Part shown: piece by piece, positions 1 through 64,000 of the stretch | How positions within the stretch are numbered: the stretch's first letter is position 1 | Layout of the letters: the number at the start of each line of letters is the position of its first letter | Origin: Halolamina litorea | GTDB taxonomy: Archaea; Halobacteriota; Halobacteria; Halobacteriales; Haloferacaceae | Assembly (NCBI RefSeq): GCF_026616205.1 | Contig: NZ_JANHGR010000001.1 | Location: 1,860,001 to 1,924,000, forward strand | Length of the DNA stretch: 64,000 bases | Direction of reading: 5' to 3' | Notes under the pieces: model-generated | What the model saw: the letters and a program-made list of their open reading frames with translations, nothing else | The model's database searches: none | What the model was told of the DNA's origin: nothing | Program-made: the position numbers and the translations under genes

Positions 1-48
1 AAGCTTCGAGACATGCGGATCGAGTCGGCGCCGGAAGCCGAGAACTGA
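1..48 (+). CDS. C-terminal end of an unidentified protein (partial)
   Basis: An open frame runs in from the left edge and stops at TGA 46-48, giving about 15 acidic residues ending in PEAEN. Codon use (G or C at most third positions) fits a real gene end. Too little is visible to assign a family. It converges with the next gene, 25 bases away. Confidence 0.45.
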   Translation, partial: KLRDMRIESAPEAEN

Positions 49-73
49 GGATATCGCTTCGCGCTTTTCTGCC

Positions 74-2125
74 TTACAGCTCCGGGACGCTCACGTGGAA
101 CTCCCCGTCGCGGGTTTCGATCAGACAGAGGTGATAGCCCTCCTTGCGCGATAGTTTCACGAAGCTCTTCTGGCGGCCACGGTTCAGGAAGCCGCCGCCG
201 GTGGCGTCCTGGGCGGTCTCCAGTGCGCCCGGTTCGTAGTAGCTGCTCGTGACGAAGAACGCGGCCGATAGCTCCTCGGTGGCTTCGGCGACCGGCGTCG
301 CGTTCCGAATCAGCGACTCGAGCATGGGTTCGGTTGCCGGCTCCCGGGAGTCGTTGAGGTCGGTGACCAGCAGGGGGCTGCCCATCCGGTCCCGGAGCAC
401 CACGTCGAAGGCGGCGCTCTCCTCCTCGGCCTCCTCGCCGAGGTCGACCGTGCCGCGGAACTCCACGCGGTCGATGGCCGGGATCGCTTCGAACAGCGTC
501 CCCATCGCGGTCTGGTTCCGCGTCTCGCGGATGTCGTGGATGAACGACTGGGTCAGCCACACGACGAACCCGTACTCGATGGTGTCGTGGAGCCACTCCT
601 CGAAGGGGCGGCCGTCGACGACGGCGCCGTCGTCCTCGAACTCGGTGTGGTGTTCCAGCCGGAGGTTGTCGGTGACGGCGTCGCGGCCGGCGTCCCCACG
701 TTGGGCGTCTTCGAGCGTCGGACCGCCCTTGCGCTCGTACCGGACGAACAGGCTCGTCCCCTCCATCGCCGCCTCGGGGGAGAGTTCGTGATCACCCTCC
801 GGGACGTACTCCTCGGCGGCCGATAGCTCCTCCTCGGCGGTCCGAAGTTGCGCTTCGAGGCGGTCGATCGTCTCCTGTAGCTCGTCGATCTCGGCTTCGA
901 GGTCGTCGGCCCGGGACGTCGCCTCGTCACGTTCCTGCGCCAGTCGGTCGCGCTCGCCACCGAGGCGTTCGGTCTCGGCCTCCAGTTCCGAGACCCGCTC
1001 TTGGAGTTGGTCGCGTTCCGCCCGGAGTTCCTCGACGGCCGGGGACGGCTGTGTCGTCGGCTCCGCCGGAGCGGCGTCTGACTCCTCGGCCGGTGGCTCG
1101 GCGGTCATCGTCACGGACTCCGAGGGGTCGAGTGCGGGAATCGTCGTCGTCCCGCGCCACTCGGCCTCGGACTCGAACTGATCCGTCGACGGCTCCGCGG
1201 AGGCCGGCTCCGCGGAGGCCGGCTCCGGCTCCGGTTCCGGTTCCGGCTCGGGGTCGGCCGCCGTGTTGACCTCTCGGTCCGTCCAGCTACCCGAAGAACT
1301 GTCGGCCGTCGACGCCGCTGGCTCGTCGACCGTCGACGCCGCCTCGGCGCGGTCAGGCGGCGTGTCCGGTTCAGTCGTCCGTTCCGAACGCCGGTCGGTG
1401 GGCTGGGTGTCGGACTCGGTTTCGGCGCGCGCCGAGCGACCGCTGGCCGCCGTCTCCGCGGCCGGGTCGGGGTCGTCAGCGGCCGAGCCGGTGTCCTGCG
1501 GCGACTGCTCGTCGTCGGTCGTGGGTGGCTCTGAATCGGTCGCGGTCGGGTCAGGATCGGTCGCTGTCGGGGTGGGGGTCGGCTCCGGCTCCGGTATGTC
1601 CTCGATGTCCAGCCCGACGGTGGTGACGCGGTAGATACCGACCTCGTCGGCCGCGCGCTCGAACGCCTCGTCGCCGGTGAGCCGGCGCTCCTGGTTGCCG
1701 ACGAAGGCGACGGCCATCCGCCGGCCGCCGTAGTAGACGAGGTAGTAGTCCCCCGAGAGGACGTTCTCCGAGAGCTCCACGTAGCCGGTGAAGTTCCCCG
1801 AGGTGAGCGTGCCGTCGACCTCCGAGAGCGGCGTCTGCTCGGTGTAGTACTCGCCGCGTTCCTCGCCGCCGGTCTCCTGCATCGCGAACAGCAGCGGGAG
1901 CGACCGGTCGGGCGCGGCGAAGGCGGTGCCGTCGGCGTCCTCGAACCGGGAGAGGTCCCCCTCGAAGGACCCAAGCACCCGGCCGTTGAGCATGAACAGC
2001 CACGCCGTGCCGTCGGTGACCGCGCCGGTGAACTCCCGGTCAGCGAGGTCGCGCAGTCCCGCGTACCCGTCACTGAACGGCTCCGAGTCCCACTCGGTCA
2101 CCCGTTCGACCGTGTTACGCTCCAT
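74..2125 (-). CDS. Haloarchaeal protein with repetitive linker and coiled coil (function unknown)
   Basis: A predicted 683-residue soluble acidic protein. Residues 1-195 form a globular N-terminal domain. Residues 195-365 are a Pro/Thr/Glu/Ser/Ala-rich linker with Glu-Pro repeats and a duplicated PASAE unit. Residues 370-445 are a heptad-like coiled coil rich in Glu, Arg and Leu, and 450-683 are a second globular domain. There is no signal peptide or membrane segment. I chose ATG 2125 over an in-frame TTG ten codons upstream because a TATA-like box lies at 2151-2160, right for a leaderless ATG. I do not recognise an enzymatic motif. The build (ligand-like head, flexible stalk, coiled coil, tail) suggests a structural or regulatory role, which is inference only. 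Confidence 0.75.
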   Translation of the reverse strand: MERNTVERVTEWDSEPFSDGYAGLRDLADREFTGAVTDGTAWLFMLNGRVLGSFEGDLSRFEDADGTAFAAPDRSLPLLFAMQETGGEERGEYYTEQTPLSEVDGTLTSGNFTGYVELSENVLSGDYYLVYYGGRRMAVAFVGNQERRLTGDEAFERAADEVGIYRVTTVGLDIEDIPEPEPTPTPTATDPDPTATDSEPPTTDDEQSPQDTGSAADDPDPAAETAASGRSARAETESDTQPTDRRSERTTEPDTPPDRAEAASTVDEPAASTADSSSGSWTDREVNTAADPEPEPEPEPEPASAEPASAEPSTDQFESEAEWRGTTTIPALDPSESVTMTAEPPAEESDAAPAEPTTQPSPAVEELRAERDQLQERVSELEAETERLGGERDRLAQERDEATSRADDLEAEIDELQETIDRLEAQLRTAEEELSAAEEYVPEGDHELSPEAAMEGTSLFVRYERKGGPTLEDAQRGDAGRDAVTDNLRLEHHTEFEDDGAVVDGRPFEEWLHDTIEYGFVVWLTQSFIHDIRETRNQTAMGTLFEAIPAIDRVEFRGTVDLGEEAEEESAAFDVVLRDRMGSPLLVTDLNDSREPATEPMLESLIRNATPVAEATEELSAAFFVTSSYYEPGALETAQDATGGGFLNRGRQKSFVKLSRKEGYHLCLIETRDGEFHVSVPEL
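1191..1250. repeat. 15-bp tandem repeat plus GGNTCC hexamer run inside the linker
   Basis: The unit GGCTCCGCGGAGGCC occurs twice head to tail (1191-1205, 1206-1220), followed by GGCTCC/GGTTCC hexamers to about 1250. On the coding (minus) strand these encode Glu-Pro dipeptides and the PASAE repeat. Such repeats change length readily by slippage, so the linker is probably length-variable between strains. Confidence 0.85.
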
Positions 2126-2150
2126 CGTTGGACGGTACTCACCCGGTGCG

Positions 2151-2160
2151 GTCAAAATAC
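2151..2160 (-). promoter_or_regulatory. TATA-like box of the coiled-coil protein gene
   Basis: Minus-strand GTATTTTGAC is centred about 30 bases before ATG 2125, the distance expected for a leaderless haloarchaeal transcript. It overlaps the longer in-frame TTG start and so argues against it. Confidence 0.55.
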
Positions 2161-2203
2161 TTTGTGGAGCGCTGCCCGACGGGACAATGATCTGATCCGT
2201 CAG

Positions 2204-2440
2204 TCACCGCGTCGCGTACAGCAGCAGGAAGCCGAAGTAACAGAGCGTCAGCGCGAGCAGCATCCGGATGCGCACCCGCCGAAGTTCGTCGGCCTCGGCC
2301 TCGCGGGCCGCGACGACGGCCTCCCACTCGTCGTCAGTCACCTCGTGGGTGTGGCTACTGCCGTGGTGCAGCGCCAGGAGGCGCTCCGTGGGGAACCGCC
2401 GGCCACAGTAGCGACAGCGGGTGCCCGCATCCGCAGCCAT
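2204..2440 (-). CDS. Small C2H2 zinc-finger membrane-anchored protein
   Basis: A 78-residue protein. The N-terminal half has a C2H2-like finger: CRYC near residue 10, then two His about a dozen residues on (LALHHG and SSHTH). The C-terminal third is one hydrophobic segment (LLALTLCYFGFLLLYATR), so the finger is probably tethered to the membrane. Start ATG 2440 is two bases from the stop of the upstream gene, so the two are one transcription unit with a membrane protein. Small haloarchaeal zinc-finger proteins are common; the partner of this one is unknown. Confidence 0.7.
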   Translation of the reverse strand: MAADAGTRCRYCGRRFPTERLLALHHGSSHTHEVTDDEWEAVVAAREAEADELRRVRIRMLLALTLCYFGFLLLYATR

Positions 2441-2442
2441 GT

Positions 2443-2802
2443 TCAGCCGAGCGCCCGAACCGGGGCGGCGACGACCGGCGGGACGAACACCGCCAACACC
2501 ACCAGCAGTTCGGGAGTGACCCCGAGCGTCGACGGCACGACGGCGATGGTCGACGGCAGCAGCCCCAGGAACGCGCCGAGTGTCACCGCCGCCGCGACGA
2601 CGATGCCGAAACTCGCCGCGCTGGCGACCGCTCGGGAGACCGAGGTGGCGACGAGGCCGAGCAGGACGCCCGCGAGAGCGAGCCCCGCGGGGGTGACCAC
2701 CGTCGCAGCGGCGCCGAGGAGCCACGCGAGCGCGGTCGCGGCGTCGGCGTACCGGCCGAGCCGAACCGGCGCCAGCCGCTCACCGTAGGCGAACAGCGTC
2801 AT
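2443..2802 (-). CDS. Small multi-spanning membrane protein
   Basis: A 119-residue protein of about four hydrophobic helices separated by short polar turns, with no catalytic motif. ATG 2802 overlaps the stop of a 15-codon frame upstream by ATGA, and the stop is two bases before the zinc-finger gene, so the two proteins are likely made together. Family not recognised. Codon use matches the neighbours. Confidence 0.65.
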   Translation of the reverse strand: MTLFAYGERLAPVRLGRYADAATALAWLLGAAATVVTPAGLALAGVLLGLVATSVSRAVASAASFGIVVAAAVTLGAFLGLLPSTIAVVPSTLGVTPELLVVLAVFVPPVVAAPVRALG

Positions 2803-2846
2803 CGAACGAACCCTCGCACGGCCCGATACAGCCCCGGGTCGTACAT
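2799..2846 (-). CDS. Possible 15-residue leader peptide
   Basis: ATG 2846 to TGA 2799 encodes MYDPGLYRAVRGFVR, and its stop overlaps the next gene's ATG in an ATGA junction. A TATA-like sequence about 30 bases upstream on the minus strand would make this the first, leaderless frame of the message, with the membrane protein translated by coupling. No homologue is known to me, and a chance frame of this length is quite possible. Confidence 0.3.
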   Translation of the reverse strand: MYDPGLYRAVRGFVR

Positions 2847-2867
2847 CAATCCACCCACTCCGCCCGC

Positions 2868-2882
2868 CCGAAGGGCTAACTG
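2868..2882. promoter_or_regulatory. Shared TATA-like element between divergent genes
   Basis: The sequence around GGGCTAACTG reads as a weak TATA-like box in both directions. It is about 30 bases before GTG 2905 on the plus strand and about 30 bases before ATG 2846 on the minus strand. Confidence 0.35.
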
Positions 2883-2904
2883 ACGGGCGTGCCACGGTCC
2901 GGGC

Positions 2905-3489
2905 GTGTCTCTCCCTCCTGACCGCGAGACCGGTGCTGGACGGCGCCGCGTTGCCCGCCTCGCCGGCCCGGCCGCGGTCGTCGTCACGCTCGGCGGTATC
3001 CTGCTGGCGACCGCACTCTCGCCTGACTTCGGCTGGCAGTCGAACGCCCTCTCGGACCTCGGGGTGGCGCCGGCGACGGCGTGGCTGTTCAACGGGTCGT
3101 TGGTGCTCGGCGGACTCCTCGGGCTTCCCTACGCGTGGGCGCTGTGGCGCGTCGCCGCCGACCCCTTGGGCTACCTCCGAGCGGCAACGTTCCTCGTCGC
3201 GATGGTGGCGATGGCCGGCGTCGGCCTGGCGCCCGCGGGCACGCCGCTGCACGTCCCGTCGGCGGCGACGTTCTTCCTGCTCGCGGCGTTCACTGCGGTC
3301 GTCGACGGCGTGGCCCGGTTCCGGCTGACGACAGGGAAACTGGCGCTGCTGTCGGGCCCGCTCGCGGTCCTCGCGTGGCCGGCGTGGCTCGTCTGGCTCG
3401 ACGGCGGCGGTATCGCGGTTCCGGAGTTCGTCGGGGCGGTGCTGTTCGGCCTCTGGGTCGTGGTGTTGAGCCCGGAACGGCCGTGGTGA
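2905..3489 (+). CDS. DUF998-type integral membrane protein
   Basis: A 194-residue protein with six predicted membrane helices: about 18-38, 58-78, 86-104, 112-132, 136-156 and 168-188. The signature FGWQSNALSDLG after helix 1 and the overall pattern are those of the DUF998 family, whose members are uncharacterised. Starts at GTG 2905, with a TATA-like box about 30 bases upstream. It converges with the potassium-channel gene (9-base gap). No function can be given beyond a membrane protein. Confidence 0.75.
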   Translation: MSLPPDRETGAGRRRVARLAGPAAVVVTLGGILLATALSPDFGWQSNALSDLGVAPATAWLFNGSLVLGGLLGLPYAWALWRVAADPLGYLRAATFLVAMVAMAGVGLAPAGTPLHVPSAATFFLLAAFTAVVDGVARFRLTTGKLALLSGPLAVLAWPAWLVWLDGGGIAVPEFVGAVLFGLWVVVLSPERPW

Positions 3490-3498
3490 GTCGGGGCG

Positions 3499-5124
3499 CT
3501 AGGAGACCAGTTCCGCGAAGGCGTCGACGGCGTCGTCGTCGCCGGCGACGACCAGCGTGTCGCCGTGTTGGATGCGGAAGTCGGCGTCGACGCCGGTGAG
3601 CGTTTCGCCGTCGCGCTCGACCGCCAGCACGGTACAGCCGGTTCTGGCGCGAACGTCCGACTGGCCGAGCGTCCGCCCGACGAGCGCCGGCGCCTCCCGG
3701 CGGACGAGTTCGACCTGCGTCTCCGGGGTGATGACCTCCTCGGCCAACAGCTTCGAGGCGAGCATCCGGCCGCTCACGGTCGGGAGCGAGAGGACGTAGT
3801 CCGCGTCCGCGCGGTAGAGCTTCGGCGCCGAGTCGGCGTCGTTCGCGCGGGCGATGATCCCCGTCTCGGGGGCGACCCGACGGGCCACGAGCGCGGCGAA
3901 CAGCGCGGTGGTGTCCTCCCCCAGCGCGAGGACGAGCGCGTCCGCCTCGGTGAGGTCGGCCTCCTCCAGCGTGATCGGATCAGTCACGTCGCCGACGACG
4001 TCGACGCTCGGGCTGTCGTCGAGGTCGACGAGGGTGACCGACAAGCCCGCGGCGGTGACCGCCTCCGCGACCGAGGAGCCGACGACGCCGTTCCCGGCGA
4101 CGACGATGTGGTCCTGTGGGGGCCGGTTGGCGTCGAGGCTGCGTCGCTTCATCGCCTCCACGCCCGCGTCCGGGCCGACGACCAACAACACGGTGTGGTC
4201 GTCGATCCGGCGGCTCGGGTCAGGGGCCGAGACGAACTCCCCGCGGAACCAGGCGCCGACGATGTTGGTGCCCGGCAGGTCCTCCGTCCCGCAGTCGCCG
4301 ATGGTTCGGCCTTCGAGGTCCGAGCCACGCTGGACCAGGAGTTCGGCGACTTCGAGGTCCTCGGTGATCTCCACCGCGCCGCTGAGTTCCGAGGAGACCG
4401 CCGTCGAGGCTTTCCCCGCCAGCGACTCCCCGAGCACGCTCCGGGGCTGGACGACCTCCTCGGCGCCGGCGTAGCGGTGGTAGTCCGCGTTCGAGCCGTC
4501 CTCGACGAGGCTGAGCACCGGGGTCTCGGGGGCGACGTGCTGAGCCGCGAGGATCACGCTGGCGTTGGTCTCGTCGTCGTCGGCCGCGACCACCGCGTCG
4601 GCGTCGGTGACGGAGACGGCCTCCATCGTCTCGACGTCCTCCGGGTTCCCGAGGACGACCTCCACCCCGTCGGCTTCGAGTTCCGTGACGGTCTCGTCGT
4701 CGGACTCGACGACGACGTAGGACTGACCGCGGGCCTCCAGTTCGGTGACCAGCGTGTCCACCGTGGGCGAGAACGTACAGACCACGATGTGGCCCTCGCC
4801 GTCGAACTCGCGTGCCGGACCGGAGGCCAGCGCCTCGGCGAACAGAGGGAGCACGAACGCCGGCAGCGTGAGGAAGATGAGCGCGACGCCGGTGAACTGC
4901 ATCAGTATCGAGAGCGCGAGCATCGCCGTGGAGTCCCAACTGGCGGACTGCTCGCCGTAGCCGACGGTGGTGAACGTCTCGACGACGACGTGGAGCGCCT
5001 CGATGAAGCGCATCTCCACTCCCTCGATCCGGGCCATCCCCTGCTGGTAGAGGACCGCGTAGACCACGATGACGGCGGCCGTCCCGAGGAGGAACATTCC
5101 CGCACGCTGCGCCGGCTTCGCCAT
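3499..5124 (-). CDS. Potassium channel with two tandem RCK (TrkA) modules
   Basis: A 541-residue protein: TM1 at about 8-26, a pore loop with the K+ selectivity signature TVGYG near residue 55, and TM2 at about 65-90. Then come TrkA-N/TrkA-C (about 110-320) and a second TrkA-N/TrkA-C (about 345-541). The second nucleotide-binding loop has an intact glycine motif (GNGVVG); the first is degenerate (CTFSPTVD). It should let K+ cross the cell membrane, gated by ligand binding to the cytoplasmic ring, which matters for a salt-in halophile. Start ATG 5124 precedes the first membrane segment; an upstream extension in the same frame is Arg/Pro-rich and unlike a signal. Paired RCKs in one chain recall eukaryotic BK channels. 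Confidence 0.88.
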   Translation of the reverse strand: MAKPAQRAGMFLLGTAAVIVVYAVLYQQGMARIEGVEMRFIEALHVVVETFTTVGYGEQSASWDSTAMLALSILMQFTGVALIFLTLPAFVLPLFAEALASGPAREFDGEGHIVVCTFSPTVDTLVTELEARGQSYVVVESDDETVTELEADGVEVVLGNPEDVETMEAVSVTDADAVVAADDDETNASVILAAQHVAPETPVLSLVEDGSNADYHRYAGAEEVVQPRSVLGESLAGKASTAVSSELSGAVEITEDLEVAELLVQRGSDLEGRTIGDCGTEDLPGTNIVGAWFRGEFVSAPDPSRRIDDHTVLLVVGPDAGVEAMKRRSLDANRPPQDHIVVAGNGVVGSSVAEAVTAAGLSVTLVDLDDSPSVDVVGDVTDPITLEEADLTEADALVLALGEDTTALFAALVARRVAPETGIIARANDADSAPKLYRADADYVLSLPTVSGRMLASKLLAEEVITPETQVELVRREAPALVGRTLGQSDVRARTGCTVLAVERDGETLTGVDADFRIQHGDTLVVAGDDDAVDAFAELVS

Positions 5125-5214
5125 GGGTGGGCTACCGGGGGCGGGGGCTAAAAGTCGCCGGCTACCGGCGTGGATTCGCCCAAGAGCTATCGGCGCGGGC
5201 GACCACCGGCGGGT

Positions 5215-5487
5215 ATGAGCAGGGAGGTCACCCGCGACGCACACGGGCCGGCGTATCTCGACGAGGACGACATCCACCCCGAGAAGGGCGACATCGCGGT
5301 CTGTCGCTGCGGGCTGAGCGACGAGCACCCGTTCTGTGACGGCTCACACCGACGGACCGAGGACGAGGGCGACGGGGTCTATCGCTACGTCGACGGCGAA
5401 CGCCTGGAGGTGGCGAGCGTGACGTTCGCCGACGGGGAGACCGTCGAGTACGGCGCCGAACCCACGGGAAACGGCGAGGACGGCTGA
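5215..5487 (+). CDS. CDGSH iron-sulfur domain protein
   Basis: A 90-residue protein with the CDGSH cluster motif: Cys30, Cys32, Cys41 and His45 (CRCG..., then PFCDGSH). In this family three Cys and one His hold a redox-active 2Fe-2S cluster, with roles in electron or cluster transfer. No membrane anchor is present, unlike mitoNEET, so it is probably cytosolic. ATG 5215 is preferred to an upstream TTG since conserved sequence begins there. It is divergent from the potassium-channel gene. Confidence 0.88.
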   Translation: MSREVTRDAHGPAYLDEDDIHPEKGDIAVCRCGLSDEHPFCDGSHRRTEDEGDGVYRYVDGERLEVASVTFADGETVEYGAEPTGNGEDG

Positions 5488-5512
5488 CACGTCGGCCGGA
5501 CGCTTTAGGAGG

Positions 5513-6028
5513 ATGGCGCGTGCAGACAGGGGCGTGTACCGGACCGGCCACCTCGGCGTCTCGCTGCTGGTCTTCGCCCCCATCGGCTACCTGTTCGTCG
5601 CCGCGGGCGAGCCACTCGCGGCGCTGGTCACCGGCGGAGCGATGCTCTGGCTGGCGATGCTGCCCGACGTCGACCATCGGATCCCCGGCATCTCCCACCG
5701 CGGGGTGACTCACTCGCTGCTGTTCGCCGCGCTGGTCGGCGGCGTCTTCGCCGGGGCGGGCGCGCTCCTCGCCGACGGCCTCGGGACACTCGACCGCGTC
5801 CGACTCTCGACGTTCGGCTTCTTCGTCGGGTTCGTCGCGGTCGGTGCCCACCTGCTCGGCGACGTACTCACGCCGGCCGGGGTGAACCTGTTCTGGCCGT
5901 GGCGCCGGGAGTTCAGCCTCTACCTCACCCGGGCGGACAACACCCTCGCGAACTACGCGCTGTTCGCACTCGGCGTGTTCGCGGTCGGTGTCGCCGCCGT
6001 GTTGGCGGTTCAGGGCGTCCCGGTCTGA
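5513..6028 (+). CDS. Membrane-bound metal-dependent hydrolase, YdjM/DUF457 type
   Basis: A 171-residue membrane protein with about four helices. It carries the family metal-binding signatures: Asp-Val-Asp-His after helix 2, HRGVTHS, and HLLGDVLTPAGV before the third helix. These His/Asp residues are typical of the YdjM (LexA-regulated, DUF457) group of putative membrane hydrolases with unknown substrates. An AGGAGG run lies immediately before ATG 5513. Its last 19 bases overlap the 3' end of the convergent acetyltransferase gene. Confidence 0.82.
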   Translation: MARADRGVYRTGHLGVSLLVFAPIGYLFVAAGEPLAALVTGGAMLWLAMLPDVDHRIPGISHRGVTHSLLFAALVGGVFAGAGALLADGLGTLDRVRLSTFGFFVGFVAVGAHLLGDVLTPAGVNLFWPWRREFSLYLTRADNTLANYALFALGVFAVGVAAVLAVQGVPV

Positions 6029-6657
6029 TCGAGGACGAGCACCGCACTCGCCGCCCATCGCTCGTAGCCCAGCGACTCAGCGAGCGCCAGCGACGCCGAC
6101 GCGGGCGTTCGGTAGCGAACGACCGCTCCCGGGTCGGCCTCGAACGCCGCGGCGGTGACTCGTGAGACGACCGCGCGCCCGTGCCCTCGCCCGCGGCGCT
6201 CGGGCGCGACGACGACACCCACGTCGGGGAACGGCGGTTCGCCGAGCGTCGCCGTTGCGACCAGGTCGCCGTCACGGAACAACCCCGCCGTGCGCCCGGG
6301 GCGGAACGTCGGCGACGCCCGGCGCCAGTCGGCGTCGGGAACGCGTGCACGGAACGCGGCGAACGCGGCCTCGTCGTCCGCGGCGAGTAGCCGGGCGTCC
6401 GACGGGACCGGCGAGAACGCGGCGGCGTCGACGTACGCGAGGACGAACAGGCCGTGAACCGACGCGACGGCGGCCCCGTCGGCGTCCTGGGGGGTGGCGA
6501 CGACCATCGCGTCGGCGTGACGGAGGAGTCGAACGGTCCGTGGGCTGGTGCTCCGGGCGGCCGTTACTCCCGATCCGTGGAACGCTTCGGGCGAACAGCC
6601 CAGTCGCTCGGCCCACCGGTCGGCGATCCGGTCGCGGGAGGCGGGGTCGAGCGCCAC
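6010..6657 (-). CDS. GNAT-family N-acetyltransferase
   Basis: A 215-residue protein. The C-terminal half has the acetyl-CoA-binding motif of GNAT enzymes, VVVAPERRGRGHGRAVVS (R-G-x-G-x-A type) near residue 145, followed by a helix and a terminal strand with SLGY. The N-terminal half is a divergent GNAT-like or substrate domain. The substrate is unknown. GTG 6657 is the start used; no ATG lies nearby. The gene ends inside the convergent membrane hydrolase gene. Confidence 0.8.
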   Translation of the reverse strand: MALDPASRDRIADRWAERLGCSPEAFHGSGVTAARSTSPRTVRLLRHADAMVVATPQDADGAAVASVHGLFVLAYVDAAAFSPVPSDARLLAADDEAAFAAFRARVPDADWRRASPTFRPGRTAGLFRDGDLVATATLGEPPFPDVGVVVAPERRGRGHGRAVVSRVTAAAFEADPGAVVRYRTPASASLALAESLGYERWAASAVLVLDQTGTP

Positions 6658-6695
6658 GGTCGCCCACTGTGTCCTGTAGCGACAAAACGGCTGGC

Positions 6696-7793
6696 CTAGT
6701 CGTCGCCCAGCGAGGCCCGCTCCGTCGGGTCGGTCGCGGCGTCCATGGGGCCGTTGACGAGGCTCACGTCCACCTTCCGGAACGGGATCTCGATGTCGAG
6801 TTCGTTCAGCCGGGCGTAGATCCCGCGGTTGAGACGGTGGGTCGCCTTCGACCCGCGGACCGGGCTCCGGACCCAGCAGAGCAGTTCGTACTCGAGCGCC
6901 GAGTCGCCGAAGGAGCGAAAGCGCATCCGGGGCTTGGGCGAGTCGAGCACCAGCGACTCGGACTCGGCCACGTCGACGATGGCCTCCTCGAAGGTGTCGA
7001 GGTCGGTGCCGTAGGCGACGCCGATCGGGACGCGGATACGCTTGCGGGCGCCGGGTGCGGACTCGTTGATGATCTTCGCGGCATTGAGCACCGCGTTGGG
7101 GACCGTGACCAGCACCTCGTCACGGGTCTGGAGCGTGGTCGAGCGCACGCCGACCTTGACGACGGTGCCGCGCTCGCCGGAATCGAGGGCGACGAAGTCG
7201 CCGATCTTGTACGTGTCGTCGAAGTAGAGCGCGATCCCTCCGAAGAAGTTGGCGACGGTGTCCTTGGCGGCGAAGCCGATGGTGATGCCGACGATCCCCG
7301 CACCGGCGAGCAGCGGCGTCACGTTGATGCGCCAGATCGAGAGGACCGCCCCGGCGGCGCCGATGAGGACCACGAGGGTCCATACGTTCGAGAACACCGG
7401 CGCGAAGTCGAAGCGCGGGCCGGCGTCCTTCACCGAGTCGACCGCGCGGTTGACGATGGCGTTCAGCGCCCATGCCCAGACCAGCACCAGGAGCGTCAGC
7501 GCCGGGCGACTCAACAGCGCGTCCCGGGTGGCGGCGTCGACGGCGAGGGCGTCGAGCACGCCGCCGTCCCCGGTGAGCAGGAACACGCCGGCCAGCGCCG
7601 CCGTCGTCACGAGCGGAAGCCGAAGCTCGTCGATCAGGATGTCGTCGAAGGCGTTCTCCGTCGATCGGCCGAACCGGCGGAGCGACCGGATCACGACGCG
7701 CTCGACGATGACCGCAGCCAGAAGGCTGGCGACGACCACGACCACCAGCGCGGCGAGTGGCGGGAGCGCGTCGAGGGCCGTGATGGGGTTCAT
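6696..7793 (-). CDS. MscS-family mechanosensitive channel
   Basis: A 365-residue protein with three to four N-terminal helices, a pore-lining helix rich in Gly/Ala (LLAGAGIVGITIGFAAKD), the MscS beta-domain (FVALDSGERGTVVKVGVRSTTL, then VTVPN) and the C-terminal alpha/beta domain. Such channels open under membrane tension and release solutes on osmotic downshift. ATG 7793 directly precedes the first membrane helix. It is divergent from the AhpD-like gene. Confidence 0.92.
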   Translation of the reverse strand: MNPITALDALPPLAALVVVVVASLLAAVIVERVVIRSLRRFGRSTENAFDDILIDELRLPLVTTAALAGVFLLTGDGGVLDALAVDAATRDALLSRPALTLLVLVWAWALNAIVNRAVDSVKDAGPRFDFAPVFSNVWTLVVLIGAAGAVLSIWRINVTPLLAGAGIVGITIGFAAKDTVANFFGGIALYFDDTYKIGDFVALDSGERGTVVKVGVRSTTLQTRDEVLVTVPNAVLNAAKIINESAPGARKRIRVPIGVAYGTDLDTFEEAIVDVAESESLVLDSPKPRMRFRSFGDSALEYELLCWVRSPVRGSKATHRLNRGIYARLNELDIEIPFRKVDVSLVNGPMDAATDPTERASLGDD

Positions 7794-7872
7794 GTGGTCC
7801 GGAAGCGGTAAGCTGGCTTAACGGTTTCCCGCGCCGGGCGGCTTGAAGTGGGCGCCGGTCCAACGGTCGGCG

Positions 7873-8454
7873 ATGGCCGATCCCGAACTGGACGACGACG
7901 CGATGACCCGCTTTTCGGTGCCCGACTTCGAGGACCTGCCGGAGGACCTGCGGAGCCGTATCGCCGAGGAGACCGAGCAGGCCGGCTTCACGCCCAACGT
8001 CTTCTCCGCGTTCGCCTACAAGCCGAGTCACTTCCGTGCCTTCTTCGAGTACCACGACGCGCTCGTCGACGACACCGCACTCGACCGCGAGGAGGTGGAG
8101 ATGCTCGTCGTCGCCGTCTCCGGCCGGAACCACTGCTACTACTGCAACGTCGCCCACGGCGCGCTGCTCCGGATCTACTCGGGGAACCCCGAACTGGCCG
8201 ACCAGTTGGTGGCGAACTACCGGCAGGCCGACGTGAGCGAGAAGCGCATGGCGATGCTCGACGTGGCCGTGAAGCTGACCGAACACCCGGACCGCGTGGC
8301 CGAGGCCGATCTCGAACGGCTGGCCGAGGTGGGCTACAGCGCCGAGGCGATGTGGGACATCGCGGCCGTGACGGCGTTTTTCAACCTCAGCAACCGGATG
8401 GCGATGTTCGCGGACATGCGGCCGAACGCGGAGTTCCACACGATGGGGCGCTGA
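7873..8454 (+). CDS. AhpD-like peroxidase-related protein (carboxymuconolactone decarboxylase fold)
   Basis: A 193-residue all-alpha protein with the AhpD active-site pattern Cys88-x2-Cys91-x3-His95 (HCYYCNVAH). In this superfamily the cysteine pair and histidine act in thiol-dependent peroxide reduction. The length and N-terminal layout match the uncharacterised peroxidase-related branch. ATG 7873 is chosen over an in-frame TTG ten codons upstream because conserved sequence begins after it. Substrate and reductant are unknown. Confidence 0.85.
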   Translation: MADPELDDDAMTRFSVPDFEDLPEDLRSRIAEETEQAGFTPNVFSAFAYKPSHFRAFFEYHDALVDDTALDREEVEMLVVAVSGRNHCYYCNVAHGALLRIYSGNPELADQLVANYRQADVSEKRMAMLDVAVKLTEHPDRVAEADLERLAEVGYSAEAMWDIAAVTAFFNLSNRMAMFADMRPNAEFHTMGR

Positions 8455-8490
8455 ACGGCACCCGCCCGGCGTGGTCAGTGTCGCTGATCG

Positions 8491-9099
8491 CTACCGCCGG
8501 CGGACGCCGACGAGGTACGCGGGGTTCTGGCTCCAGCGCCGTTCGAACGCCGTCGGGATCGAGAACTCGATCTCCCACTCCCGCCCCGTGAACCGCCGGC
8601 GTAGCTCCTCGGGCGAGATCCCGTACACGTCGCCGTCGACGCGCCGAGCGTCGCCGAGGACGTAGTAGTGGCCGCCCGGGGGAACGATCTGGGCGAGTCC
8701 GTCGACGAACCGGTCGCGCTCGGCGTCGCCGAGGACGTGGAACATCGCCGAGTCGACGACGGTCGGGAACGAGAAGCCCGCGCGGGCGAGGCCGCCGAGG
8801 TCGAGGGCGTCCCAGACGGCGAAGTCGGCGTCGATGCGGCGCCCGCGGGCCTTCGCGCGGGCCTGTTCGATCGCCCGCCGTGAGAGGTCGATCCCCAACA
8901 CCTCGTGGCCCCGCCGGGCGAGGAAGAGCGCGAGTTCCCCGGTGCCACAGCCCACGTCGAGCACCGGCCCGCGGATGCGGCCCGACTCCGCGAGCGCGAG
9001 GAACGCCGCCTGCGGTCGGCCGATGTCCCAGTTCGGGACGCCGGTGTAGGCGGCGTCGTAGACGTGTGAGACCGGGCGGCTCGTGAGTGGGACGCTCAT
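8491..9099 (-). CDS. Class I SAM-dependent methyltransferase
   Basis: A 202-residue protein with motif I VLDVGCGTGE at residues 46-55, an acidic post-I loop (GIDLSRRAI), and a later strand with VDSAMFHVLGD resembling thiol or small-molecule methyltransferases. The acceptor is unknown. ATG 9099 begins conserved sequence; an in-frame GTG 24 codons upstream is possible but would extend into the intergenic region. It is divergent from the methionine adenosyltransferase gene, whose product is its cofactor, perhaps by coincidence. Confidence 0.82.
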   Translation of the reverse strand: MSVPLTSRPVSHVYDAAYTGVPNWDIGRPQAAFLALAESGRIRGPVLDVGCGTGELALFLARRGHEVLGIDLSRRAIEQARAKARGRRIDADFAVWDALDLGGLARAGFSFPTVVDSAMFHVLGDAERDRFVDGLAQIVPPGGHYYVLGDARRVDGDVYGISPEELRRRFTGREWEIEFSIPTAFERRWSQNPAYLVGVRRR

Positions 9100-9201
9100 C
9101 GGCGCCCACCCGGTCCGTCTCCAAACGTCGTCATAGCCGGGTGATACGCCCCACGACTCATCAATCCCCACCCGGAACAGTCAGCTTCCCGACCGGTCCG
9201 C

Positions 9202-9209
9202 GGACTTTT
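9202..9209 (+). promoter_or_regulatory. TATA-like box of the methionine adenosyltransferase gene
   Basis: GACTTTTG lies about 28-30 bases before ATG 9234, fitting a leaderless message. Confidence 0.5.
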
Positions 9210-9233
9210 GCCGCCGCCCGCGCAGGGCGACAC

Positions 9234-10391
9234 ATGACCGACGTGCTCGCCGTGACGACCGTCGACGGCGACCCGGCCGCCCGCCGGCGGACGGAGTTCG
9301 TCGAACGCAAGGGGATCGGCCACCCCGACTCGCTCTGTGACGGGGTCGCCGAGGCGGTCTCGCGGCGCCTCTCGCGGTTCTACCGGGCCGAGTTCGGCCG
9401 CGTTCTCCACCACAACACCGACAAGGTCCACCTCGGTGCCGGCCGGGCCGAACCGACTTTCGGTGGCGGGCGAGTCGTCGAACCGATCTACGTCCTCGTC
9501 GGCGGCAGGGCGACGACGACCGTCGACGGTCGGGAACTCCCGATCGCGGAACTGGCTCGCGAGGCCGCCCGCGACTACCTGCTGGGGACGGTGCCCGAAC
9601 TCGATGCCGACCACCTGCGGATCGAGACCCGGATCGGGCGCACCTCCGCCGACCTCGCCTCGCTGTTCGACCGGGGATCGGTCCCGCTGGCGAACGACAC
9701 CAGCTTCGGCGTCGGTCACAGCCCGGGGTCGGCCACCGAGCGCTTCGTCCGGACGCTCGAACCGCGGCTCCACGCCGAGATCGACGCCGTCGGCAAGGAC
9801 GTGAAGCTGATGGCGCTCCGCCGGAGCGACGGGATCCACCTCACGGTCGCCGCCGCGGTCGTGGACCGGTACGTCGCCGACGTGGCCGACTACCGGTTAG
9901 TGCTTGATCGCGTGCGAGCGCTCGCCCACGAGCACGGAGAAGCACACCTCGACCGCCCGCTCTCGGTTCGGGTCAACGCGGCCGACGACTACGAGAGAGG
10001 GTCGATCTACTTGACGACGACTGGGCTCTCGGCGGAGGCCGGCGACGACGGCGCCGTGGGTCGGGGGAACCGGGCGAACGGCCTCATCACGCCGGGACGA
10101 CCGATGAGCCTGGAGGCCACGGCGGGGAAGAACCCCGTGACTCACGTCGGGAAGCTCTACAACCTCCTCGCGCTCCGCATCGCCGAGGGGGCAGCGGCGG
10201 ACCTCGACGCGAGTCACACGAGCGTCCAGTTGCTCTCGCGTATCGGCAGCCCGGTGAGCGAGCCACAGGCGGTCGACATCGAGACGACGGTCGACGACGA
10301 GGGGGCGGTCCGGGCGGTCGTCGCGGAGCAGTTCGGCCGGATCGGTGACCTCACCGATGACCTCGTGGCCGGCGACGTGGACGTGTTCTAG
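9234..10391 (+). CDS. mat: Archaeal-type methionine adenosyltransferase
   Basis: A 385-residue cytosolic enzyme making S-adenosylmethionine from methionine and ATP. It belongs to the archaeal MAT family, which differs greatly from bacterial MetK. Visible signatures are [13 protein letters not shown] near the N-terminus, [32 protein letters not shown], and [12 protein letters not shown]. Length is close to the usual 400 residues. ATG 9234 follows a TATA-like box at leaderless distance. The SAM it makes feeds the methyltransferases encoded nearby, including fibrillarin. Confidence 0.94.
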
Positions 10392-10463
10392 CCGGCCTGT
10401 GGGGCGGCGACGCCGCCGAGCCGTTCGGGAACGCCTAAACGACTACGGGGGGAAAGGACGGTA

Positions 10464-11336
10464 ATGACCGAAACCGACGACGCGTGGTTCGCCGGCGTCG
10501 ACCCCGGGGACCCCGAGGCCGCCGCGGCCGCGATCGCCGACGGCGAGGCCGACGAACCGCGGGACTGGCCCGCGCTGGCCGTTGAGAGCGGCTTCGCCGC
10601 CGACGAGGACGAGTACTACGACCGACTTCACGACGCGACCGTCGCCGCCGCCCGCGAGGCCGCCCGTGCGGCCGAGCGCGCGGACGACAAACAGTTGGTC
10701 CACGCGCTGCGGGCGATGGACGACACCGAGCGCACCGCCAACGAACTCGCCGAGCGGCTGGAGGAGTGGGCCGGCGCGCTGCTCGACGTGGAGACGGGCG
10801 CGACCGGGCTTGACTTCGCCGCCGTCGTCGCCGAGCGCGAGCCCGCCGACGCGACCGAGGAGCGGGCGGTCTCGTTGGCCCGGCGTGTCGTCGACCTGCG
10901 CGAGGAGCGCGACGACCTCCGGACGTTCATCGAGCGCCGTGCGCCGGCGGTGGCGCCGAACCTCGCCGAGATGGCCGGACCCGTGTTGGCCGCGCGCCTC
11001 GTCTCGCTGGCCGGCGGGCTGGAGTCGTTGGCGAAGATGCCCTCCGGGACCGTGCAGGTGCTCGGCGCCGAGGACGCGCTGTTCGCCCACCTGCGAGGGC
11101 ACGCCCCCTCGCCCAAACACGGCGTCATCTTCACCCACGAGTTCGTCAGCGGCACGCGACCGGACGACCGCGGTTCGGCGGCTCGCGCACTCGCCGGGAA
11201 GCTCTCGATAGCCGCCCGGATCGACCACTACTCGGGCGATTTCCGCGAGAGCGTCCACGATGACCTCCGCGACCGGATGGAGACGATCCGGGCGCGTGCC
11301 GAGGAAGACCAAACCGAGGAGGACGACGATGAGTGA
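10464..11336 (+). CDS. nop5: Nop5-type C/D box RNP scaffold protein
   Basis: A 290-residue core protein of archaeal C/D box guide RNPs, which direct 2'-O-methylation of rRNA and tRNA. The Nop domain is clear at about residues 165-235 (APNLAEMAGPVLAARL, then LAKMPSGTVQVLGAE and PKHGVIF). A helical region before it (about 45-160) should form the coiled-coil dimer arm. The N-terminal fibrillarin-binding domain is shorter than in most archaea and the tail is acidic. Its last 8 bases overlap the fibrillarin gene, so the two partners are co-translated. Confidence 0.93.
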   Translation: MTETDDAWFAGVDPGDPEAAAAAIADGEADEPRDWPALAVESGFAADEDEYYDRLHDATVAAAREAARAAERADDKQLVHALRAMDDTERTANELAERLEEWAGALLDVETGATGLDFAAVVAEREPADATEERAVSLARRVVDLREERDDLRTFIERRAPAVAPNLAEMAGPVLAARLVSLAGGLESLAKMPSGTVQVLGAEDALFAHLRGHAPSPKHGVIFTHEFVSGTRPDDRGSAARALAGKLSIAARIDHYSGDFRESVHDDLRDRMETIRARAEEDQTEEDDDE

Positions 11337-11961
11337 GCTTCCCGACGGCGTCGACCGGCGCGCCGTCGCCGGCGAGGAGCGCCTGACGACCGAGGGTGAG
11401 CCCGTATACGGCGAACCGACCGCCGACGGCCGGCGCGTGTGGGACGCCGGGCGCTCGAAGCTGGGCGCGATGCTCGAACTGGGGATGGACACCCGGCTCG
11501 ACGGCGGGGAGTCGGTGCTCTACCTCGGTGCGGCTTCGGGGACGACCGTGAGCCACGTGGCGGACTTCTCGGGGCCGACCTACGCCGTGGAGTTCGCCCC
11601 GCGGCCCGTGCGTGACCTGGTGGACGTGGCCGAGGTCCGACCGAACCTGTTCCCGCTGCTGGCCGACGCCCGGAAGCCGCGGGAGTACGCCGGCGTCGTG
11701 GAGGCGGACCTCGACTGCATCGTTCAGGACGTGGCGACGCGCGGGCAGGCCGACGTGGCGAACCGCAACGCACAGTTCCTCGGCGAGGACGGGCTCCTGC
11801 TGGCGGCGATCAAGGCCCGCAGCGAGAACGTCGTCGCCGACCCCGACGCGGTGTTCGAGGACGTGCGCGAGACGCTCTCGGGGCGGTACGAGGTCCTCGA
11901 AACCCGGCGGCTGGAGCCGTACCACGACGACCACCTCGGGATCGTCGCGCGCAAGCGGTAG
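11329..11961 (+). CDS. flpA: Fibrillarin-like rRNA/tRNA 2'-O-methyltransferase
   Basis: A 210-residue SAM-dependent methyltransferase, the catalytic subunit of the C/D box RNP. Motifs are VLYLGAASGTTVSHVADF (SAM loop), VEFAPRPVRDL, DVATRGQADV and AIKARS (catalytic Lys). ATG 11329 overlaps the nop5 stop (ATGAGTGA), the standard archaeal pairing. Full family length. Confidence 0.95.
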   Translation: MSELPDGVDRRAVAGEERLTTEGEPVYGEPTADGRRVWDAGRSKLGAMLELGMDTRLDGGESVLYLGAASGTTVSHVADFSGPTYAVEFAPRPVRDLVDVAEVRPNLFPLLADARKPREYAGVVEADLDCIVQDVATRGQADVANRNAQFLGEDGLLLAAIKARSENVVADPDAVFEDVRETLSGRYEVLETRRLEPYHDDHLGIVARKR

Positions 11962-12005
11962 TCGCATCCGTCCCCTGTCACGTCCACCGTTCCGGAGCCG
12001 GCACC

Positions 12006-12014
12006 CTATTTAGG
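12006..12014 (+). promoter_or_regulatory. TATA box of the glutamate-cysteine ligase gene
   Basis: CTATTTAGG is centred about 28 bases before ATG 12038; the transcript is probably leaderless. Confidence 0.6.
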
Positions 12015-12037
12015 CGGGCGGTCACAGTAACGCACAA

Positions 12038-13129
12038 ATGGAGGAACTGGGCTCCCGGGACAGCTTCGACCGGATGGGGACCCTCGGGGTCGAGGAGGAG
12101 TTCTACGTCGTCGACGGGGACGGACTGCCGGTGTCGGGCATCGACGAACTGGTGTACGGCGAGGCCGAGCCGCCCGAGCCACTCGCGGGGAAGCTGGATC
12201 ACGAACTGTTCCAGTTCACCATCGAGACCCAGACGCCGCTGATCGAAAACGTGGCCGAGACCGAACGCCACCTGCTCGCGGTGCGGGAGGCGCTGGTCGA
12301 GCACGCCGAGGACCACGGCTTCCGGATCGCCGCCGCGGGGCTGCACCCCGAGGCTCGCTGGCGCGAACTGGACCACGCAGACAAGCCGCGCTACCGCTCA
12401 CAGCTCGAACGCATCCAGTACCCACAGCACCGCAACACGACCGCGGGGATGCACGTCCACGTCGGCGTCGACGACCCGGACAAGGCGGTCTGGATCGCCA
12501 ACGAACTCAGGTGGGAGATGCCGCCGCTGCTTGCGCTGTCGGCCAACTCGCCCTTCTGGAACGGCTTCGACACGGGCCTCGCGTCGGCGCGAGCGAAGGT
12601 GTTCGAGAACCTGCCGAACACGGGGATGCCCACCCGGTTCGCGGACTACGAGGCCTTCGAGCGCTTCGAGCGCCGGATGGTCGAGCAGGGCTCGGTTGAA
12701 GACCGCGGGGAACTCTGGTACGACGTGCGCCCCCACACCGGCCACGGCACCGTTGAGGTCCGGACCCCCGACGCACAGGTCGATCCCGCCGTCGTCCAGG
12801 CGTTCGTCGAGGGCGTTCACGCGATGGTCGTCGACCTCGGCGAGCGCTACGAGGACGGCGAACGCGGCCCGCTCGACGGCGACGGCCTGCGGCGTGAACT
12901 CCTCGACGAGAACAAGTGGCGCGCGACCCGCCACGGCCACGAGGCGACGTTCGTCGACCGTGACGGGGAGTCGACGATCGACCTCGCGGAGGCTATCGAG
13001 CGCACCTGCGACCGGATCGGCGACGACGCGCTCGCGGGGCTACTCGGCCGGGAGAGCGGGAGCGAGCGCCAGCGCCGGATCCACGGAGAACAGGGCTCGG
13101 AAGCGCTGCGGGAGTCGCTGATCCTGTAA
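12038..13129 (+). CDS. gshA: Glutamate-cysteine ligase (GCS2/YbdK type)
   Basis: A 363-residue ATP-dependent ligase joining glutamate and cysteine. Haloarchaea keep gamma-glutamylcysteine, not glutathione, as their main thiol, so this is probably the only ligase step needed. Signatures are [11 protein letters not shown] at the N-terminus (Mg/ATP site), [43 protein letters not shown] and [10 protein letters not shown]. Full length for the GCS2 family, with a good promoter. The alternative, a generic carboxylate-amine ligase, is less likely given the haloarchaeal context. Confidence 0.88.
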
Positions 13130-13137
13130 CGGCCGGT

Positions 13138-13827
13138 TCAGTACCGGAGGGTGTACTCACGGATCGAGTCCGGTACCGAGTCGCCCCAGAACCGCTCCAT
13201 CTCGTCGTCGTCCATGCTCCGTTCGGTCTCAACTGCCCCCTCGTAGGCCTCCCTGAGGTCGGAGACGGGGGACCCGGGCGTGTCGACACGGAGGTTGTGG
13301 TAGAGCTTCGAGGGCTCGGCGTGGACCAGTAGGGCCGCACTAAGCGTATCACCACGCGTGTCGCCCCCGGCAGCCTCGCTCGCTTCCAGCGCGGTCAGCA
13401 GTCGGTCGGTGAACCGACCGGTCGCACACTCGAAGGCGTCGGCGGTCGCATCGATCACGTCGGGGCCGGCGAGGAGGTCACCGGCGACCGTGTAGTGCTC
13501 GCCGACGGCGTGGCCGGCGTGCTCGATACACTTCTCGCCGGTATGGACGTACGTGTTCCCCTCGGCGTCGATACCGTGGAGTTGGAGGCCCGCCGATCCG
13601 GAGCGCTCGGCGATCAGCGCCTTCGCCGCCGCAGGGAGCGAGAGCCCACGGTCGAGCAGGGAGACCAACGGGTCGCCGTAGTCGGCCCCCGCGTCCCACG
13701 ACTGGGTGGCGACGGCGCCCTTCTCGCTTACCCACGGACAGACGGCCCCCACCGCCGGGAACGCCGAAGCGACTGCGACGCCGTACTGGTCCGTGCTCGG
13801 GTCGCGCGCGGCGATGGAGACAGTCAC
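13138..13827 (-). CDS. DUF1028 protein (Ntn-hydrolase-like)
   Basis: A 229-residue protein opening MTVSIAARDP and with VAVASAFPAVGAVCPWVSEKGAVATQ, the signature of DUF1028. This family has an Ntn-hydrolase-like fold and no proven function; some members are fused to peptidoglycan-binding domains. Here it stands alone. It starts at GTG 13827, the conserved N-terminus. It converges with the glutamate-cysteine ligase gene (8-base gap). Confidence 0.82.
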   Translation of the reverse strand: MTVSIAARDPSTDQYGVAVASAFPAVGAVCPWVSEKGAVATQSWDAGADYGDPLVSLLDRGLSLPAAAKALIAERSGSAGLQLHGIDAEGNTYVHTGEKCIEHAGHAVGEHYTVAGDLLAGPDVIDATADAFECATGRFTDRLLTALEASEAAGGDTRGDTLSAALLVHAEPSKLYHNLRVDTPGSPVSDLREAYEGAVETERSMDDDEMERFWGDSVPDSIREYTLRY

Positions 13828-13910
13828 GATCGGCCACCCCGCACCGTGCTACTGTCGAACACACCACGACTCCGGCGTATTCGGGCTTGAACGTTCCGGC
13901 CGGTCCGAAC

Positions 13911-13918
13911 GCTTTTGC
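13911..13918 (+). promoter_or_regulatory. TATA-like box before the 108-residue protein gene
   Basis: GCTTTTGC lies about 30 bases before GTG 13943, the same element and spacing as before the methionine adenosyltransferase gene. It supports the GTG as a leaderless start. Confidence 0.45.
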
Positions 13919-13942
13919 TCGGTGGCGACCCCACCTGTCGAC

Positions 13943-14269
13943 GTGTATCTCTCTCACCCGGTACGGCGGATGCGCCGGGAGCCACAGGCGGAGTCGGTCG
14001 CCCTCGTCGTCGAACTGGACGACGGCGACCCGTCGGCGCTAACGGAGACTGCCGAGGAGGCCGGCGGCGGGGTCGAGCGGGAACTGCCGTTCGACTGCTG
14101 GCTGGTCACGGTTCCCGAGACGGCCATCGACGACCTCTGTGCGCTCGACGGCGTGGTCCGGATCGAGACGGCTGCGACGCTCGAACACGGTGTCGACGAG
14201 TCGGTCGGCGGCGCCGATGAGGACCCCGCCACGGAGGACGAGGGGGTAGGAACGGGCGAGCGGCGCTAA
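13943..14269 (+). CDS. Small conserved-looking protein of unknown function
   Basis: A predicted 108-residue protein with a compact alternating strand/helix core (VALVVELDDGD, then LPFDCWLVTVPETAIDDLCALDG and VVRIETAATL) and an acidic disordered tail. The pattern resembles peptidase-inhibitor or ferredoxin-like folds but I cannot assign a family. GTG 13943 is chosen because a TATA-like box sits 30 bases before it; ATG 13970 would give 99 residues. Confidence 0.6.
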   Translation: MYLSHPVRRMRREPQAESVALVVELDDGDPSALTETAEEAGGGVERELPFDCWLVTVPETAIDDLCALDGVVRIETAATLEHGVDESVGGADEDPATEDEGVGTGERR

Positions 14270-14306
14270 CGGCCCGAGGCGGGCGACGACGCCGGCGGGG
14301 CCAAAC

Positions 14307-14314
14307 CATTTATG
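14307..14314 (+). promoter_or_regulatory. TATA box of the 86-residue acidic protein gene
   Basis: CATTTATG lies about 25-29 bases before ATG 14336. Confidence 0.55.
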
Positions 14315-14335
14315 TACGTCCTTCGGTACTGAGCT

Positions 14336-14596
14336 ATGTCGTCTCGCCGGGCACGGGTCGATTCGTTGACCGACGACGTATCGGCCCTGAGCGAGAAGGT
14401 GGCACAGCTGTACGAGGAACTCGATGCGGCGGTGACGGAACTCGAAGCCGAGTCCGACGCGGACCCGAACGCGGCGGGGACGACGCCAGCCCGCGCCGAC
14501 GGTGGGCACGTCGAGTGGGAAGAGGTCGAAACCGCAGGGCCGGACGGCGAACAGGACGCCGAAGACGTGGACTGGACGCCGGTCGACACCGAATAG
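14336..14596 (+). CDS. Small acidic coiled-coil protein
   Basis: An 86-residue protein. Residues 8-45 form a short coiled coil (LTDDVSALSEKVAQLYEELD), and the rest is acidic and probably disordered. A strong TATA box 25-29 bases before ATG 14336 indicates its own leaderless transcript. No enzymatic motif or membrane segment. Role unknown; short coiled coils often mediate dimerisation. Confidence 0.65.
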   Translation: MSSRRARVDSLTDDVSALSEKVAQLYEELDAAVTELEAESDADPNAAGTTPARADGGHVEWEEVETAGPDGEQDAEDVDWTPVDTE

Positions 14597-14770
14597 CGGT
14601 TCCCGCGTTCTCCGCAGGTACCCTCCGGAGCGACGCCGGCCGAACGGCTGACGTGGCTCCGAAGTCGAACACATCGGGAGCAGCATCTCCGCCGGTCGGC
14701 GTGGTTTCAGCCGCGAAAGAGGGGTAAGGGTGACTCGGACGGTGTTCAGTCGGATGGAGAGCGCTGGCGG

Positions 14771-15166
14771 TCAGTGGCTGGTCTTGATCTCGACGCGGTA
14801 GCCGAACGGGTCGCGGGCGTACACCGCGGGCGCCGTACCGGTGGCCCCCTTCAGGTCGCGAGCCTCACGCTCGATTTCGACGCCGGCCTCGCGGAGGTCG
14901 CGCTCGATGGCGTCGATGGGGTCGTCGACGACGATGGCGACGTGGTCGAAGTTCCGCTCTCCGGGCGGGTCGAACTCCTCGCTCGGGCTGACGTGGATCA
15001 GGCTGGTCTCCGAGAGCCGGATCGAGAAGATCGGACGCTCGCCCGCGCGGTAGGCGTCGAGGTCCTCCAACTCGAAGCCGAGCGTGTCCCGGTAGAACGC
15101 GACGGCGTCGTCGACGCCCTCGGTGGGGATGCGGAGGTTGACGTGATCGAGGTGGCTGGGGTTCAC
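14771..15166 (-). CDS. Glyoxalase/bleomycin-resistance (VOC) superfamily protein
   Basis: A 131-residue single-copy VOC protein with paired beta-alpha-beta-beta-beta modules: HLDHVNLRIP ... AVAFYRDTLGFELEDL, then NFDHVAIVVDD ... YARDPFGYRVEIK. The His and Glu at strand ends are probable metal ligands. VOC proteins include glyoxalase I, dioxygenases and resistance proteins; the substrate is not visible. It starts at GTG 15166 with a TATA-like box (GCTTAGTG, minus strand) about 28 bases upstream. Confidence 0.85.
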   Translation of the reverse strand: MNPSHLDHVNLRIPTEGVDDAVAFYRDTLGFELEDLDAYRAGERPIFSIRLSETSLIHVSPSEEFDPPGERNFDHVAIVVDDPIDAIERDLREAGVEIEREARDLKGATGTAPAVYARDPFGYRVEIKTSH

Positions 15167-15213
15167 GGACGCGTGTTGGCGGTGGGCGCACTAAGCAGTG
15201 TGGGCGGCGGTAC

Positions 15214-15387
15214 TCAGACCCAGTCCTGAAGGCGTGTAGCGATGGGGTACGCGAGCCCGACCAACAACACGACTACCGGCAGCTGAACGATCGGGTCCGG
15301 CGGCGCCGCCGCGGATGCGATCGGCACCGCGATCAACAGGGCGACGAGCAACGAGACGACGACACGAACGGGCCGGGAGTCGACCAT
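15214..15387 (-). CDS. Small membrane protein
   Basis: A 57-residue protein with two hydrophobic helices (about 8-28 and 35-51), a basic N-terminus and an Asp-Trp-Val end. ATG 15387 is preferred; a longer upstream frame runs into the tRNA-Gly gene. No family recognised. Confidence 0.55.
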   Translation of the reverse strand: MVDSRPVRVVVSLLVALLIAVPIASAAAPPDPIVQLPVVVLLVGLAYPIATRLQDWV

Positions 15388-15516
15388 GGGTGCGAACGGT
15401 GACCGAACTAACAAAAACCGCCCGCTTGCGTTGACGGCTGGCCCGCCCGGTGGGGAGACATCGACGCCGGCTCGCGGACAGCGAGCGCAGCGCTCTGGAA
15501 GTAGCGTCGAGAGAAG

Positions 15517-15587
15517 TGCGCTGGCTGGGATTTGAACCCAGGTTGTGACCATGGCAAGGTCACGTGATACCACTACACTACCAGCGC
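15517..15587 (-). tRNA. tRNA-Gly (GCC)
   Basis: Folds as a cloverleaf on the minus strand: acceptor GCGCTGG with CCAGCGC plus discriminator A, anticodon loop CTTGCCA with anticodon GCC, and T arm CTGGGTTCAAATCCCAG. It is 71 bases, with no intron or encoded CCA. Confidence 0.95.
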
Positions 15588-15612
15588 GTTCCTTCGCATT
15601 CCCACAAAACAG

Positions 15613-15628
15613 CGATTAGTTATTAAGA
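15613..15628 (-). promoter_or_regulatory. Promoter of tRNA-Gly
   Basis: The minus strand reads CTTAATAACTAATCG, an A+T-rich box 25-40 bases before the mature tRNA 5' end in otherwise GC-rich DNA. Confidence 0.6.
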
Positions 15629-15775
15629 CTTGCGAAACGCAGCCAATCGACCGCCGGCGTCGGGGTGTCGTTGACAGGGACCACACCTCGGCGTCGACGG
15701 ATCCGAGGAGCGGGAACGGGAGTAGGAGGCTCCTGCGTATGTGTGACGGCCTCACAGGCCATCGGCGAGTCGCTA

Positions 15776-15785
15776 CCCTTTTACG
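15776..15785 (+). promoter_or_regulatory. TATA-like box at the head of the S10/spc superoperon
   Basis: CCCTTTTACG lies about 45 bases before ATG 15827. If used, the message has a leader of about 15-20 bases. It is the only obvious box before the SPOUT methylase gene, which probably heads the ribosomal transcript. Confidence 0.45.
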
Positions 15786-15826
15786 GTGTGGTTCGGTACT
15801 CCCGGTACAGTCCAGTGGCGAGGCAT

Positions 15827-16663
15827 ATGACGGACGGCACAACACTGGTCGTCCCGTCGTCGCTCGTCCGGGAGGCCGAAGACAAACGCGAGGCGACCCG
15901 AAAGCTCGGGTACGTGGCTCGCGCGGCCGCGATCTACCGGGTCGAGCGAATCCTCGTTTTCCCCGACAGGGAAGCCGAGGGCCGCTGGGGTGGGGAGTTC
16001 GTTCGCACGGTGTTGGCCTACGCGGCTACACCGCCGTACCTCAGACAGGCGGTCTGGGACCAACGCGACGAACTGCGCTATGCAGGCGTCCTCCCCCCCA
16101 TGCGTGTGTCGCCACGGACCGGCTCCCAGGGTGAAACCTGGGAGTCGAGAGAAGGAATCGTGACCGAGGTCGGACCTGACGACCGCGTCCGGGTCAATTG
16201 CGGACTGCAACACCCGATCTCCCTGCTCGTGCCGCCGTCGATGGCGGTCGAGGAGGGGGAGCGCGTCACAGTCAGGGTCTCTTCGAGAGAACCCGTCCGC
16301 GCTCGCCTCGTCGACGAGGACCCTCCGGGGTTCCGCGTCGAGGCCTGCGGGGACATCCAGGAAGCCCTCGCCCGCGAGAACGCGGGCGTTCGGATCGGCA
16401 CGTCGCGCCACGGTGAGGAGCTCACCCGAACGCGGCTGTCCGAGATCGCCCCGCGCTACCGAGACGGCGCCACCGTTGTCTTCGGTTCGCCGGGTCGCGG
16501 GCTTCCGGAGATCATGGGGGTATCCCCGGATGATCTCCCCGTCGAACCCGACTCTCCCGGGTTCGACCTCTGGCTGAATACGGTTCCGAATCAGGGCAGC
16601 GAGGTGGTGCGCACCGAAGAAGCGGTGTTCGCCACACTCGCCCCGCTCGCGCTCAGGGACTGA
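15827..16663 (+). CDS. SPOUT (alpha/beta knot) RNA methyltransferase, COG2106 type
   Basis: A 278-residue protein with a trefoil-knot methyltransferase fold interrupted by an OB-like insert (about residues 95-170). The N-terminal LVVPSSLVREAEDKREATRKLGYVARAAAIYRV and the C-terminal FGSPGRGLPEIM ... NTVPNQGSEVVRTEEAV are family hallmarks; the latter forms the SAM-binding knot. Archaeal members sit just upstream of uL3 as here and probably methylate rRNA; the human relative C9orf114/SPOUT1 methylates U in rRNA. It is 18 bases before uL3. Confidence 0.88.
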   Translation: MTDGTTLVVPSSLVREAEDKREATRKLGYVARAAAIYRVERILVFPDREAEGRWGGEFVRTVLAYAATPPYLRQAVWDQRDELRYAGVLPPMRVSPRTGSQGETWESREGIVTEVGPDDRVRVNCGLQHPISLLVPPSMAVEEGERVTVRVSSREPVRARLVDEDPPGFRVEACGDIQEALARENAGVRIGTSRHGEELTRTRLSEIAPRYRDGATVVFGSPGRGLPEIMGVSPDDLPVEPDSPGFDLWLNTVPNQGSEVVRTEEAVFATLAPLALRD

Positions 16664-16681
16664 GCGCGGAGGAAAACGAAC

Positions 16682-17698
16682 ATGCCACAACCAAGCAGAC
16701 CACGAAAAGGCTCGCTGGGCTTCGGCCCGCGAACGCGTGCGGCGTCGGAAGTGCCGCGTATCCGCTCGTGGCCGGACGACGAGGGGTCCCCTGCACTGCA
16801 GGGCTTCGCTGGCTACAAGGCCGGCATGACCCACGTCGTGATGGTCAACGACGAGGAGGACTCGCCGCGGAACGGGATGGAAGAGTCCGTCCCGGTCACC
16901 GTCGTCGAGACCCCCCCGATGCACGCTGTCGCAGTGCGAGCCTACGAGGACACGGCGTACGGAGCGAAGCCGGCAACCGAGGTTTGGGCGTCCGAGTTCC
17001 ACGACGAACTCGACCGCGCGCTCGACCTGCCGGCGGAGAACGATTTCGAGGGCGACGCTGACGAACTGCGCACGCTCGTCGAGGACGGTGCGATCGACGA
17101 CCTCCGGGTCATCACGCACACGACCCCGGCGTCGCTGCAGAACGTCCCCAAGAAGGAACCGGACGTGATGGAGACCCGAGTCGGCGGTGGCTCGCTCCAG
17201 GAGCGCGTCGACTTCGCGCTCGACCTGGTCGAGGACGGCGGCGAACACGAGTTCGCCGACGTCTTCCGAGCGGGCGAGTACCTCGACGCCTCGGGCATCA
17301 CCAAGGGGAAGGGGACGCAGGGTCCCGTCAAGCGGTGGGGCGTCCAGAAGCGGAAGGGCAAGCACGCCCGCCAGGGATGGCGGCGCCGCATCGGTAACCT
17401 CGGCCCGTGGAACCCGAGCCGCGTTCGCTCGACGGTTCCCCAGCAGGGCCAGACCGGCTACCACCAGCGGACGGAACTCAACAAGCGCCTGATCGACTTC
17501 GGCGAGGGCGACGACGCCTCCGTCGACGGCGGCTTCGTCAACTACGGCGAGGTCGACGGGCACTACGCGCTCGTCAAGGGCTCGCTCCCGGGTCCCGACC
17601 AGCGCCTCATCCGGTTCCGCCCCTCGATCCGGCCGAACGACCAGCCGCGCCTCGACCCCGAGGTGCGCTACGTCTCGACGGCCTCCAACCAAGGGTAA
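16682..17698 (+). CDS. rpl3: Large-subunit ribosomal protein uL3
   Basis: A 338-residue protein binding 23S rRNA near the peptidyl-transferase centre. The basic finger GKGTQGPVKRWGVQKRKGKHARQG (in segments, residues 200-225) and the loop RIGNLGPWNPSRVRST are conserved and reach into the rRNA core. A GGAGG sits at 16671-16675 before ATG 16682. It is the first ribosomal gene of the S10 cluster. Confidence 0.97.
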   Translation: MPQPSRPRKGSLGFGPRTRAASEVPRIRSWPDDEGSPALQGFAGYKAGMTHVVMVNDEEDSPRNGMEESVPVTVVETPPMHAVAVRAYEDTAYGAKPATEVWASEFHDELDRALDLPAENDFEGDADELRTLVEDGAIDDLRVITHTTPASLQNVPKKEPDVMETRVGGGSLQERVDFALDLVEDGGEHEFADVFRAGEYLDASGITKGKGTQGPVKRWGVQKRKGKHARQGWRRRIGNLGPWNPSRVRSTVPQQGQTGYHQRTELNKRLIDFGEGDDASVDGGFVNYGEVDGHYALVKGSLPGPDQRLIRFRPSIRPNDQPRLDPEVRYVSTASNQG

Positions 17699-17704
17699 CA
17701 CACA

Positions 17705-18451
17705 ATGCAAGCAACTATCCGAAACCTGGACGGCTCGGACGGCGACTCCCTCGAGCTCCCGGCGGTCTTCGAGACGACGTTCCGCCCGGACCTCATCAAG
17801 GGTGCCGTGCACGCCGCCCAGGCCAACCGAAAGCAGGCCTACGGCGCCGACGAGTTCGCCGGCCTCCGTACCCCCGCCGAGTCGATGGGTTCGGGCCGCG
17901 GCATGGCGCACGTGCCACAGGAGAATGGACGCGCGCGGCGTGTCCCGCAGGCCGTCGGTGGCCGCGCGGCACACCCGCCGAAAGCCGAGAAGGACCAGGG
18001 CAAGAAGGTCAACGACAAGGAGCGAAAGCTCGCGACCCGATCCGCCATCGCCGCCACGGCCGACGCCGAGCGCGTCGCCGAGCGAGGTCACGACTTCGAC
18101 GAGGACATCGAACTCCCGCTCGTCGTGAGCGACGAGTTCGAGGACCTCAACAAGACCAAGGAGGCCGTCGAGGCCTTCGAGGCGCTGGGTATTCACGGCG
18201 ACGTCGAGCGCGCCGACGCGGGCAAGAACATCCGAGCCGGACGGGGTACCACCCGTGGCCGGAAGTACACCGAGCCCAAGTCCGTACTCGTCGTCACCAG
18301 CGAGGAACCCTCCCGTGCGGCACGGAACCTCGCCGGCGTCGACGTGGCGACCGCAGAGGACCTCAACACCGAGGACCTCGCGCCCGGCACGCACGCCGGC
18401 CGACTGACCCTCTGGACCGAGAGCGCCGTCGACGAGGTGGCCGACCGATGA
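17705..18451 (+). CDS. rpl4: Large-subunit ribosomal protein uL4
   Basis: A 248-residue protein lining the nascent-peptide exit tunnel. Its long tunnel loop is visible at about residues 55-110 (GSGRGMAHVPQE, GGRAAHPPK), rich in Gly/Arg/Lys. In bacteria L4 also autoregulates the S10 operon; no such site is evident here. Its stop overlaps the uL23 start by ATGA. Confidence 0.97.
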   Translation: MQATIRNLDGSDGDSLELPAVFETTFRPDLIKGAVHAAQANRKQAYGADEFAGLRTPAESMGSGRGMAHVPQENGRARRVPQAVGGRAAHPPKAEKDQGKKVNDKERKLATRSAIAATADAERVAERGHDFDEDIELPLVVSDEFEDLNKTKEAVEAFEALGIHGDVERADAGKNIRAGRGTTRGRKYTEPKSVLVVTSEEPSRAARNLAGVDVATAEDLNTEDLAPGTHAGRLTLWTESAVDEVADR

Positions 18452-18702
18452 GCGGCGTCATCGAGCACCCGCTGGTCACCGAGAAGGCGATGGACCAGAT
18501 GGACTTCGACAACACGCTCCAGTTCATCGTCAACATCGACGCCGACAAGCGCGACGTCGAAGACGAGATCGAGAGCCGCTACGACGTGACCGTCGAGTCG
18601 CTGAACACGATGGTCACGCCGCAGGGCAAGAAGAAAGCCATCGTGCGTCTCAACGAGGACGACGACGCACAGGAGATCGCCTCGCGGATCGGGGTGTTCT
18701 GA
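18448..18702 (+). CDS. rpl23: Large-subunit ribosomal protein uL23
   Basis: An 84-residue protein at the tunnel exit, the docking site for SRP and the Sec translocon. It opens MSGVIEHPLVTEKAM, the archaeal L23 signature. ATG 18448 is set by the 4-base overlap with uL4; longer frames extend back through uL4 and are not real. Confidence 0.97.
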   Translation: MSGVIEHPLVTEKAMDQMDFDNTLQFIVNIDADKRDVEDEIESRYDVTVESLNTMVTPQGKKKAIVRLNEDDDAQEIASRIGVF

Positions 18703-18704
18703 TA

Positions 18705-19436
18705 ATGGGACGACGAATTCAGGGGCAGCGACGTGGTCGCGGCTCGCCCACATTCCGGGCGCCGTCGCACCGCTACAAGGCTGACCTCGAACACAAGAAA
18801 AGCGAGGAGGAGGACACGATCTCCGGCGAGATCGTCGGCATCGAACACGACCCCGCCCGCAGCGCACCGCTGGCGGACGTCGAGTTCGACGACGGCGACC
18901 GCCGGATGGTCCTCGCTCCCGAAGGTATCACCGTCGGCGACACCCTGCAGGTGGGTGTCTCCGCCGAGATCAAGCCCGGCAACACGCTGCCGCTGGCCGA
19001 GATCCCCGAGGGGATCCCGATCTGTAACGTCGAGAGTCAGGTGGGCGACGGCGGGAAGTTCGCCCGTGCCTCCGGCGTCTCGGCGCAGCTGATGAGCCAC
19101 GACCGCGACGTCGCGGTCGTCCAGCTCCCCAGCGGCGAGGTCCGACGCCTCCCGCCGGAGTGCCGCGCCACCATCGGCGTCGTCGCCGGCGGTGGGCGAA
19201 CGGAGAAGCCGTTCGTCAAAGCCGGCAACAAACACCACAAGATGAAGGCTCGCGGGACCAAATACCCGCGTGTCCGTGGGGTCGCCATGAACGCCATCGA
19301 CCACCCGTTCGGTGGCGGTGGCCGCCAGCACCCCGGCAAGCCCAAGTCCGTCTCGCGGGACGCCCCGCCGGGCCGGAAGGTGGGCGACATCGCCTCCAAG
19401 CGCACCGGCCGCAGCGGTGGCAAGGGAGGGAACTGA
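18705..19436 (+). CDS. rpl2: Large-subunit ribosomal protein uL2
   Basis: A 243-residue protein needed for subunit association and peptidyl transfer. The conserved C-terminal [23 protein letters not shown] contains the universal His of the peptidyl-transferase region. The N-terminus [22 protein letters not shown] is archaeal. It starts two bases after uL23. Confidence 0.97.
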
Positions 19437-19437
19437 C

Positions 19438-19860
19438 ATGAGCTCGGAATACCGAACCGGCCGCGAGGGTGAGTTCACCTACCGCGGTCACACGCTCGAG
19501 GACCTCCAAGAGATGGATCTCGACGAGGTCGCGGAACTGCTGCCCGCCCGCGCGCGGCGAACCATCACCCGAGGACTCGGCATCGACCACCGCAAGCTGG
19601 TCGAGGCAGCCCGCGAGTCCGAGGAGGAGGAGACGGCCAACGATCCGATCCGCACGCACCTGCGTGACATGCCGATCCTCCCCTCGTTCGTCGGTCTCAC
19701 CTTCGAGGTATACAACGGTCACAGCTTCGACCGCGTGAAGGTCCAGCCCGAGATGATCGGCCACTACCTCGGTGAGTTCCACCTCACCCGATCCACCGTC
19801 GAACACGGTCAGGCCGGTATCGGCGCGACCCGGTCCTCGAAGTTCGTGCCACTCAAGTAA
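19438..19860 (+). CDS. rps19: Small-subunit ribosomal protein uS19
   Basis: A 140-residue protein in the 30S head that contacts uS13. The core [19 protein letters not shown] ... MIGHYLGEF is typical. ATG 19438 overlaps the uL2 stop region (TGACATG). An N-terminal extension relative to bacteria is usual for archaea. Confidence 0.97.
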
Positions 19861-19863
19861 CCT

Positions 19864-20325
19864 ATGGGAATCAGCTACAGCGTCGACGCCGACCCGGAGA
19901 CCACGGCGAAAGCCATGCTTCGGGAGCGTCAGATCAGCCTGAAGCACAGCAAGGCCATCTCGAAGGCCATCAAAGGCAAGACAGTCGCCGAGGCCGAGGA
20001 GTACCTCGACGCCGTGATCGAGGGCGAGCGCTCGGTCCCGTTCAAGCAGCACAACAGCGGCGTCGGACACCGATCCGACATCGACGGCTGGGACGCCGGC
20101 CGCTACCCGGAGAAGGCCAGCAAGGACTTCCTCAAGCTGCTGACCAACGCCAAGAACAACGCCGACCACCAGGGCTTCGACGGCGAGGAGATGACCATCT
20201 CCCACGTCGCCGCCCACAAGGTCGGCGAGCAGGTCGGTCGCCAGCCCCGTGCGTTCGGGAACGCCGACCCGTGGAACACCGTGGAGGTAGACGTGGAAAT
20301 CATCCTCGAGGAGGCCGATAACTGA
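19864..20325 (+). CDS. rpl22: Large-subunit ribosomal protein uL22
   Basis: A 153-residue tunnel protein. The beta-hairpin that reaches into the exit tunnel is in the C-terminal half (near VGRQPRAFGNADPW). It opens MGISYSVDADPE, typical of haloarchaea. Its stop base is shared with the uS3 start (TGATGG). Confidence 0.97.
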   Translation: MGISYSVDADPETTAKAMLRERQISLKHSKAISKAIKGKTVAEAEEYLDAVIEGERSVPFKQHNSGVGHRSDIDGWDAGRYPEKASKDFLKLLTNAKNNADHQGFDGEEMTISHVAAHKVGEQVGRQPRAFGNADPWNTVEVDVEIILEEADN

Positions 20326-21272
20326 TGGCCGACGAACAGCAGTTCATCGAGAACGGGCTCCAGCGGAGCCAGATCGACGAGTTCTTCGCGGACGAACTCA
20401 GCCGTGCCGGCTACGGCGGCATGGACATCGCGAAGACCCCGATGGGCACGCAGATCGTCCTCAAGGCCGAGAAGCCCGGTATGGTGATCGGCAAGGGCGG
20501 GAAGAACATCCGCAAGGTCACCACCGAACTCGAAGAGCGCTTCGACATGGAGGACCCGCAGATCGACGTGCAGGAGGTCGACGAGCCGGACCTCAACGCA
20601 CAGATCGTCGCGGACCGACTGGCCAACGCCCTCGAGCGTGGCTGGTACTTCCGCAAGGCGGGCCACACCACCATCGACCGCATGATGGAGGCCGGCGCGC
20701 TGGGCGCGGAGATCGTCCTCTCGGGGAAGGTCACCGGCGCCCGCTCGCGCGTTGAGAAGTTCAACCGCGGCTACATCAAGCACAACGGTGAGCCGGCCCA
20801 GACCGTCGTCGACGAGGGTCAGGGCGTCGCCGTGATGAAGCTCGGTACCATCGGCGTCACCGTGAAAGTCATCGGGCCGGACGCGGTTCTGCCCGACGAC
20901 TTCGAGATCGCCGAGACCGACGAGGCCCCCGAGGTCGAGCAGGTCGAGACCGGCGAGGGCGTCGAGGAACTGCTCGCGGACGTCGAGGATGGCGAGGCGC
21001 CCGAGGTTCCCCAGCACGAGGAGCCCGAGATCCCCGACGAGTCCCCCGAGGACGTCATCGACGAGGAGATCGTCGAGGAGGTCGTCGAGGCCGCCGAGGA
21101 GACCGAGAGCGTCGACGAAGACGACGTCGAGACCGCGTCAGAGGAGGCCGTCGAGGTCGCCGAGGACGAGGAACTCGACGAGGACGTCGAGGAAGAGGCC
21201 GCCGACCTCGTCTCCGAGATGGAGGAGGCAGAGGAGGAGGCCGACTCCGAGGAAGAGGAAACGGAGGAGTAA
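20325..21272 (+). CDS. rps3: Small-subunit ribosomal protein uS3 with long acidic tail
   Basis: A 315-residue protein at the mRNA entry. The KH domain with KPGMVIGKGGKNIRKVT is at residues 46-62. The uS3 core ends near residue 195, and the remaining roughly 115 residues are almost all Glu, Asp, Ala and Val. Acidic C-terminal extensions are known in haloarchaeal S3, and this one is long. Starts at ATG 20325, overlapping the uL22 stop. Confidence 0.97.
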   Translation: MADEQQFIENGLQRSQIDEFFADELSRAGYGGMDIAKTPMGTQIVLKAEKPGMVIGKGGKNIRKVTTELEERFDMEDPQIDVQEVDEPDLNAQIVADRLANALERGWYFRKAGHTTIDRMMEAGALGAEIVLSGKVTGARSRVEKFNRGYIKHNGEPAQTVVDEGQGVAVMKLGTIGVTVKVIGPDAVLPDDFEIAETDEAPEVEQVETGEGVEELLADVEDGEAPEVPQHEEPEIPDESPEDVIDEEIVEEVVEAAEETESVDEDDVETASEEAVEVAEDEELDEDVEEEAADLVSEMEEAEEEADSEEEETEE

Positions 21273-21275
21273 TAC

Positions 21276-21494
21276 ATGGCGATTCTCTACACCGAAGAGA
21301 TCCGAGACATGACGCCCGCGGAGCGGGACGCCGAGCTCGAGGAGCTCGAAACCGAACTCCTCAACGCTCGCGCCGTCCAGGCCGCGGGTGGCGCGCCGGA
21401 GAACCCCGGCCGCGTCGGCGAACTCCGTACGACCATCGCCCGGATCAAGACGATCCAGGCTGAGGAAGGCGACGACGCCGACACAGACGAGTAA
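21276..21494 (+). CDS. rpl29: Large-subunit ribosomal protein uL29
   Basis: A 72-residue two-helix protein at the tunnel exit. [21 protein letters not shown] and the Gly/Asn-Pro-Gly turn [14 protein letters not shown] are archaeal L29. The C-terminus is acidic. Confidence 0.97.
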
Positions 21495-21500
21495 CGCACG

Positions 21501-21989
21501 ATGGCACTCACACCCGATACCCTCACACGGCACGAACTCAACGGCCTCCACGTAACGGTGGCCGACGCCGCCAACCCCGACTTGGTCGGGATCAGCGGCC
21601 GCGTCGTGGTCGAGACGATGAAGACGTTTCACGTCGACGACGGGCGTCGGGTGCGGCAGATCCCCAAGGAGGGGAGCTGCTTCGAGTTCGCGATCACGAA
21701 CGCGGAGGACGCTCAGGGAGCGAGCGTTACTCCCGCCGCAGATGAAGCCGCGGACGCCGTCGAGGCGTCCGGGTCCGTATCCCAACTCGGGACGGAAACT
21801 GCCGGGGTTCGCCCCGGCAAGTCTGGCCCGTCCGCCCCGCCCCGGAGTCAGGGTCGGGGGGCGAGCCAGCGAGGGGATTCCCCGCATGGCGAGTGCGAGG
21901 ATACGGTCTACGTAACGGTGGATGGCGCGACACTGCTCTCACGACCCGCCGCGCGTACCGAGCGCGGGGGTGATTCGACATGGCAATAG
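21501..21989 (+). CDS. rnp1: RNase P protein component 1 (Rpp29/Pop4) with internal insertion
   Basis: A 162-residue subunit of RNase P, which matures tRNA 5' ends. The Sm-like core is split: residues 8-68 ([18 protein letters not shown] ... [10 protein letters not shown]) and 132-155 ([18 protein letters not shown]). Between them about 60 residues of low complexity are inserted. Its position between uL29 and uS17 is conserved in archaea. Its last 10 bases overlap uS17. Confidence 0.93.
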
Positions 21990-22306
21990 GACTGAACGTA
22001 GCAGAACCGGAGGAGACCTGCTCCGACGAGAACTGTCCGTTCCACGGGGACCTCTCCGTGCGAGGACAGACGCTCGAAGGCGAGGTTGCTTCCACCGACA
22101 TGGACAAGACCGTCGTCGTGGAGCGGGAGTACGACGTTCGTGTACCGAAGTACGACCGGTACATGAAACGCCGATCCCGCGTCCCGGCCCACCTGCCCCC
22201 GTGTGTTGACACGGAGGAGGGTGATACGGTCCGTATCGCAGAGACACGACCGCTCTCGAAGACCAAATCACACGTCGTCGTCGAAGTCGGCGACGGGGGT
22301 GAGTGA
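21980..22306 (+). CDS. rps17: Small-subunit ribosomal protein uS17
   Basis: A 108-residue OB-fold primary 16S rRNA binder. An archaeal N-terminal extension holds Cys14, Cys19 and a His ([11 protein letters not shown]), a possible metal site. The core [21 protein letters not shown] is diagnostic. It begins inside the end of rnp1, and its stop shares its last base with the uL14 start. Confidence 0.97.
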
Positions 22307-22704
22307 TGGAGGCACTGAAGGCCGACGTCACGCAGGGTCTCGAGAAGGGCTCGAAGATCACGTGCGCCGACAACACCGGCGCCCGCGAGCTCAAGGTCAT
22401 TAGCACCGCCGGCTACTCGGGGACGAAGAACCGTCACCCGAAAGCCGGTATCGGCGACAAGATCACCGTCTCGGTCACCAAGGGGACGCCCGAAATGCGG
22501 CGTCAAGTGCTCGAGGCTGTGGTCGTTCGCCAGCGCAAGTCGATCCGCCGACCCGACGGCCAGCGCCTCAAGTTCGAGGACAACGCCGCCGTCATCATCG
22601 ACGAGAACGAGGAGCCCCGCGGTACGGAGATCAAGGGCCCCATCGCTCGTGAGGTCGCAGAGCGGTTCGGCACCATCGCCAGCACGGCGACGATGATCGT
22701 CTAA
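22306..22704 (+). CDS. rpl14: Large-subunit ribosomal protein uL14
   Basis: A 132-residue protein at the subunit interface and GTPase factor site. Core signatures are [14 protein letters not shown] and [26 protein letters not shown] 22306 is preferred to GTG 22303 because archaeal L14 starts MEALKAD-like and the A is shared with the uS17 stop. Confidence 0.97.
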
Positions 22705-22706
22705 GT

Positions 22707-23063
22707 ATGACACGACAGCCACGCAAACAACGAAACCAGAAGCGAGACGCCCCCCTACACGAGAAGCAGAAGCAGGTTCGGGCCACGCTCACGGCCGACC
22801 TCCGCGAGGAGTACGGCCAGCGGAACGTCCGCGTCAACGCGGGCGACACCGTCGAGGTGCTTCGCGGCGACCACGCCGGCACGGAAGGCGAAGTTCTGGA
22901 GGTCAACCTCCGGAACGAAGTCATCCACGTCGAAGAGGTCACCGTGGAGAAGACGGACGGGGAGGAGGTTCCCCGGCCGCTCGACGCCTCGAACGTGCGC
23001 GTGACCGAGCTCGACCTCGAGGACGAGGTCCGGCAGGAGCGTCTCGAGGAGGACAACGCATGA
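22707..23063 (+). CDS. rpl24: Large-subunit ribosomal protein uL24
   Basis: A 118-residue KOW-motif protein and assembly initiator. The KOW segment [25 protein letters not shown] is at residues 43-67, and the basic N-terminus [20 protein letters not shown] is archaeal. It overlaps the eS4 start by 4 bases. Confidence 0.97.
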
Positions 23064-23764
23064 CGAAACACCAGAAGCGACTCTCGGTACCGAACTCGTG
23101 GCCGGTCGAACGCAAGGAGGAGACGTTCACCGTCAAGGCCGACGCCGGTCCGCACGGCGAGAGCGGGGTTCCCCTGCTCATCGTCCTGCGCGACGTGCTC
23201 GGCTACGTCGACTCCCGCAAGGAGGCCCGCTACGCGCTGAACAACGACTCGGTGCTCGTCAACGGCGACGCCGTCGCCGACGAGGCCCGGCCGATCGGGA
23301 TGTTCGACATCCTGGCGTTCCCGGCCCGTAACGAGCACTTCCGCGTGTTCCCCGGCGAGGGGGGGCGTCTCGCGCTCACCCCCATCGACGAGGACAGCGC
23401 GTCCTCCCGTCTCGGGAAGATCGCAGGCAAGCGGCAGGTCAGCGGCGGCGACTACCAGCTCTCGCTGCACGACGGCTCCACGATCCAGATCGAGGACGCC
23501 GACGAGTACAGCGTCGGCGACTCGCTCGTGGTCGACAACGAGGACAAGGAGATCGTCGCGCACTTCGAGTACGGCGAGGGCGCCCTCGTCACCGCCGTCG
23601 ACGGTCAGCACGCCGGCGAGATCGGCGAGGTCGACGAGATCCTCGTCACCCCCGGCTCCGGCCGCAACTCGGTCACCGTCACGACCGACGACGGCGCCTT
23701 CGAGACCGTCGAGGAGTACGTCGTCACCATCGACGAGAACTTCGTGGGTGATGACGATGAGTGA
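23060..23764 (+). CDS. rps4e: Small-subunit ribosomal protein eS4
   Basis: A 234-residue archaeal/eukaryotic S4e. It has an S4 RNA-binding segment ([18 protein letters not shown], residues 54-71), the central domain and a C-terminal KOW ([14 protein letters not shown]). Its last 8 bases overlap uL5. Confidence 0.97.
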
Positions 23765-24278
23765 GGCCGCCGAGTTCCACCCGATGCGCGAACCGCGCAT
23801 CGAGAAGGTCGTCGTCCACATGGGCGTCGGCCAGGGTGGCCGCGACCTCGGGAACGCCGAGAACATCATCGAGGAGATCACGGGCCAGGAGTCGGTCCGA
23901 ACGAGCGCCAAGCGCACCGTGCAGGCGTTCGACATCCGCGAGGGCGACCCGATCGGCACGAAGGTCACGCTGCGTGAGGACGACGCCGAGGAGTTCCTCG
24001 CGACGGCGCTGCCCCTCGCCGACATCTCGGGTTCGCAGTTCGACGACGCCGGCAACGTCAGCTTCGGCGTCGACGAACACACCGCGTTCCCCAGCCAGGA
24101 GTACGACCCCAACACCGGGATCTACGGGCTCGACGTGACCGTCACGCTCGTCCGACCGGGCTACCGCGTCGCCAAGCGCGACCAGGTGACCCGATCGATC
24201 CCGGACGGACACCGAATGACCGCCGAGGACGCCATCACGTTCCTCGAGAACGAGTTCGACGTGGAGATCGACGAATGA
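23757..24278 (+). CDS. rpl5: Large-subunit ribosomal protein uL5
   Basis: A 173-residue protein that binds 5S rRNA. It opens [25 protein letters not shown]. Three candidate starts lie close together (GTG 23748, ATG 23751, ATG 23757); 23757 gives the usual haloarchaeal N-terminus. It overlaps uS14 by ATGA. Confidence 0.96.
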
Positions 24279-24466
24279 GTGAACTAGACGGCGAACACAC
24301 CGGCAACGAAGAAACCGGCGAGCACGCCACCCAAGGGAGCACGCAGGAGCGGGAGTGCCGACGCTGCGAGCGCACCGAGGGCCTGGTGAGCAAGTACGGG
24401 GTCTTCGTCTGTCGACAGTGTTTCCGAGAGATCGCCCGCAGCATGGGCTTCCGGAAGTATCGATAA
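24275..24466 (+). CDS. rps14: Small-subunit ribosomal protein uS14, zinc form
   Basis: A 63-residue protein with a zinc ribbon from Cys28, Cys31, Cys46 and Cys49 (CRRC and CRQC) and the terminal GFRKYR. The first 25 residues are an acidic extension beyond the usual short archaeal S14. Confidence 0.96.
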
Positions 24467-24468
24467 CT

Positions 24469-24861
24469 ATGGCAGGAAACGACCCACTGGTGAGTGCCCT
24501 CTCCGGCATCGACAACGCCGAGAGCGTCGGGCACCTTGACCACACGGTAGCACCCGCCTCGAACGTGATCGGCAGTATCCTCGAGGTCTTCTACGACCGC
24601 GGGTACATCGGCGGCTTCGAGTTCGTCGAGGACGGCCGAGCAGGCAAGTTCGAGGTCGAACTGAGCGGCGCCATCAACGACTGCGGGGCGGTCAAGCCCC
24701 GTTACTCGGTCGGCGCTGACGAGTACGAGCAGTGGGAGAAGCGGTTCCTCCCGGCCCGAGACTACGGGTCGCTCATCGTCACGACCAGCCACGGCGTCAT
24801 GAGCCACTACGAGGCCCGCGAACAGGGCATCGGTGGCCAAGTCATCGCATACGTCTACTGA
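24469..24861 (+). CDS. rps8: Small-subunit ribosomal protein uS8
   Basis: A 130-residue 16S rRNA binder in the central domain. The C-terminal [23 protein letters not shown] carries the conserved Ser-His-Gly RNA contact. ATG 24469 follows the uS14 stop by two bases; the stop shares its last base with uL6. Confidence 0.97.
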
Positions 24862-25397
24862 TGAGCAGGACTGAACTCACAATCCCGGACGACGTCTCCG
24901 CGGAGATCGACCACCTCGACCTGACCGTCGAAGGGCCCAACGGGACCGTCACGCGACGGCTCTGGTACCCCAACGTGACTGTCACCGTCGAGGACGGCAA
25001 CGTGGTCATCGAAGCGCCCGAGGACTCGGACGCAAAGACCCGTGCCACGGTCGGCACCTTCGAGAGTCACATCCGGAACATGTTCCACGGCGTGACCGAG
25101 GGATGGACCTACGAGATGGAGGTCTTTTACGCTCACTTCCCGATGCAGGTGGAAGTACAGGGCGAGGAGCTCGTCATCGAGAACTTCCTCGGCGAGCGTG
25201 CCCCCCGACGGACGCCGATTCGGGGCGACACGCAGGTCGAAGTCGACGGCGAAGAGCTCACGCTTTCGGGCTCGGACAAGGAGGCCGTCGGTCAGACCGC
25301 AGCGGACATCGAACAGCTCACGCGGGTCAGCGACAAGGACAACCGCGTGTTCCAGGACGGCGTGTACATCACGCAGAAGCCCACGGGTGATGCCTGA
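24861..25397 (+). CDS. rpl6: Large-subunit ribosomal protein uL6
   Basis: A 178-residue duplicated-domain protein near the factor-binding site. Signatures are [14 protein letters not shown] and [22 protein letters not shown]. Its stop shares one base with the eL32 start. Confidence 0.97.
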
Positions 25398-26101
25398 TGG
25401 CTGACGACGCCCCCGAAGAGATCGAGGACATCAGCGGTGTCGGCCCGTCGAAGGCCGAGACCCTGAGCGAGGCCGGCTACGACTCCATCGAGGACCTCAA
25501 GGCCGCTTCGCAGTCCGAGCTCGCGGACGTCGAAGGCATCGGTAACGCGCTCGCGGCCCGAATCAAGGCGGACGTCGGTGGCCTCGAAGTCGAAGAGGAG
25601 ACCGAAGCCGAGATCGAGGACGAGAGCGAGGAGGAGGCCGAGGAAGAGGAGGAGGTCGAGACCGAACTCCAGCCTCGCGGCCACACCGAGAAGACGCCGA
25701 CCCTCGACGACGACACCGCGGCCGCACTCGCACAGAAGCACCGCGAGGGCAAGCCGCAGTTCAACCGTCAGGACTACCACAAGAAAAAGCGCGTCCCCAC
25801 CTCGTGGCGGCGACCACGCGGCGGCCTGTCGAAGCAGCGCCGCGGCATCAAGGGTAAGGGCGACACGGTCGAGGCGGGCTTCCGCTCGCCGAAGGCCGCC
25901 CGTGGCCTGCACCCCAGCGGCTTCGAGGAAGTGCGCGTCCACAACGTCGACGACCTCGACGGCGTCGACGGCGACACCGAGGCGGTCCGTATCGCCTCGA
26001 AGGTCGGCGCCCGCAAGCGCGAGCGCATCGAGGAGGAGTGTGAGGACGCGGAGATCCGCGTTCTCAACCCCACCTACGTCGAAGTGGAGGTAGAGGAATG
26101 A
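25397..26101 (+). CDS. rpl32e: Large-subunit ribosomal protein eL32 with helix-hairpin-helix extension
   Basis: A 234-residue protein. The eL32 core is residues 100-234 ([19 protein letters not shown], then [12 protein letters not shown]). Before it are two helix-hairpin-helix units (residues 5-60: [24 protein letters not shown]) and an acidic linker (62-90). The extended form is typical of Halobacteria; the HhH part resembles DNA/RNA-binding modules and its role is unclear. Confidence 0.97.
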
Positions 26102-26565
26102 CGGACCTGAGCGCACAGAAGCGACTCGCCGCCGACGAACTCGACGTTGGCGAGGATCGCGTTTGGTTCGACCCGGAGGCACAGAGCGAGCTCGCGGAGG
26201 CGATCACCCGCGAGGACATCCGCGACCTGATCGCGGACGGAACGATCCGCACGGAGGACGCTCAGTCCAACTCCCGTGGCCGCGCCCGCGAACGAGACGC
26301 CAAGCGCGACTACGGTCACCGCACCGGCGCCGGCTCCCGCAAAGGGAAGGCTGGCGCCCGGCGGAACAAGAAGGACGAGTGGGTCAGCCGGATCCGCGCC
26401 CAGCGCTCCCGGCTGAAGGAGCTTCGCGACGACGAAGAGGTCCTCGACCGGACCCAGTACCGCGAGCTCTACAACAAGGCCAGCGGCGGCGAGTTCGACA
26501 GCGTCGCCCGACTCGAGGCCTTCGCGGAGAACAACTACGACGTCGACATCGGAGGCGACGACTAA
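26098..26565 (+). CDS. rpl19e: Large-subunit ribosomal protein eL19
   Basis: A 155-residue long-helix protein that reaches to the small subunit. It opens [15 protein letters not shown] and has the basic stretch [18 protein letters not shown]. It overlaps eL32 by 4 bases and shares a base with uL18. Confidence 0.97.
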
Positions 26566-27122
26566 TGGCAACAGGACCACGATACAAAGTGCCGATGCGT
26601 CGTCGCCGTGAGGTCCGGACGGACTACCATCAGCGGTTGCGCCTGCTGAAATCCGGCAAGCCTCGCCTGGTCGCCCGGGTGAGCAACAAGCACGTCAGGG
26701 CGCAGCTGACCAGTCCCGGACCCAACGGCGACGAGATCCACGCCGCAGCGTCCAGCGAGGACCTGTCGGAGTACGGCTGGGAAGCCCCCACGGGCAACCT
26801 CCCGAGCGCGTACCTGACGGGGTACCTCGTCGGCCTGCGGGCCCTCGAAGCCGGCCTCGACGAGGCCGTGCTCGACCTGGGTCTCAACACGGCGACGCCC
26901 GGCAACAAGGTGTTCGCAGTACAGGAAGGTGCAATCGACGCAGGGCTCGAAATCCCCCACAGCGAGAGCGTGCTGGCGGACTGGTCGCGTAACCGCGGCG
27001 AGCACATCGCCGAGTACGCAGAGCAGGTAGAGGGTGACCTCTACAGCGGGGAGTTCGACGCCACGGAGCTGCCCGCCCACTTCGACGAAGTGCGTGAGGC
27101 GCTCCAGGAGGACTACGAATGA
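26565..27122 (+). CDS. rpl18: Large-subunit ribosomal protein uL18
   Basis: A 185-residue 5S rRNA-binding protein. The basic N-terminus [20 protein letters not shown] and core [15 protein letters not shown] are diagnostic. ATG 26565 overlaps the eL19 stop; a longer upstream frame is a shadow of eL19. Confidence 0.97.
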
Positions 27123-27766
27123 GCCACAACGACGGCTGGGAGCCGGTGACCCGGCTCGGCAAGAAGGTACAGGAAGGCGAGATCACCTCGATGGAGGAGG
27201 CCCTGCAGTCGGGCCTGCCCCTGAAGGAACACGAGATCGTGGACCAGCTCCTCCCCGGCATGGAGGACGAGGTGCTCGACATCAACATGGTCCAGCGGAT
27301 GACCGACTCCGGCCGGCGGGTGAAGTTCCGCTGTGTCTGTGTGGTCGGCAACCGCGACGGCTACCTCGGCTACGCCGAGGGTCGTGACGACCAGGTCGGC
27401 GGCGCCATCCAGAAGGCCATCGAGGTCGCCAAGCTGAACGTCATCAGCGTCGACCGCGGCTCGGGCTCCTGGGAGGACCAGGCCGGCGGCCTGAACTCCC
27501 TGACCCGGAAGGCCGAGGGGAAGGCCGGCTCGGTTACCGTCGACGTCATCCCGGCCCCCCAGGGGCTCGGGCTGGCCGGCGCGGAGACCGTTCGGAACAT
27601 CCTCGAACTCGCGGGCGTCCAGGACGCGTGGACCCGTTCTGACGGGAACACGCGTACCACGGTCAACCTCGCGAAGGCGACGTTCAACGCACTCGAGAAC
27701 GCCTCGCAGGCACGAACGCCGGACCGCGCGAAGCGTGTCCAGCGAGAAGCCGAGGGTGGTCACTGA
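27119..27766 (+). CDS. rps5: Small-subunit ribosomal protein uS5
   Basis: A 215-residue decoding-fidelity protein. The double-stranded RNA-binding-like domain is at residues 45-110 and the second domain holds [27 protein letters not shown]. The N-terminal arm is archaeal. Overlaps uL18 by ATGA and uL30 by one base. Confidence 0.97.
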
Positions 27767-28224
27767 TGCGGGCGATCGTTCAGCTGCGCGGTGAGGTCGA
27801 CATGACCTCCGGCCAGCGCGACACGCTCGACATGCTCAACATCGGCCGCGTCAACCACGCGGCACTCGTCCCCGAGACCGACACCTACAACGGGATGGTC
27901 GCGAAGGTCAACGACTTCGTGGCCCACGGCGAGCCGTCCGCGGAGACGCTGGCGCTCGTCCTCGAGAAGCGCGCGGAAGCGCTCGAGAGTCAGGAGAACG
28001 TCGACGAGGAGTACCTCGCCGAGGAGACCGACTACGAGAGCTTCGAGGCACTGGCGGAGGCACTGATCGACGAGGAGACGACGCTGCGAGAGCAGGGTCT
28101 CTCCCCGACGCTCCGCCTGCACGCGCCCCGTGGCGGTCACGACGGCATCAAGCACCCCGACAGCACCGGCGGCGAACTCGGTCCCCACGAGGACATCGAT
28201 CCGCTCCTGGAGGCGATGCGATAA
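27766..28224 (+). CDS. rpl30: Large-subunit ribosomal protein uL30
   Basis: A 152-residue long archaeal form. The L30 ferredoxin-like core [24 protein letters not shown] is followed by a helical domain and a His-rich end (LHAPRGGHDGIKHP) found in archaeal/eukaryotic L7-type L30. Confidence 0.97.
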   Translation: MRAIVQLRGEVDMTSGQRDTLDMLNIGRVNHAALVPETDTYNGMVAKVNDFVAHGEPSAETLALVLEKRAEALESQENVDEEYLAEETDYESFEALAEALIDEETTLREQGLSPTLRLHAPRGGHDGIKHPDSTGGELGPHEDIDPLLEAMR

Positions 28225-28724
28225 TGTCCAAGAAACGACGACAGCGCGGGTCCCGAACCCACGGCGGCGGGAGCCACAAGAACCGGCGCGGTGCCGGGCA
28301 CCGTGGCGGCCGCGGCAAGGCCGGGAGTCGCAAACACGAGATGCACCACTACGGGCCGTGGGCGAAGCACGGCTTCACCCAGCCCGAGGAGGCACAGGAC
28401 AGCGTCGCGGAGGTCCGTGTCCAGAAGATCGACGAGGACGCCGCGCTGCTGGCGGCTGAGGACCTCGCCGAGAACGACGACGGCGCGTACACCATCGACG
28501 CACGCGACGTCGCCGAGGACGGCTGGGAGGTCGACGTGGTGAAGGTGCTCGGTAACGGGCAGGTCCGTCAGGAACTGCACGTCACCGCCGACGCCTTCAG
28601 CGACTCGGCCACCGAGCTCATCGAGGACGCTGGCGGTTCGACGACCGTCTCCGAGCGCGCCCAGGAGCGCGCCGAGCGTGAGGCCGAGCAGGCCGCGGAA
28701 GCCGAAGAAGCTAGCGAGGACTGA
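28224..28724 (+). CDS. rpl15: Large-subunit ribosomal protein uL15
   Basis: A 166-residue protein. The N-terminal Gly/Arg/His/Lys-rich arm (SKKRRQRGSRTHGGGSHKN) threads into 23S rRNA, and the C-terminal half is an L18e-like fold. The tail after residue 145 is acidic. It is two bases before secY. Confidence 0.97.
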   Translation: MSKKRRQRGSRTHGGGSHKNRRGAGHRGGRGKAGSRKHEMHHYGPWAKHGFTQPEEAQDSVAEVRVQKIDEDAALLAAEDLAENDDGAYTIDARDVAEDGWEVDVVKVLGNGQVRQELHVTADAFSDSATELIEDAGGSTTVSERAQERAEREAEQAAEAEEASED

Positions 28725-28726
28725 CA

Positions 28727-30211
28727 ATGGGTTGGAAGGAGACCGCCGAACCGGTGCTCACGCGGATGCCCACGGTCGCGCGGCCGGAGGGCCACGTCTC
28801 GTTCAGGCGAAAGCTGACGTGGACTGCCGGCATCCTCGTGATGTACTTCTTCCTGACGAACGTCACCCTCTACGGGCTTCGAACGGGTCAGGGTGACTTC
28901 TACGGGCAGTTCCGATCGATCCTCGCCGGTTCGTCCGGGTCGATCCTCCAACTGGGGATCGGGCCGATCGTGACGGCGTCGATCGTGCTCCAACTGCTGG
29001 GCGGGGCGGACCTGCTCGGGCTGGACACCGAGAACGACCCGCGCGACCAGGTCCTCTATCAGGGGCTCCAGAAGCTGCTGGTGGGCGTGATGATCGTCCT
29101 GACCGGCGCGCCGATGGTCTTCGCGAGCCCGATCCTGAGTGCCGACCCGGCGGTCGTGCAGTCGCTCGGGATCGGCGTCCGCGGGGTCGAGGCGCTGCTG
29201 TTCGTCCAGATCGCGATCGGTGGGATCCTCCTGCTGTTCATGGACGAGATCGTGAGCAAGTGGGGGGTCGGTTCCGGGGTGGGGCTGTTCATCATCGCCG
29301 GCGTGAGCCAGCGACTGGTGGGTGGCCTGTTCTCCTGGAGCGGCCTGACCAGCGGCTCCAGTGACGGCTTCTTCGCCGTCTGGATCGGGATCCTCACCGG
29401 CAGCCAGCCGCTCTCGAGCTCGCCGCTCACCAGCGAGGGGCTCTCGACGATCTTCCTCGGCCGCGGGATGATCCTCGCGATGATCACGACGGTGCTGATC
29501 TTCGTCGTGGTCGTCTACGCCGAGAGCGTTCGGATCGAGATCCCGCTCTCACACGCCCGCGTGAAGGGCGCCCGCGGGAAGTTCCCCGTGAAGCTCATCT
29601 ACGCGAGCGTCCTGCCGATGATCCTCGTTCGGGCGCTGCAGGCGAACCTGCAGTTCCTCGGACAGATCCTCCACAGCCAGTGGGCCGGCATGCCCGCGAT
29701 GCTGGGGGAGTACAACGATCAGGGGCAGGTCACCGAGGGGTTCTTCTGGCTCATCAAGCCGATCCAGAGTCCCCAGGAGTGGATGTGGTTCACCGGCGCG
29801 ACGGTCACCCAGGATTGGTACTTGGTGCTCGCCCGGATCGGGATCGACCTGACGTTCATGATCCTCGGCGGGGCCGTGTTCGCGATCTTCTGGGTGGAAA
29901 CCACCGGGATGGGCCCGGAGGCGACCGCAAAGCAGATCCAGAACTCCGGGATGCAGATCCCCGGCTTCCGTCGAAACCCGCAGGTGATCGAGAAGGTGAT
30001 GGAGCGGTACATCCCGCAGGTCACCGTCATCGGAGGTGCCCTCGTCGGGCTGCTCGCCGTCATGGCGAACATGCTCGGCACCATCGGCCAAGTCTCCGGA
30101 ACGGGGCTGCTGCTGACGGTCTCCATTACGTACAAGCTGTACGAGGAGATCGCCGAGGAGCAACTCATGGAGATGCACCCGATGATGCGCCAGATGTTCG
30201 GTTCGGAGTAA
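28727..30211 (+). CDS. secY: Protein translocase subunit SecY
   Basis: A 494-residue central channel of the Sec translocon, ten predicted transmembrane helices. Visible signatures are the N-terminal MGWKETAEPVLTRMPTVARPEGHVSFRRKL before TM1 (read in parts), the plug segment after TM1, the cytoplasmic loop VRIEIPLSHARVKGARGKFPVKL (ribosome/SecA-binding side), and the final helix FLLTVSITYKLYEEIAEEQLME-like end. It is last in the superoperon. Adenylate kinase, which often follows in archaea, is absent here. Confidence 0.96.
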   Translation: MGWKETAEPVLTRMPTVARPEGHVSFRRKLTWTAGILVMYFFLTNVTLYGLRTGQGDFYGQFRSILAGSSGSILQLGIGPIVTASIVLQLLGGADLLGLDTENDPRDQVLYQGLQKLLVGVMIVLTGAPMVFASPILSADPAVVQSLGIGVRGVEALLFVQIAIGGILLLFMDEIVSKWGVGSGVGLFIIAGVSQRLVGGLFSWSGLTSGSSDGFFAVWIGILTGSQPLSSSPLTSEGLSTIFLGRGMILAMITTVLIFVVVVYAESVRIEIPLSHARVKGARGKFPVKLIYASVLPMILVRALQANLQFLGQILHSQWAGMPAMLGEYNDQGQVTEGFFWLIKPIQSPQEWMWFTGATVTQDWYLVLARIGIDLTFMILGGAVFAIFWVETTGMGPEATAKQIQNSGMQIPGFRRNPQVIEKVMERYIPQVTVIGGALVGLLAVMANMLGTIGQVSGTGLLLTVSITYKLYEEIAEEQLMEMHPMMRQMFGSE

Positions 30212-30394
30212 CACGGTAGTCCGCGCCCGGCCCGCCGGGCGTCCCCTTCTCGCGTCGGAACCGTCCGACGGCTACGGGCGGTACCGTAGACTCCTTCCAT
30301 TCTCTCGTGACTCGACGAACAACGCGCCGGCCGCCGCGGCGCCGACGCCGATAGAGACTGAACCAGCGGCGTCACTACCACCGGGTTCCAGCCG

Positions 30395-30407
30395 AGTTGA
30401 GTCAACT
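30395..30407. promoter_or_regulatory. Perfect palindrome AGTTGAGTCAACT
   Basis: A 13-base dyad with a one-base centre, about 90 bases before the TATA box of the UPF0058 gene. It could bind a dimeric regulator; no family assigned. Confidence 0.3.
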
Positions 30408-30494
30408 AGACATCACGAGTCGGCCGGAGAGACGAAAGAGACCGTCAACGCTGTGACAGCAGGCCTCAGACCTTGGTACACCGACTCAGAGTAA

Positions 30495-30504
30495 GGTTAT
30501 AACC
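30495..30504 (+). promoter_or_regulatory. TATA box of the UPF0058 gene
   Basis: GGTTATAACC, itself a palindrome, is centred 30 bases before ATG 30530, indicating a leaderless transcript. Confidence 0.65.
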
Positions 30505-30529
30505 CTCCAGGCGATACAGTCGTTGTCCC

Positions 30530-30766
30530 ATGAAGAAGCAGGAGCTCATCCACCTGCACGGTCTTCTCGCCGAACTCCAGAGCCAGTTCGACGCCGCGGG
30601 AGAGACCGTCTCCGAGGAGTACCGAGAGCTCGGTGTCCAGCCGACGTCCATTCACCGTTCGAAGACCGACCACAAAGCCGCCGTGTTCGCGCTGATCCAC
30701 GGGGTTACCGACGAACTCGAAGGCGAGGAAGCGGAGGCCGAAGCGGTCGCCGCCACAGCCGACTGA
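30530..30766 (+). CDS. UPF0058 family protein
   Basis: A 78-residue protein. It opens MKKQELIHLHGLLAELQ and has VQPTSIHRSKTDHKAAVFAL, the UPF0058 signature with several His that may bind metal. The C-terminus is an acidic tail. The family is archaeal and its function is unknown. It has its own strong promoter. Confidence 0.88.
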   Translation: MKKQELIHLHGLLAELQSQFDAAGETVSEEYRELGVQPTSIHRSKTDHKAAVFALIHGVTDELEGEEAEAEAVAATAD

Positions 30767-30925
30767 CTCCTCGACGCGCAGCTCTGTGACGACTGTCCTC
30801 ACGACTGCCAGCGACGCGTCCCGGCGGGGCGAACGTGTCCGGTCCCCGACTGAAGCGTTTATCCGTCTCTCTTCCGTATCGGGAAATAAGGCGCGCCGGG
30901 CAACCGCGCTGGGGAACGGGAAACA

Positions 30926-31111
30926 ATGAGTGTACGTCAGTCACATCCGGGCGACCTGCTGGAATCGTACCCCGACTTCGGGCTGAGCTGCCTGTATGAC
31001 GACGAGGACGACCCCTCGGAAGTCACGGTGTTCCCTGGGGAGGAAGCATCGACCACCGAGTGGGTCACCGCCGACGTGGAGAACGCGGTGGCACTCGACG
31101 ACGTGCGGTAG
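30926..31111 (+). CDS. Small haloarchaeal protein (DUF7511-like)
   Basis: A 61-residue acidic protein: LLESYPDFGLSCLYDDEDDPSEV then STTEWVTADVENAVALDDVR. The pattern ending in W-(I/V)-(T/S)-A-D-x-x-x-A-V-x-L-x-x-x-(Q/R) is one I associate with a widespread haloarchaeal small family of unknown role. TATA-like boxes lie upstream near 30854-30862 and 30882-30890. Confidence 0.7.
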   Translation: MSVRQSHPGDLLESYPDFGLSCLYDDEDDPSEVTVFPGEEASTTEWVTADVENAVALDDVR

Positions 31112-31137
31112 TCGGGGCTCCTTTCTCGGTCACGTCC

Positions 31138-31147
31138 TACCATTAAG
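31138..31147 (+). promoter_or_regulatory. TATA box of the first permease-Usp gene
   Basis: TACCATTAAG is centred about 28 bases before ATG 31171. Confidence 0.55.
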
Positions 31148-31170
31148 TGCCGCGGTCGTGTTACGACGAC

Positions 31171-33447
31171 ATGACTGCGACCGAACTCGACCGCGACGTC
31201 GGTCTCGGGGGCGCCGTCGCCCTCGGAGTCGGCACGATGATCGCAGCCGGCATCTTCGTACTCTCGGGGGTCGCGGTGGGAACCGTCGGCGCCATGGCGG
31301 TCGCCGCGTTCCTCCTCGCGGCGATCACGGCCGGCCTGACCGCGTTGGCGTACGCGGAGTTCGCCGGGCGCTACCCCGAGAGCGGCGGCGGGTACGCCTA
31401 CGTCGCCAACGTGTTCGACAGCGACCTCACGTACGTCGTCGGCTGGGCGATGGCGCTCGGCTACCCGGCGACGGCCGCGTTCTACCTCGCCTCGTTCTCC
31501 GAGTGGGCCGATCGCTTCCTCGTCCCCGCCCTCTCGCTGTCCAGCGGGGTCCCCTACTGGGCGTTCGGACTGGCGGTCCTCGGCGGGCTGCTCTGGCTGA
31601 ACCTCCTCGGCACCCGCGAGAGCGCGCTGTTCCAACTCGCGGTGGTCCTGCTCAAACTGGCCGCGATCGGCGCGTTCCTCTACGGCGCACTCAGCGCCGT
31701 CGATCCGGCCGTCGTCGCCGACTCGGTACGGGCGAACGCCGGGACGCTGGCGGAGTTCCGCGGGCTGTTGTTCACCAGCGGACTGGTGTTCGTGACCTTC
31801 TTCGGCTTCGAGACGATCGCCGCCACCGCCGAGGAGGTCGAACGGCCCGAGCGAACCGTCCCGCGAGCCATCTTCATCTCGCTCGGGCTGGTCGTGGCGG
31901 TGTACGCCCTCGTCGTCCTCGGGATGGTGGCGGCCGTCGAGAACCCGGAGTTCGTCGCCTACCTCACGACGGAACTCGGTCTCACCAGCGCCGACGCCGC
32001 GCGGGCGTTCGTTGCCGACAGCGGGGCGGTGACGATGGGCTACGCCGCCCAGTTCGTCCTCGACTCGATCGGCGACTGGGCGTACCTCGCGGTCGTGGCC
32101 GGCGCGCTACTGTCGATGGTGTCGGCGGCCAACGCCACCGTCATGGCCGGGAGCCGCGTGAAGCTGGCGATGGCACGCCGCGGCCACCTGCCCGAGTGGG
32201 TCGGACGACTCCACCCGCGGGCGGATACTCCGTACGCCGCGGTACTGCTCACCGGCGGGGCCATCGTCACGTTCGTCGTGTCGTTCACCGTGCTCTTCGG
32301 CGGCCGTGTCGGTGCCGAAGCGGGGCCGCTGGGACTGACGACGCTTGCGGGCGTCGCGAACGTGATGCTACTCCTCGGACTCTCCGCCGTCAACGTCGCC
32401 CTGGTCGCCTCCCGGTGGAAGGCGCCAGACGCGGATCGAGCGTTTCGCGTGCCGTTGGTGCCGCTGGTTCCGGTTCTCGCCGTCCTCCTGAACCTCCTGC
32501 TCCTGGTGGGGTTGCAGATCGAAGCGACGCTGTTGGGGGTCGGGACCCTGACGGCGGCGACGGTCGTCGGCTGGCCCCTCCTCGACCCGGACTCGCCGTC
32601 GACGACGCCGTCCGAGCAGCCCCCGGCCGGCGACGAGGACGTGACGGTGTTGGCCCCGGTCCGGGACGAGTCAGACCGATCGCTCGTGACCGTCGGCGGC
32701 GCGCTCGCTGCCGGGACCGGCGGCCAGGTGATGCCGGTGAGCGTCGTCGAGGTCCCGGCACAGACTCCACCGAGTGCGGCTGAACGCCGTGCCGAGCAGG
32801 AGCACGAACTGCTCGAACGGGTCTCGACCGGCGTCAGCGACGAGTACGTCGAGGGCCGGGTGCGTGCCACCCACGACTTCGGCCACGCGGTCCGGGCGGC
32901 CGCCGAGGAGCACGACCCCGACGTGTTGTTGCTCTCCCCGGCGGACGCCGTCGAGGTGTGTCTGTTCGGCGGCGGGCGCACCCTGCTGTCGAGCTTAGAG
33001 GAGACCTTCGAGTGTGACGTTGGCGTCTATCGGCCGGGGTCGCTCCGGGAGATCGATTCGGTGTTCGTCGGCGCCGCCGACGGCCCGCACGCCGAAACGG
33101 CCATCGCCGCCTCCGCGGCCATCGCCCGCGCCACGGGCGCTCGACTCGACCTCTACCGTGCAGTCCCCTCGGGGACGAGCGACGAGGCACTCAGGACCGC
33201 CCACGAGGAACTGGAGGCGAACGCGGGGTCGCTCCGGGACGTGGACACGCGAACGCTGGTCGAGCCGACCGCCGAACCACAGCAGGCGTTCCTCGACCGC
33301 TCCGAGTCGGCCGACCTCGTGGTTCTCGGGTCGACCGACGGTCGGGACCAGGACGTGAGCGTCGCCGGCGCTCTGCTCCGGGAGCGCGACGACCCGACGC
33401 TGGTGATCCAGTCGGGTGAGGGGGAGGTCCACCTCCCTCTGTTCTGA
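31171..33447 (+). CDS. APC-family amino acid permease fused to universal-stress domains
   Basis: A 758-residue protein. Residues 10-470 form an APC transporter of about 12 helices; the substrate-site motif [15 protein letters not shown] is in TM1 and [12 protein letters not shown] in the TM6 region. The C-terminal 270 residues are cytoplasmic, with two Usp-like alpha/beta domains (starting near VTVLAPVRD and SVFVGAADG). ATG 31171 is set by the TATA box; an upstream in-frame start is less likely. Usp tails on cation-amino acid permeases are common in haloarchaea and probably sense nucleotides to tune transport. The substrate is not visible. Confidence 0.88.
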
Positions 33448-33505
33448 GCGCCGGGCGCTCTCCACAGAAGGTAGGGTTAAACGGGTGGCGGCAGTACGCC
33501 ACTCC

Positions 33506-33931
33506 ATGAGCGACGAATCGTCAGCATCCCTTATCACACATCTGCTCGTTCCGGTTGCGACAGAAAAGGACGCCCGCGAGACGGCGGCCGCACTGGCGCC
33601 GTACGCCCCCGAACGGGTGACGGTCGTCCACGTCGTCGAGAAGGGTGACGGCGTGCCCGACAAGACCCCCGTCGAACAGTCCGAATCGGTCGCCGAGGCC
33701 GCCTTCGAGGCGTTCCGCGAGCGGTTCCCCGACGTCGAGACCGAGACGGCCTACCGGCGGAACGTCGTCGACGGGATCACCGACGTAGCCGCCACCATCG
33801 GCGTCAGCGCCATCGCGTTCCAGCCCCGGAAGGGGAGTCGCCTCGAACAGTTCCTCTCCGGTGACCGTACGCTCCGCCTCGTGACGGAAGCCGATCGCCC
33901 CGTGATCACGCTGCCCGGTCGCACCGAATGA
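33506..33931 (+). CDS. UspA-like universal stress protein
   Basis: A 141-residue single Usp fold: [21 protein letters not shown] ... VTVVHVVE ... [41 protein letters not shown]. The ATP-loop pattern G-x2-G-x9-G-S/T is altered ([13 protein letters not shown]), so nucleotide binding is uncertain. TATA-like GGTTAAACGG at 33475-33484 precedes ATG 33506. It overlaps the second permease by 4 bases (ATGA), implying co-translation. Confidence 0.86.
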
Positions 33932-36162
33932 GCGACGAAGAACTCGCCAAGGACCTCGGCCCGCTGGCCGCACTGACCATCGGGGTCGGGACGATGATCG
34001 GTGCCGGGATCTTCGTGCTGCCCGGCGACGCCATCGAGGGGGCCGGCTCGTTCGCGGTTCTCTCGTTCCTGATCGGCGGCGCGATCGCGCTGCTGACCGC
34101 GCTGTCGGCCAGCGAACTCGGGACGGCGATGCCCCGTTCCGGCGGCGCGTACTTCTACGTTAACAAGGCGCTTGGGCCGCTGTTCGGCAGCGTCGCCGGG
34201 TGGGCGAACTGGCTCGGTCTCGCCTTCGCCAGCGCGTTCTACATGGTCGGCTTCGGCGACTACGTCGTCAACATCGCGGGGCTGCCCGACGGCTTCGTCG
34301 TCGCCGGCTTCACCGTGCCCTGGATCAAGTTCATCGCCTTCCTCGGCGCGTCGCTGTTCATCCTCATCAACTACGTCGGCGCCAAGGAGACCGGAAAGCT
34401 CCAGAACGTGATCGTGGCCCTGCTCGTGGCGATCCTCGCGGTGTTCACGGTGTTCGGGCTGACGGAGGCCCAGCCTGCGAACATCCCCGCCTCACAGGGG
34501 CTGACGGCGACCCTCGAGACGACCGGGCTGATCTTCGTCTCCTACCTCGGGTTCGTTCAGATCACGAGCGTCGCCGAGGAGATCAAGGAGCCGGGGAAGA
34601 ACCTCCCCCGCGCGGTCATCGGCTCGGTCGTGATCGTGACGCTCATCTACGCGCTGGTGTTGCTGGTCATGAGCGCGGCGGTGCCGGAGGGGTTCATCGC
34701 CGAGCAGTCGGCGATGGACCGGATCGCCATCGTCGAGGTCGCCCGGCTGGTGATGGGGCCGGCGGGCGCGGTGGCGATGCTCTTTGCGGGGCTGCTGGCG
34801 ACGGCGTCGTCGGCGAACGCGTCGATCCTCGCCTCCTCGCGAATCAACTTCGCGATGGGTCGTGAGCGGATCGTCACGCCCGACCTGAACGAGATCCACC
34901 CCCGGTTCGGCACGCCGTACCGTTCGATCGCCCTGACGGGCGCGTTCATCCTCGTGTTCATCGTCGCGATCTCGAACATCACGACGCTGTCGGACATCGC
35001 CAGCTTCCTCCACCTCGTGATCTACGGGCTGCTCAACGTCGCGCTGGTCGTGATGCGTGAAACCGACGCCACCGAGTACGAGCCCGACTTCGAGGTACCG
35101 CTGTACCCGATCACGCCGATCGTCGGCGGGATCCTCTCGTTCGCGCTGATCTACTACATCCCCGGGCTTGCACAGCTCATCGGCGCCGTTATCGTGCTCT
35201 TCGCCGCCGTCTGGTACCTGCTCTACGCCCGCAGCCGTACCGATCAGCAAGGGATGTTGAGCGAGTACATCCTCGAACGGCCCGACGAGATGCCCGACGC
35301 CGCCGTCGACGCCGCCGAGAGCGTCCAGCCGACCGGCGATAACGAGTACCGCGTGATGGTGCCGCTGGCCAACCCCGCCCACGAGAAGGAACTGATCACC
35401 CTCGCCAGCGCGATCGCGAAACAGCGTGGCGGCAAACTCGATGCCGTTCACGTCATCACCGTCCCCGATCAGACCTCGCTGAGCTACGCCGCCGAGCACG
35501 TGAACACGCTGGAGGAGAACCACCACTCCGTGCTCGACGACGCGAAGGCCGACGCCGAGACGTTCGGCGTCGACGTGGACACCCACACCATCATCTCCCA
35601 TCGCGGGATCGAGGAGGTGTTCGACGCCGCCGCCGACTACGGCGCTGACCTCGTCGTGATGGGCTGGGGCCCCGACAGCGGGAGCCGCGTCGAAGGCGCC
35701 GTCGGCGAGCTCACGGGCGACCTGCCCTGTGACTTCCTCATGCTCAAAGACCGGGGCTTCGACGCCGAGCGCGTCCTGATCCCGACGGCGGGCGGTCCCG
35801 ACTCGGAGCTCTCCGTCGAGGTCGGGAAGCTCCTCCAGGCGGAGTTCGGCGCCGAACTCACGCTGCTGCACGTCGCCGACGACGAGGCCGAGGGGCGGGC
35901 GTTCCTCGAGTCGTGGGCCGACGAACAGGACGTGGACGCGGAACTCCGCGTCGAGACCGGTGACCCCGAGACGGCCATCGAGCGCGCGGCCGGCGACGCC
36001 TCGCTGCTGATCCTCGGGGCTAGCGAACGTGGCCTGATCTCGCGGCTCCTGACCGGCTCGCTGGTTCCGAGCATCGTCGACGACGTGGAGTGTTCGGTGC
36101 TGATGGCCGAACGAAAACGGAGTCGCGGGGTGCTCGAACGGCTCCGCGGGCTCCTGCGGTAG
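33928..36162 (+). CDS. APC-family permease fused to two universal-stress domains
   Basis: A 744-residue protein. Residues 5-430 are a 12-helix APC transporter ([16 protein letters not shown] in TM1; [21 protein letters not shown] in the TM6 region). Then come two Usp domains at about 470-605 and 610-735; the last holds [18 protein letters not shown], close to the ATP-binding Usp motif. The membrane part differs from the first permease, so they are not a recent duplication. The stop is adjacent to the stop of the convergent regulator gene, with no spacer. Confidence 0.9.
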
Positions 36163-37053
36163 TCAGCGCTGCGGAGCCGCGAGCAGTTCCGTCTCGACGA
36201 CCCGCACGTCGTCGTCGACGACCAGCCGGAGCACGTCGCCGTCGATCCGGCAGCGCACTTCGACGCGCCACGGATCGCGGTCGAGAACCTCGTCCTCGGC
36301 GTACTGGTAGATCGACCACGGGTGTCGCTCGAAGATGGCCTCGCCGTGGTCCTCGAAGAAGCCGATCACCGCGGGCTCGGTGTTCATTGCGAAGGGAACC
36401 CCCGAGTGCATCGACCAGCCACAGCGCTCGCAGACGAACTTCGCGACCGCGGAGTAGACCCGTTCGTTGAACTCCTCGATCTCGCCGCCCTCCTCGATGA
36501 GTTCGCGTTCGATCTGTCCCGCACAGTACGGACAGATCCCCTGACGCGTGGACACCTGGTCGCGGAGGATGTAAGCGCCGCCGGCCCGGAGCAGCGACTC
36601 GGGGTCGTCGCGGTCGAAGCTGGCCGGCGGGATGATGTAGCGGATGACGAGGTTGTCACAGGCGCTACAGCCGAGGTGGAAGCGGCTGTCGTCGTACCAC
36701 GCTGCCGCCTCGGCGCCGCAGTACGGGCAGTGTTCGCCCTCGACGGGGACCGGGTCGGTTCCGCGGTCGTCCGTGTACAGCCCGGAAACGATGGCCTGAT
36801 AGATGTGGGTCCCGGGTGGTTTGAGTTCGTAACCCCCCTCGCGCTTGGCGACCAGTTGGCCGGTCAGCTCCGAGAGGTGGTAGTTGAACCGCCCGTTGTC
36901 CTCGACGCCGACGCGTCGCTGGAGTTCGGTGAACGTGAGCGGCAACTCGTCGTCGCCGGCCATCGCCTCACCCAGCGTTCGGAGGATGTCCAACCGAACC
37001 TCGTTCGACAGGAGGTCGAACGCCTCGATCGACCCGTCGGCGTCGTCGCTCAT
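36163..37053 (-). CDS. Winged-helix regulator with two zinc ribbons
   Basis: A 296-residue protein. Residues 8-80 form an ArsR-like winged helix (LLSNEVRLDILRTLGEA ... FNYHLSELTGQLVAKREGGYEL). A first four-Cys ribbon uses Cys109, Cys112, Cys129 and Cys132; a second uses Cys174, Cys177, Cys208 and Cys211. The C-terminal domain is beta-rich. This head-plus-ribbon type is widespread in haloarchaea as transcription regulators with unknown ligands. A TATA-like GGGTTTATAGC (37078-37088, opposite reading) precedes it. Confidence 0.83.
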   Translation of the reverse strand: MSDDADGSIEAFDLLSNEVRLDILRTLGEAMAGDDELPLTFTELQRRVGVEDNGRFNYHLSELTGQLVAKREGGYELKPPGTHIYQAIVSGLYTDDRGTDPVPVEGEHCPYCGAEAAAWYDDSRFHLGCSACDNLVIRYIIPPASFDRDDPESLLRAGGAYILRDQVSTRQGICPYCAGQIERELIEEGGEIEEFNERVYSAVAKFVCERCGWSMHSGVPFAMNTEPAVIGFFEDHGEAIFERHPWSIYQYAEDEVLDRDPWRVEVRCRIDGDVLRLVVDDDVRVVETELLAAPQR

Positions 37054-37105
37054 CCGGACAGAACGGTGAGCGCAACGGGTTTATAGCTTCTGTCGTCGAG
37101 CCGAT

Positions 37106-37180
37106 GTTAGTGAACGGCAACGAACGATCGCTGTTCAGTCCCGACTCGTTACAGCGATTTCCCTAGGCGAAGTTAGTGAA
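37106..37180. repeat. Direct repeat GTTAGTGAA, 66 bases apart
   Basis: Two exact 9-base copies at 37106-37114 and 37172-37180, both preceded by a similar GA(T/A) context. They may be paired sites for a regulator of the divergent genes. Confidence 0.35.
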
Positions 37181-37276
37181 GTGGGTTTCACCGAGTGCTT
37201 TTGGGAGCGTGGCGCGAACAGTAAATCGCGTGCGAGTGGGTGCCACTGCCTCTGACAATCTACCCCCCGCACGAGA

Positions 37277-37306
37277 GGCCCTTCACACTCCTTCCCGTGA
37301 AGGGCC
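37277..37306. repeat. Perfect 10-bp inverted repeat with 10-base loop
   Basis: GGCCCTTCAC and GTGAAGGGCC flank a 10-base spacer. The stem could form a hairpin in RNA or bind a dimeric protein. It lies 90 bases before the alpha/beta hydrolase GTG and is not followed by a T-run, so a simple terminator is unlikely. Confidence 0.55.
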
Positions 37307-37396
37307 ACCGGATCACGGGAACGCTTTACTCCCCGCCAGCGCAAGCGCCCCCATGCACCGAACTCGTTCCGACCGGCAGCGCCGACGAAGGCGGCC

Positions 37397-38338
37397 GTGA
37401 CGGGGAGCCATGCGCGTCGCGGGAAGCCGACACGGTATGATTTCTCGACCCGCAGTATCGGCTTCGATGACCGCCGAGGCCACCTGTTCGTCCCGGACCG
37501 GCCCGCCGACGCTCCGGTCGTCGTGCTCGCGCCCGGGGCGGGCCTGCAGTGGCGACCGACCCTCGAAGCCACCGCCGAGCGACTCGCGGCGCGGGGCTAC
37601 GCCGTCGTCGTGTTCGACCACCGCGGCTTCGAGACCATCGACGGCGACGGACTGCTCTCGCCCAGTCGCCAGCGCGCCGACCTCGACGCGGCCATCGAGG
37701 CTGCTCGTGACGCCCCCGAGGTCGACGGCGACCGACTGGCGCTCTGGGGAATGGACCTCTCTGCGGGCACCGCCCTCGCGGCGGCGGCGGAGACGTTCCA
37801 CGTCGACGCTGTGGTCGCCAGGTTCCCCGTACTGACCGGGAAGGCACTCCTGCCAGCGTGGGTTCGCCCCCGACTCGCCGGACTGGCCCGCGGGTTCGTC
37901 GACTACCCCGTCTCGCTGATCGATCGGATTCGGGGCGTCGAGGAGTCCGACCGTGGACTGCGCGTTCCGCTGTTCGGCGAACCGGGGGAGGTAGCCGCCA
38001 TCGCCGCCCCCGGCGCCGAGCGCGGAATGCGGGCCGTGACTGGGCGCGAATCCCGGACCACGCCGGCCCGCTCGCTCGTGAAACTCTCCCGCCACGACCG
38101 ACACGATGTCCTCGGAGAGCTGACGTGTCCGACGCTGTTCGTCGCCGGCGCCGACGACGAACTGGCACCGCCGGAGACGGTCGCTGCCGCCAGCGAGCAG
38201 GTGGCCGACGCTTCGCTCGTGCGCGTGCCGACCGACCACTACGGTGCCCTCGATGGCGAGGGGCTCGAACGGACCCTCAACCACGAACTCGCCTTCCTCG
38301 ACGCCGAACTCGGCGACCGCGACACAAAGCTCTTGTAG
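37397..38338 (+). CDS. Alpha/beta-hydrolase with an Asp in the nucleophile position
   Basis: A 313-residue alpha/beta-hydrolase fold protein. It has VVVLAPGAG (oxyanion strand), FDHRGFE, a nucleophile elbow W-G118-M-D120-L-S122, an acid-loop GADDELAPP (Asp253/254) and His281 in TDHYG. Most relatives have Ser at the elbow; Asp as here is used by haloalkane dehalogenases and epoxide hydrolases. The substrate is unknown. It starts at GTG 37397, the only in-frame start before conserved sequence. Confidence 0.8.
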   Translation: MTGSHARRGKPTRYDFSTRSIGFDDRRGHLFVPDRPADAPVVVLAPGAGLQWRPTLEATAERLAARGYAVVVFDHRGFETIDGDGLLSPSRQRADLDAAIEAARDAPEVDGDRLALWGMDLSAGTALAAAAETFHVDAVVARFPVLTGKALLPAWVRPRLAGLARGFVDYPVSLIDRIRGVEESDRGLRVPLFGEPGEVAAIAAPGAERGMRAVTGRESRTTPARSLVKLSRHDRHDVLGELTCPTLFVAGADDELAPPETVAAASEQVADASLVRVPTDHYGALDGEGLERTLNHELAFLDAELGDRDTKLL

Positions 38339-38359
38339 ACTGTCCGAGAGTTGTCCGGT

Positions 38360-39364
38360 ATGGACAGCAAACGAGTCCTCGCCGGCGGCGCCGTCGTCGT
38401 CGTCGTCGTCGCCCTCCTCGCGGCGGTCGCGGTCCCCGAGGCCGTCGCGTCGCCGCGCGACGATCGGCCGGTCAGACCCGGGCCGGTGAACGTCGTCGAC
38501 GCCGACATCGCCACCGGGGAGATCACTGGACAGACCGCCGAACTGGAACTGTTCGCCACGCTCGACCACCGCGGGAACCCCGCGGAGAACGTCACCGTCC
38601 TGTTCAAGGCGACCGACGCCGAGTCGGGTCTGCTCGAAGCCGAACGGGAGGTGGCCGTCGGGGACCTGACCGCCGAGGGCGAGCGACGCGTCTCGACGGT
38701 ACTACGGGTCCCCCGTGAGGGTGGCTACCGACTGGAGGGGATCGTCTACCGGAACGACACGCGCGTGGACCGCTTCACCCGCGAGGTCAGCGGCGTCGAG
38801 GCGCTCACCCCCGCGTACGCCCGGGCGAACGTGAGCTTCGTTGAGGACCCCGTGCTCGAACCGGTGTCGGTTGCCATCACCGACGCCGGCGAGAACCGGA
38901 CGACGCTCGAACTGGGGGGCTGGCTCACCGCGACCGGGCCCACCGAGGCCGACTCGCTCTCGGTAACGTTCATCCTCCGGCAGGCCGAGTCGAACGTCGT
39001 CGCCGCCCGCACGACCGTCGACGCCGGGAGCCTGCGTGAGGGACGCAGCGAGACCGTCAGCGCCGACGTGGCGGTGCCCAGCGAGTACAACTACTACGTC
39101 GACGCGGTGCTCACCCGCGACGGCGTAATCATCGACACCGCCGGCGGCGTGGTCAACCTCGACCCCAGCGAGACCATCGACCGCAACGAGACCCGCCGGG
39201 AAGTCGAGTTCGACGCCAGCGACTTCGAGGGCGACGACGGTGAGCGCCCAGATCGACCGGAGACGACCGACGCGGAGACGGCCGTCTCCCAGCCCGGATT
39301 CGGGCCGGTGGTCGCCATCGCCGCGCTTCTCGGCGCGGGCCTACTTGCACGGAGGCGACGATGA
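38360..39364 (+). CDS. PGF-CTERM surface protein (DUF7490-like)
   Basis: A 334-residue exported protein. Residues 1-32 are a signal peptide (basic start, then a Val/Ala-rich core ending AVASP). Two similar beta-rich domains follow (about 40-150 and 155-275), then an acidic linker, and the C-terminus PGFGPVVAIAALLGAGLLARRRR is a PGF-CTERM sorting signal read in parts: PGF motif, hydrophobic helix, Arg cluster. Archaeosortase A should cut it and attach a prenyl-lipid anchor. Asn-X-Ser/Thr sequons are present. ATG 38360 is chosen over TTG 38351. Its stop overlaps the next gene by ATGA. Confidence 0.86.
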   Translation: MDSKRVLAGGAVVVVVVALLAAVAVPEAVASPRDDRPVRPGPVNVVDADIATGEITGQTAELELFATLDHRGNPAENVTVLFKATDAESGLLEAEREVAVGDLTAEGERRVSTVLRVPREGGYRLEGIVYRNDTRVDRFTREVSGVEALTPAYARANVSFVEDPVLEPVSVAITDAGENRTTLELGGWLTATGPTEADSLSVTFILRQAESNVVAARTTVDAGSLREGRSETVSADVAVPSEYNYYVDAVLTRDGVIIDTAGGVVNLDPSETIDRNETRREVEFDASDFEGDDGERPDRPETTDAETAVSQPGFGPVVAIAALLGAGLLARRRR

Positions 39365-39714
39365 GCGACGACGGACACGGCGAGCGCGAGAGGGAACACG
39401 AGGACGACCGACCCCAGACGGAGGCCACCATGACCGAGCAACCGACGACCGACACCGACCCGACCGAGGACCGCACCGACGACCGGACCGACGACGGCAG
39501 CGACCTCCGGCGGACGCTCAACTACGTCCTGTTGGGTGGGCTGGCGCTGCTTGGCCTGATCGCCACGATCCAACTGTATCTCAACGTCTCCTCGGCGATC
39601 AACCAGTGGATCACCTACGAGTACCGCTCGCTGTTCCAGGCCGCGTTCAACCTCGTGGTGCTGTTGCTGGTGGGCGTGGGGATGCTCTGGCAGGTACAGC
39701 GGCTACGGGACTGA
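39361..39714 (+). CDS. Small membrane partner of the PGF-CTERM protein
   Basis: A 117-residue protein. Residues 1-50 are highly acidic and Thr/Asp-rich; then two membrane helices (about 52-75 and 90-110) with the linker NQWITYEYRSLFQAAFN. Coupled to the surface protein gene by ATGA. Possibly an accessory to the lipid-anchored protein, by context only. Confidence 0.72.
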   Translation: MSDDGHGEREREHEDDRPQTEATMTEQPTTDTDPTEDRTDDRTDDGSDLRRTLNYVLLGGLALLGLIATIQLYLNVSSAINQWITYEYRSLFQAAFNLVVLLLVGVGMLWQVQRLRD

Positions 39715-39738
39715 GGAACTGCCCCCTTTTCGTCCGGG

Positions 39739-40593
39739 TTAGACGCCGGGGCTGGCGAACCACCACGCGAGGAACACCACGACCCCGCCGAGTACCGTCG
39801 AGGCCACCGCGTGGAGTCGGAGGCGGTCGAGCGTCTCGTGGGCGTCGGCGTCGACGCTCAACGCATCGTGAACCTCGCTCCCGAGTTCACAGCGCGGGAG
39901 AAAGTCCATCGCCACGTGGAGGAACACGCCGGTGGCGAAGCCGAACACGACCCCGTTGATCCGCGGGTCCGCCGGTAGCGTGACCGTGCTCGCGAGCACC
40001 GCGACGACGCCGACGCCCGCCGCAGGGAGCAACACAGGGAACCACGAACGGCCGTTGCGGGTCAGTCGGTCGGCCGCCGCGTAGCCCGCCGGCCCCTTGT
40101 GGGAGACGATTGCGATGCCGAGTAGCAGCCCCACGTCGGGCATGTTGCCGTAGACGATGCCGATGATCGCACCCGCCGCGGCCGCGTGGGCGGTCAGCTG
40201 TGCGACCGTCGAGTCCATCGGCATGTCGACGTGGGAGAGCCGGTGGCCGATCGTGTGGGCACCGAAGCCGACGATGATCCCCAGAGCGACTCCGAGCCCG
40301 CCGAACCGGAGGTGGTGACCGAGCGCGTCGGGAAGGAGGAAGAGGCCGACGCTGGTCACCATCGCGCCGCTGGCGAGCCCCCCGCCCCAGACGAGCGCGC
40401 CCGCTTGCTCGTTCGTCCGAAGTGCCAGCCAGACCCCGCCGGTCATCGCGGCGAAGGCGACCCAGCCGATCTGGATCGGCTTCCACGCCCCCGTCACGGC
40501 CGCGATTCCGGTGGCCGCGACCAGCAACAGCACGCCCGCGGCCCCGACCAGCCGCTCCCCGCGGAGTGGCTGCTGCGATACCTGAGTAGCCAT
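39739..40593 (-). CDS. ZIP-family divalent metal transporter
   Basis: A 284-residue membrane protein with about eight helices. Candidate metal-binding motifs are HTIGHRLSH in the middle and SHKGPAGYAAADRL in TM5, the counterpart of the ZIP HK-x-P-E-G motif; a further His lies in ATGVFLHVAMDFLPRCE. ZIP proteins import Zn, Fe or Mn. ATG 40593 precedes the first helix. It is in the same direction as the next gene, 51 bases apart. Confidence 0.8.
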   Translation of the reverse strand: MATQVSQQPLRGERLVGAAGVLLLVAATGIAAVTGAWKPIQIGWVAFAAMTGGVWLALRTNEQAGALVWGGGLASGAMVTSVGLFLLPDALGHHLRFGGLGVALGIIVGFGAHTIGHRLSHVDMPMDSTVAQLTAHAAAAGAIIGIVYGNMPDVGLLLGIAIVSHKGPAGYAAADRLTRNGRSWFPVLLPAAGVGVVAVLASTVTLPADPRINGVVFGFATGVFLHVAMDFLPRCELGSEVHDALSVDADAHETLDRLRLHAVASTVLGGVVVFLAWWFASPGV

Positions 40594-40644
40594 CTATTGT
40601 GAAGTAGCTGTTTCGCGTTAATAAGTCCTCGCAGTCGGTCCGAC

Positions 40645-41877
40645 TCAGCGCGGGAGCTTCTCCGGCTCGCCGTCCTGTCGGATGTACTCGACGGCGATCC
40701 CCGTGATCGGCGCGTCGGAGGCCATCGCCGCCTCGCGGGCGGCGTCGAGGTACGCCTCCGTGATCGAGACCGTCGCGTCGTAGGCCGCGGCGTCGGTGTC
40801 GGCGAGCAGGTACTCGGCGGTAACGGGAGTGAGTTGGCCCTCGCGTACGTCGGCCGCAAAGTCGTCCACGTCGTCGAGCCAGATCTGGGCGCCGATGATC
40901 GAGAGCACCACCGCACGCTCGAACTCCGCGGAGAGGGGGACGCCCGCCTCGCGGAACATCTCGACCATCCCGTGGTAGATGACGCCGACCCGGCCGTACT
41001 GGGTGAGCAGGTACGGGAGGTCGAGTTCGGCCGTCTCGAACAGCGCCGGCGGGTCCTCGAAGGCGGGGTGTTTGTACTCCTCGCGGAGCGCGTCGCGGGC
41101 GGCCTCGGCGTCGACCTCGTCGGTGTCGGCCCCGTTCCGGAGGTCGGCGACTGTGTCGGCCTCGGCGGCGGCGACGGCCTCGCTCATGAGCTCGCGGAAG
41201 CGCGGGTCCCGGTCCTGGTGGGCCTCCGAGCGCTCGACGGCGGCGTCGTAGGCCGCCCGGACCGAGTCGGGGAACGCGGCGAACTGCTCCTGTACCGCGG
41301 CCTGCAGCACCTCCTGTGCGATCCCGGCGACGCGGGCGCGATCCCCGGACGCCAGTTCGAAGTCGACGGCGAAGTCCTCGTACTCGCCGTCGTTGATGGC
41401 GTCGCGCATGTCGCCGTCGAGCAGGGCGACGACGACCAACTCAGCCACCTCGCAGGCGCGGCGGGTCTCGCGGACGAGGTCGGCGGCGTCGACGTCGCTG
41501 TCGGCGCGTCGGCGGCGGAGTTTCGCGATCGGATCGGTCGCGCGCCGCCCCGAGACGGGATCGACGCCGGGGGGTGCTGCGGCCGTGGCTCGGCGGTAGA
41601 CGTGTGCGAGCGTCAGTTCGACCGGGAGGGTCAGCTTGGTGTCGTAGGCGAACTCGACCGACTCGCGACCGAACTCGTCGGCCAGGGCGGCCTCGACGTC
41701 GGTGTAGGCGTCGTCGACGATCCCCTCGATCTCGGCTTCGACGCGGCGCTGGAGGCGGATCGCGGCCAGTTCGAGCGAGCCGCCCGCGCCGTAGTGACTG
41801 AACACCGCACGGGCGGGCGTCGGCAGGGCGTCGACGCTCGCGAGGCTGTCGGCGAACCCGCGGAGCGGTCCGGACAT
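40645..41877 (-). CDS. Class I isoprenoid-synthase-like protein (unverified function)
   Basis: A 410-residue all-helical protein. Two regions resemble polyprenyl diphosphate synthases: a degenerate first Asp motif ALLDGDMRDA (151-160) followed by ELASGDRARVAGIAQEVLQ, and a second Asp-rich motif GAQIWLDDVDDF (329-340) followed by DVREGQLTP (343-351), the counterparts of the FQ-x-x-DD-x-x-D helix and its flanking segment. It may condense isoprenyl units or bind prenyl diphosphates; the weak first motif makes a non-catalytic or altered role possible. ATG 41877 is divergent from an extended GGGP synthase gene. The longer frame upstream runs antisense through that gene and is not real. Confidence 0.62.
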   Translation of the reverse strand: MSGPLRGFADSLASVDALPTPARAVFSHYGAGGSLELAAIRLQRRVEAEIEGIVDDAYTDVEAALADEFGRESVEFAYDTKLTLPVELTLAHVYRRATAAAPPGVDPVSGRRATDPIAKLRRRRADSDVDAADLVRETRRACEVAELVVVALLDGDMRDAINDGEYEDFAVDFELASGDRARVAGIAQEVLQAAVQEQFAAFPDSVRAAYDAAVERSEAHQDRDPRFRELMSEAVAAAEADTVADLRNGADTDEVDAEAARDALREEYKHPAFEDPPALFETAELDLPYLLTQYGRVGVIYHGMVEMFREAGVPLSAEFERAVVLSIIGAQIWLDDVDDFAADVREGQLTPVTAEYLLADTDAAAYDATVSITEAYLDAAREAAMASDAPITGIAVEYIRQDGEPEKLPR

Positions 41878-41930
41878 GGCTTTCGGTGGGCCGACCAGCG
41901 GTTTGAAGCTGTCCATCCCCGAACCGACCG

Positions 41931-41940
41931 GGTTTTTGCT
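41931..41940 (+). promoter_or_regulatory. TATA-like box of the extended GGGP synthase gene
   Basis: GGTTTTTGCT is centred about 27 bases before ATG 41962. The 84 bases between the divergent starts also hold a CTTCAAACC-like box for the minus-strand gene. Confidence 0.5.
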
Positions 41941-41961
41941 ACCCGGCAGCGAGGAGTCTGT

Positions 41962-43224
41962 ATGCGACGGCATCTCGCGGCGCGGGGCGAGCGGGTCGCC
42001 GACCTCGCTCGGCTGCTCGCCCGGAGTGCGCTCGACACCAACCCGGTTCCCGACTGGGATCACGTGACGAAAGTCGACCCCGAGGGGGCGAAGAAGCTCC
42101 CGCTGCTGTACCCGCTCTGGCTCGCGGAGACCGACGCCGTCTCCGTCGGCGGCTCCGCCGACGTGACGCCCGAAAACACCGCGGCGGCGTTCGACCTGTT
42201 GACCCCGCTGTCGACGCCGGTCTGTCACGAACCCAGCGGCGCCGACCACGTCACTGAGGAGAGCCACGACGCCGCCGACCTGTTGCTCGTACCGGAAGTG
42301 CTCAACGGCGACAGCGAGGCGCTCGTCGGCACCCTCGGCGCCGCCGTCGAGAGCGTCCGCGAACGACTGGCCCCGGACCTGATCGCGCGGAAGGCGCCGT
42401 GGCTCCCCGACCGGGTCGCCGACTGGCTGGCGAGCGTGGCGACCTCGGTGATGCTCTCCGACGCCGCCTTCGAGGCGTACATCGTCCAGAACCCCGACAG
42501 CGCCGCCGCTCGGGAGTCCGGCGTCGGCCCCGACGACGTGCTCGACGCGCGGGAAGCCAAACGGCGGGCGATGGCCGCCGACCGGCATCTGGAGTCCGAG
42601 ATCCTCTATCTGGAGTACTCCGGAACGTTCGGCGGCGACGAGGCCGTCGAGGCACTCGAACTCATCGACGGGGCGATGGAACGCTCGCGGGTCTGGTACG
42701 GCGGCGGCCTCGCCGACCGTGAGGACGTCCGGACCGTCCGCGAGGCGGGGGCCGACACCGTCGTCGTCGGCGACGCGTTCCACCGCGTGGCCGAACGGGA
42801 GGCCGAGATCCTGCAGGCGGCGGAGGCCGACCTCGACCCCGACACCGATCCGGAGCGAATCCGGGAGTGGGTCGCCGACCGCGTCGGCGCCGACGGCCCC
42901 GGTGCCCGGTACCTCTCGACGGTGCCGGGCGTCGACGACCCGCTCGGACTGGCGCGGGAGTACACCGGCGCGACAGTCCGGTCGTGGCTCGAACTCCGTG
43001 CACGGCGTGAGCGGGCACGGGAACGCGGCGAGGGGGTGCCGGTGATCGACATACAGCGGACCGCGCTGCGCGCGGCGCTCGCGCCGGTGGTCGAGGACCC
43101 CGATACGGTGGCGGCGACGGTCGCTCGGGCCGCCCTCTCGGGGCGGGGCGCGGGCAACGGCGACGGCTCCCACGGCTCCGAACAGCTCAGCCTCTCGCTG
43201 TTCGCCGACGGGACGGCAAACTAA
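41962..43224 (+). CDS. Extended GGGP synthase (PcrB-like) paralogue
   Basis: A 420-residue protein. The TIM barrel of (S)-3-O-geranylgeranylglyceryl phosphate synthase is clear: WDHVTKVDP (residues 32-40), PEVLNGD, AYIVQNPDS, YLEYSGTFGG (216-225), WYGGGL (245-250) and VVVGDA (267-272), the phosphate and Mg sites. The enzyme makes the first ether bond of archaeal lipids from glycerol-1-phosphate and a prenyl diphosphate. Two additions are unlike the roughly 210-230-residue enzyme: a helical insert (about 129-163) and a C-terminal extension (about 285-420). This is likely a second copy. ATG 41962 has a TATA-like box at leaderless distance. Confidence 0.8.
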   Translation: MRRHLAARGERVADLARLLARSALDTNPVPDWDHVTKVDPEGAKKLPLLYPLWLAETDAVSVGGSADVTPENTAAAFDLLTPLSTPVCHEPSGADHVTEESHDAADLLLVPEVLNGDSEALVGTLGAAVESVRERLAPDLIARKAPWLPDRVADWLASVATSVMLSDAAFEAYIVQNPDSAAARESGVGPDDVLDAREAKRRAMAADRHLESEILYLEYSGTFGGDEAVEALELIDGAMERSRVWYGGGLADREDVRTVREAGADTVVVGDAFHRVAEREAEILQAAEADLDPDTDPERIREWVADRVGADGPGARYLSTVPGVDDPLGLAREYTGATVRSWLELRARRERARERGEGVPVIDIQRTALRAALAPVVEDPDTVAATVARAALSGRGAGNGDGSHGSEQLSLSLFADGTAN

Positions 43225-43251
43225 GTTCTTGCCGGCCTCTGAACACGGGTA

Positions 43252-43344
43252 TTGTGGATACGTTCGAAGCCGGTGATCGCGTTCTGGCCGACGGTTCTCA
43301 CCCTCGGGACCGCCACCGTGTTCCTGTCGATCGAAGAACGGTAA
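43252..43344 (+). CDS. Possible 30-residue membrane microprotein
   Basis: A frame from TTG 43252 (or GTG 43273) to TAA 43342 encodes WIRSKP, then a hydrophobic stretch VIAFWPTVLTLGTATVFLS, then IEER. The basic-hydrophobic-acidic build is that of a single membrane span. A TATA-like CAAACTAAG at 43217-43225 sits about 30 bases before the TTG. It is too short to judge by codon use. Confidence 0.3.
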   Translation: MWIRSKPVIAFWPTVLTLGTATVFLSIEER

Positions 43345-43390
43345 CCACCGGGCTGACCCCTCCGAGCGGGCGGCGAAGACCCAAAACAGC

Positions 43391-43400
43391 AGTTTGAAAC
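43391..43400 (+). promoter_or_regulatory. TATA-like box of the uridine kinase gene
   Basis: AGTTTGAAAC lies about 29 bases before ATG 43425. Confidence 0.45.
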
Positions 43401-43424
43401 GCGGCGCTCTCCTCGGATCGTCCG

Positions 43425-44114
43425 ATGACCATCCCCTCGTTCGTGGTCGGCATCGCCGGCGGCACCGGCGCCGGCAAGACGACGGTCTCCCGCCTCATCA
43501 CCGAGAGCGTCGGGGAGTCCGTGACCCGGATCCCCATCGACAACTACTACGAGGACCTGAGCCACCTCGACATGGCCGAGCGCCAGGAGGTCAACTACGA
43601 CCACCCACAGGCGTTCGAGTGGGACCTCCTGCGTGAGCACCTCCGACAGCTCTCGGAGGGGCAGGTAGTGGAGATGCCCCAGTACGACTTCGAGCGACAC
43701 AACCGCAAGGACGAACCCATGACCGTCGCGCCGACGGACGTGATCATCGTCGAGGGCATCCTCGCGCTGTACGACGAGGAGATCAACGGGATGCTCGACC
43801 TGCGGCTGTACGTCGAGACCGACGCCGACGTGCGGATCCTCCGCCGGATCAAGCGGGACGTGATCCAGCGCGGCCGGGAACTCGAGGACGTGATCGACCA
43901 GTACCTCTCGACGGTGAAGCCGATGCACGAACAGTTCATCGAGCCGAGCAAGAAACACGCCGACCTGATCATCCCCGAGGGGGCCAACTCGGTGGCGGTC
44001 AATCTGCTCGAAGAGAAGATCCAGGCCGAGGTCGAGGGCGAGGGGACTCGGACGTGGGAGCGCGGTGCGATCGAACAGCAGGTCGGCGAGCGGATGTCCT
44101 TAGAGGAGGAGTAG
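43425..44114 (+). CDS. udk: Uridine kinase
   Basis: A 229-residue P-loop kinase phosphorylating uridine/cytidine with ATP or GTP (pyrimidine salvage). Walker A GGTGAGKTT at residues 13-21; IPIDNYYEDLSHL; NYDHPQAFEWDLL; and RRIKRDVIQRGRELEDVIDQYLSTVKPMHEQFIEP (read in parts), all diagnostic of uridine kinase. An acidic tail follows. A leaderless promoter is likely. Confidence 0.94.
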   Translation: MTIPSFVVGIAGGTGAGKTTVSRLITESVGESVTRIPIDNYYEDLSHLDMAERQEVNYDHPQAFEWDLLREHLRQLSEGQVVEMPQYDFERHNRKDEPMTVAPTDVIIVEGILALYDEEINGMLDLRLYVETDADVRILRRIKRDVIQRGRELEDVIDQYLSTVKPMHEQFIEPSKKHADLIIPEGANSVAVNLLEEKIQAEVEGEGTRTWERGAIEQQVGERMSLEEE

Positions 44115-44156
44115 CGGCGTCGCGCCCGGGGTCGACACAGCCACCGTCTGCCGTGC

Positions 44157-44459
44157 TCACCGCTCCGCTTCTGCTGTCGAGCCGTCGCCGCCCGATCGGG
44201 ACCCCACAGTCCCGAACTCGGGCGTCCGTCGGACGACGATGTCGTACCGTGGAAGCTCGGGGTCGTACCCCCGGAGCACCGCGCGGTACTCCTCGGTCAG
44301 TCGGGCCGCCTCACAGGCCGTCGAGCGGTTCTCGAAGCGACAGCCGGCAGCCGGTACCGGGCGGTCCCCGTAGCGCCCACAGACGAGGTAGTACTCCCCG
44401 CGCTCGGACGCGAGGGCCTCGATCCGCTCGCGGAGCGGGCAGAGCTTCCCGTCGGTCAT
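44157..44459 (-). CDS. Conserved haloarchaeal small protein
   Basis: A 100-residue protein: CPLRERIEALASERGEYYLVCGR, FENRSTACEAARLTEEYRAVLRGYD, then PRYDIVVR and a low-complexity tail. The compact alpha/beta pattern recurs in haloarchaea (DUF7552-like as I recall). Function unknown. ATG 44459 is about 100 bases from a palindromic promoter region, so the message probably has a long leader. Confidence 0.68.
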   Translation of the reverse strand: MTDGKLCPLRERIEALASERGEYYLVCGRYGDRPVPAAGCRFENRSTACEAARLTEEYRAVLRGYDPELPRYDIVVRRTPEFGTVGSRSGGDGSTAEAER

Positions 44460-44567
44460 CGATCACCACCGCTCCGCCGTCGGAGCCCTTCCACGCCCCG
44501 TTCACGGCTGGATCGACGCCAGATGTCCGCCGCCAGTCCGAAACCAGTGCCAGCGTGTCGCACATCC

Positions 44568-44594
44568 TTTAGGCCGGCCTAAAACCATATAGTC
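44568..44594 (-). promoter_or_regulatory. TATA box with overlapping palindromic operator
   Basis: On the minus strand an ACTATATGG box (44585-44593) is followed at once by the perfect 16-base palindrome TTTAGGCCGGCCTAAA (44568-44583), which spans the region between TATA box and expected start site. The position suggests a repressor operator for the gene ending at 44157. Confidence 0.5.
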
Positions 44595-44679
44595 GTTTCG
44601 GCGTTTGGGCTCACGGACACCGGCCGCCAGCGAGCCGCGGGGCTGGTGGGGTGGGAACAACCGGAGGGTGGACGCCTGC

Positions 44680-45003
44680 TCAGGCGTCGACGAACTGCTC
44701 GGATCCCTCGTAGAACCAGTAGCCGTTCTCACGCATCGCCGCCCCGAGGACGCGGTGGAACTCGACGAAGTCCGCGAACTCCTCGTGGTCGACGCTCTCG
44801 AAGATCTCCGCGACCGAGACGACCTGCTCGTAGCTGATCCGAACGGGGTCGTCGCCGTACTCCGCCACGTACTCGGCGGCCGAGAGCGGGAAGTCCTCCT
44901 CCTCGTCGATCTTCTTTGCGAGTATCGCGTGGCCGTACTTGCGCCGGCCTTCGCTGCCGTGCTCGCCGTCCGGGTCGTGGGGCCAGTCCTCGGCGTCGCT
45001 CAT
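44680..45003 (-). CDS. DUF5785 family protein
   Basis: A 107-residue acidic protein, mostly helical: GRRKYGHAILAKKIDEEEDFPLSAAEYVAEYGDDPVRI then EEFADFVEFHRVLGAAM. The pattern matches a haloarchaeal family (DUF5785) with no known role. ATG 45003 begins MSDAEDWPHD. Confidence 0.75.
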   Translation of the reverse strand: MSDAEDWPHDPDGEHGSEGRRKYGHAILAKKIDEEEDFPLSAAEYVAEYGDDPVRISYEQVVSVAEIFESVDHEEFADFVEFHRVLGAAMRENGYWFYEGSEQFVDA

Positions 45004-45091
45004 TAGTCAGGGGTTCGCCCGACCGGCCCAAAGCCTTTGCGTTCGACGCGATGATGCGGGACGCGTCGCTCCGACGGGCGGGTACGAAAGG

Positions 45092-45173
45092 CGGTGGGAC
45101 TGGGATTCGAACCCAGGAGGCTGACGCCACCGGTTTTCAAGACCGGCGCAATAGGCCACTCTGCCATCCCACC
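45092..45173 (-). tRNA. tRNA-Ser (TGA)
   Basis: Cloverleaf on the minus strand: acceptor GGTGGGA with TCCCACC plus discriminator G, anticodon loop CTTGAAA with anticodon TGA, long variable arm typical of Ser, and T arm CTGGGTTCGAATCCCAG. It is 82 bases with no intron. Confidence 0.95.
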
Positions 45174-45226
45174 GCTACGCCCGCACCTACTTGCCGGGGT
45201 GGGTTGAAGCTACCGCTCTGTGGCGA

Positions 45227-45976
45227 TCAGTCGTTCCGGACCAGCCCCTCCTCGCCGTCGACGATCAGGCTGAACTCCTCGATCAGCGCGGCGGTGAACT
45301 GCGGGACGACACGGCCGGCGGCGACGCGGGCGCGGACCTCTGCGACCACGCTCGCGAGGTCGTCGCCGGTCCGGACGGTCGGTTGGGTCGGGATGAACTC
45401 GGTGTCGTGGCCGGCGCCGCGGGCCAGTTCTGCGAGCGTGTTGAGTACGGGTGGGGCCATCGCGTCGGTGAAGTCGACGGTGTCGGTGAAGCCGGCGAAG
45501 TACACCGAGCCACCGGCGCCCGGGCCGAGGACGACCTCGTTGCTCCGGAGCTTCATCGCCGAGGAGTCGATCCCCGTCCGGGTGATGAATGGGGTGTTCC
45601 CGGGCAGCACCACGACCGATCCTGCCTCCTCGTCGCGCAGCAGGTGCGTGACCGTGTTCCCGACGCGGGCACTCGGGGTGGAGCCGACCTGGGGCTCGAA
45701 GCGAACGCTCCCAACGTCCTCGACGGCGTCGGCGGCGAGGGCGCGGACCTCGGCCTCGGGCGACACGCCAGTGCGGTGTTCCTCCGCGAGCAGGTCGTCG
45801 GGGAGGTAGTTCACCAGCAGGCTCGCCCCGGATCGCTCGACGGCCCGCATGGCGTCCTTGTCCATCGCGGCAGCGAGTTCGGCGACCTCGCCTTCGTTCA
45901 GCGGGCTGGTCGCCGGGAGTTCGGGGAAGCGGACGCCGGGACGTGGGGGGTGAGCCAACAGGGCGACGACTGTCAT
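45227..45976 (-). CDS. DUF2064-like putative glycosyltransferase/nucleotidyltransferase
   Basis: A 249-residue soluble protein. It opens MTVVALLAHPPRPG and has AVERSGASLLVNYLP, KLRSNEVVLGPGAGGSVYFAGFT, which resembles the GT-A-like DUF2064 fold in which Gly-Pro and Asp residues bind a nucleotide sugar. In this copy the acidic metal-binding motif is poorly conserved. Haloarchaea carry it widely; substrate unknown. Confidence 0.6.
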   Translation of the reverse strand: MTVVALLAHPPRPGVRFPELPATSPLNEGEVAELAAAMDKDAMRAVERSGASLLVNYLPDDLLAEEHRTGVSPEAEVRALAADAVEDVGSVRFEPQVGSTPSARVGNTVTHLLRDEEAGSVVVLPGNTPFITRTGIDSSAMKLRSNEVVLGPGAGGSVYFAGFTDTVDFTDAMAPPVLNTLAELARGAGHDTEFIPTQPTVRTGDDLASVVAEVRARVAAGRVVPQFTAALIEEFSLIVDGEEGLVRND

Positions 45977-46114
45977 CGTCGACCATCGGCCCGCGGCGCG
46001 CTTGAATCCGGCGAGTCGGGCTTGGCGGGTCGGTGGGTCCGAGTCGATCGGCCCGGGTCGTGCCCGCGCCGTCCGAGCGCCGCGCTTAAGCGCCGCCCGC
46101 CCGACCGCTCGGGT

Positions 46115-46318
46115 ATGTTCGGCTCCCGCACCGCGCTCCTCGTCGCCGGCGTCGTCTCCGCGATCTCTCTCGGCGGGCTGGCGACGTTCCTCCGACTGCT
46201 CCCCGACTCGACGTCGATGGTCCCGAGCGCGGCGACGTTCGCACTCGTCGTGGCCACCGTCGCGGTCGGCGTCGTCGTCGGCAGCCGGGGCGTCCCGGAC
46301 GAGACGAGCTACTGGTAG
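46115..46318 (+). CDS. Small two-helix membrane protein
   Basis: A 67-residue protein with helices at about 6-28 and 36-57 and a short Tyr-Trp C-terminus. A TATA-like CGCTTAAGCG at 46083-46092 lies about 28 bases before ATG 46115. It converges directly with the next gene. Family not recognised. Confidence 0.6.
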   Translation: MFGSRTALLVAGVVSAISLGGLATFLRLLPDSTSMVPSAATFALVVATVAVGVVVGSRGVPDETSYW

Positions 46319-46564
46319 TCACTCCTCCCGATCGAGCCCGTAGTCGGCAGGGTCGTACGCGTCGGTGACGCTGAGAAGGATCAACACCAGCGACGACGCG
46401 ATGACGAGCCAGTAGGCGTCGACGCGGAGCGGCCCGAGCACCACGTCGTGCGTCCCCGGTTCGCCGAGAACGACCGCCGCGAGGAGCATGCCGATGCCGA
46501 CGACCGGGTAGTGGTAGTGGTGGAACCGAGTCAAGCGCGCGAGCCAGTCACCCACGGCGCTCAC
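46319..46564 (-). CDS. Small membrane protein coupled to uracil-DNA glycosylase
   Basis: An 81-residue protein: amphipathic start, helix at about 20-35, helix at about 45-66, and an acidic end. It starts at GTG 46564, overlapping the glycosylase stop (GTGA), so it is translated from the same message. Not known to act in repair. Confidence 0.68.
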   Translation of the reverse strand: MSAVGDWLARLTRFHHYHYPVVGIGMLLAAVVLGEPGTHDVVLGPLRVDAYWLVIASSLVLILLSVTDAYDPADYGLDREE

Positions 46565-47196
46565 CGGCTCCGGCGGCCCTTCGTCTGGCGGTAGTCCCGC
46601 GGGAAGACGTTCTCCGTCAGGTGTTCGACGAACGCGGTCTCCTGTTCGTCAGTCTGTTCCTCAGGGAGAAGCATCGGCACCAGTTCGAACCCGCGACCGC
46701 GCACCGTCGTCGCGTGTTCGTCGGCGGCGTCGAAGCTCTCTGGGGCACGGGTAGTGTACTCGATGGCCAACTCCCGGAGGGCTCTGGTGCCGACCGGGAC
46801 GATGATCTCGGGGTTGATCATCCGCAGTTCGGCGTTGAGGAACGGCTCGCAGGTGCGCACTTCCTCGTCGGTCGCGTCCCGGTCGGGGTGGCGACAGCGC
46901 GAGAGGTAGGTCAGATAGACGTTCTGGAGGTCGGGCTCCGGCGAATCGGCCGGCGAACGCGAGAAGCCGAGTTCGCCGAGGATGCGCTGAACGCGCTCAC
47001 CCGCCGGGTCGCCGGTGAAGGGGACGCCGGTCGCTTCGGCGCCCGCCGAGGGACCCTCGCCGACGAAGACGAACTCCGCGCCCGCGTCGCCGTAGCCGTG
47101 GACGACGCGCTCGCGGCAGTCGGCCAGCGCCGGACAGTTCCGGCAGTCCTCGTCCATGTTGAACGGGTTGGTGAGCGTCTCTTGGTGCGCGGTCAC
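46561..47196 (-). CDS. Family 4/5-type uracil-DNA glycosylase with iron-sulfur cysteines
   Basis: A 211-residue DNA repair enzyme that removes uracil. Cysteines for a 4Fe-4S cluster: Cys18, Cys21 and Cys27 near the N-terminus, plus Cys near 102 and 117 (SRCRHP, RTCEPF). VFVGEGPSAGAEATGVPFTGDPAGE is the nucleotide-binding and catalytic loop of family 4/5; NVYLTYLSRCRHP follows. The second active-site motif is near ALRELAI. Starts at GTG 47196. The GEGPSAGAE loop differs from the GExPG of family 4, so exact class is uncertain. Confidence 0.82.
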   Translation of the reverse strand: MTAHQETLTNPFNMDEDCRNCPALADCRERVVHGYGDAGAEFVFVGEGPSAGAEATGVPFTGDPAGERVQRILGELGFSRSPADSPEPDLQNVYLTYLSRCRHPDRDATDEEVRTCEPFLNAELRMINPEIIVPVGTRALRELAIEYTTRAPESFDAADEHATTVRGRGFELVPMLLPEEQTDEQETAFVEHLTENVFPRDYRQTKGRRSR

Positions 47197-47240
47197 GGTT
47201 GCCGAAAGGTGGGTGTCGGCGAGGAAAACGGTTCGGGTCG

Positions 47241-47552
47241 CTACTCGTCGCGGCCGCGGTTCAGCCCGCCCTGGGCCTTGATGTCCATGATGTGGCGCAT
47301 GTTCAGGTAGATCTCCGCGGGCGAGGTCTCCTCGCCTTCCTTGTAGAGGTCAGAGACCCGGTAGAGGAACGCCGAGACCTGCGACGCCTCCGAGGAGTCG
47401 TCGCGGGCACGGACCTCCTCGGCGACCTCGCGGAGCAGTTCGCGCTTCTCGGCGTCCTCGGGGAACGTCGAGTCGCTGTCGGGTGCCATCTGCCAGTCCG
47501 GTTCGTCCCCGGCGCTCGACCCGTCGCCGCCCTCGTCGTCCTCACCGGCCAT
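47241..47552 (-). CDS. Conserved small acidic protein overlapping mrp
   Basis: A 103-residue protein: the first 40 residues are Asp/Glu/Gly/Ser-rich, then a helical part EKRELLREVAEEVRARDD ... AEIYLNMRHIMDIKAQGGLNRGRDE. ATG 47552 lies inside the end of mrp (11-base overlap); GTG 47564 is possible. Coupling with Mrp suggests a related role, otherwise unknown. Confidence 0.7.
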   Translation of the reverse strand: MAGEDDEGGDGSSAGDEPDWQMAPDSDSTFPEDAEKRELLREVAEEVRARDDSSEASQVSAFLYRVSDLYKEGEETSPAEIYLNMRHIMDIKAQGGLNRGRDE

Positions 47553-48585
47553 GCTGCTGGACACCCTGTCGGCGGATCACGCCGATGTTGTTGGCGACGT
47601 TCTCGGTCAGCACGCGGAACGCGTCGGCCGTCTCGCCCTCCGTGAGTACGACCGGCTTCCCCTCGTCGCCGCCGGCGCGGATCTCGGGGTCGAGCGGAAC
47701 GCCGCCGAGGAAGGGGAGGTCGCTCTCGTCGGCGAGTTCGCGGCCGCCGCCCTCGCCGAATATCTCGTGTTGGCTCCCGCAGTCCGGACAGCGGAACGAG
47801 GACATGTTCTCGGCGATGCCAAGCACCGGCGTCTCGTGTTTGCCGAACATCCGCAGCCCCTTTCGGGCGTCGTCGACGGCGACGCCCTGCGGCGTCGTGA
47901 CGATGACGGAGCCGGTGAGCGGGAGCGTCTGGAGGATAGTCAGCTGGGTGTCGCCCGTCCCCGGCGGGAGGTCGAGCACCATGTAGTCGAGTTCGCCCCA
48001 CTCCACGTCCTCGACCAACTGGGTCAGGAGCTTGTGGACCATCGGGCCACGCCAGATGACGGGGTCGTCCTCGCCGGAGAGGAACGCCATCGACATCAGC
48101 TTCACGCCGAACTTCTCCGGCGGGATGATGGTGTCCTGCTCGGTGGCCCGTGGCGCCTCGTCGGCGTCGAGCATCCGGGGGACGTTCGGCCCGTACACGT
48201 CGGCGTCGAACAGGCCGACGCGGGCGCCCAGCTTCGAGAGCCCGGCGGCGATGTTGACCGCCATCGTCGACTTCCCGACACCGCCCTTCCCGGAGGCGAC
48301 GGCGATGATGTTCTTCACGCCCGGAAGGACCTGGTCCTCCTCGGCGGTGTCGTTGGGGATGTTGGCCGAGAGGTCGACCTCCAGGCCGGCGTCGTTGAGC
48401 GTCTCCCGGACCTCGGCGGCGATGGCCGACTCGTGGGGGGCGTAGGGTGCCCCCAGCGCGAGCGAGACCCGAGCGGTCCCGTCCTCGACCTCGATCGCGT
48501 TGACCAGTCCGAGCGAGACGAGGTCGTCGCCCAACGCCGGGTCCTCGACCTCCGCGAGCAGGTCGCGTACGGCGGCTTCGTCCAT
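47542..48585 (-). CDS. mrp: Mrp/NBP35-type iron-sulfur cluster carrier ATPase
   Basis: A 347-residue protein. Residues 1-85 are a MIP18/DUF59 domain; the ATPase follows, with a deviant Walker A GKGGVGKST (99-107), DADVYGPNVP and DLPPGTGDTQL. Cys266 and Cys269 (CPDC) bind a bridging 4Fe-4S cluster in the homodimer. It delivers clusters to apoproteins, possibly including MoaA next door and the glycosylase downstream. A TATA-like CTTCAAAAC (minus strand) is near 48617. Confidence 0.93.
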   Translation of the reverse strand: MDEAAVRDLLAEVEDPALGDDLVSLGLVNAIEVEDGTARVSLALGAPYAPHESAIAAEVRETLNDAGLEVDLSANIPNDTAEEDQVLPGVKNIIAVASGKGGVGKSTMAVNIAAGLSKLGARVGLFDADVYGPNVPRMLDADEAPRATEQDTIIPPEKFGVKLMSMAFLSGEDDPVIWRGPMVHKLLTQLVEDVEWGELDYMVLDLPPGTGDTQLTILQTLPLTGSVIVTTPQGVAVDDARKGLRMFGKHETPVLGIAENMSSFRCPDCGSQHEIFGEGGGRELADESDLPFLGGVPLDPEIRAGGDEGKPVVLTEGETADAFRVLTENVANNIGVIRRQGVQQHGR

Positions 48586-48725
48586 AGCTTACGGAGACGC
48601 GTTTCGCTAATAGGGGTTTTGAAGGCGCGATAGAGCGGGGCTGCCTTCGGGAGTCACTCCGTCCCAGTCCCGCCGGGCGTCGGCACCGGCACGGCCGGGG
48701 AACTGGAAAAGTCGGACGGCCGACC

Positions 48726-48747
48726 GATATGCCCTTGTCGACATATC
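48726..48747. promoter_or_regulatory. Inverted repeat GATATG-n10-CATATC upstream of moaA
   Basis: Exact 6-bp arms with a 10-base centre, about 80 bases before the moaA ATG and between the divergent mrp and moaA genes. It is a candidate operator. Confidence 0.4.
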
Positions 48748-48750
48748 CAA

Positions 48751-48770
48751 CGAAACCGTATTCGGTTTCG
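48751..48770. promoter_or_regulatory. Palindrome CGAAACCG-tatt-CGGTTTCG upstream of moaA
   Basis: A perfect 8-bp inverted repeat with a TATT centre lying 20-40 bases upstream of the moaA TATA box, where an activator or repressor would bind. It is adjacent to another inverted repeat. Confidence 0.5.
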
Positions 48771-48790
48771 TGTTGCGGTAGTTGTACCCG

Positions 48791-48800
48791 CCAATTTAAG
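48791..48800 (+). promoter_or_regulatory. TATA box of moaA
   Basis: CCAATTTAAG is centred about 30 bases before ATG 48826; leaderless. Confidence 0.6.
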
Positions 48801-48825
48801 CCCATCCGGTCACTTTACACTGGAA

Positions 48826-49860
48826 ATGACGCTCTCGGACGACTTCGGCCGCGAGGTAACTGGCGTCCGGGTCTCCCTCACCGACCGGTGCAACTTCGAC
48901 TGCGTGTACTGTCACAACGAGGGGCTCGGCGACACCCGTGGCCCGATGGAGCCCGGCGACGACGAGATGGACACCGACGACGTGGTGCGCTTTTTGGAGG
49001 TCGTCTCGGAGTACGGCGTCGACTCCGTGAAGCTCACCGGCGGCGAACCGATGCTCCGACAGGACTTAGAGGAGATCATCCGCCGAACCCCGGACTCGAT
49101 GGAGGTGTCGATGACCACCAACGGGACGTTCCTCCCCGGGCGCGCCGAGGACCTGAAGGAAACCGGGCTCGACCGCGTGAACGTCTCACAGGACGCCCTC
49201 GACCCCGACGAGTTCGCCGAGATCACGAAGTCCGGCGCCTACGACAAGGTGATGGAGGGCGTGCAGGCCGCCGTCGACGCCGGGCTGGCGCCGGTGAAGC
49301 TCAACATGGTCGTCTTCGAGCACACCGCGGGCTACGTCGAGGGCATGGTCGAGCACGTCGCCGAGAACGAGGGGCTCCAGCTCCAGCTGATCGAGTACAT
49401 GCCCGAACTGACCGGGAAACCGGAGTGGAACATCGACATCCAGCGCGTCCACGACTGGCTCGCGGACATCGCCGAGCACGTCGAACACCGCGAGATGCAC
49501 GACCGCAAGCGCTACTACGTCAACCCCGAGGCCGCCGAGTCCGTCGCTGCCACGCCCGAGCCCGCCGACATCGAGGAGTTCCAGGGCGGGATGGTCGAGA
49601 TCGTCGACCCCGTCGAGAACGCCGACTTCTGTGCCAACTGCGGCCGGGTCCGCGTGACCCACGAGGGCTACCTCAAGGGCTGTCTCAACCGCAACGACGA
49701 CCTGAAGTCGATGGGGGAGATGAGCCGCGAGGAGATCGCCGAAGCGTTCGAGGAAGTCGTCGCCGAACGGGTGCCCTACTACGGCGAGTACCTCGTGGAG
49801 AACGAGCGCGGCGAGTACGAGATCAACGACGAGTACATCTCGACCGGCACCGCGGACTGA
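48826..49860 (+). CDS. moaA: GTP 3',8-cyclase MoaA
   Basis: A 344-residue radical-SAM enzyme that begins molybdenum cofactor synthesis. The SAM cluster cysteines are Cys22, Cys26 and Cys29 (RCNFDCVYC); the C-terminal substrate-binding cluster uses Cys269, Cys272 and Cys286. TGGEP (71-75) contacts SAM. The usual C-terminal Gly-Gly is absent (it ends TGTAD). The leaderless promoter and two upstream inverted repeats suggest regulation. Confidence 0.93.
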
Positions 49861-49863
49861 GGC

Positions 49864-51402
49864 TCACCGACCCGGTACCAACTCACCGTACCGCTCGACC
49901 AACGTTGACGCCAGCCGGCGCTCCACCGGCGTGAACCCCAGCAGCTTCATCGTCGCCGCGAACACGGCCAGCCCCAGCAGCGTCCCCACGACGGCGCCGA
50001 CGACGCCCGGCGCGAGCACGTAGGCGCCGAGCGCGACGGCGGCGTAGGGTACCGCCGCGATGAGGGGGTAGCTGTGCCGCTTCGTGAACGGCTGGAGCCC
50101 TTCGAGGTGGTAGAGCACCGCCACCTCGATCCCGTTGTTGAGCGTGAGCATCAGCAGGTAGGTCCAGACCACGCCCGCGAGACCGTACTGGACCGTGAGC
50201 GGGACGGCGACGGCCGCGAGCACCGTGGTGATCACGACGTTGGTCACGAGCAGCGCCTGCTGGTGGTCGGTCATGCGCAGGAGGATCCCCACGCTACCGG
50301 CGGCACACGCCGCGATCTGGGCGAACACGAAGAGAGTCAACAGCGGCGCGTACTCGGTGAACGTCGGGCCGAAGGCCGCCATCACCGTCTCCCGATAAAC
50401 GACGACCGGCACCGCGGCGGCGACGACGCCGACGAGGACGAGGCGGCTGGTGACGTGGTAGAGCCGCGAGAGGGCGTCCTCGTGGCCCTCCTCGTTGAGC
50501 GCGGCGGCGACCGGCGGGATGAACTGGTTGATCGCCATCAGCGGCAGCCGGACGAGTTGGGAGACCAGCACGCCGACCGAGAACACGCCGCCGGCGACGC
50601 CCGAGAGGAAGACGGCGATCAGGGGGTAGAACCCCAGTCGCTGGGTCGTGGTGGCGATCCCGCCGAGGAACAGCGGGACGGTGTAGCCGAGGTAGCGCCG
50701 TCGGAGCGCCGCGAGCCCCTCCCCGCGGATTCGCGGGCGGAAGCCACGGGCGCGGACGATCCAGACCGCGGCGCCGACGCCGGTGAGCCCCATCACCGCC
50801 AGCACGCCGCCGGCGACGAACGCGATATCGCCGACGACGAACGCGCCGACGGCGCCCACGGCCAACTGGGCGGCTGGGTAGAGCAGCCGCAGCGTGAGGT
50901 TCAGCGGGGCGACCTCCTCGATCCCGCGGAGCACCTCGGTGACGGTAAACAGCCAGACGCTCGCCGGCATCCCCAGCGCGAACACGCGGAGCAGCGTCTC
51001 GAAGCGCTGGCTCTGGTCGGCGAAGGCGGTGATCCGCGGTGCGAGAAGGAACAAGCCCGCTCCGAAGACGGTGGCGACGCCGAGCAACAGCAGCGCGGCG
51101 AAGGTGGCGAGGGCGTCGCGTTCCTCCTGATCGGCGGTCGGGAGGAAGCGGCTCAGCCCGTTCCGGAAGCCGAGGACGATCCGCGAGAGGAACCGTTGGG
51201 TGCGGCGCGCGAGCGCGAACAGGCCGTAGGGTGCGGCGCCGAGCCCGTTGGTCAGCGCGGCGGTGAAGGCGACGGTGAGGGCACGCTGGAGCAGGATGCT
51301 CGGCACCGAGACGGCGGCGCCGTGGGCGACGCGCTCCAGCGCGTCGTCGAGCCGACGAGTCACCTCGTCGACGGCTTCGCCCTCGGGCGGATCGTCGGAC
51401 AC
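49864..51402 (-). CDS. Polysaccharide flippase (Wzx/MOP superfamily)
   Basis: A 512-residue membrane protein with about 14 helices, of the RfbX/oligosaccharide flippase group that moves lipid-linked sugars across the membrane, probably for S-layer glycosylation or exopolysaccharide. Signatures are LTNGLGAAPYGLFALARR near the N-terminus, LRRRYLGYTVPLFLGGIATT, and GHEDALSRLYHVTSRL. It starts at GTG 51402, about 28 bases after a TATA-like box; longer frames upstream lack coding character. No glycosyltransferases adjoin it. Confidence 0.84.
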   Translation of the reverse strand: MSDDPPEGEAVDEVTRRLDDALERVAHGAAVSVPSILLQRALTVAFTAALTNGLGAAPYGLFALARRTQRFLSRIVLGFRNGLSRFLPTADQEERDALATFAALLLLGVATVFGAGLFLLAPRITAFADQSQRFETLLRVFALGMPASVWLFTVTEVLRGIEEVAPLNLTLRLLYPAAQLAVGAVGAFVVGDIAFVAGGVLAVMGLTGVGAAVWIVRARGFRPRIRGEGLAALRRRYLGYTVPLFLGGIATTTQRLGFYPLIAVFLSGVAGGVFSVGVLVSQLVRLPLMAINQFIPPVAAALNEEGHEDALSRLYHVTSRLVLVGVVAAAVPVVVYRETVMAAFGPTFTEYAPLLTLFVFAQIAACAAGSVGILLRMTDHQQALLVTNVVITTVLAAVAVPLTVQYGLAGVVWTYLLMLTLNNGIEVAVLYHLEGLQPFTKRHSYPLIAAVPYAAVALGAYVLAPGVVGAVVGTLLGLAVFAATMKLLGFTPVERRLASTLVERYGELVPGR

Positions 51403-51423
51403 GTCGCCGGCTACCCGGAACGC

Positions 51424-51433
51424 GTGAATAAGC
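51424..51433 (-). promoter_or_regulatory. TATA-like box of the flippase gene
   Basis: The minus strand reads GCTTATTCAC, about 28 bases before GTG 51402, and supports that start. Confidence 0.5.
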
Positions 51434-51601
51434 CCGGCGGTCCGTCGTCGCCGGCCAAGGCTTCGCTTGCCAGTTCGCCGTCGACGTGGGTGGGCATGAG
51501 CGTCGATGCCGCGCGGGGGCGGGTAACACCATCTCTCGGGTACCGATGGGGGAGAATGACGGCGAGGGTAGCTTGATGGGCGCCCGCGGCGACTGGTCGG
51601 T

Positions 51602-51865
51602 ATGAGCGACGCCTGTGAGTTCCTGGAGCGACGGTCCGTCGGCGACGATGGGGAGTCGTTCGAGCACGAGCGACCGTACTGCACCGCCGTCGAGGCGTTC
51701 GTCCAGCCGATGCGGGCCGACATCTGTGCGAAACGGTACGGCCTCGACCCGGAGACCGACTGCGAACACTACCGCGAGGCGAAGGGCCTGGGGTCGGTGA
51801 CGGGGCTCGACGGCGACGCCGTGGACGACGGGGCGTCGACGCCGACGGGGGGTGACGAGTCGTGA
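51602..51865 (+). CDS. Small cysteine-rich protein coupled to a beta-keto acid cleavage enzyme
   Basis: An 87-residue protein with Cys5, Cys27, Cys42 and Cys54 (ACEFL, YCTAVEAF, DICAKRYGL, DCEHYREAKG), spacing compatible with one metal or Fe-S site. The C-terminus is low-complexity. The stop overlaps the GTG start of the following gene. No function known; widespread in haloarchaea as I recall. Confidence 0.65.
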   Translation: MSDACEFLERRSVGDDGESFEHERPYCTAVEAFVQPMRADICAKRYGLDPETDCEHYREAKGLGSVTGLDGDAVDDGASTPTGGDES

Positions 51866-52698
51866 GCTACAACGACTACCGCGCGGGTAAGCCGCTGATC
51901 GTCACCGCGGCGCTGACCGGCGGCGTCCACGGGAAGGAGTCGAACCCGAACGTTCCCGAGACCCCCTCGGAGGTTGCCGAGGCCGCGGCGGCCGCCGAAG
52001 ACGCCGGTGCGAGCATCCTCCACCTGCACGCCCGCGAGGACTCCGGGGAGCGCGCGTTCTCGACCGAGCGGTTCCAGGAACTCACTGACGCGGTTCGGGA
52101 GGCGACTGACGACGTGATCATCCAGCACTCGACCGGCGGAACCGCGGCGTCCGACGCGCTCCGGGCCGAACCGCTCCGGACCGACCCCGCCCCCGAGATG
52201 GCGTCGCTGGATATGGGGCCGCTGAATCGCTACCAGCACCTCACCAGCGAGAACACCCGAGCGCTGGTCGACGCACTCCACGAGGAGATGCAGGCCCGCG
52301 GGATCAAGCCCGAACTGGAGGTGTTCAACGGCGGTCACGTCAACGAGGCGCTGCGGATCTGGGACGACCTCGACACGCCGCCGTACGTGAACCTCGTCTT
52401 CGGCGGCGGGACGACGACGATTCCCTCGCCGCGCAATCTGCTCAACATGGTGGCGGACCTCCCCGACGGCACGGAGTTCAACGTCCTCGCGTTCGGCCCG
52501 CACCAACTCCCGCTGACGACGATGGGGATCATCATGGGCGGGCACGTCCGCGTGGGGCTGGAGGACAACCTCTACTACCGGAAAGGCGAGCCGGCGACGA
52601 GCAACGCCCAGTTGGTCGAGCGGACGGTCCGCATCGCCGAGGAACTCGGTCGCCCCGTGGCGTCGACGGCCGAGGCACGGGAGATACTGGAGTTGTAG
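51862..52698 (+). CDS. BKACE family (DUF849) beta-keto acid cleavage enzyme
   Basis: A 278-residue TIM-barrel enzyme. Zn ligands His54 and His56 are in HLHARE; the C-terminal GGHVRVGLEDNLYY is diagnostic. The family condenses a beta-keto acid with acetyl-CoA to give acetoacetate and a CoA ester (first shown for Kce in lysine fermentation). The substrate cannot be read from sequence. GTG 51862 overlaps the small Cys-rich gene. Confidence 0.9.
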   Translation: MSYNDYRAGKPLIVTAALTGGVHGKESNPNVPETPSEVAEAAAAAEDAGASILHLHAREDSGERAFSTERFQELTDAVREATDDVIIQHSTGGTAASDALRAEPLRTDPAPEMASLDMGPLNRYQHLTSENTRALVDALHEEMQARGIKPELEVFNGGHVNEALRIWDDLDTPPYVNLVFGGGTTTIPSPRNLLNMVADLPDGTEFNVLAFGPHQLPLTTMGIIMGGHVRVGLEDNLYYRKGEPATSNAQLVERTVRIAEELGRPVASTAEAREILEL

Positions 52699-52814
52699 GC
52701 GTCGGCGGCGACGATCGGGGCGCCGTGACCGTGGGCGGGGGCGACGACGGCGACCCCACGAGGTCGGCGCCCTCCCCGGTGTTTCCCTCTCACACACCCA
52801 CCCCCGTTCCGTGA

Positions 52815-52824
52815 TGTTTAAGTA
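52815..52824 (+). promoter_or_regulatory. Probable promoter of tRNA-Ser and the alpha operon
   Basis: TGTTTAAGTA lies about 90 bases before the mature tRNA-Ser 5' end; the leader would be removed by tRNA processing, releasing the ribosomal message. Confidence 0.45.
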
Positions 52825-52908
52825 CGTAGTGCCGGAAGCGATGAGTGTAGTGAACTGTAGGGGCGCCGGGTCCCGAGTCCGACGACGGGCGACGATACCA
52901 GCACGCGG

Positions 52909-52993
52909 GTTGCGGTAGCCTAGCCTGGCCCAAGGCGCAGGGTTGCTAACTCTGTGGCGCACAGCCTCCGGGGTTCAAATCCCCGCCGCAACG
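52909..52993 (+). tRNA. tRNA-Ser (GCT)
   Basis: Cloverleaf: acceptor GTTGCGG with CCGCAAC plus discriminator G, anticodon loop TTGCTAA with anticodon GCT, long variable arm, T arm CGGGGTTCAAATCCCCG. It is 85 bases, no intron, and lies 23 bases before uS13 on the same strand. Confidence 0.95.
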
Positions 52994-53015
52994 CTCGCAC
53001 CGACACCAACCAGAT

Positions 53016-53528
53016 ATGAGTGCAGAAGAACCAGCGGACGGCGAGACGGAGGACGAAGACCTCCAGTATTTCGTCCGGATCGGGCAGACCGACCTGGACG
53101 GGACCAAATCCGTCGAGCGGTCCCTCAGTGAACTCAAAGGAATCGGCAAGCGCATGGCGCGCATCGTCGCCGACAAGGCCGACGTAGATCGGCAGGCGAC
53201 GTTCGGGCGTCTCGACGACGACGACATCGAGAGTGTCGTCGACGTCGTCGAGAACCTCGAGAGCTACATCCCGACGTGGATGGCCAACCGGCAGAACGAC
53301 TTCTTCACCGGCGATACCACCCACGTGACCGGGAGTGACCTCGAGGAGTCCCGGCGCCACGACATCAACCGAATGCAGATGATCAGCTCCTACAAGGGCG
53401 TCCGCCACGAGCGCGGGAAGAAGGTCCGCGGACAGCGGACCAAGTCCACGGGTCGAACCGAGGGGACCATCGGGGTCAACATCGAGGAGATCCGCGAGGA
53501 GATGGAAGAAGACGCTGGTGAGGAATAA
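53016..53528 (+). CDS. rps13: Small-subunit ribosomal protein uS13
   Basis: A 170-residue 30S-head protein. Helix-two-turn-helix region [17 protein letters not shown] and the C-terminal [24 protein letters not shown] (read in parts) are diagnostic. Acidic ends are typical of the clade. Its stop shares one base with uS4. First protein gene of the alpha operon. Confidence 0.97.
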
Positions 53529-54055
53529 TGACGACCGGAAACGCAACCAAACGCTACGAGACGCCGAACCACCCCTTCCAGGGCGAGCGTATCGCCGAGG
53601 AAGCCGGGCTGGTCGACCGATACGGACTCGAGAGCAAAGAGGAGCTCTGGCGTGCACAGTCGCGTCTGCGTGACTTCCGACGCGAGGCTCGACGACTGCT
53701 CGGCGCCGCACAGGGTGACGTCGAGGAAGCCGGCGAGATGGGCGCGGAGTTCGTCGCTCGCCTCCAGAAGATCGGCATCCTCAACGAGGCCGACGACATC
53801 TCGGAGGTCCTGACCCTCGACGAGACCGACGTGCTGGAACGCCGCTTCCAGACCGTCGTCTACCGACAGGGGCTGGCGGCAACCCCCCAGCAGGCTCGAC
53901 AGTTCCTCGTCCACGGCCACGTTACCGTCGACGGCGCACGCGTCACCGCGCCGTCGAAGTTCGTGACCGTCGACGAGGAGGACAGCATCGAGTTCGACGA
54001 GAACTCCGTGCTGGCAGACGAGCTCCACCCCGCACGCGCGGAGGATCAAGAATGA
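53528..54055 (+). CDS. rps4: Small-subunit ribosomal protein uS4
   Basis: A 175-residue assembly initiator. The S4 RNA-binding domain is at residues 105-160 ([33 protein letters not shown]). Archaeal form without the bacterial zinc N-terminus. Overlaps uS11 by ATGA. Confidence 0.97.
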
Positions 54056-54453
54056 GCGAGAGCGAGACCACAGCCAACGGCGAGAAGTGGGGCATCGCAC
54101 ACGTGTTCGCGTCGTTCAACAACACGCTGATCACCGTGACCGACGCGACGGGCGCCGAAACCGTCGCCAAGTCCTCCGGTGGGACCGTCGTGAAGCAGAA
54201 CCGCGACGAGGCGTCGCCCTACGCGGCCATGCAGATGGCCGAGGCCGTCGTCGACGACGTGAAGGCCGCCGGCATCGGCGGCGTCCACGTCCGCGTCCGC
54301 GGTCCGGGCGGCAACGACACCAAGTCCCCCGGCCCCGGTGCGCAGGCAACCATTCGCGCGCTGGCCCGAGCAGGGCTGGAGATCGGCCGTATCGAGGACG
54401 TGACCCCGCTCCCGCACGACGGGACGCGCGCACCCAAGAAGAACCGACTGTAA
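54052..54453 (+). CDS. rps11: Small-subunit ribosomal protein uS11
   Basis: A 133-residue platform protein. Core signatures are [33 protein letters not shown] and [19 protein letters not shown], ending in the basic APKKNR. Confidence 0.97.
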
Positions 54454-54456
54454 CAC

Positions 54457-55218
54457 ATGGCAGACGAATTCGACGTCGAGTTCATCCGCGGCGACGACCG
54501 CGAGGCGCGGATCCTCGTCCGCGGGCTGACCCCAGCGTTCGCCAACGGGCTGCGCCGGGCGATGATCGCCGACGTGCCCACGCTGAGTATCGACACCGTC
54601 CGGATGGTGGAGAACTCCTCGGTGATGTTCGACGAGATGATCGGGCTCCGACTCGGGCTCGTCCCGCTGACGACGCCCGACGACTTCGAGTACGGTGACA
54701 CCGTCACCCTCGCGCTCGACGTCGAAGGGCCCGGCACGGCGTACTCGGGGGACCTCGAGTCCTCGGACCCGGACGTACAGCCGGCCGACGAGAACATTCC
54801 GATCATCGAACTCAAGGAGAACCCCGGTGGGGAGAACCAGCGTATCGAGCTCGAAGCCGATGCAGTGCTCGACGACGCGAAAACCCACGCCAAGCAGTCC
54901 GGGGGCGTCGCGGTCGGCTACCGCCACCTGCAGAAGGTGACGGTCGTCGGCGACCGCGGCGAGTTCGACGACGAGGAGACCAACATCCTCCGCGGGGTCA
55001 TCGAGACCGAGGAGGGTGAGCTCGTCCACACCGACGAGTTCGACAACGACCTGACCGAGCGCTACCCCGGCAAGGAACTCGAAGTCGAGGACGTTCCGGG
55101 GGCGTTCGTCTTCCACGTGGAGACGGACGGCTCGATGACGGTCGAGGAACTGATGCTCCGCGGTATCGACTCGATCGAGTCGCGCGCGGACGAACTGCAG
55201 GAGAAAGTCGCAGTCTGA
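54457..55218 (+). CDS. rpoD: DNA-directed RNA polymerase subunit D
   Basis: A 253-residue archaeal RpoD, equivalent to bacterial alpha and eukaryotic Rpb3. The dimerisation motif [24 protein letters not shown] is at residues 19-42. It has no cysteine at all, so the ferredoxin-like 4Fe-4S domain found in RpoD of some archaea is not functional here. It lies 3 bases after uS11. Confidence 0.97.
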
Positions 55219-55300
55219 TGACCCGAAACCCACGACACCCCGACGCCAGCCCCCGATCCGGGAGCGCCGGCGCCGCCGGTTCGTGGGGGCGGACCGAAAC

Positions 55301-55310
55301 CGCTTTCAAG
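55301..55310 (+). promoter_or_regulatory. TATA-like box of tRNA-Leu / S9 operon
   Basis: CGCTTTCAAG lies about 30 bases before the tRNA-Leu 5' end. Confidence 0.45.
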
Positions 55311-55335
55311 GGACATCGAGTACACGAGAGTGCAG

Positions 55336-55420
55336 GCAGGGATAGCCAAGTCAGGCCAACGGCGCAGCGTTCAGGGCGCTGTCCTGTAGAGGTCCGCAGG
55401 TTCAAATCCTGCTCCCTGCA
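55336..55420 (+). tRNA. tRNA-Leu (CAG)
   Basis: Cloverleaf: acceptor GCAGGGA with TCCCTGC plus discriminator A, anticodon loop TTCAGGG with anticodon CAG, long variable arm as in Leu, T arm GCAGGTTCAAATCCTGC. It is 85 bases, 42 bases before eL18, and matches the tRNA-Leu at the head of the halobacterial S9 operon. Confidence 0.95.
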
Positions 55421-55462
55421 CTCTCAGCTTTTCGGAGGCAACTCCACTCAAGAGGTCAATCC

Positions 55463-55819
55463 ATGAGTAGCAACAAGACGAACCCGAGACTAGGGAGCCT
55501 CATCGCCGAGCTCAAGTCGGTCTCGCGTGACGTCGGTGCCAACGTCTGGTCCGACGTGGCGGAACGGCTCGAGAAGCCGCGCCGCACCCACGCAGAGGTC
55601 AACCTGGGCCGCATCGAGCGCTACGCGCAGGAAGACGAGACCGTTATCGTGCCGGGCAAGGTGCTCGGTAGCGGTGTGCTCCAGAAGGATGTCACCGTCG
55701 CCGCCGTGAGCTTCTCCGGAACCGCCCGGAAGAAGATCGACCAGGTCGGCGAGGCGGTGCAGCTCGAACAGATACTCGAAGACAACCCCGAAGGTAGCAA
55801 CGTGCGGGTGATCCGATGA
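55463..55819 (+). CDS. rpl18e: Large-subunit ribosomal protein eL18
   Basis: A 118-residue protein with the L15/L18e fold: [42 protein letters not shown]. It overlaps uL13 by ATGA. Confidence 0.97.
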
Positions 55820-56253
55820 GCGTCGCCGAGTGGGAGGCCGACCTCGTCGTCGACGCCCGCGACTGCATCATGGGACGAGTCGCCAGCGAGGTCGCCCAGC
55901 GCGCCCTCGCCGGTGACCGCGTCGCCATCATCAACGCCGAGGACGCCGTCATCACCGGCAACGAGGAGTCCACGATGGACACCTACCGCAAGCGAGCGGA
56001 CCTCGGCTCGGACTCGGGGCCCTACTACCCCAAGCGTCCGGACCGCATCTTCAAGCGCTCCGTGCGCGGGATGCTGCCGTACAAGCAGGACCGTGGCCGC
56101 CAGGCCTTCGAGAGCGTGCGGGTCTACGTGGGCAACCCCCACGACCGCGAGGGTGAGGTGCTCGAGGGCACTTCGCTCGACCGACTCTCGAACATCAAGT
56201 TCACCTCGCTCGGTGAGATCTCCGAGACCCTCGGCGCCAACAAGACATGGTAA
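55816..56253 (+). CDS. rpl13: Large-subunit ribosomal protein uL13
   Basis: A 145-residue early-assembly protein. Signatures are [43 protein letters not shown]. Overlaps uS9 by 7 bases. Confidence 0.97.
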
Positions 56254-56645
56254 CGAACACGTCCGGTAAGAAGAAGACGGCCGTCGCCCGCGCCACCGTG
56301 AGCGAAGGCGAGGGTCGCGTTCGCATCAACTCCCAGCCCGTCGAGCTGGTCGAACCCGAACTCTCCCGGCTGAAGATGCTGGAGCCGTTCCGCATCGCCG
56401 GCGACGACCTCCGCGAGCAGGTCGACATCGACGTGTCGATCTCCGGCGGTGGGTTCGCCGGGCAGGCTGACGCCGCCCGCACCGCCATCGCGCGTGGGCT
56501 GGTCCAGCACCTGCAGGACGCCGAGCTCCGCGATGCCTACATGGAGTTCGACCGCTCGCTGCTGGTCAACGACTCCCGGCAGTCCGAGCCGAAGAAGTGG
56601 GGCGGGCCCGGCGCGCGTGCTCGCTACCAGAAGTCCTACCGCTGA
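56247..56645 (+). CDS. rps9: Small-subunit ribosomal protein uS9
   Basis: A 132-residue protein whose basic C-terminus ([14 protein letters not shown]) reaches P-site t[24 protein letters not shown] at the start and [19 protein letters not shown] are diagnostic. Confidence 0.97.
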
Positions 56646-56657
56646 GGTGATCCACCC

Positions 56658-56852
56658 ATGATGATACCCGTCCGGTGTTTCACGTGCGGCAACGTCATCG
56701 GTGAACACTGGGAAGAGTTCCAGGAACGCGGTCGTGAGGGCGACGAGGACCCCGCAGAGGTCCTCGACGAACTCGGCGTCACCCGCCACTGCTGCCGGCG
56801 GATGATGATCAGCCACCGCGATCTGGTGGACGTGGTCTCCCCCTACCAATGA
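56658..56852 (+). CDS. rpoN: DNA-directed RNA polymerase subunit N
   Basis: A 64-residue equivalent of Rpb10. The zinc site is Cys7, Cys10, Cys45 and Cys46 (CFTCG, HCCRR). Usual archaeal neighbour of rpoK and uS9, with ATGA overlap to rpoK. Confidence 0.97.
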
Positions 56853-57025
56853 GCACGGAGTTCAATCGGTACGAGAAGGCCCGCATCATCGGCGCCCGAG
56901 CGCTGCAGTTGTCCTACGGCGCGCCGGTGCTGGTGGAGACAGGGACGACCGAGCCGTACCTCATCGCGGCTGAGGAGTACGACGCGGGCGTCCTGCCCTT
57001 CACCGTTCGACGGGAGGGCAAATGA
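56849..57025 (+). CDS. rpoK: DNA-directed RNA polymerase subunit K
   Basis: A 58-residue equivalent of Rpb6/omega, important for assembly of the largest subunit. The frame begins [20 protein letters not shown] and continues [10 protein letters not shown], then ends TVRREGK, the RpoK pattern. It overlaps both rpoN and enolase by 4 bases. Confidence 0.95.
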
Positions 57026-58221
57026 CGCGAATCAGCGGCGTCTCGCTCCGGCGCGTGCTCGACTCCCGTGGCAACCCCACGGTCGAGGCCGACGTGCTGA
57101 CGGCGTCGGGCGGCTTCGGCCGCGCGGCAGCCCCATCCGGGGCCAGTACCGGCGAGCACGAGGCCATCGAGCTCCCACCCGGCGAAGCGATCGCCGCGGC
57201 CCGGAAGCACGCGGTCCCCCGACTCGTGGAGACGGCCCACGCGGGGAACCAGCGCGAGGTCGACGCCGCGCTCCGCGGTGCCGACGGCACCGAGAACTTC
57301 TCGGAGATCGGCGCCAACAGCGCGGTCGCCATCTCGATGGCCGCCGCCAAGGCCGGCGCCGACGTGCTCGGGGCGCCGCTGTATCAACACCTCGGCGGCG
57401 CGTTCCGCGGGGAGAACTTCCCCGTGCCGCTGGGTAACGTCGTGGGCGGCGGCGAACACGCCGCCGACGCGACCCACATTCAGGAGTTCCTCGCAGCACC
57501 CGTGGGGGCGCCCTCCGTGTCGGAGGCCGTCTTCGCCAACGCCGCGGTCCACGAGACCGTCGGCGAGATCCTCACCGAGCGTGGCATCCCCGCCGCCAAA
57601 GGTGACGAGGGCGCGTGGGCGCCGGCGATCGACGACGCGGAAGCGTTCGAGATCGTTGCGGCCGCCTGCGAACGGGTCGCCGAGGACGTCGGGTTCGATA
57701 TCCAGTTCGGTCTCGACATCGCCGCCTCGGAGCTCTGGGACGGCGACGCCTACCAGTACGGCGAGACGAGCCGAACGCCCGAGGAACAGATCGACTACGT
57801 GGCTGAGTTGGTCCGCGAGTACGATCTGGCCTACGTCGAGGACCCCGTCGAGGAGAACGACTTCGACGGGTTCGCGGCGCTGACCGAGCGTGTGGGTAGC
57901 GAGACGCTGCTGTGTGGCGACGACCTGTTCGTCACCAACACCGAGCGACTCGAAACGGGCATCGAGCAGGGCGCTGGCAACAGCATCCTGATCAAGCCCA
58001 ACCAGATCGGGACGCTCTCGCTGGCGGTCGACGCCATCGAGACCGCGACCCGCAACGGGTTCACGCCCGTGATCTCCCACCGCTCGGGGGAGACCGAGGA
58101 CACGACGATCGCACACCTCGCCGTCGCGACGGGGGCCCCGTTCATCAAGACGGGCACCGTCGGGGGCGAGCGAACCGCCAAACTCAACGAACTCATCCGC
58201 ATCGCGGAGGACGCTGTATGA
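57022..58221 (+). CDS. eno: Enolase
   Basis: A 399-residue glycolytic enzyme converting 2-phosphoglycerate to phosphoenolpyruvate. Visible motifs are [27 protein letters not shown], the Mg ligands in [19 protein letters not shown] and GDDLFVTN, catalytic Lys in [10 protein letters not shown], and [10 protein letters not shown]. Cotranscribed with ribosomal genes as in the halobacterial S9 operon. ATGA overlap with uS2. Confidence 0.96.
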
Positions 58222-58949
58222 GCGAAAGCGAGAACGACGAGACAGAACCCGCCGAGGAGGAGGTGGCCGCCGAGGCCGCCGAGTCCGAGGCGGCGGCAGA
58301 GACCGCCTCGGACGACGAGGCAGAAACAGAATCCCGGTTCGACGAGAACGTCATGCCCGAGGGCGAGGAGGCCGACCTCCTCATCCCCGTGGAGGACTAC
58401 CTCTCGGCTGGGGTCCACATCGGGACCCAGCAGAAGACCGCGGACATGGAGCGGTTCATCCACCGCGTCCGTGACGACGGCCTCTACGTGCTCGACGTGA
58501 GCCAGACGGACGGCCGCATCCGAACGGCTGCGGAGTTCCTCTCCAACTACGACCCCGAGCAGGTGCTCGTCACCTCCTCGCGGCAGTACGGTCGGTTCCC
58601 GGCCGAGAAGTTCGCGGACGCCATCGGCGCCCGCGCACGCACCGGTCGGTTCATCCCGGGCACCCTGACGAACCCCAAGTACGACGGCTACATCGAGCCG
58701 GACGTCGTGGTCGTCACGGACCCGATCGGCGACGCACAGGCGGTGAAGGAGGCCATCACGGTCGGCATCCCCGTCATCGCCATGTGTGACTCGAACAACG
58801 CCGTCTCGAACGTCGACCTGGTCATCCCGACCAACAACAAGGGTCGACGTGCGCTGTCGGTCGTCTACTGGCTGCTGGCCAACGAGACGCTCGACAACCG
58901 CGGCGCCGAGCCCACCTACGCCCTCGACGACTTCGAGGCGGGGCTCTAG
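58218..58949 (+). CDS. rps2: Small-subunit ribosomal protein uS2
   Basis: A 243-residue protein. Residues 1-45 are an acidic Glu/Ala-rich extension; the core has [47 protein letters not shown] and [15 protein letters not shown]. It ends the S9-type operon. A pyrimidine-rich stretch with short T-runs follows (58963-58979), perhaps a terminator. Confidence 0.96.
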
Positions 58950-59058
58950 AGTCGCTGATCCGTTTCCGTACTACTTTCTAACGCCCGATAGCGGCGGCTC
59001 TCCCGTGGCGATGAGCCACCGGCGACGAGCTTTTGCACACGGTGGGTAAGTGGCCCGT

Positions 59059-59436
59059 ATGGGCTACCGAACCGTCAGGACCGAGGACGTGGAGCCGACA
59101 CCGGACCGACCCTGTGAACTCCGCCGACTGACCGAGGCCGCGGGGCTGGAACACGTCGCCGTCAACCGCTACAGCGCCGACCCCGGCGAGACCATCCCGC
59201 TCCGGTACCACTACCACGAGGAACAGGAGGAGGCGTTCTACGTCATCTCGGGGGCGATGGCGGTCGAGACGCCGGAAGAGACGTTCACCGTCGGCGCCGA
59301 CGAACTGTTCGCCGCCGACGCCGAGAGCCCCCACCGGGCGTACTGCCCCGAGGACGCCGAGGGGACCGTCGAGGTGTTGGCCATCGGCGCGCCGCAGGTC
59401 AGCGGCGACGCGCGGGCGTACGACGCCGACGAGTAG
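59059..59436 (+). CDS. Cupin-fold protein
   Basis: A 125-residue single cupin. Motif 1 is LRYHYHEEQEEAFYVISGAM, with His-x-His and Glu metal ligands, and motif 2 is FAADAESPHRAYCPEDA. Small cupins of this sort include isomerases, dioxygenases and sensors; the substrate is not visible. ATG 59059 is chosen over GTG 59050. Confidence 0.85.
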   Translation: MGYRTVRTEDVEPTPDRPCELRRLTEAAGLEHVAVNRYSADPGETIPLRYHYHEEQEEAFYVISGAMAVETPEETFTVGADELFAADAESPHRAYCPEDAEGTVEVLAIGAPQVSGDARAYDADE

Positions 59437-59477
59437 CAGTCGGAACGACTGTAACCATCGAGGGCGAGCGTTCGGCC

Positions 59478-60488
59478 ATGACGACTTCGAGCGCTCCCGG
59501 GAAGGTGTACCTGTTCGGGGAGCACGCCGTGGTGTACGGCGAGCCGGCGGTCCCGTGTGCCATCGAGCGCCGGGCGCGGGTGACCGCCGAGCCGCGGGAC
59601 GACCACCGCGTTCGTGTGGAGTCCGACGACCTCACCCTCGACGGCTTCACCGTCGAGTGGGGCGCCGACACCGACGACCACCCCAACGTGGACGTGCCCT
59701 CGAACCTCGTGGCTGCGGCGACGGGCTACGTCGACGAGGCACTGGCACAGGCCCGCGACGCGCTCGGCGATCCCGAGGCCGGCTTCGACGTGACTATCGA
59801 GAGCGACATCCCGCTCGGCGGGGGGCTTGGCTCCTCGGCGGCGGTCGTCGTCGCCGCCATCGACGCCGCGGTCCGCTCCCGCGGCGAGTCGATCGAACCC
59901 GAGGAGCTGGCCGACCGTGCCTACCAGGCCGAGGCAGCCGTCCAGGACGGCGAGGCCTCCCGCGCAGACACCTACTGCTCGGCGATGGGCGGCGCCGTCC
60001 GCGTCGAGGGCGACGACACCCGACCGATCGGGGCCCCCGAACTCCCGCTGGTGATCGGCTACGACGGCGGCGCCGGCGACACGGGGAAGCTCGTGGCCGG
60101 CGTGCGGGCACTGAAGGAGGAGTACGAGTTCGCCGCTGACACCGTCGAGACCATCGGCGACCTCACCCGGGAGGGCGAGCGACTGCTCGCCGACGCCGAG
60201 CCGGGGGGTGAGCCGGGCGACGAACTCCTCGAGGAACTCGGCGACCTGATGGACTTCAACCACGGCCTGCTGTCGGCGCTGGGCGTCTCCGCGCGCTCGC
60301 TGGACCGGATGGTCTGGACCGCGCGGGAGGCCGAGGCCACGGGCGCGAAGCTGACCGGCGCCGGCGGCGGGGGCTGTATCGTGGCGCTCGACCCGAGCGA
60401 GGCCACCGAGCGCGCGCTGGCGTACTCCCCCGGCTGTGAGGAGAGCTTCCGTGCCGAACTCGCGACCGAAGGGGTGCGGGCCGAATGA
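59478..60488 (+). CDS. mvk: Mevalonate kinase
   Basis: A 336-residue GHMP kinase. Motifs are APGKVYLFGEHAVVYGEPA at the N-terminus, the ATP loop IPLGGGLGSSAAVVVA, and the third GHMP motif KLTGAGGGGCIVAL. It phosphorylates mevalonate on the way to isopentenyl diphosphate, the precursor of archaeal ether lipids and carotenoids. It overlaps the next gene by ATGA. Confidence 0.94.
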   Translation: MTTSSAPGKVYLFGEHAVVYGEPAVPCAIERRARVTAEPRDDHRVRVESDDLTLDGFTVEWGADTDDHPNVDVPSNLVAAATGYVDEALAQARDALGDPEAGFDVTIESDIPLGGGLGSSAAVVVAAIDAAVRSRGESIEPEELADRAYQAEAAVQDGEASRADTYCSAMGGAVRVEGDDTRPIGAPELPLVIGYDGGAGDTGKLVAGVRALKEEYEFAADTVETIGDLTREGERLLADAEPGGEPGDELLEELGDLMDFNHGLLSALGVSARSLDRMVWTAREAEATGAKLTGAGGGGCIVALDPSEATERALAYSPGCEESFRAELATEGVRAE

Positions 60489-61246
60489 ACCCGACGATCC
60501 TCAAACTCGGCGGCTCGGTGATCACCGACAAGGACCGCGCGGAGACCTTAGACGGCGACGCGCTCGACGCGGCGGCCGACGCTATCGCCGACGCGATGGA
60601 GAACGGCAGCGTCTCCGGGTTGGTCGTGGTCCACGGCGGCGGGAGTTTCGGCCACCACCACGCCAGCGAGGCGGGTGTGAGCACTACCGAGGGGACCACC
60701 GACGCCGCCGATGCCATCGCCATTCACGGCGCGATGAAGACGCTCAACCAGTTCGTGCTCTCCCGACTCCACGAGCGTGGCGTGCCTGCGCTCCCCGTCA
60801 ACCCGCTCTCTGCGGGCGCCCGGGACGCCGAGGGGGACCTCGACATGCCGACGGGACAGGTGGCGACGATGCTCGGGGAGGGGTTCGTCCCGGTCCTCCA
60901 CGGCGACGTGATCGCGACCGAGGGGAAGGGCATCACGGTCCTCTCGGGCGACGAGATCGTGACGACGGCCGCCGAACAGCTTTCGGCGGGCCGCGTGGGG
61001 CTCTGTTCGACGGTGCCGGGCGTGCTCGACACCGACGGCGACGTGATCCCCGAGATCACGGCCTTCGCCGACGCCGCCGGCGCCCTCGGCGGCAGCGACG
61101 CCGACGCCGACGTGACCGGCGGGATGGCGGCGAAGGTTCGGGAACTGCTCGACCTCGGCGCACCGGCGTCGGTGTTCGGCCCCGACGACATCGGGGCGTT
61201 CTTGGACGGCGACACGCCGGGGACGACGATCCGGGGCGGCGACTGA
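60485..61246 (+). CDS. ipk: Isopentenyl phosphate kinase
   Basis: A 253-residue amino-acid-kinase-fold enzyme. LKLGGSVITDK at the N-terminus, VHGGGSFGHHHA carrying the conserved substrate-binding His, GAMKTLNQFVLS, HGDVIATEGKGITVLSGDEIV. It makes isopentenyl diphosphate from isopentenyl phosphate, the last step of the haloarchaeal mevalonate route (after phosphomevalonate decarboxylase, not present here). Confidence 0.94.
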   Translation: MNPTILKLGGSVITDKDRAETLDGDALDAAADAIADAMENGSVSGLVVVHGGGSFGHHHASEAGVSTTEGTTDAADAIAIHGAMKTLNQFVLSRLHERGVPALPVNPLSAGARDAEGDLDMPTGQVATMLGEGFVPVLHGDVIATEGKGITVLSGDEIVTTAAEQLSAGRVGLCSTVPGVLDTDGDVIPEITAFADAAGALGGSDADADVTGGMAAKVRELLDLGAPASVFGPDDIGAFLDGDTPGTTIRGGD

Positions 61247-61426
61247 CAGCCGCCACGGACGATGATCCGCGGACGGTGACCGTCAACCGTCCCGGTGCGA
61301 CGATCCGTTGTCCGCACCGGTCGAGCGTGCTAGGGAGTAGTTCGCCGTGGAGGACATTTAGTTAAGCCGAACGCGAGTTCTTTCGAGACAGTGAACCGCC
61401 ATCAGGAAAGAGTTGCCCGTTTACTG

Positions 61427-61435
61427 GTTTATATG
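61427..61435 (+). promoter_or_regulatory. TATA box of the PAS histidine kinase gene
   Basis: GTTTATATG is centred about 29 bases before ATG 61460, so that ATG is the likely leaderless start. A second A+T-rich run (CATTTAGTTAAG) lies near 61346-61358. Confidence 0.6.
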
Positions 61436-61459
61436 CGGTTTTTCGCTCACTACATCGGT

Positions 61460-62503
61460 ATGGACGATGGTGGGGTCGATCTCCCCGATCTGGTGACGGA
61501 CCTAGACATCAACGTGGTCGTCCACGATCCGGAATCCGGGAGGATCGTCGACGTAGACCGCTCCGCTGCGGAGCTCTACGGACGCCCACGGCAGCGGCTT
61601 CGAGGGATGTCGATCGGGGACTTGACACCCCCGTCGACGCGGTTCACACAGCAGGACGCAGTCTCGCGTGTCCGGACGGCGGCCACGGGCGAGTCCGGCA
61701 GCTTCGAGTGGCAGATCCAACGGGCCAACGGGGAGCTACGCTGGATTCGGGTCCACCTCGGCGCGACAACCATCGACGGGGTCGAGTACGTCGTCGCCGA
61801 GATCGAGGACATCACCGAGTACCGAGCCCGCGAGCAGCGGCTCCGACTTCTGAGCAGGATCGTCCGACACAACCTCCGGAACCGGGCGAACGTGCTGATG
61901 GGCTACGCCGACAGGATCAGCCGGGCCATCGAGGACGAAGCGCTCGAAGAGGAGATCGAGACGATCATGGACGTCACCACCGAGGTCGGGACGCTGAGCG
62001 ACTCGGTTCGCCAACTGGAGGAGATCGCCGAGCCCGACGCAACCGAACGAACGATCGTCGACCTCGGAGAGCTGGTGGCGCCGGTGGTCGCCGATTTCAG
62101 AGAGGAGTACCCCGAGGTCGACCTCAGCTACGAGGCGTCGCCGGGCGTCCACGTCGTCGCCGACCAAGGACTCGAGTACGCGATCGAACACGCCATCGAG
62201 AACGCGATCGTCCACAACGATCAGGCCACCCCGACCGTGTCGGTGAGCGTGAGCGAGGACACCGGTCGAAAGAACGGGAAGGTCCAGGTCCGGGACAACG
62301 GGCCGCCGATCCCCGAGAGCGAGATCAGGGTCCTCGAGGCCGACGTGGAGTCGAGCAGCACGTACCACGGCTCGGGCGTCGGGCTCTGGATCATCCAGTG
62401 GTGTGTCGACTCGCTGGGCGGCGAGCTCAGGTTCGGGGAGAACGAGCCCCGGGGAAACGTCCTCGACGTGTTCCTGCCGAGGAGCGACGCGGTGAGCGGG
62501 TAA
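61460..62503 (+). CDS. PAS-domain sensor histidine kinase
   Basis: A 347-residue soluble kinase with one PAS domain (about 12-122: INVVVHDPESGRIVDVDRSA, VEYVVAEIEDITEY), a phosphoacceptor His137 in RIVRHNLRNR, and a C-terminal ATPase with N-box AIENAIVHND, G1 DNGPPIP and G2 GSGVGLWIIQW. Typical of haloarchaeal sensor kinases, with no response regulator adjacent. The signal is unknown. ATG 61460 chosen by TATA spacing; longer forms from GTG 61391 or ATG 61433 are possible. Confidence 0.9.
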   Translation: MDDGGVDLPDLVTDLDINVVVHDPESGRIVDVDRSAAELYGRPRQRLRGMSIGDLTPPSTRFTQQDAVSRVRTAATGESGSFEWQIQRANGELRWIRVHLGATTIDGVEYVVAEIEDITEYRAREQRLRLLSRIVRHNLRNRANVLMGYADRISRAIEDEALEEEIETIMDVTTEVGTLSDSVRQLEEIAEPDATERTIVDLGELVAPVVADFREEYPEVDLSYEASPGVHVVADQGLEYAIEHAIENAIVHNDQATPTVSVSVSEDTGRKNGKVQVRDNGPPIPESEIRVLEADVESSSTYHGSGVGLWIIQWCVDSLGGELRFGENEPRGNVLDVFLPRSDAVSG

Positions 62504-62546
62504 CGGCTACGCCCCCCGCCCGGCGGATCGCCGGCGCTTCAGCAAC

Positions 62547-62555
62547 CCTTTAGCC
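62547..62555 (+). promoter_or_regulatory. TATA-like box of the thymidine kinase gene
   Basis: CCTTTAGCC is centred about 27 bases before ATG 62577. Confidence 0.5.
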
Positions 62556-62576
62556 TTCCCCTGCCCCGGTTGGACC

Positions 62577-63164
62577 ATGCACGAGATCACCGGGAGCGGC
62601 TTCGTCGAGGTCGTGGCCGGGTCGATGTTCTCGGGGAAGACCGAGGAGCTGCTCCGGCGACTTCGCCGGGCCGAGATCGCGGGACAGGACGTGGCAGCGT
62701 TCACGCCAGCCATCGACGACCGCTACGGCGAGACCACCATCGGCTCCCACGAGGGCCGTCAGTGGGAGGCACAGGTGATCGACAACGTCGGCGAGGGCGT
62801 CTGGGACATCCAGGACCACCTCAACGGCGAGGAGGTCGTCGCCATCGACGAGGCGAACTTCTTCGATAAGGACCTCGTCAACGTCTGTAACGTCCTCGCC
62901 AACGACGGCCGGCGCGTTATCGTCTCGGGGACGGACATCACGTTCCGCGGCGAGCCGTTCACGCCGCTGCCGGAGCTGATGGCCATCGCCGAGTACGTCG
63001 ATAAGCTCCGGGCGATCTGTACGGAGTGTGGCGAGCCGGCGACCCGGAACCAACGGCTGGTCGACGGTGAGCCGGCACACATCGACGACCCGACCATCGT
63101 CGTCGGCGCCGAGGAGTCTTACGAGGCACGGTGTCGGAACTGTCACACCCTCCGGACCGACTGA
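62577..63164 (+). CDS. tdk: Thymidine kinase
   Basis: A 195-residue TK1-type enzyme of thymidine salvage. P-loop GSMFSGKTEEL (residues 15-25), AIDEANFF, the lasso loop SGTDITFRGEPF, and a zinc site CTEC/CRNC. Leaderless promoter likely. Confidence 0.94.
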   Translation: MHEITGSGFVEVVAGSMFSGKTEELLRRLRRAEIAGQDVAAFTPAIDDRYGETTIGSHEGRQWEAQVIDNVGEGVWDIQDHLNGEEVVAIDEANFFDKDLVNVCNVLANDGRRVIVSGTDITFRGEPFTPLPELMAIAEYVDKLRAICTECGEPATRNQRLVDGEPAHIDDPTIVVGAEESYEARCRNCHTLRTD

Positions 63165-63195
63165 TGATGGCCACGGAAACGCCGGAGGACCGCCG

Positions 63196-63798
63196 ATGAC
63201 GACGTGGGTGGAGAACCCAGAGGGGGGGCGCGACCGCGGGCCGCGGGCGCTCGCCCGGGCGTGGGCGGAGGTGATCGTCCGACCGCGGCGGTTCTTCCGG
63301 AACGGGATCGCGCCGGCCGATCAGGCGCCCGGGCTGGTGTTCGGCGTACTCGTCGCCCTGGGTGCGGTCGGCGGGCGCCTGGCGACGGGCGACCTCCCGA
63401 GCTTCGAGACCGTCGACGCCATCCCGCCGTTCGTCCCCGAGACGGGGCCGGTTCGAGTGCTGTTGGTCCTCATGGGCGTCGGCCTGTTTCTCGCCCCGGC
63501 GACGTTCCACCTCGCGGCGGCGGTCGAGACGGTCGGGCTGTCGCTGCTGGCCCCGGACCGGGCGGGCGTGAGCGAGACGGTGCAGATCATCGCCTATGCG
63601 ACCGCCCCGTGTCTGCTGACCGCGGTGCCGTGGGCGCCGCTCCGGGTGGCGTGCTGTCTGTACGGTGCGGGGCTGTTGGTCGTCGGGACCGCGGTCCGGC
63701 ACCGAACGACGCTGCCGCGGGCGGCGATGGCGGCGGCGGTCCCGGCCGCGTTGGTGTTCGGCTACGGCTTCGGCGGGTTCGCGGCCGCCGGGCTCTGA
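63196..63798 (+). CDS. Yip1-family membrane protein
   Basis: A 200-residue protein with about five helices. The N-terminal segment LARAWAEVIVRPRRFFRNGIAPADQAPGLVFGVLVAL (in parts) is the Yip1 pattern of a Pro/Arg-Phe-Phe motif followed by membrane helices. Archaeal roles are unknown. ATG 63196; longer upstream frames run through tdk. Confidence 0.82.
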   Translation: MTTWVENPEGGRDRGPRALARAWAEVIVRPRRFFRNGIAPADQAPGLVFGVLVALGAVGGRLATGDLPSFETVDAIPPFVPETGPVRVLLVLMGVGLFLAPATFHLAAAVETVGLSLLAPDRAGVSETVQIIAYATAPCLLTAVPWAPLRVACCLYGAGLLVVGTAVRHRTTLPRAAMAAAVPAALVFGYGFGGFAAAGL

Positions 63799-63823
63799 GT
63801 CCGGATACGGGCGTTTCGACAAC

Positions 63824-63830
63824 ACCTTTA
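63824..63830 (+). promoter_or_regulatory. TATA-like box of the edge gene
   Basis: ACCTTTA lies about 28 bases before ATG 63856. Confidence 0.5.
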
Positions 63831-63855
63831 GGGCGGACCGTGTGGGTTCTCACAA

Positions 63856-64000
63856 ATGGGTAACTGCATTATCTGTGGCGCCGATACCCAGGGCCACATC
63901 TGTCAGTCGCACGAGGAAGACGTGGTGTTCGAGTTCCGGGGCGACAGCCCGGACCAGCTCGTCGAGAACCGATTCTACCGCGGCGTCGTCGACGGCTACG
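63856..64000 (+). CDS. N-terminus of a zinc-finger plus S1-like/RecJ-type protein (partial)
   Basis: The first 48 residues only. They start MGNCIICGADTQGHICQSHEED, a Cys-x2-Cys...Cys-x2-His zinc element, followed by SPDQLVENRFYRGVVDGY, the opening of an S1-type OB domain. In haloarchaea this start belongs to a DHH/RecJ-like nuclease with an S1 domain, as I recall; the rest is outside the window. Confidence 0.6.
   Translation, partial: MGNCIICGADTQGHICQSHEEDVVFEFRGDSPDQLVENRFYRGVVDGY

Follow-up and report, generated by a model that had tools for sequence, protein, structure and literature searches.

Central to the making of the archaeal membrane is the attachment of a second isoprenoid chain, a step credited to a single enzyme of the UbiA family, DGGGP synthase (DGGGPS; geranylgeranylglycerol-phosphate geranylgeranyltransferase, NCBIfam NF009521, represented structurally by MjDGGGPS). 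DGGGPS was reported in nearly all archaea sampled and is regarded as universal except in a few lineages; Thaumarchaeota have no orthologue, and an unrelated enzyme was suggested to serve them instead (PMC6431249). The motifs of the UbiA-type enzyme have been likened to those of FPPS and GGPPS, and it is expected to work by a similar mechanism (PMC9385802). The first ether bond is made by a protein of unrelated fold, the TIM-barrel GGGP synthase (PcrB, PF01884), a soluble prenyltransferase to glycerol phosphate. PG and PGP-Me that carry two C20 chains, as C20-C20 diethers, were reported from a Halolamina strain (PMC8160830), yet the Halolamina genome studied here is without DGGGPS, so the second chain must be attached by something else. 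Here we describe a gene, called q, which in our opinion probably encodes a soluble, Mg2+-dependent class I prenyltransferase (GGGP + GGPP -> DGGGP), a non-orthologous replacement of the membrane-bound UbiA-family DGGGPS, and which most likely has taken the place of that enzyme in roughly one in five of the Halobacteria sampled.

Within the 64,000-nucleotide stretch of Halolamina litorea DNA that was analysed (the window), q lies on the minus strand at 40645..41877, with an ATG start at 41877 and a stop at 40645, and encodes 410 amino acids, exactly as an earlier note, made from the letters of this DNA, had claimed. The reading frame is open upstream of this ATG due to the high G+C content; close homologues share the same ATG, and the divergent neighbouring gene starts 85 bp away. 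Full-length homologues were found in 63 of 294 Halobacteria genomes (a 64th match, in genome G120, was a chance match and was dropped from the count), and the family alignment, with 54 sequences that are 38-84% identical to q, contains 59 invariant columns, which together establish q as a real gene. Searches of Pfam and NCBIfam with q returned zero families at E<=10, a PDB sequence search (phmmer and hmmsearch) gave one chance-level match, to glutamine synthetase (E 0.17-0.38), and no convincing homologue beyond Halobacteria was found in 247 genomes of the phylum. The protein is a member of a previously undescribed haloarchaeal family with no sequence match in Pfam, NCBIfam or the PDB. Our literature search, conducted without most subscription journals and without bioRxiv, retrieved no paper that treats q or a loss of DGGGPS from these genera. 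Unlike the UbiA-type DGGGPS, to which it has no sequence relation, q has no UbiA match, a predicted soluble class I fold and no transmembrane segment, the highest 19-residue hydropathy mean being 1.15.

The earlier note had guessed an isoprenyl diphosphate synthase fold, and structure prediction bore this out. An AlphaFold2 model of q built with the family alignment (pLDDT 91.2, pTM 0.89) and an independent model of a shorter member from the genus Halovenus (pLDDT 95.7, pTM 0.92) were compared by Foldseek to the PDB, and in each case all 50 of the 50 best matches were all-trans prenyl diphosphate synthases, with best E-values of 1.3e-2 for q and 5.9e-4 for the shorter protein and a TM-score of up to 0.58 between the latter and the GGPP synthase of C. 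glutamicum. The homology of q to prenyl synthases rests on these predicted structures, with their modest scores, since the hhalign comparison of q with archaeal prenyl synthases and with haloarchaeal squalene/phytoene synthases was not significant; an ungapped profile-window scan of q against prenyl synthases likewise gave noise. In the model of q, helices 131-163 and 317-338 each terminate in an Asp motif, as do helices D and H of the prenyl synthase fold.

The order of the motif regions is also that of the all-trans synthases (PF00348: GGPPS, FPPS, octaprenyl and heptaprenyl synthase), and the likeness is closest in the second one. Motif 2 (residues 330-355, AQIWLDDVDDFAADVREGQLTPVTAE, 40813..40890, minus strand), at the C-terminal end of helix 317-338, occupies the place of the second Asp motif and of the DLxEGKxT region, and reads AQIWLDDVDDxxxDxxEGQLTPVTAE. 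Its A330, Q331, L334, D335, D336, D338, D339, D343, Q348, L349, T350, P351, T353, A354 and E355 are invariant, so that the resemblance to the catalytic helix of isoprenyl diphosphate synthases, which had been claimed from the sequence, proved exact and constant in all 54 sequences. Both families have a Gln before the second Asp motif and DxxEG[KQ]xT after it (QIWLDDVDD..D..EGQLT in nearly all members of the q family, against FQxxDDxxD and D..EGKxT), although q has one more residue between Q and DD and a shorter loop. A pattern built post hoc on this region, Q[IVL]x1-2DDxxDx3-24Dxx[EDN][GN][KQ]xT, matched only q homologues and canonical prenyl synthases when run over 6333 ORF stretches of 100 aa or more.

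The first motif differs from that of the prenyl synthases. Motif 1 (residues 154-169, DGDMRDAINDxEYEDF, 41371..41418, minus strand) sits at the C-terminal end of helix 131-163, whose limits come from the model, and takes the position of the first Asp motif; it has DGDMRDAINDxE..DF instead of DDxxD and is not followed by RRG. The observation that this motif departs from DDxxD was correct, and the protein is probably, as had been supposed, unlike an ordinary chain-elongating synthase, but the word degenerate does not apply, given that D154, G155, D156, D159, N162, D163, E165 and D168 are invariant in 54 of 54 sequences, with D159xxxD163 in i/i+4 spacing at the helix end. Because its acidic residues are invariant in the whole alignment, motif 1 reads as a distinct, fully constrained acidic motif rather than as a decayed DDxxD. 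The GD helix that had been proposed downstream of it (SGDRARVAG) could not be upheld, as the GD is not conserved and the residue that is invariant there is Q188. For three further regions we infer the correspondence from order, position and spacing, the profile-profile comparison being not significant. Residues 79-90, (D/E)TKLxLPxxLTL (41608..41643, minus strand), would be, judged solely by position, order and spacing, the counterpart of GGKRxRP, the IPP site; here K81 is kept as K or R, and leucines (L82, L84) appear to substitute for the arginines. Residues 217-228, SExHQxxDxxFR (41194..41229, minus strand; S217, H220, Q221, D224, F227 and R228 invariant), would correspond to GQxxD, and residues 288-298, PYxxTQYxRVG (40984..41016, minus strand; Y294 and R296 invariant), on the helix before motif 2, to the KT(A) motif of helix G, in an hhalign register that is not significant alone. 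The GKxxG loop that follows the second motif in PF00348 synthases is absent from q, which has no Pfam match to that family.

The result that decides most here is the distribution of q, which is almost perfectly complementary to that of DGGGPS in Halobacteria. With NF009521 at its cut-off of 296 bits as the measure, DGGGPS was over the cut-off in 229 of the 294 genomes, only one of which (G240) bears q; G287 was scored as DGGGPS-present from an E-value of 7e-87, and weak, paralogue-level matches in G024, G181 and G266 were scored as absent. On this basis 62 genomes have q without DGGGPS, one (G240) has both, 229 have DGGGPS without q, and two (G188 and G201) have neither. The Fisher p of 4e-60 for this exclusivity ignores phylogeny and rests on far fewer independent events than genomes, as the 63 q-bearing genomes belong to 15 genera in four families. 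Each of the two states, however, is present in four families, and a swap is seen inside one genus, g63, where G160 carries q without DGGGPS and G157 and G239 carry DGGGPS without q; genus g75 shows an intermediate state, with both genes in G240 and DGGGPS only in G267. We acknowledge that exclusivity was scored for one gene, q, and that some other gene may have an equal distribution. The two genomes with neither gene are drafts, and contain no UbiA protein resembling DGGGPS, which could reflect either an assembly gap or a third solution.

A closer comparison of the UbiA-family genes of nine q-bearing and three q-less genomes gave the same picture. In all three q-less genomes a UbiA protein is a clear DGGGP synthase by NF009521 (365-381 bits against the cut-off of 296), whereas no DGGGPS was found among the UbiA proteins of the nine q-bearing genomes, those examined being heme O synthase, MenA, lycopene elongase and a carotenoid-linked family. 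Some loci carry a UbiA-like protein of about 404 aa fused to a lycopene-cyclase (CarR) domain (L161, L163, L195 and L200), and shorter relatives of it without the CarR domain were seen in L165, L168 and L193, with a distribution independent of q. This fourth UbiA family was considered as the DGGGPS substitute and found less likely, since relatives occur in q-less genomes and in G240, which has a normal DGGGPS.

It could also be argued that the anticorrelation with DGGGPS is a matter of lineage history, and that q works in an unrelated side pathway, as a class I terpene cyclase or a head-to-head synthase, an option that the earlier note had in part put forward. A class I fold with no IPP site does have the look of a terpene cyclase, and the distribution of q is clustered by genus. 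No terpene cyclase and no squalene or phytoene synthase, however, is present in the 50 best structural matches of either search; q has no Pfam match to the latter family (PF00494), of which its own genome already has two genes; and the swaps within genera, together with the need for a substitute wherever an enzyme considered universal among archaea, but for a few lineages (PMC6431249), is lost, speak against an unrelated role. We regard this explanation as very improbable.

The genomic neighbourhood of q points to ether-lipid assembly. In the window, an 84-bp intergenic region (41878..41961), found with the same spacing in the Halolamina loci L003, L004 and L006, is common to q and to a divergent gene on the plus strand (41962..43224) for its partner, a diverged geranylgeranylglyceryl phosphate synthase of the PcrB type, here GGGPS2 (PF01884, E 3.2e-24), assigned to the first ether bond. 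GGGPS2 keeps the TKxDP, EPS, NPDS, YLEYSGTFGG and YGGG stretches when compared to solved GGGPS structures, has at its C-terminus an extension of about 130 aa that bears no annotation, and falls under every NCBIfam GGGPS cut-off (at best 166.7 against 169). This long form was found in 36 of the 294 genomes, all 36 of which have q, and in 34 of them it lies no more than 4 kb from q, the two genes being divergent, co-directional or convergent; 16 q-bearing genomes yielded no other type of GGGPS. As for the 27 genomes with q and without GGGPS2, the ones examined in genera g27 and g37 have, divergent from q, the gene for the canonical haloarchaeal digeranylgeranylglycerophospholipid reductase (archaeol reductase; NF041385, 772 bits against a cut-off of 700), while the examples from genus g13 have no lipid-gene neighbour of these kinds. 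A second GG reductase lies near q in several loci, and a canonical prenyl synthase lies immediately downstream of it in three (L057, L065 and L069). The latter, all from genus g42, are a third and diverged PF00348 synthase (L057:8823-9746, L065:5817-6740 and L069:5895-6818).

With such neighbours, q could be thought of as a prenyl diphosphate synthase altered in chain length or product, such as a C25 geranylfarnesyl synthase, whose product goes to GGGPS2, while another protein replaced DGGGPS. The predicted fold would fit, as would the genomic link to GGGPS2 and, in the three loci above, to a prenyl synthase. Two to three canonical PF00348 synthases are nonetheless kept in q-bearing genomes (the search of the window's own genome gave two loci, both other than q), so q does not replace these enzymes; the IPP-site arginines, by the correspondence given above, as well as RRG and the GKxxG loop are missing from q; 27 genomes have q without the GGGPS2 it would supply; and the mutual exclusivity with DGGGPS would stay unexplained. 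The specific idea of a C25 synthase was rejected due to the prenyl synthases already present and to the fact that the distribution of q tracks the loss of DGGGPS, and we consider the reading as a whole quite unlikely. GGGPS2 itself cannot be the DGGGPS substitute, and was rejected as such, because it is absent from 27 q-bearing genomes, all of them without DGGGPS.

Alternatively, q might itself be non-catalytic and serve as partner or scaffold while a UbiA paralogue or GGGPS2 forms the second ether bond. Prenyl synthases with inactive subunits exist, such as component I of the B. subtilis heptaprenyl synthase, and provide a precedent, and GGGPS2 always occurs with q (36 of 36). The acidic residues of both motifs, however, are invariant in 54 sequences, which is unlike typical inactive subunits, so that the non-catalytic role that had been suggested for q from its first motif is not supported; moreover, GGGPS2 is absent from 27 q-bearing genomes, and the fourth UbiA family is found alike in genomes with and without q. 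A partner role therefore seems unlikely to us. Among the options raised at the outset, that of prenyl transfer came nearest, as the genome context and the exclusivity with DGGGPS point specifically to the second prenyl transfer of ether-lipid synthesis.

If q is indeed a soluble DGGGP synthase, the reaction, metal site and acceptor that we infer would be as follows. Mg2+ held by D156/D159/D163 and D335/D336/D339 would bind GGPP and ionise it, and the resulting allylic cation would be attacked by the sn-2 hydroxyl of GGGP, generating DGGGP and the second ether bond; the former IPP site of the synthase fold, its arginines lost, would have been turned into the site for GGGP. The UbiA-type DGGGPS, which is proposed to share with q the reaction and the position in the pathway, also has two Asp-rich motifs and, as it resembles FPPS and GGPPS in motifs and mechanism, the two proteins would be mechanistic analogues. 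Such a replacement, if true, would have direct implications for archaeal lipid biology, because a step credited to one enzyme would have been swapped within one class, Halobacteria, and q would supply the lipid gene that many of these genomes are missing; it would also bear on how the second chain is attached in Thaumarchaeota, and provide a soluble enzyme for archaeal lipid production in vitro or in E. coli.

It is possible, although we would stop short of calling it probable, that q and GGGPS2 form a portable soluble module which makes both ether bonds, displaces the ancestral enzymes (the UbiA-type DGGGPS in q-bearing genomes and, in 16 of the genomes sampled, canonical GGGPS) and travels as a unit between haloarchaeal families. 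The distances of q and GGGPS2 correlate over 29 loci (r 0.68, a value reached in 0 of 2000 permutations), and G082, a genome of family f1, carries at locus L040 a q and GGGPS2 pair of the type found in family f6, which suggests that the two genes moved jointly, by horizontal transfer, between families. On the other side of q, downstream and in the same direction, the window holds a gene for a weakly ZIP-like transporter (39742-40593, minus strand; PF02535 below the cut-off), conserved in that place in Halolamina loci only.
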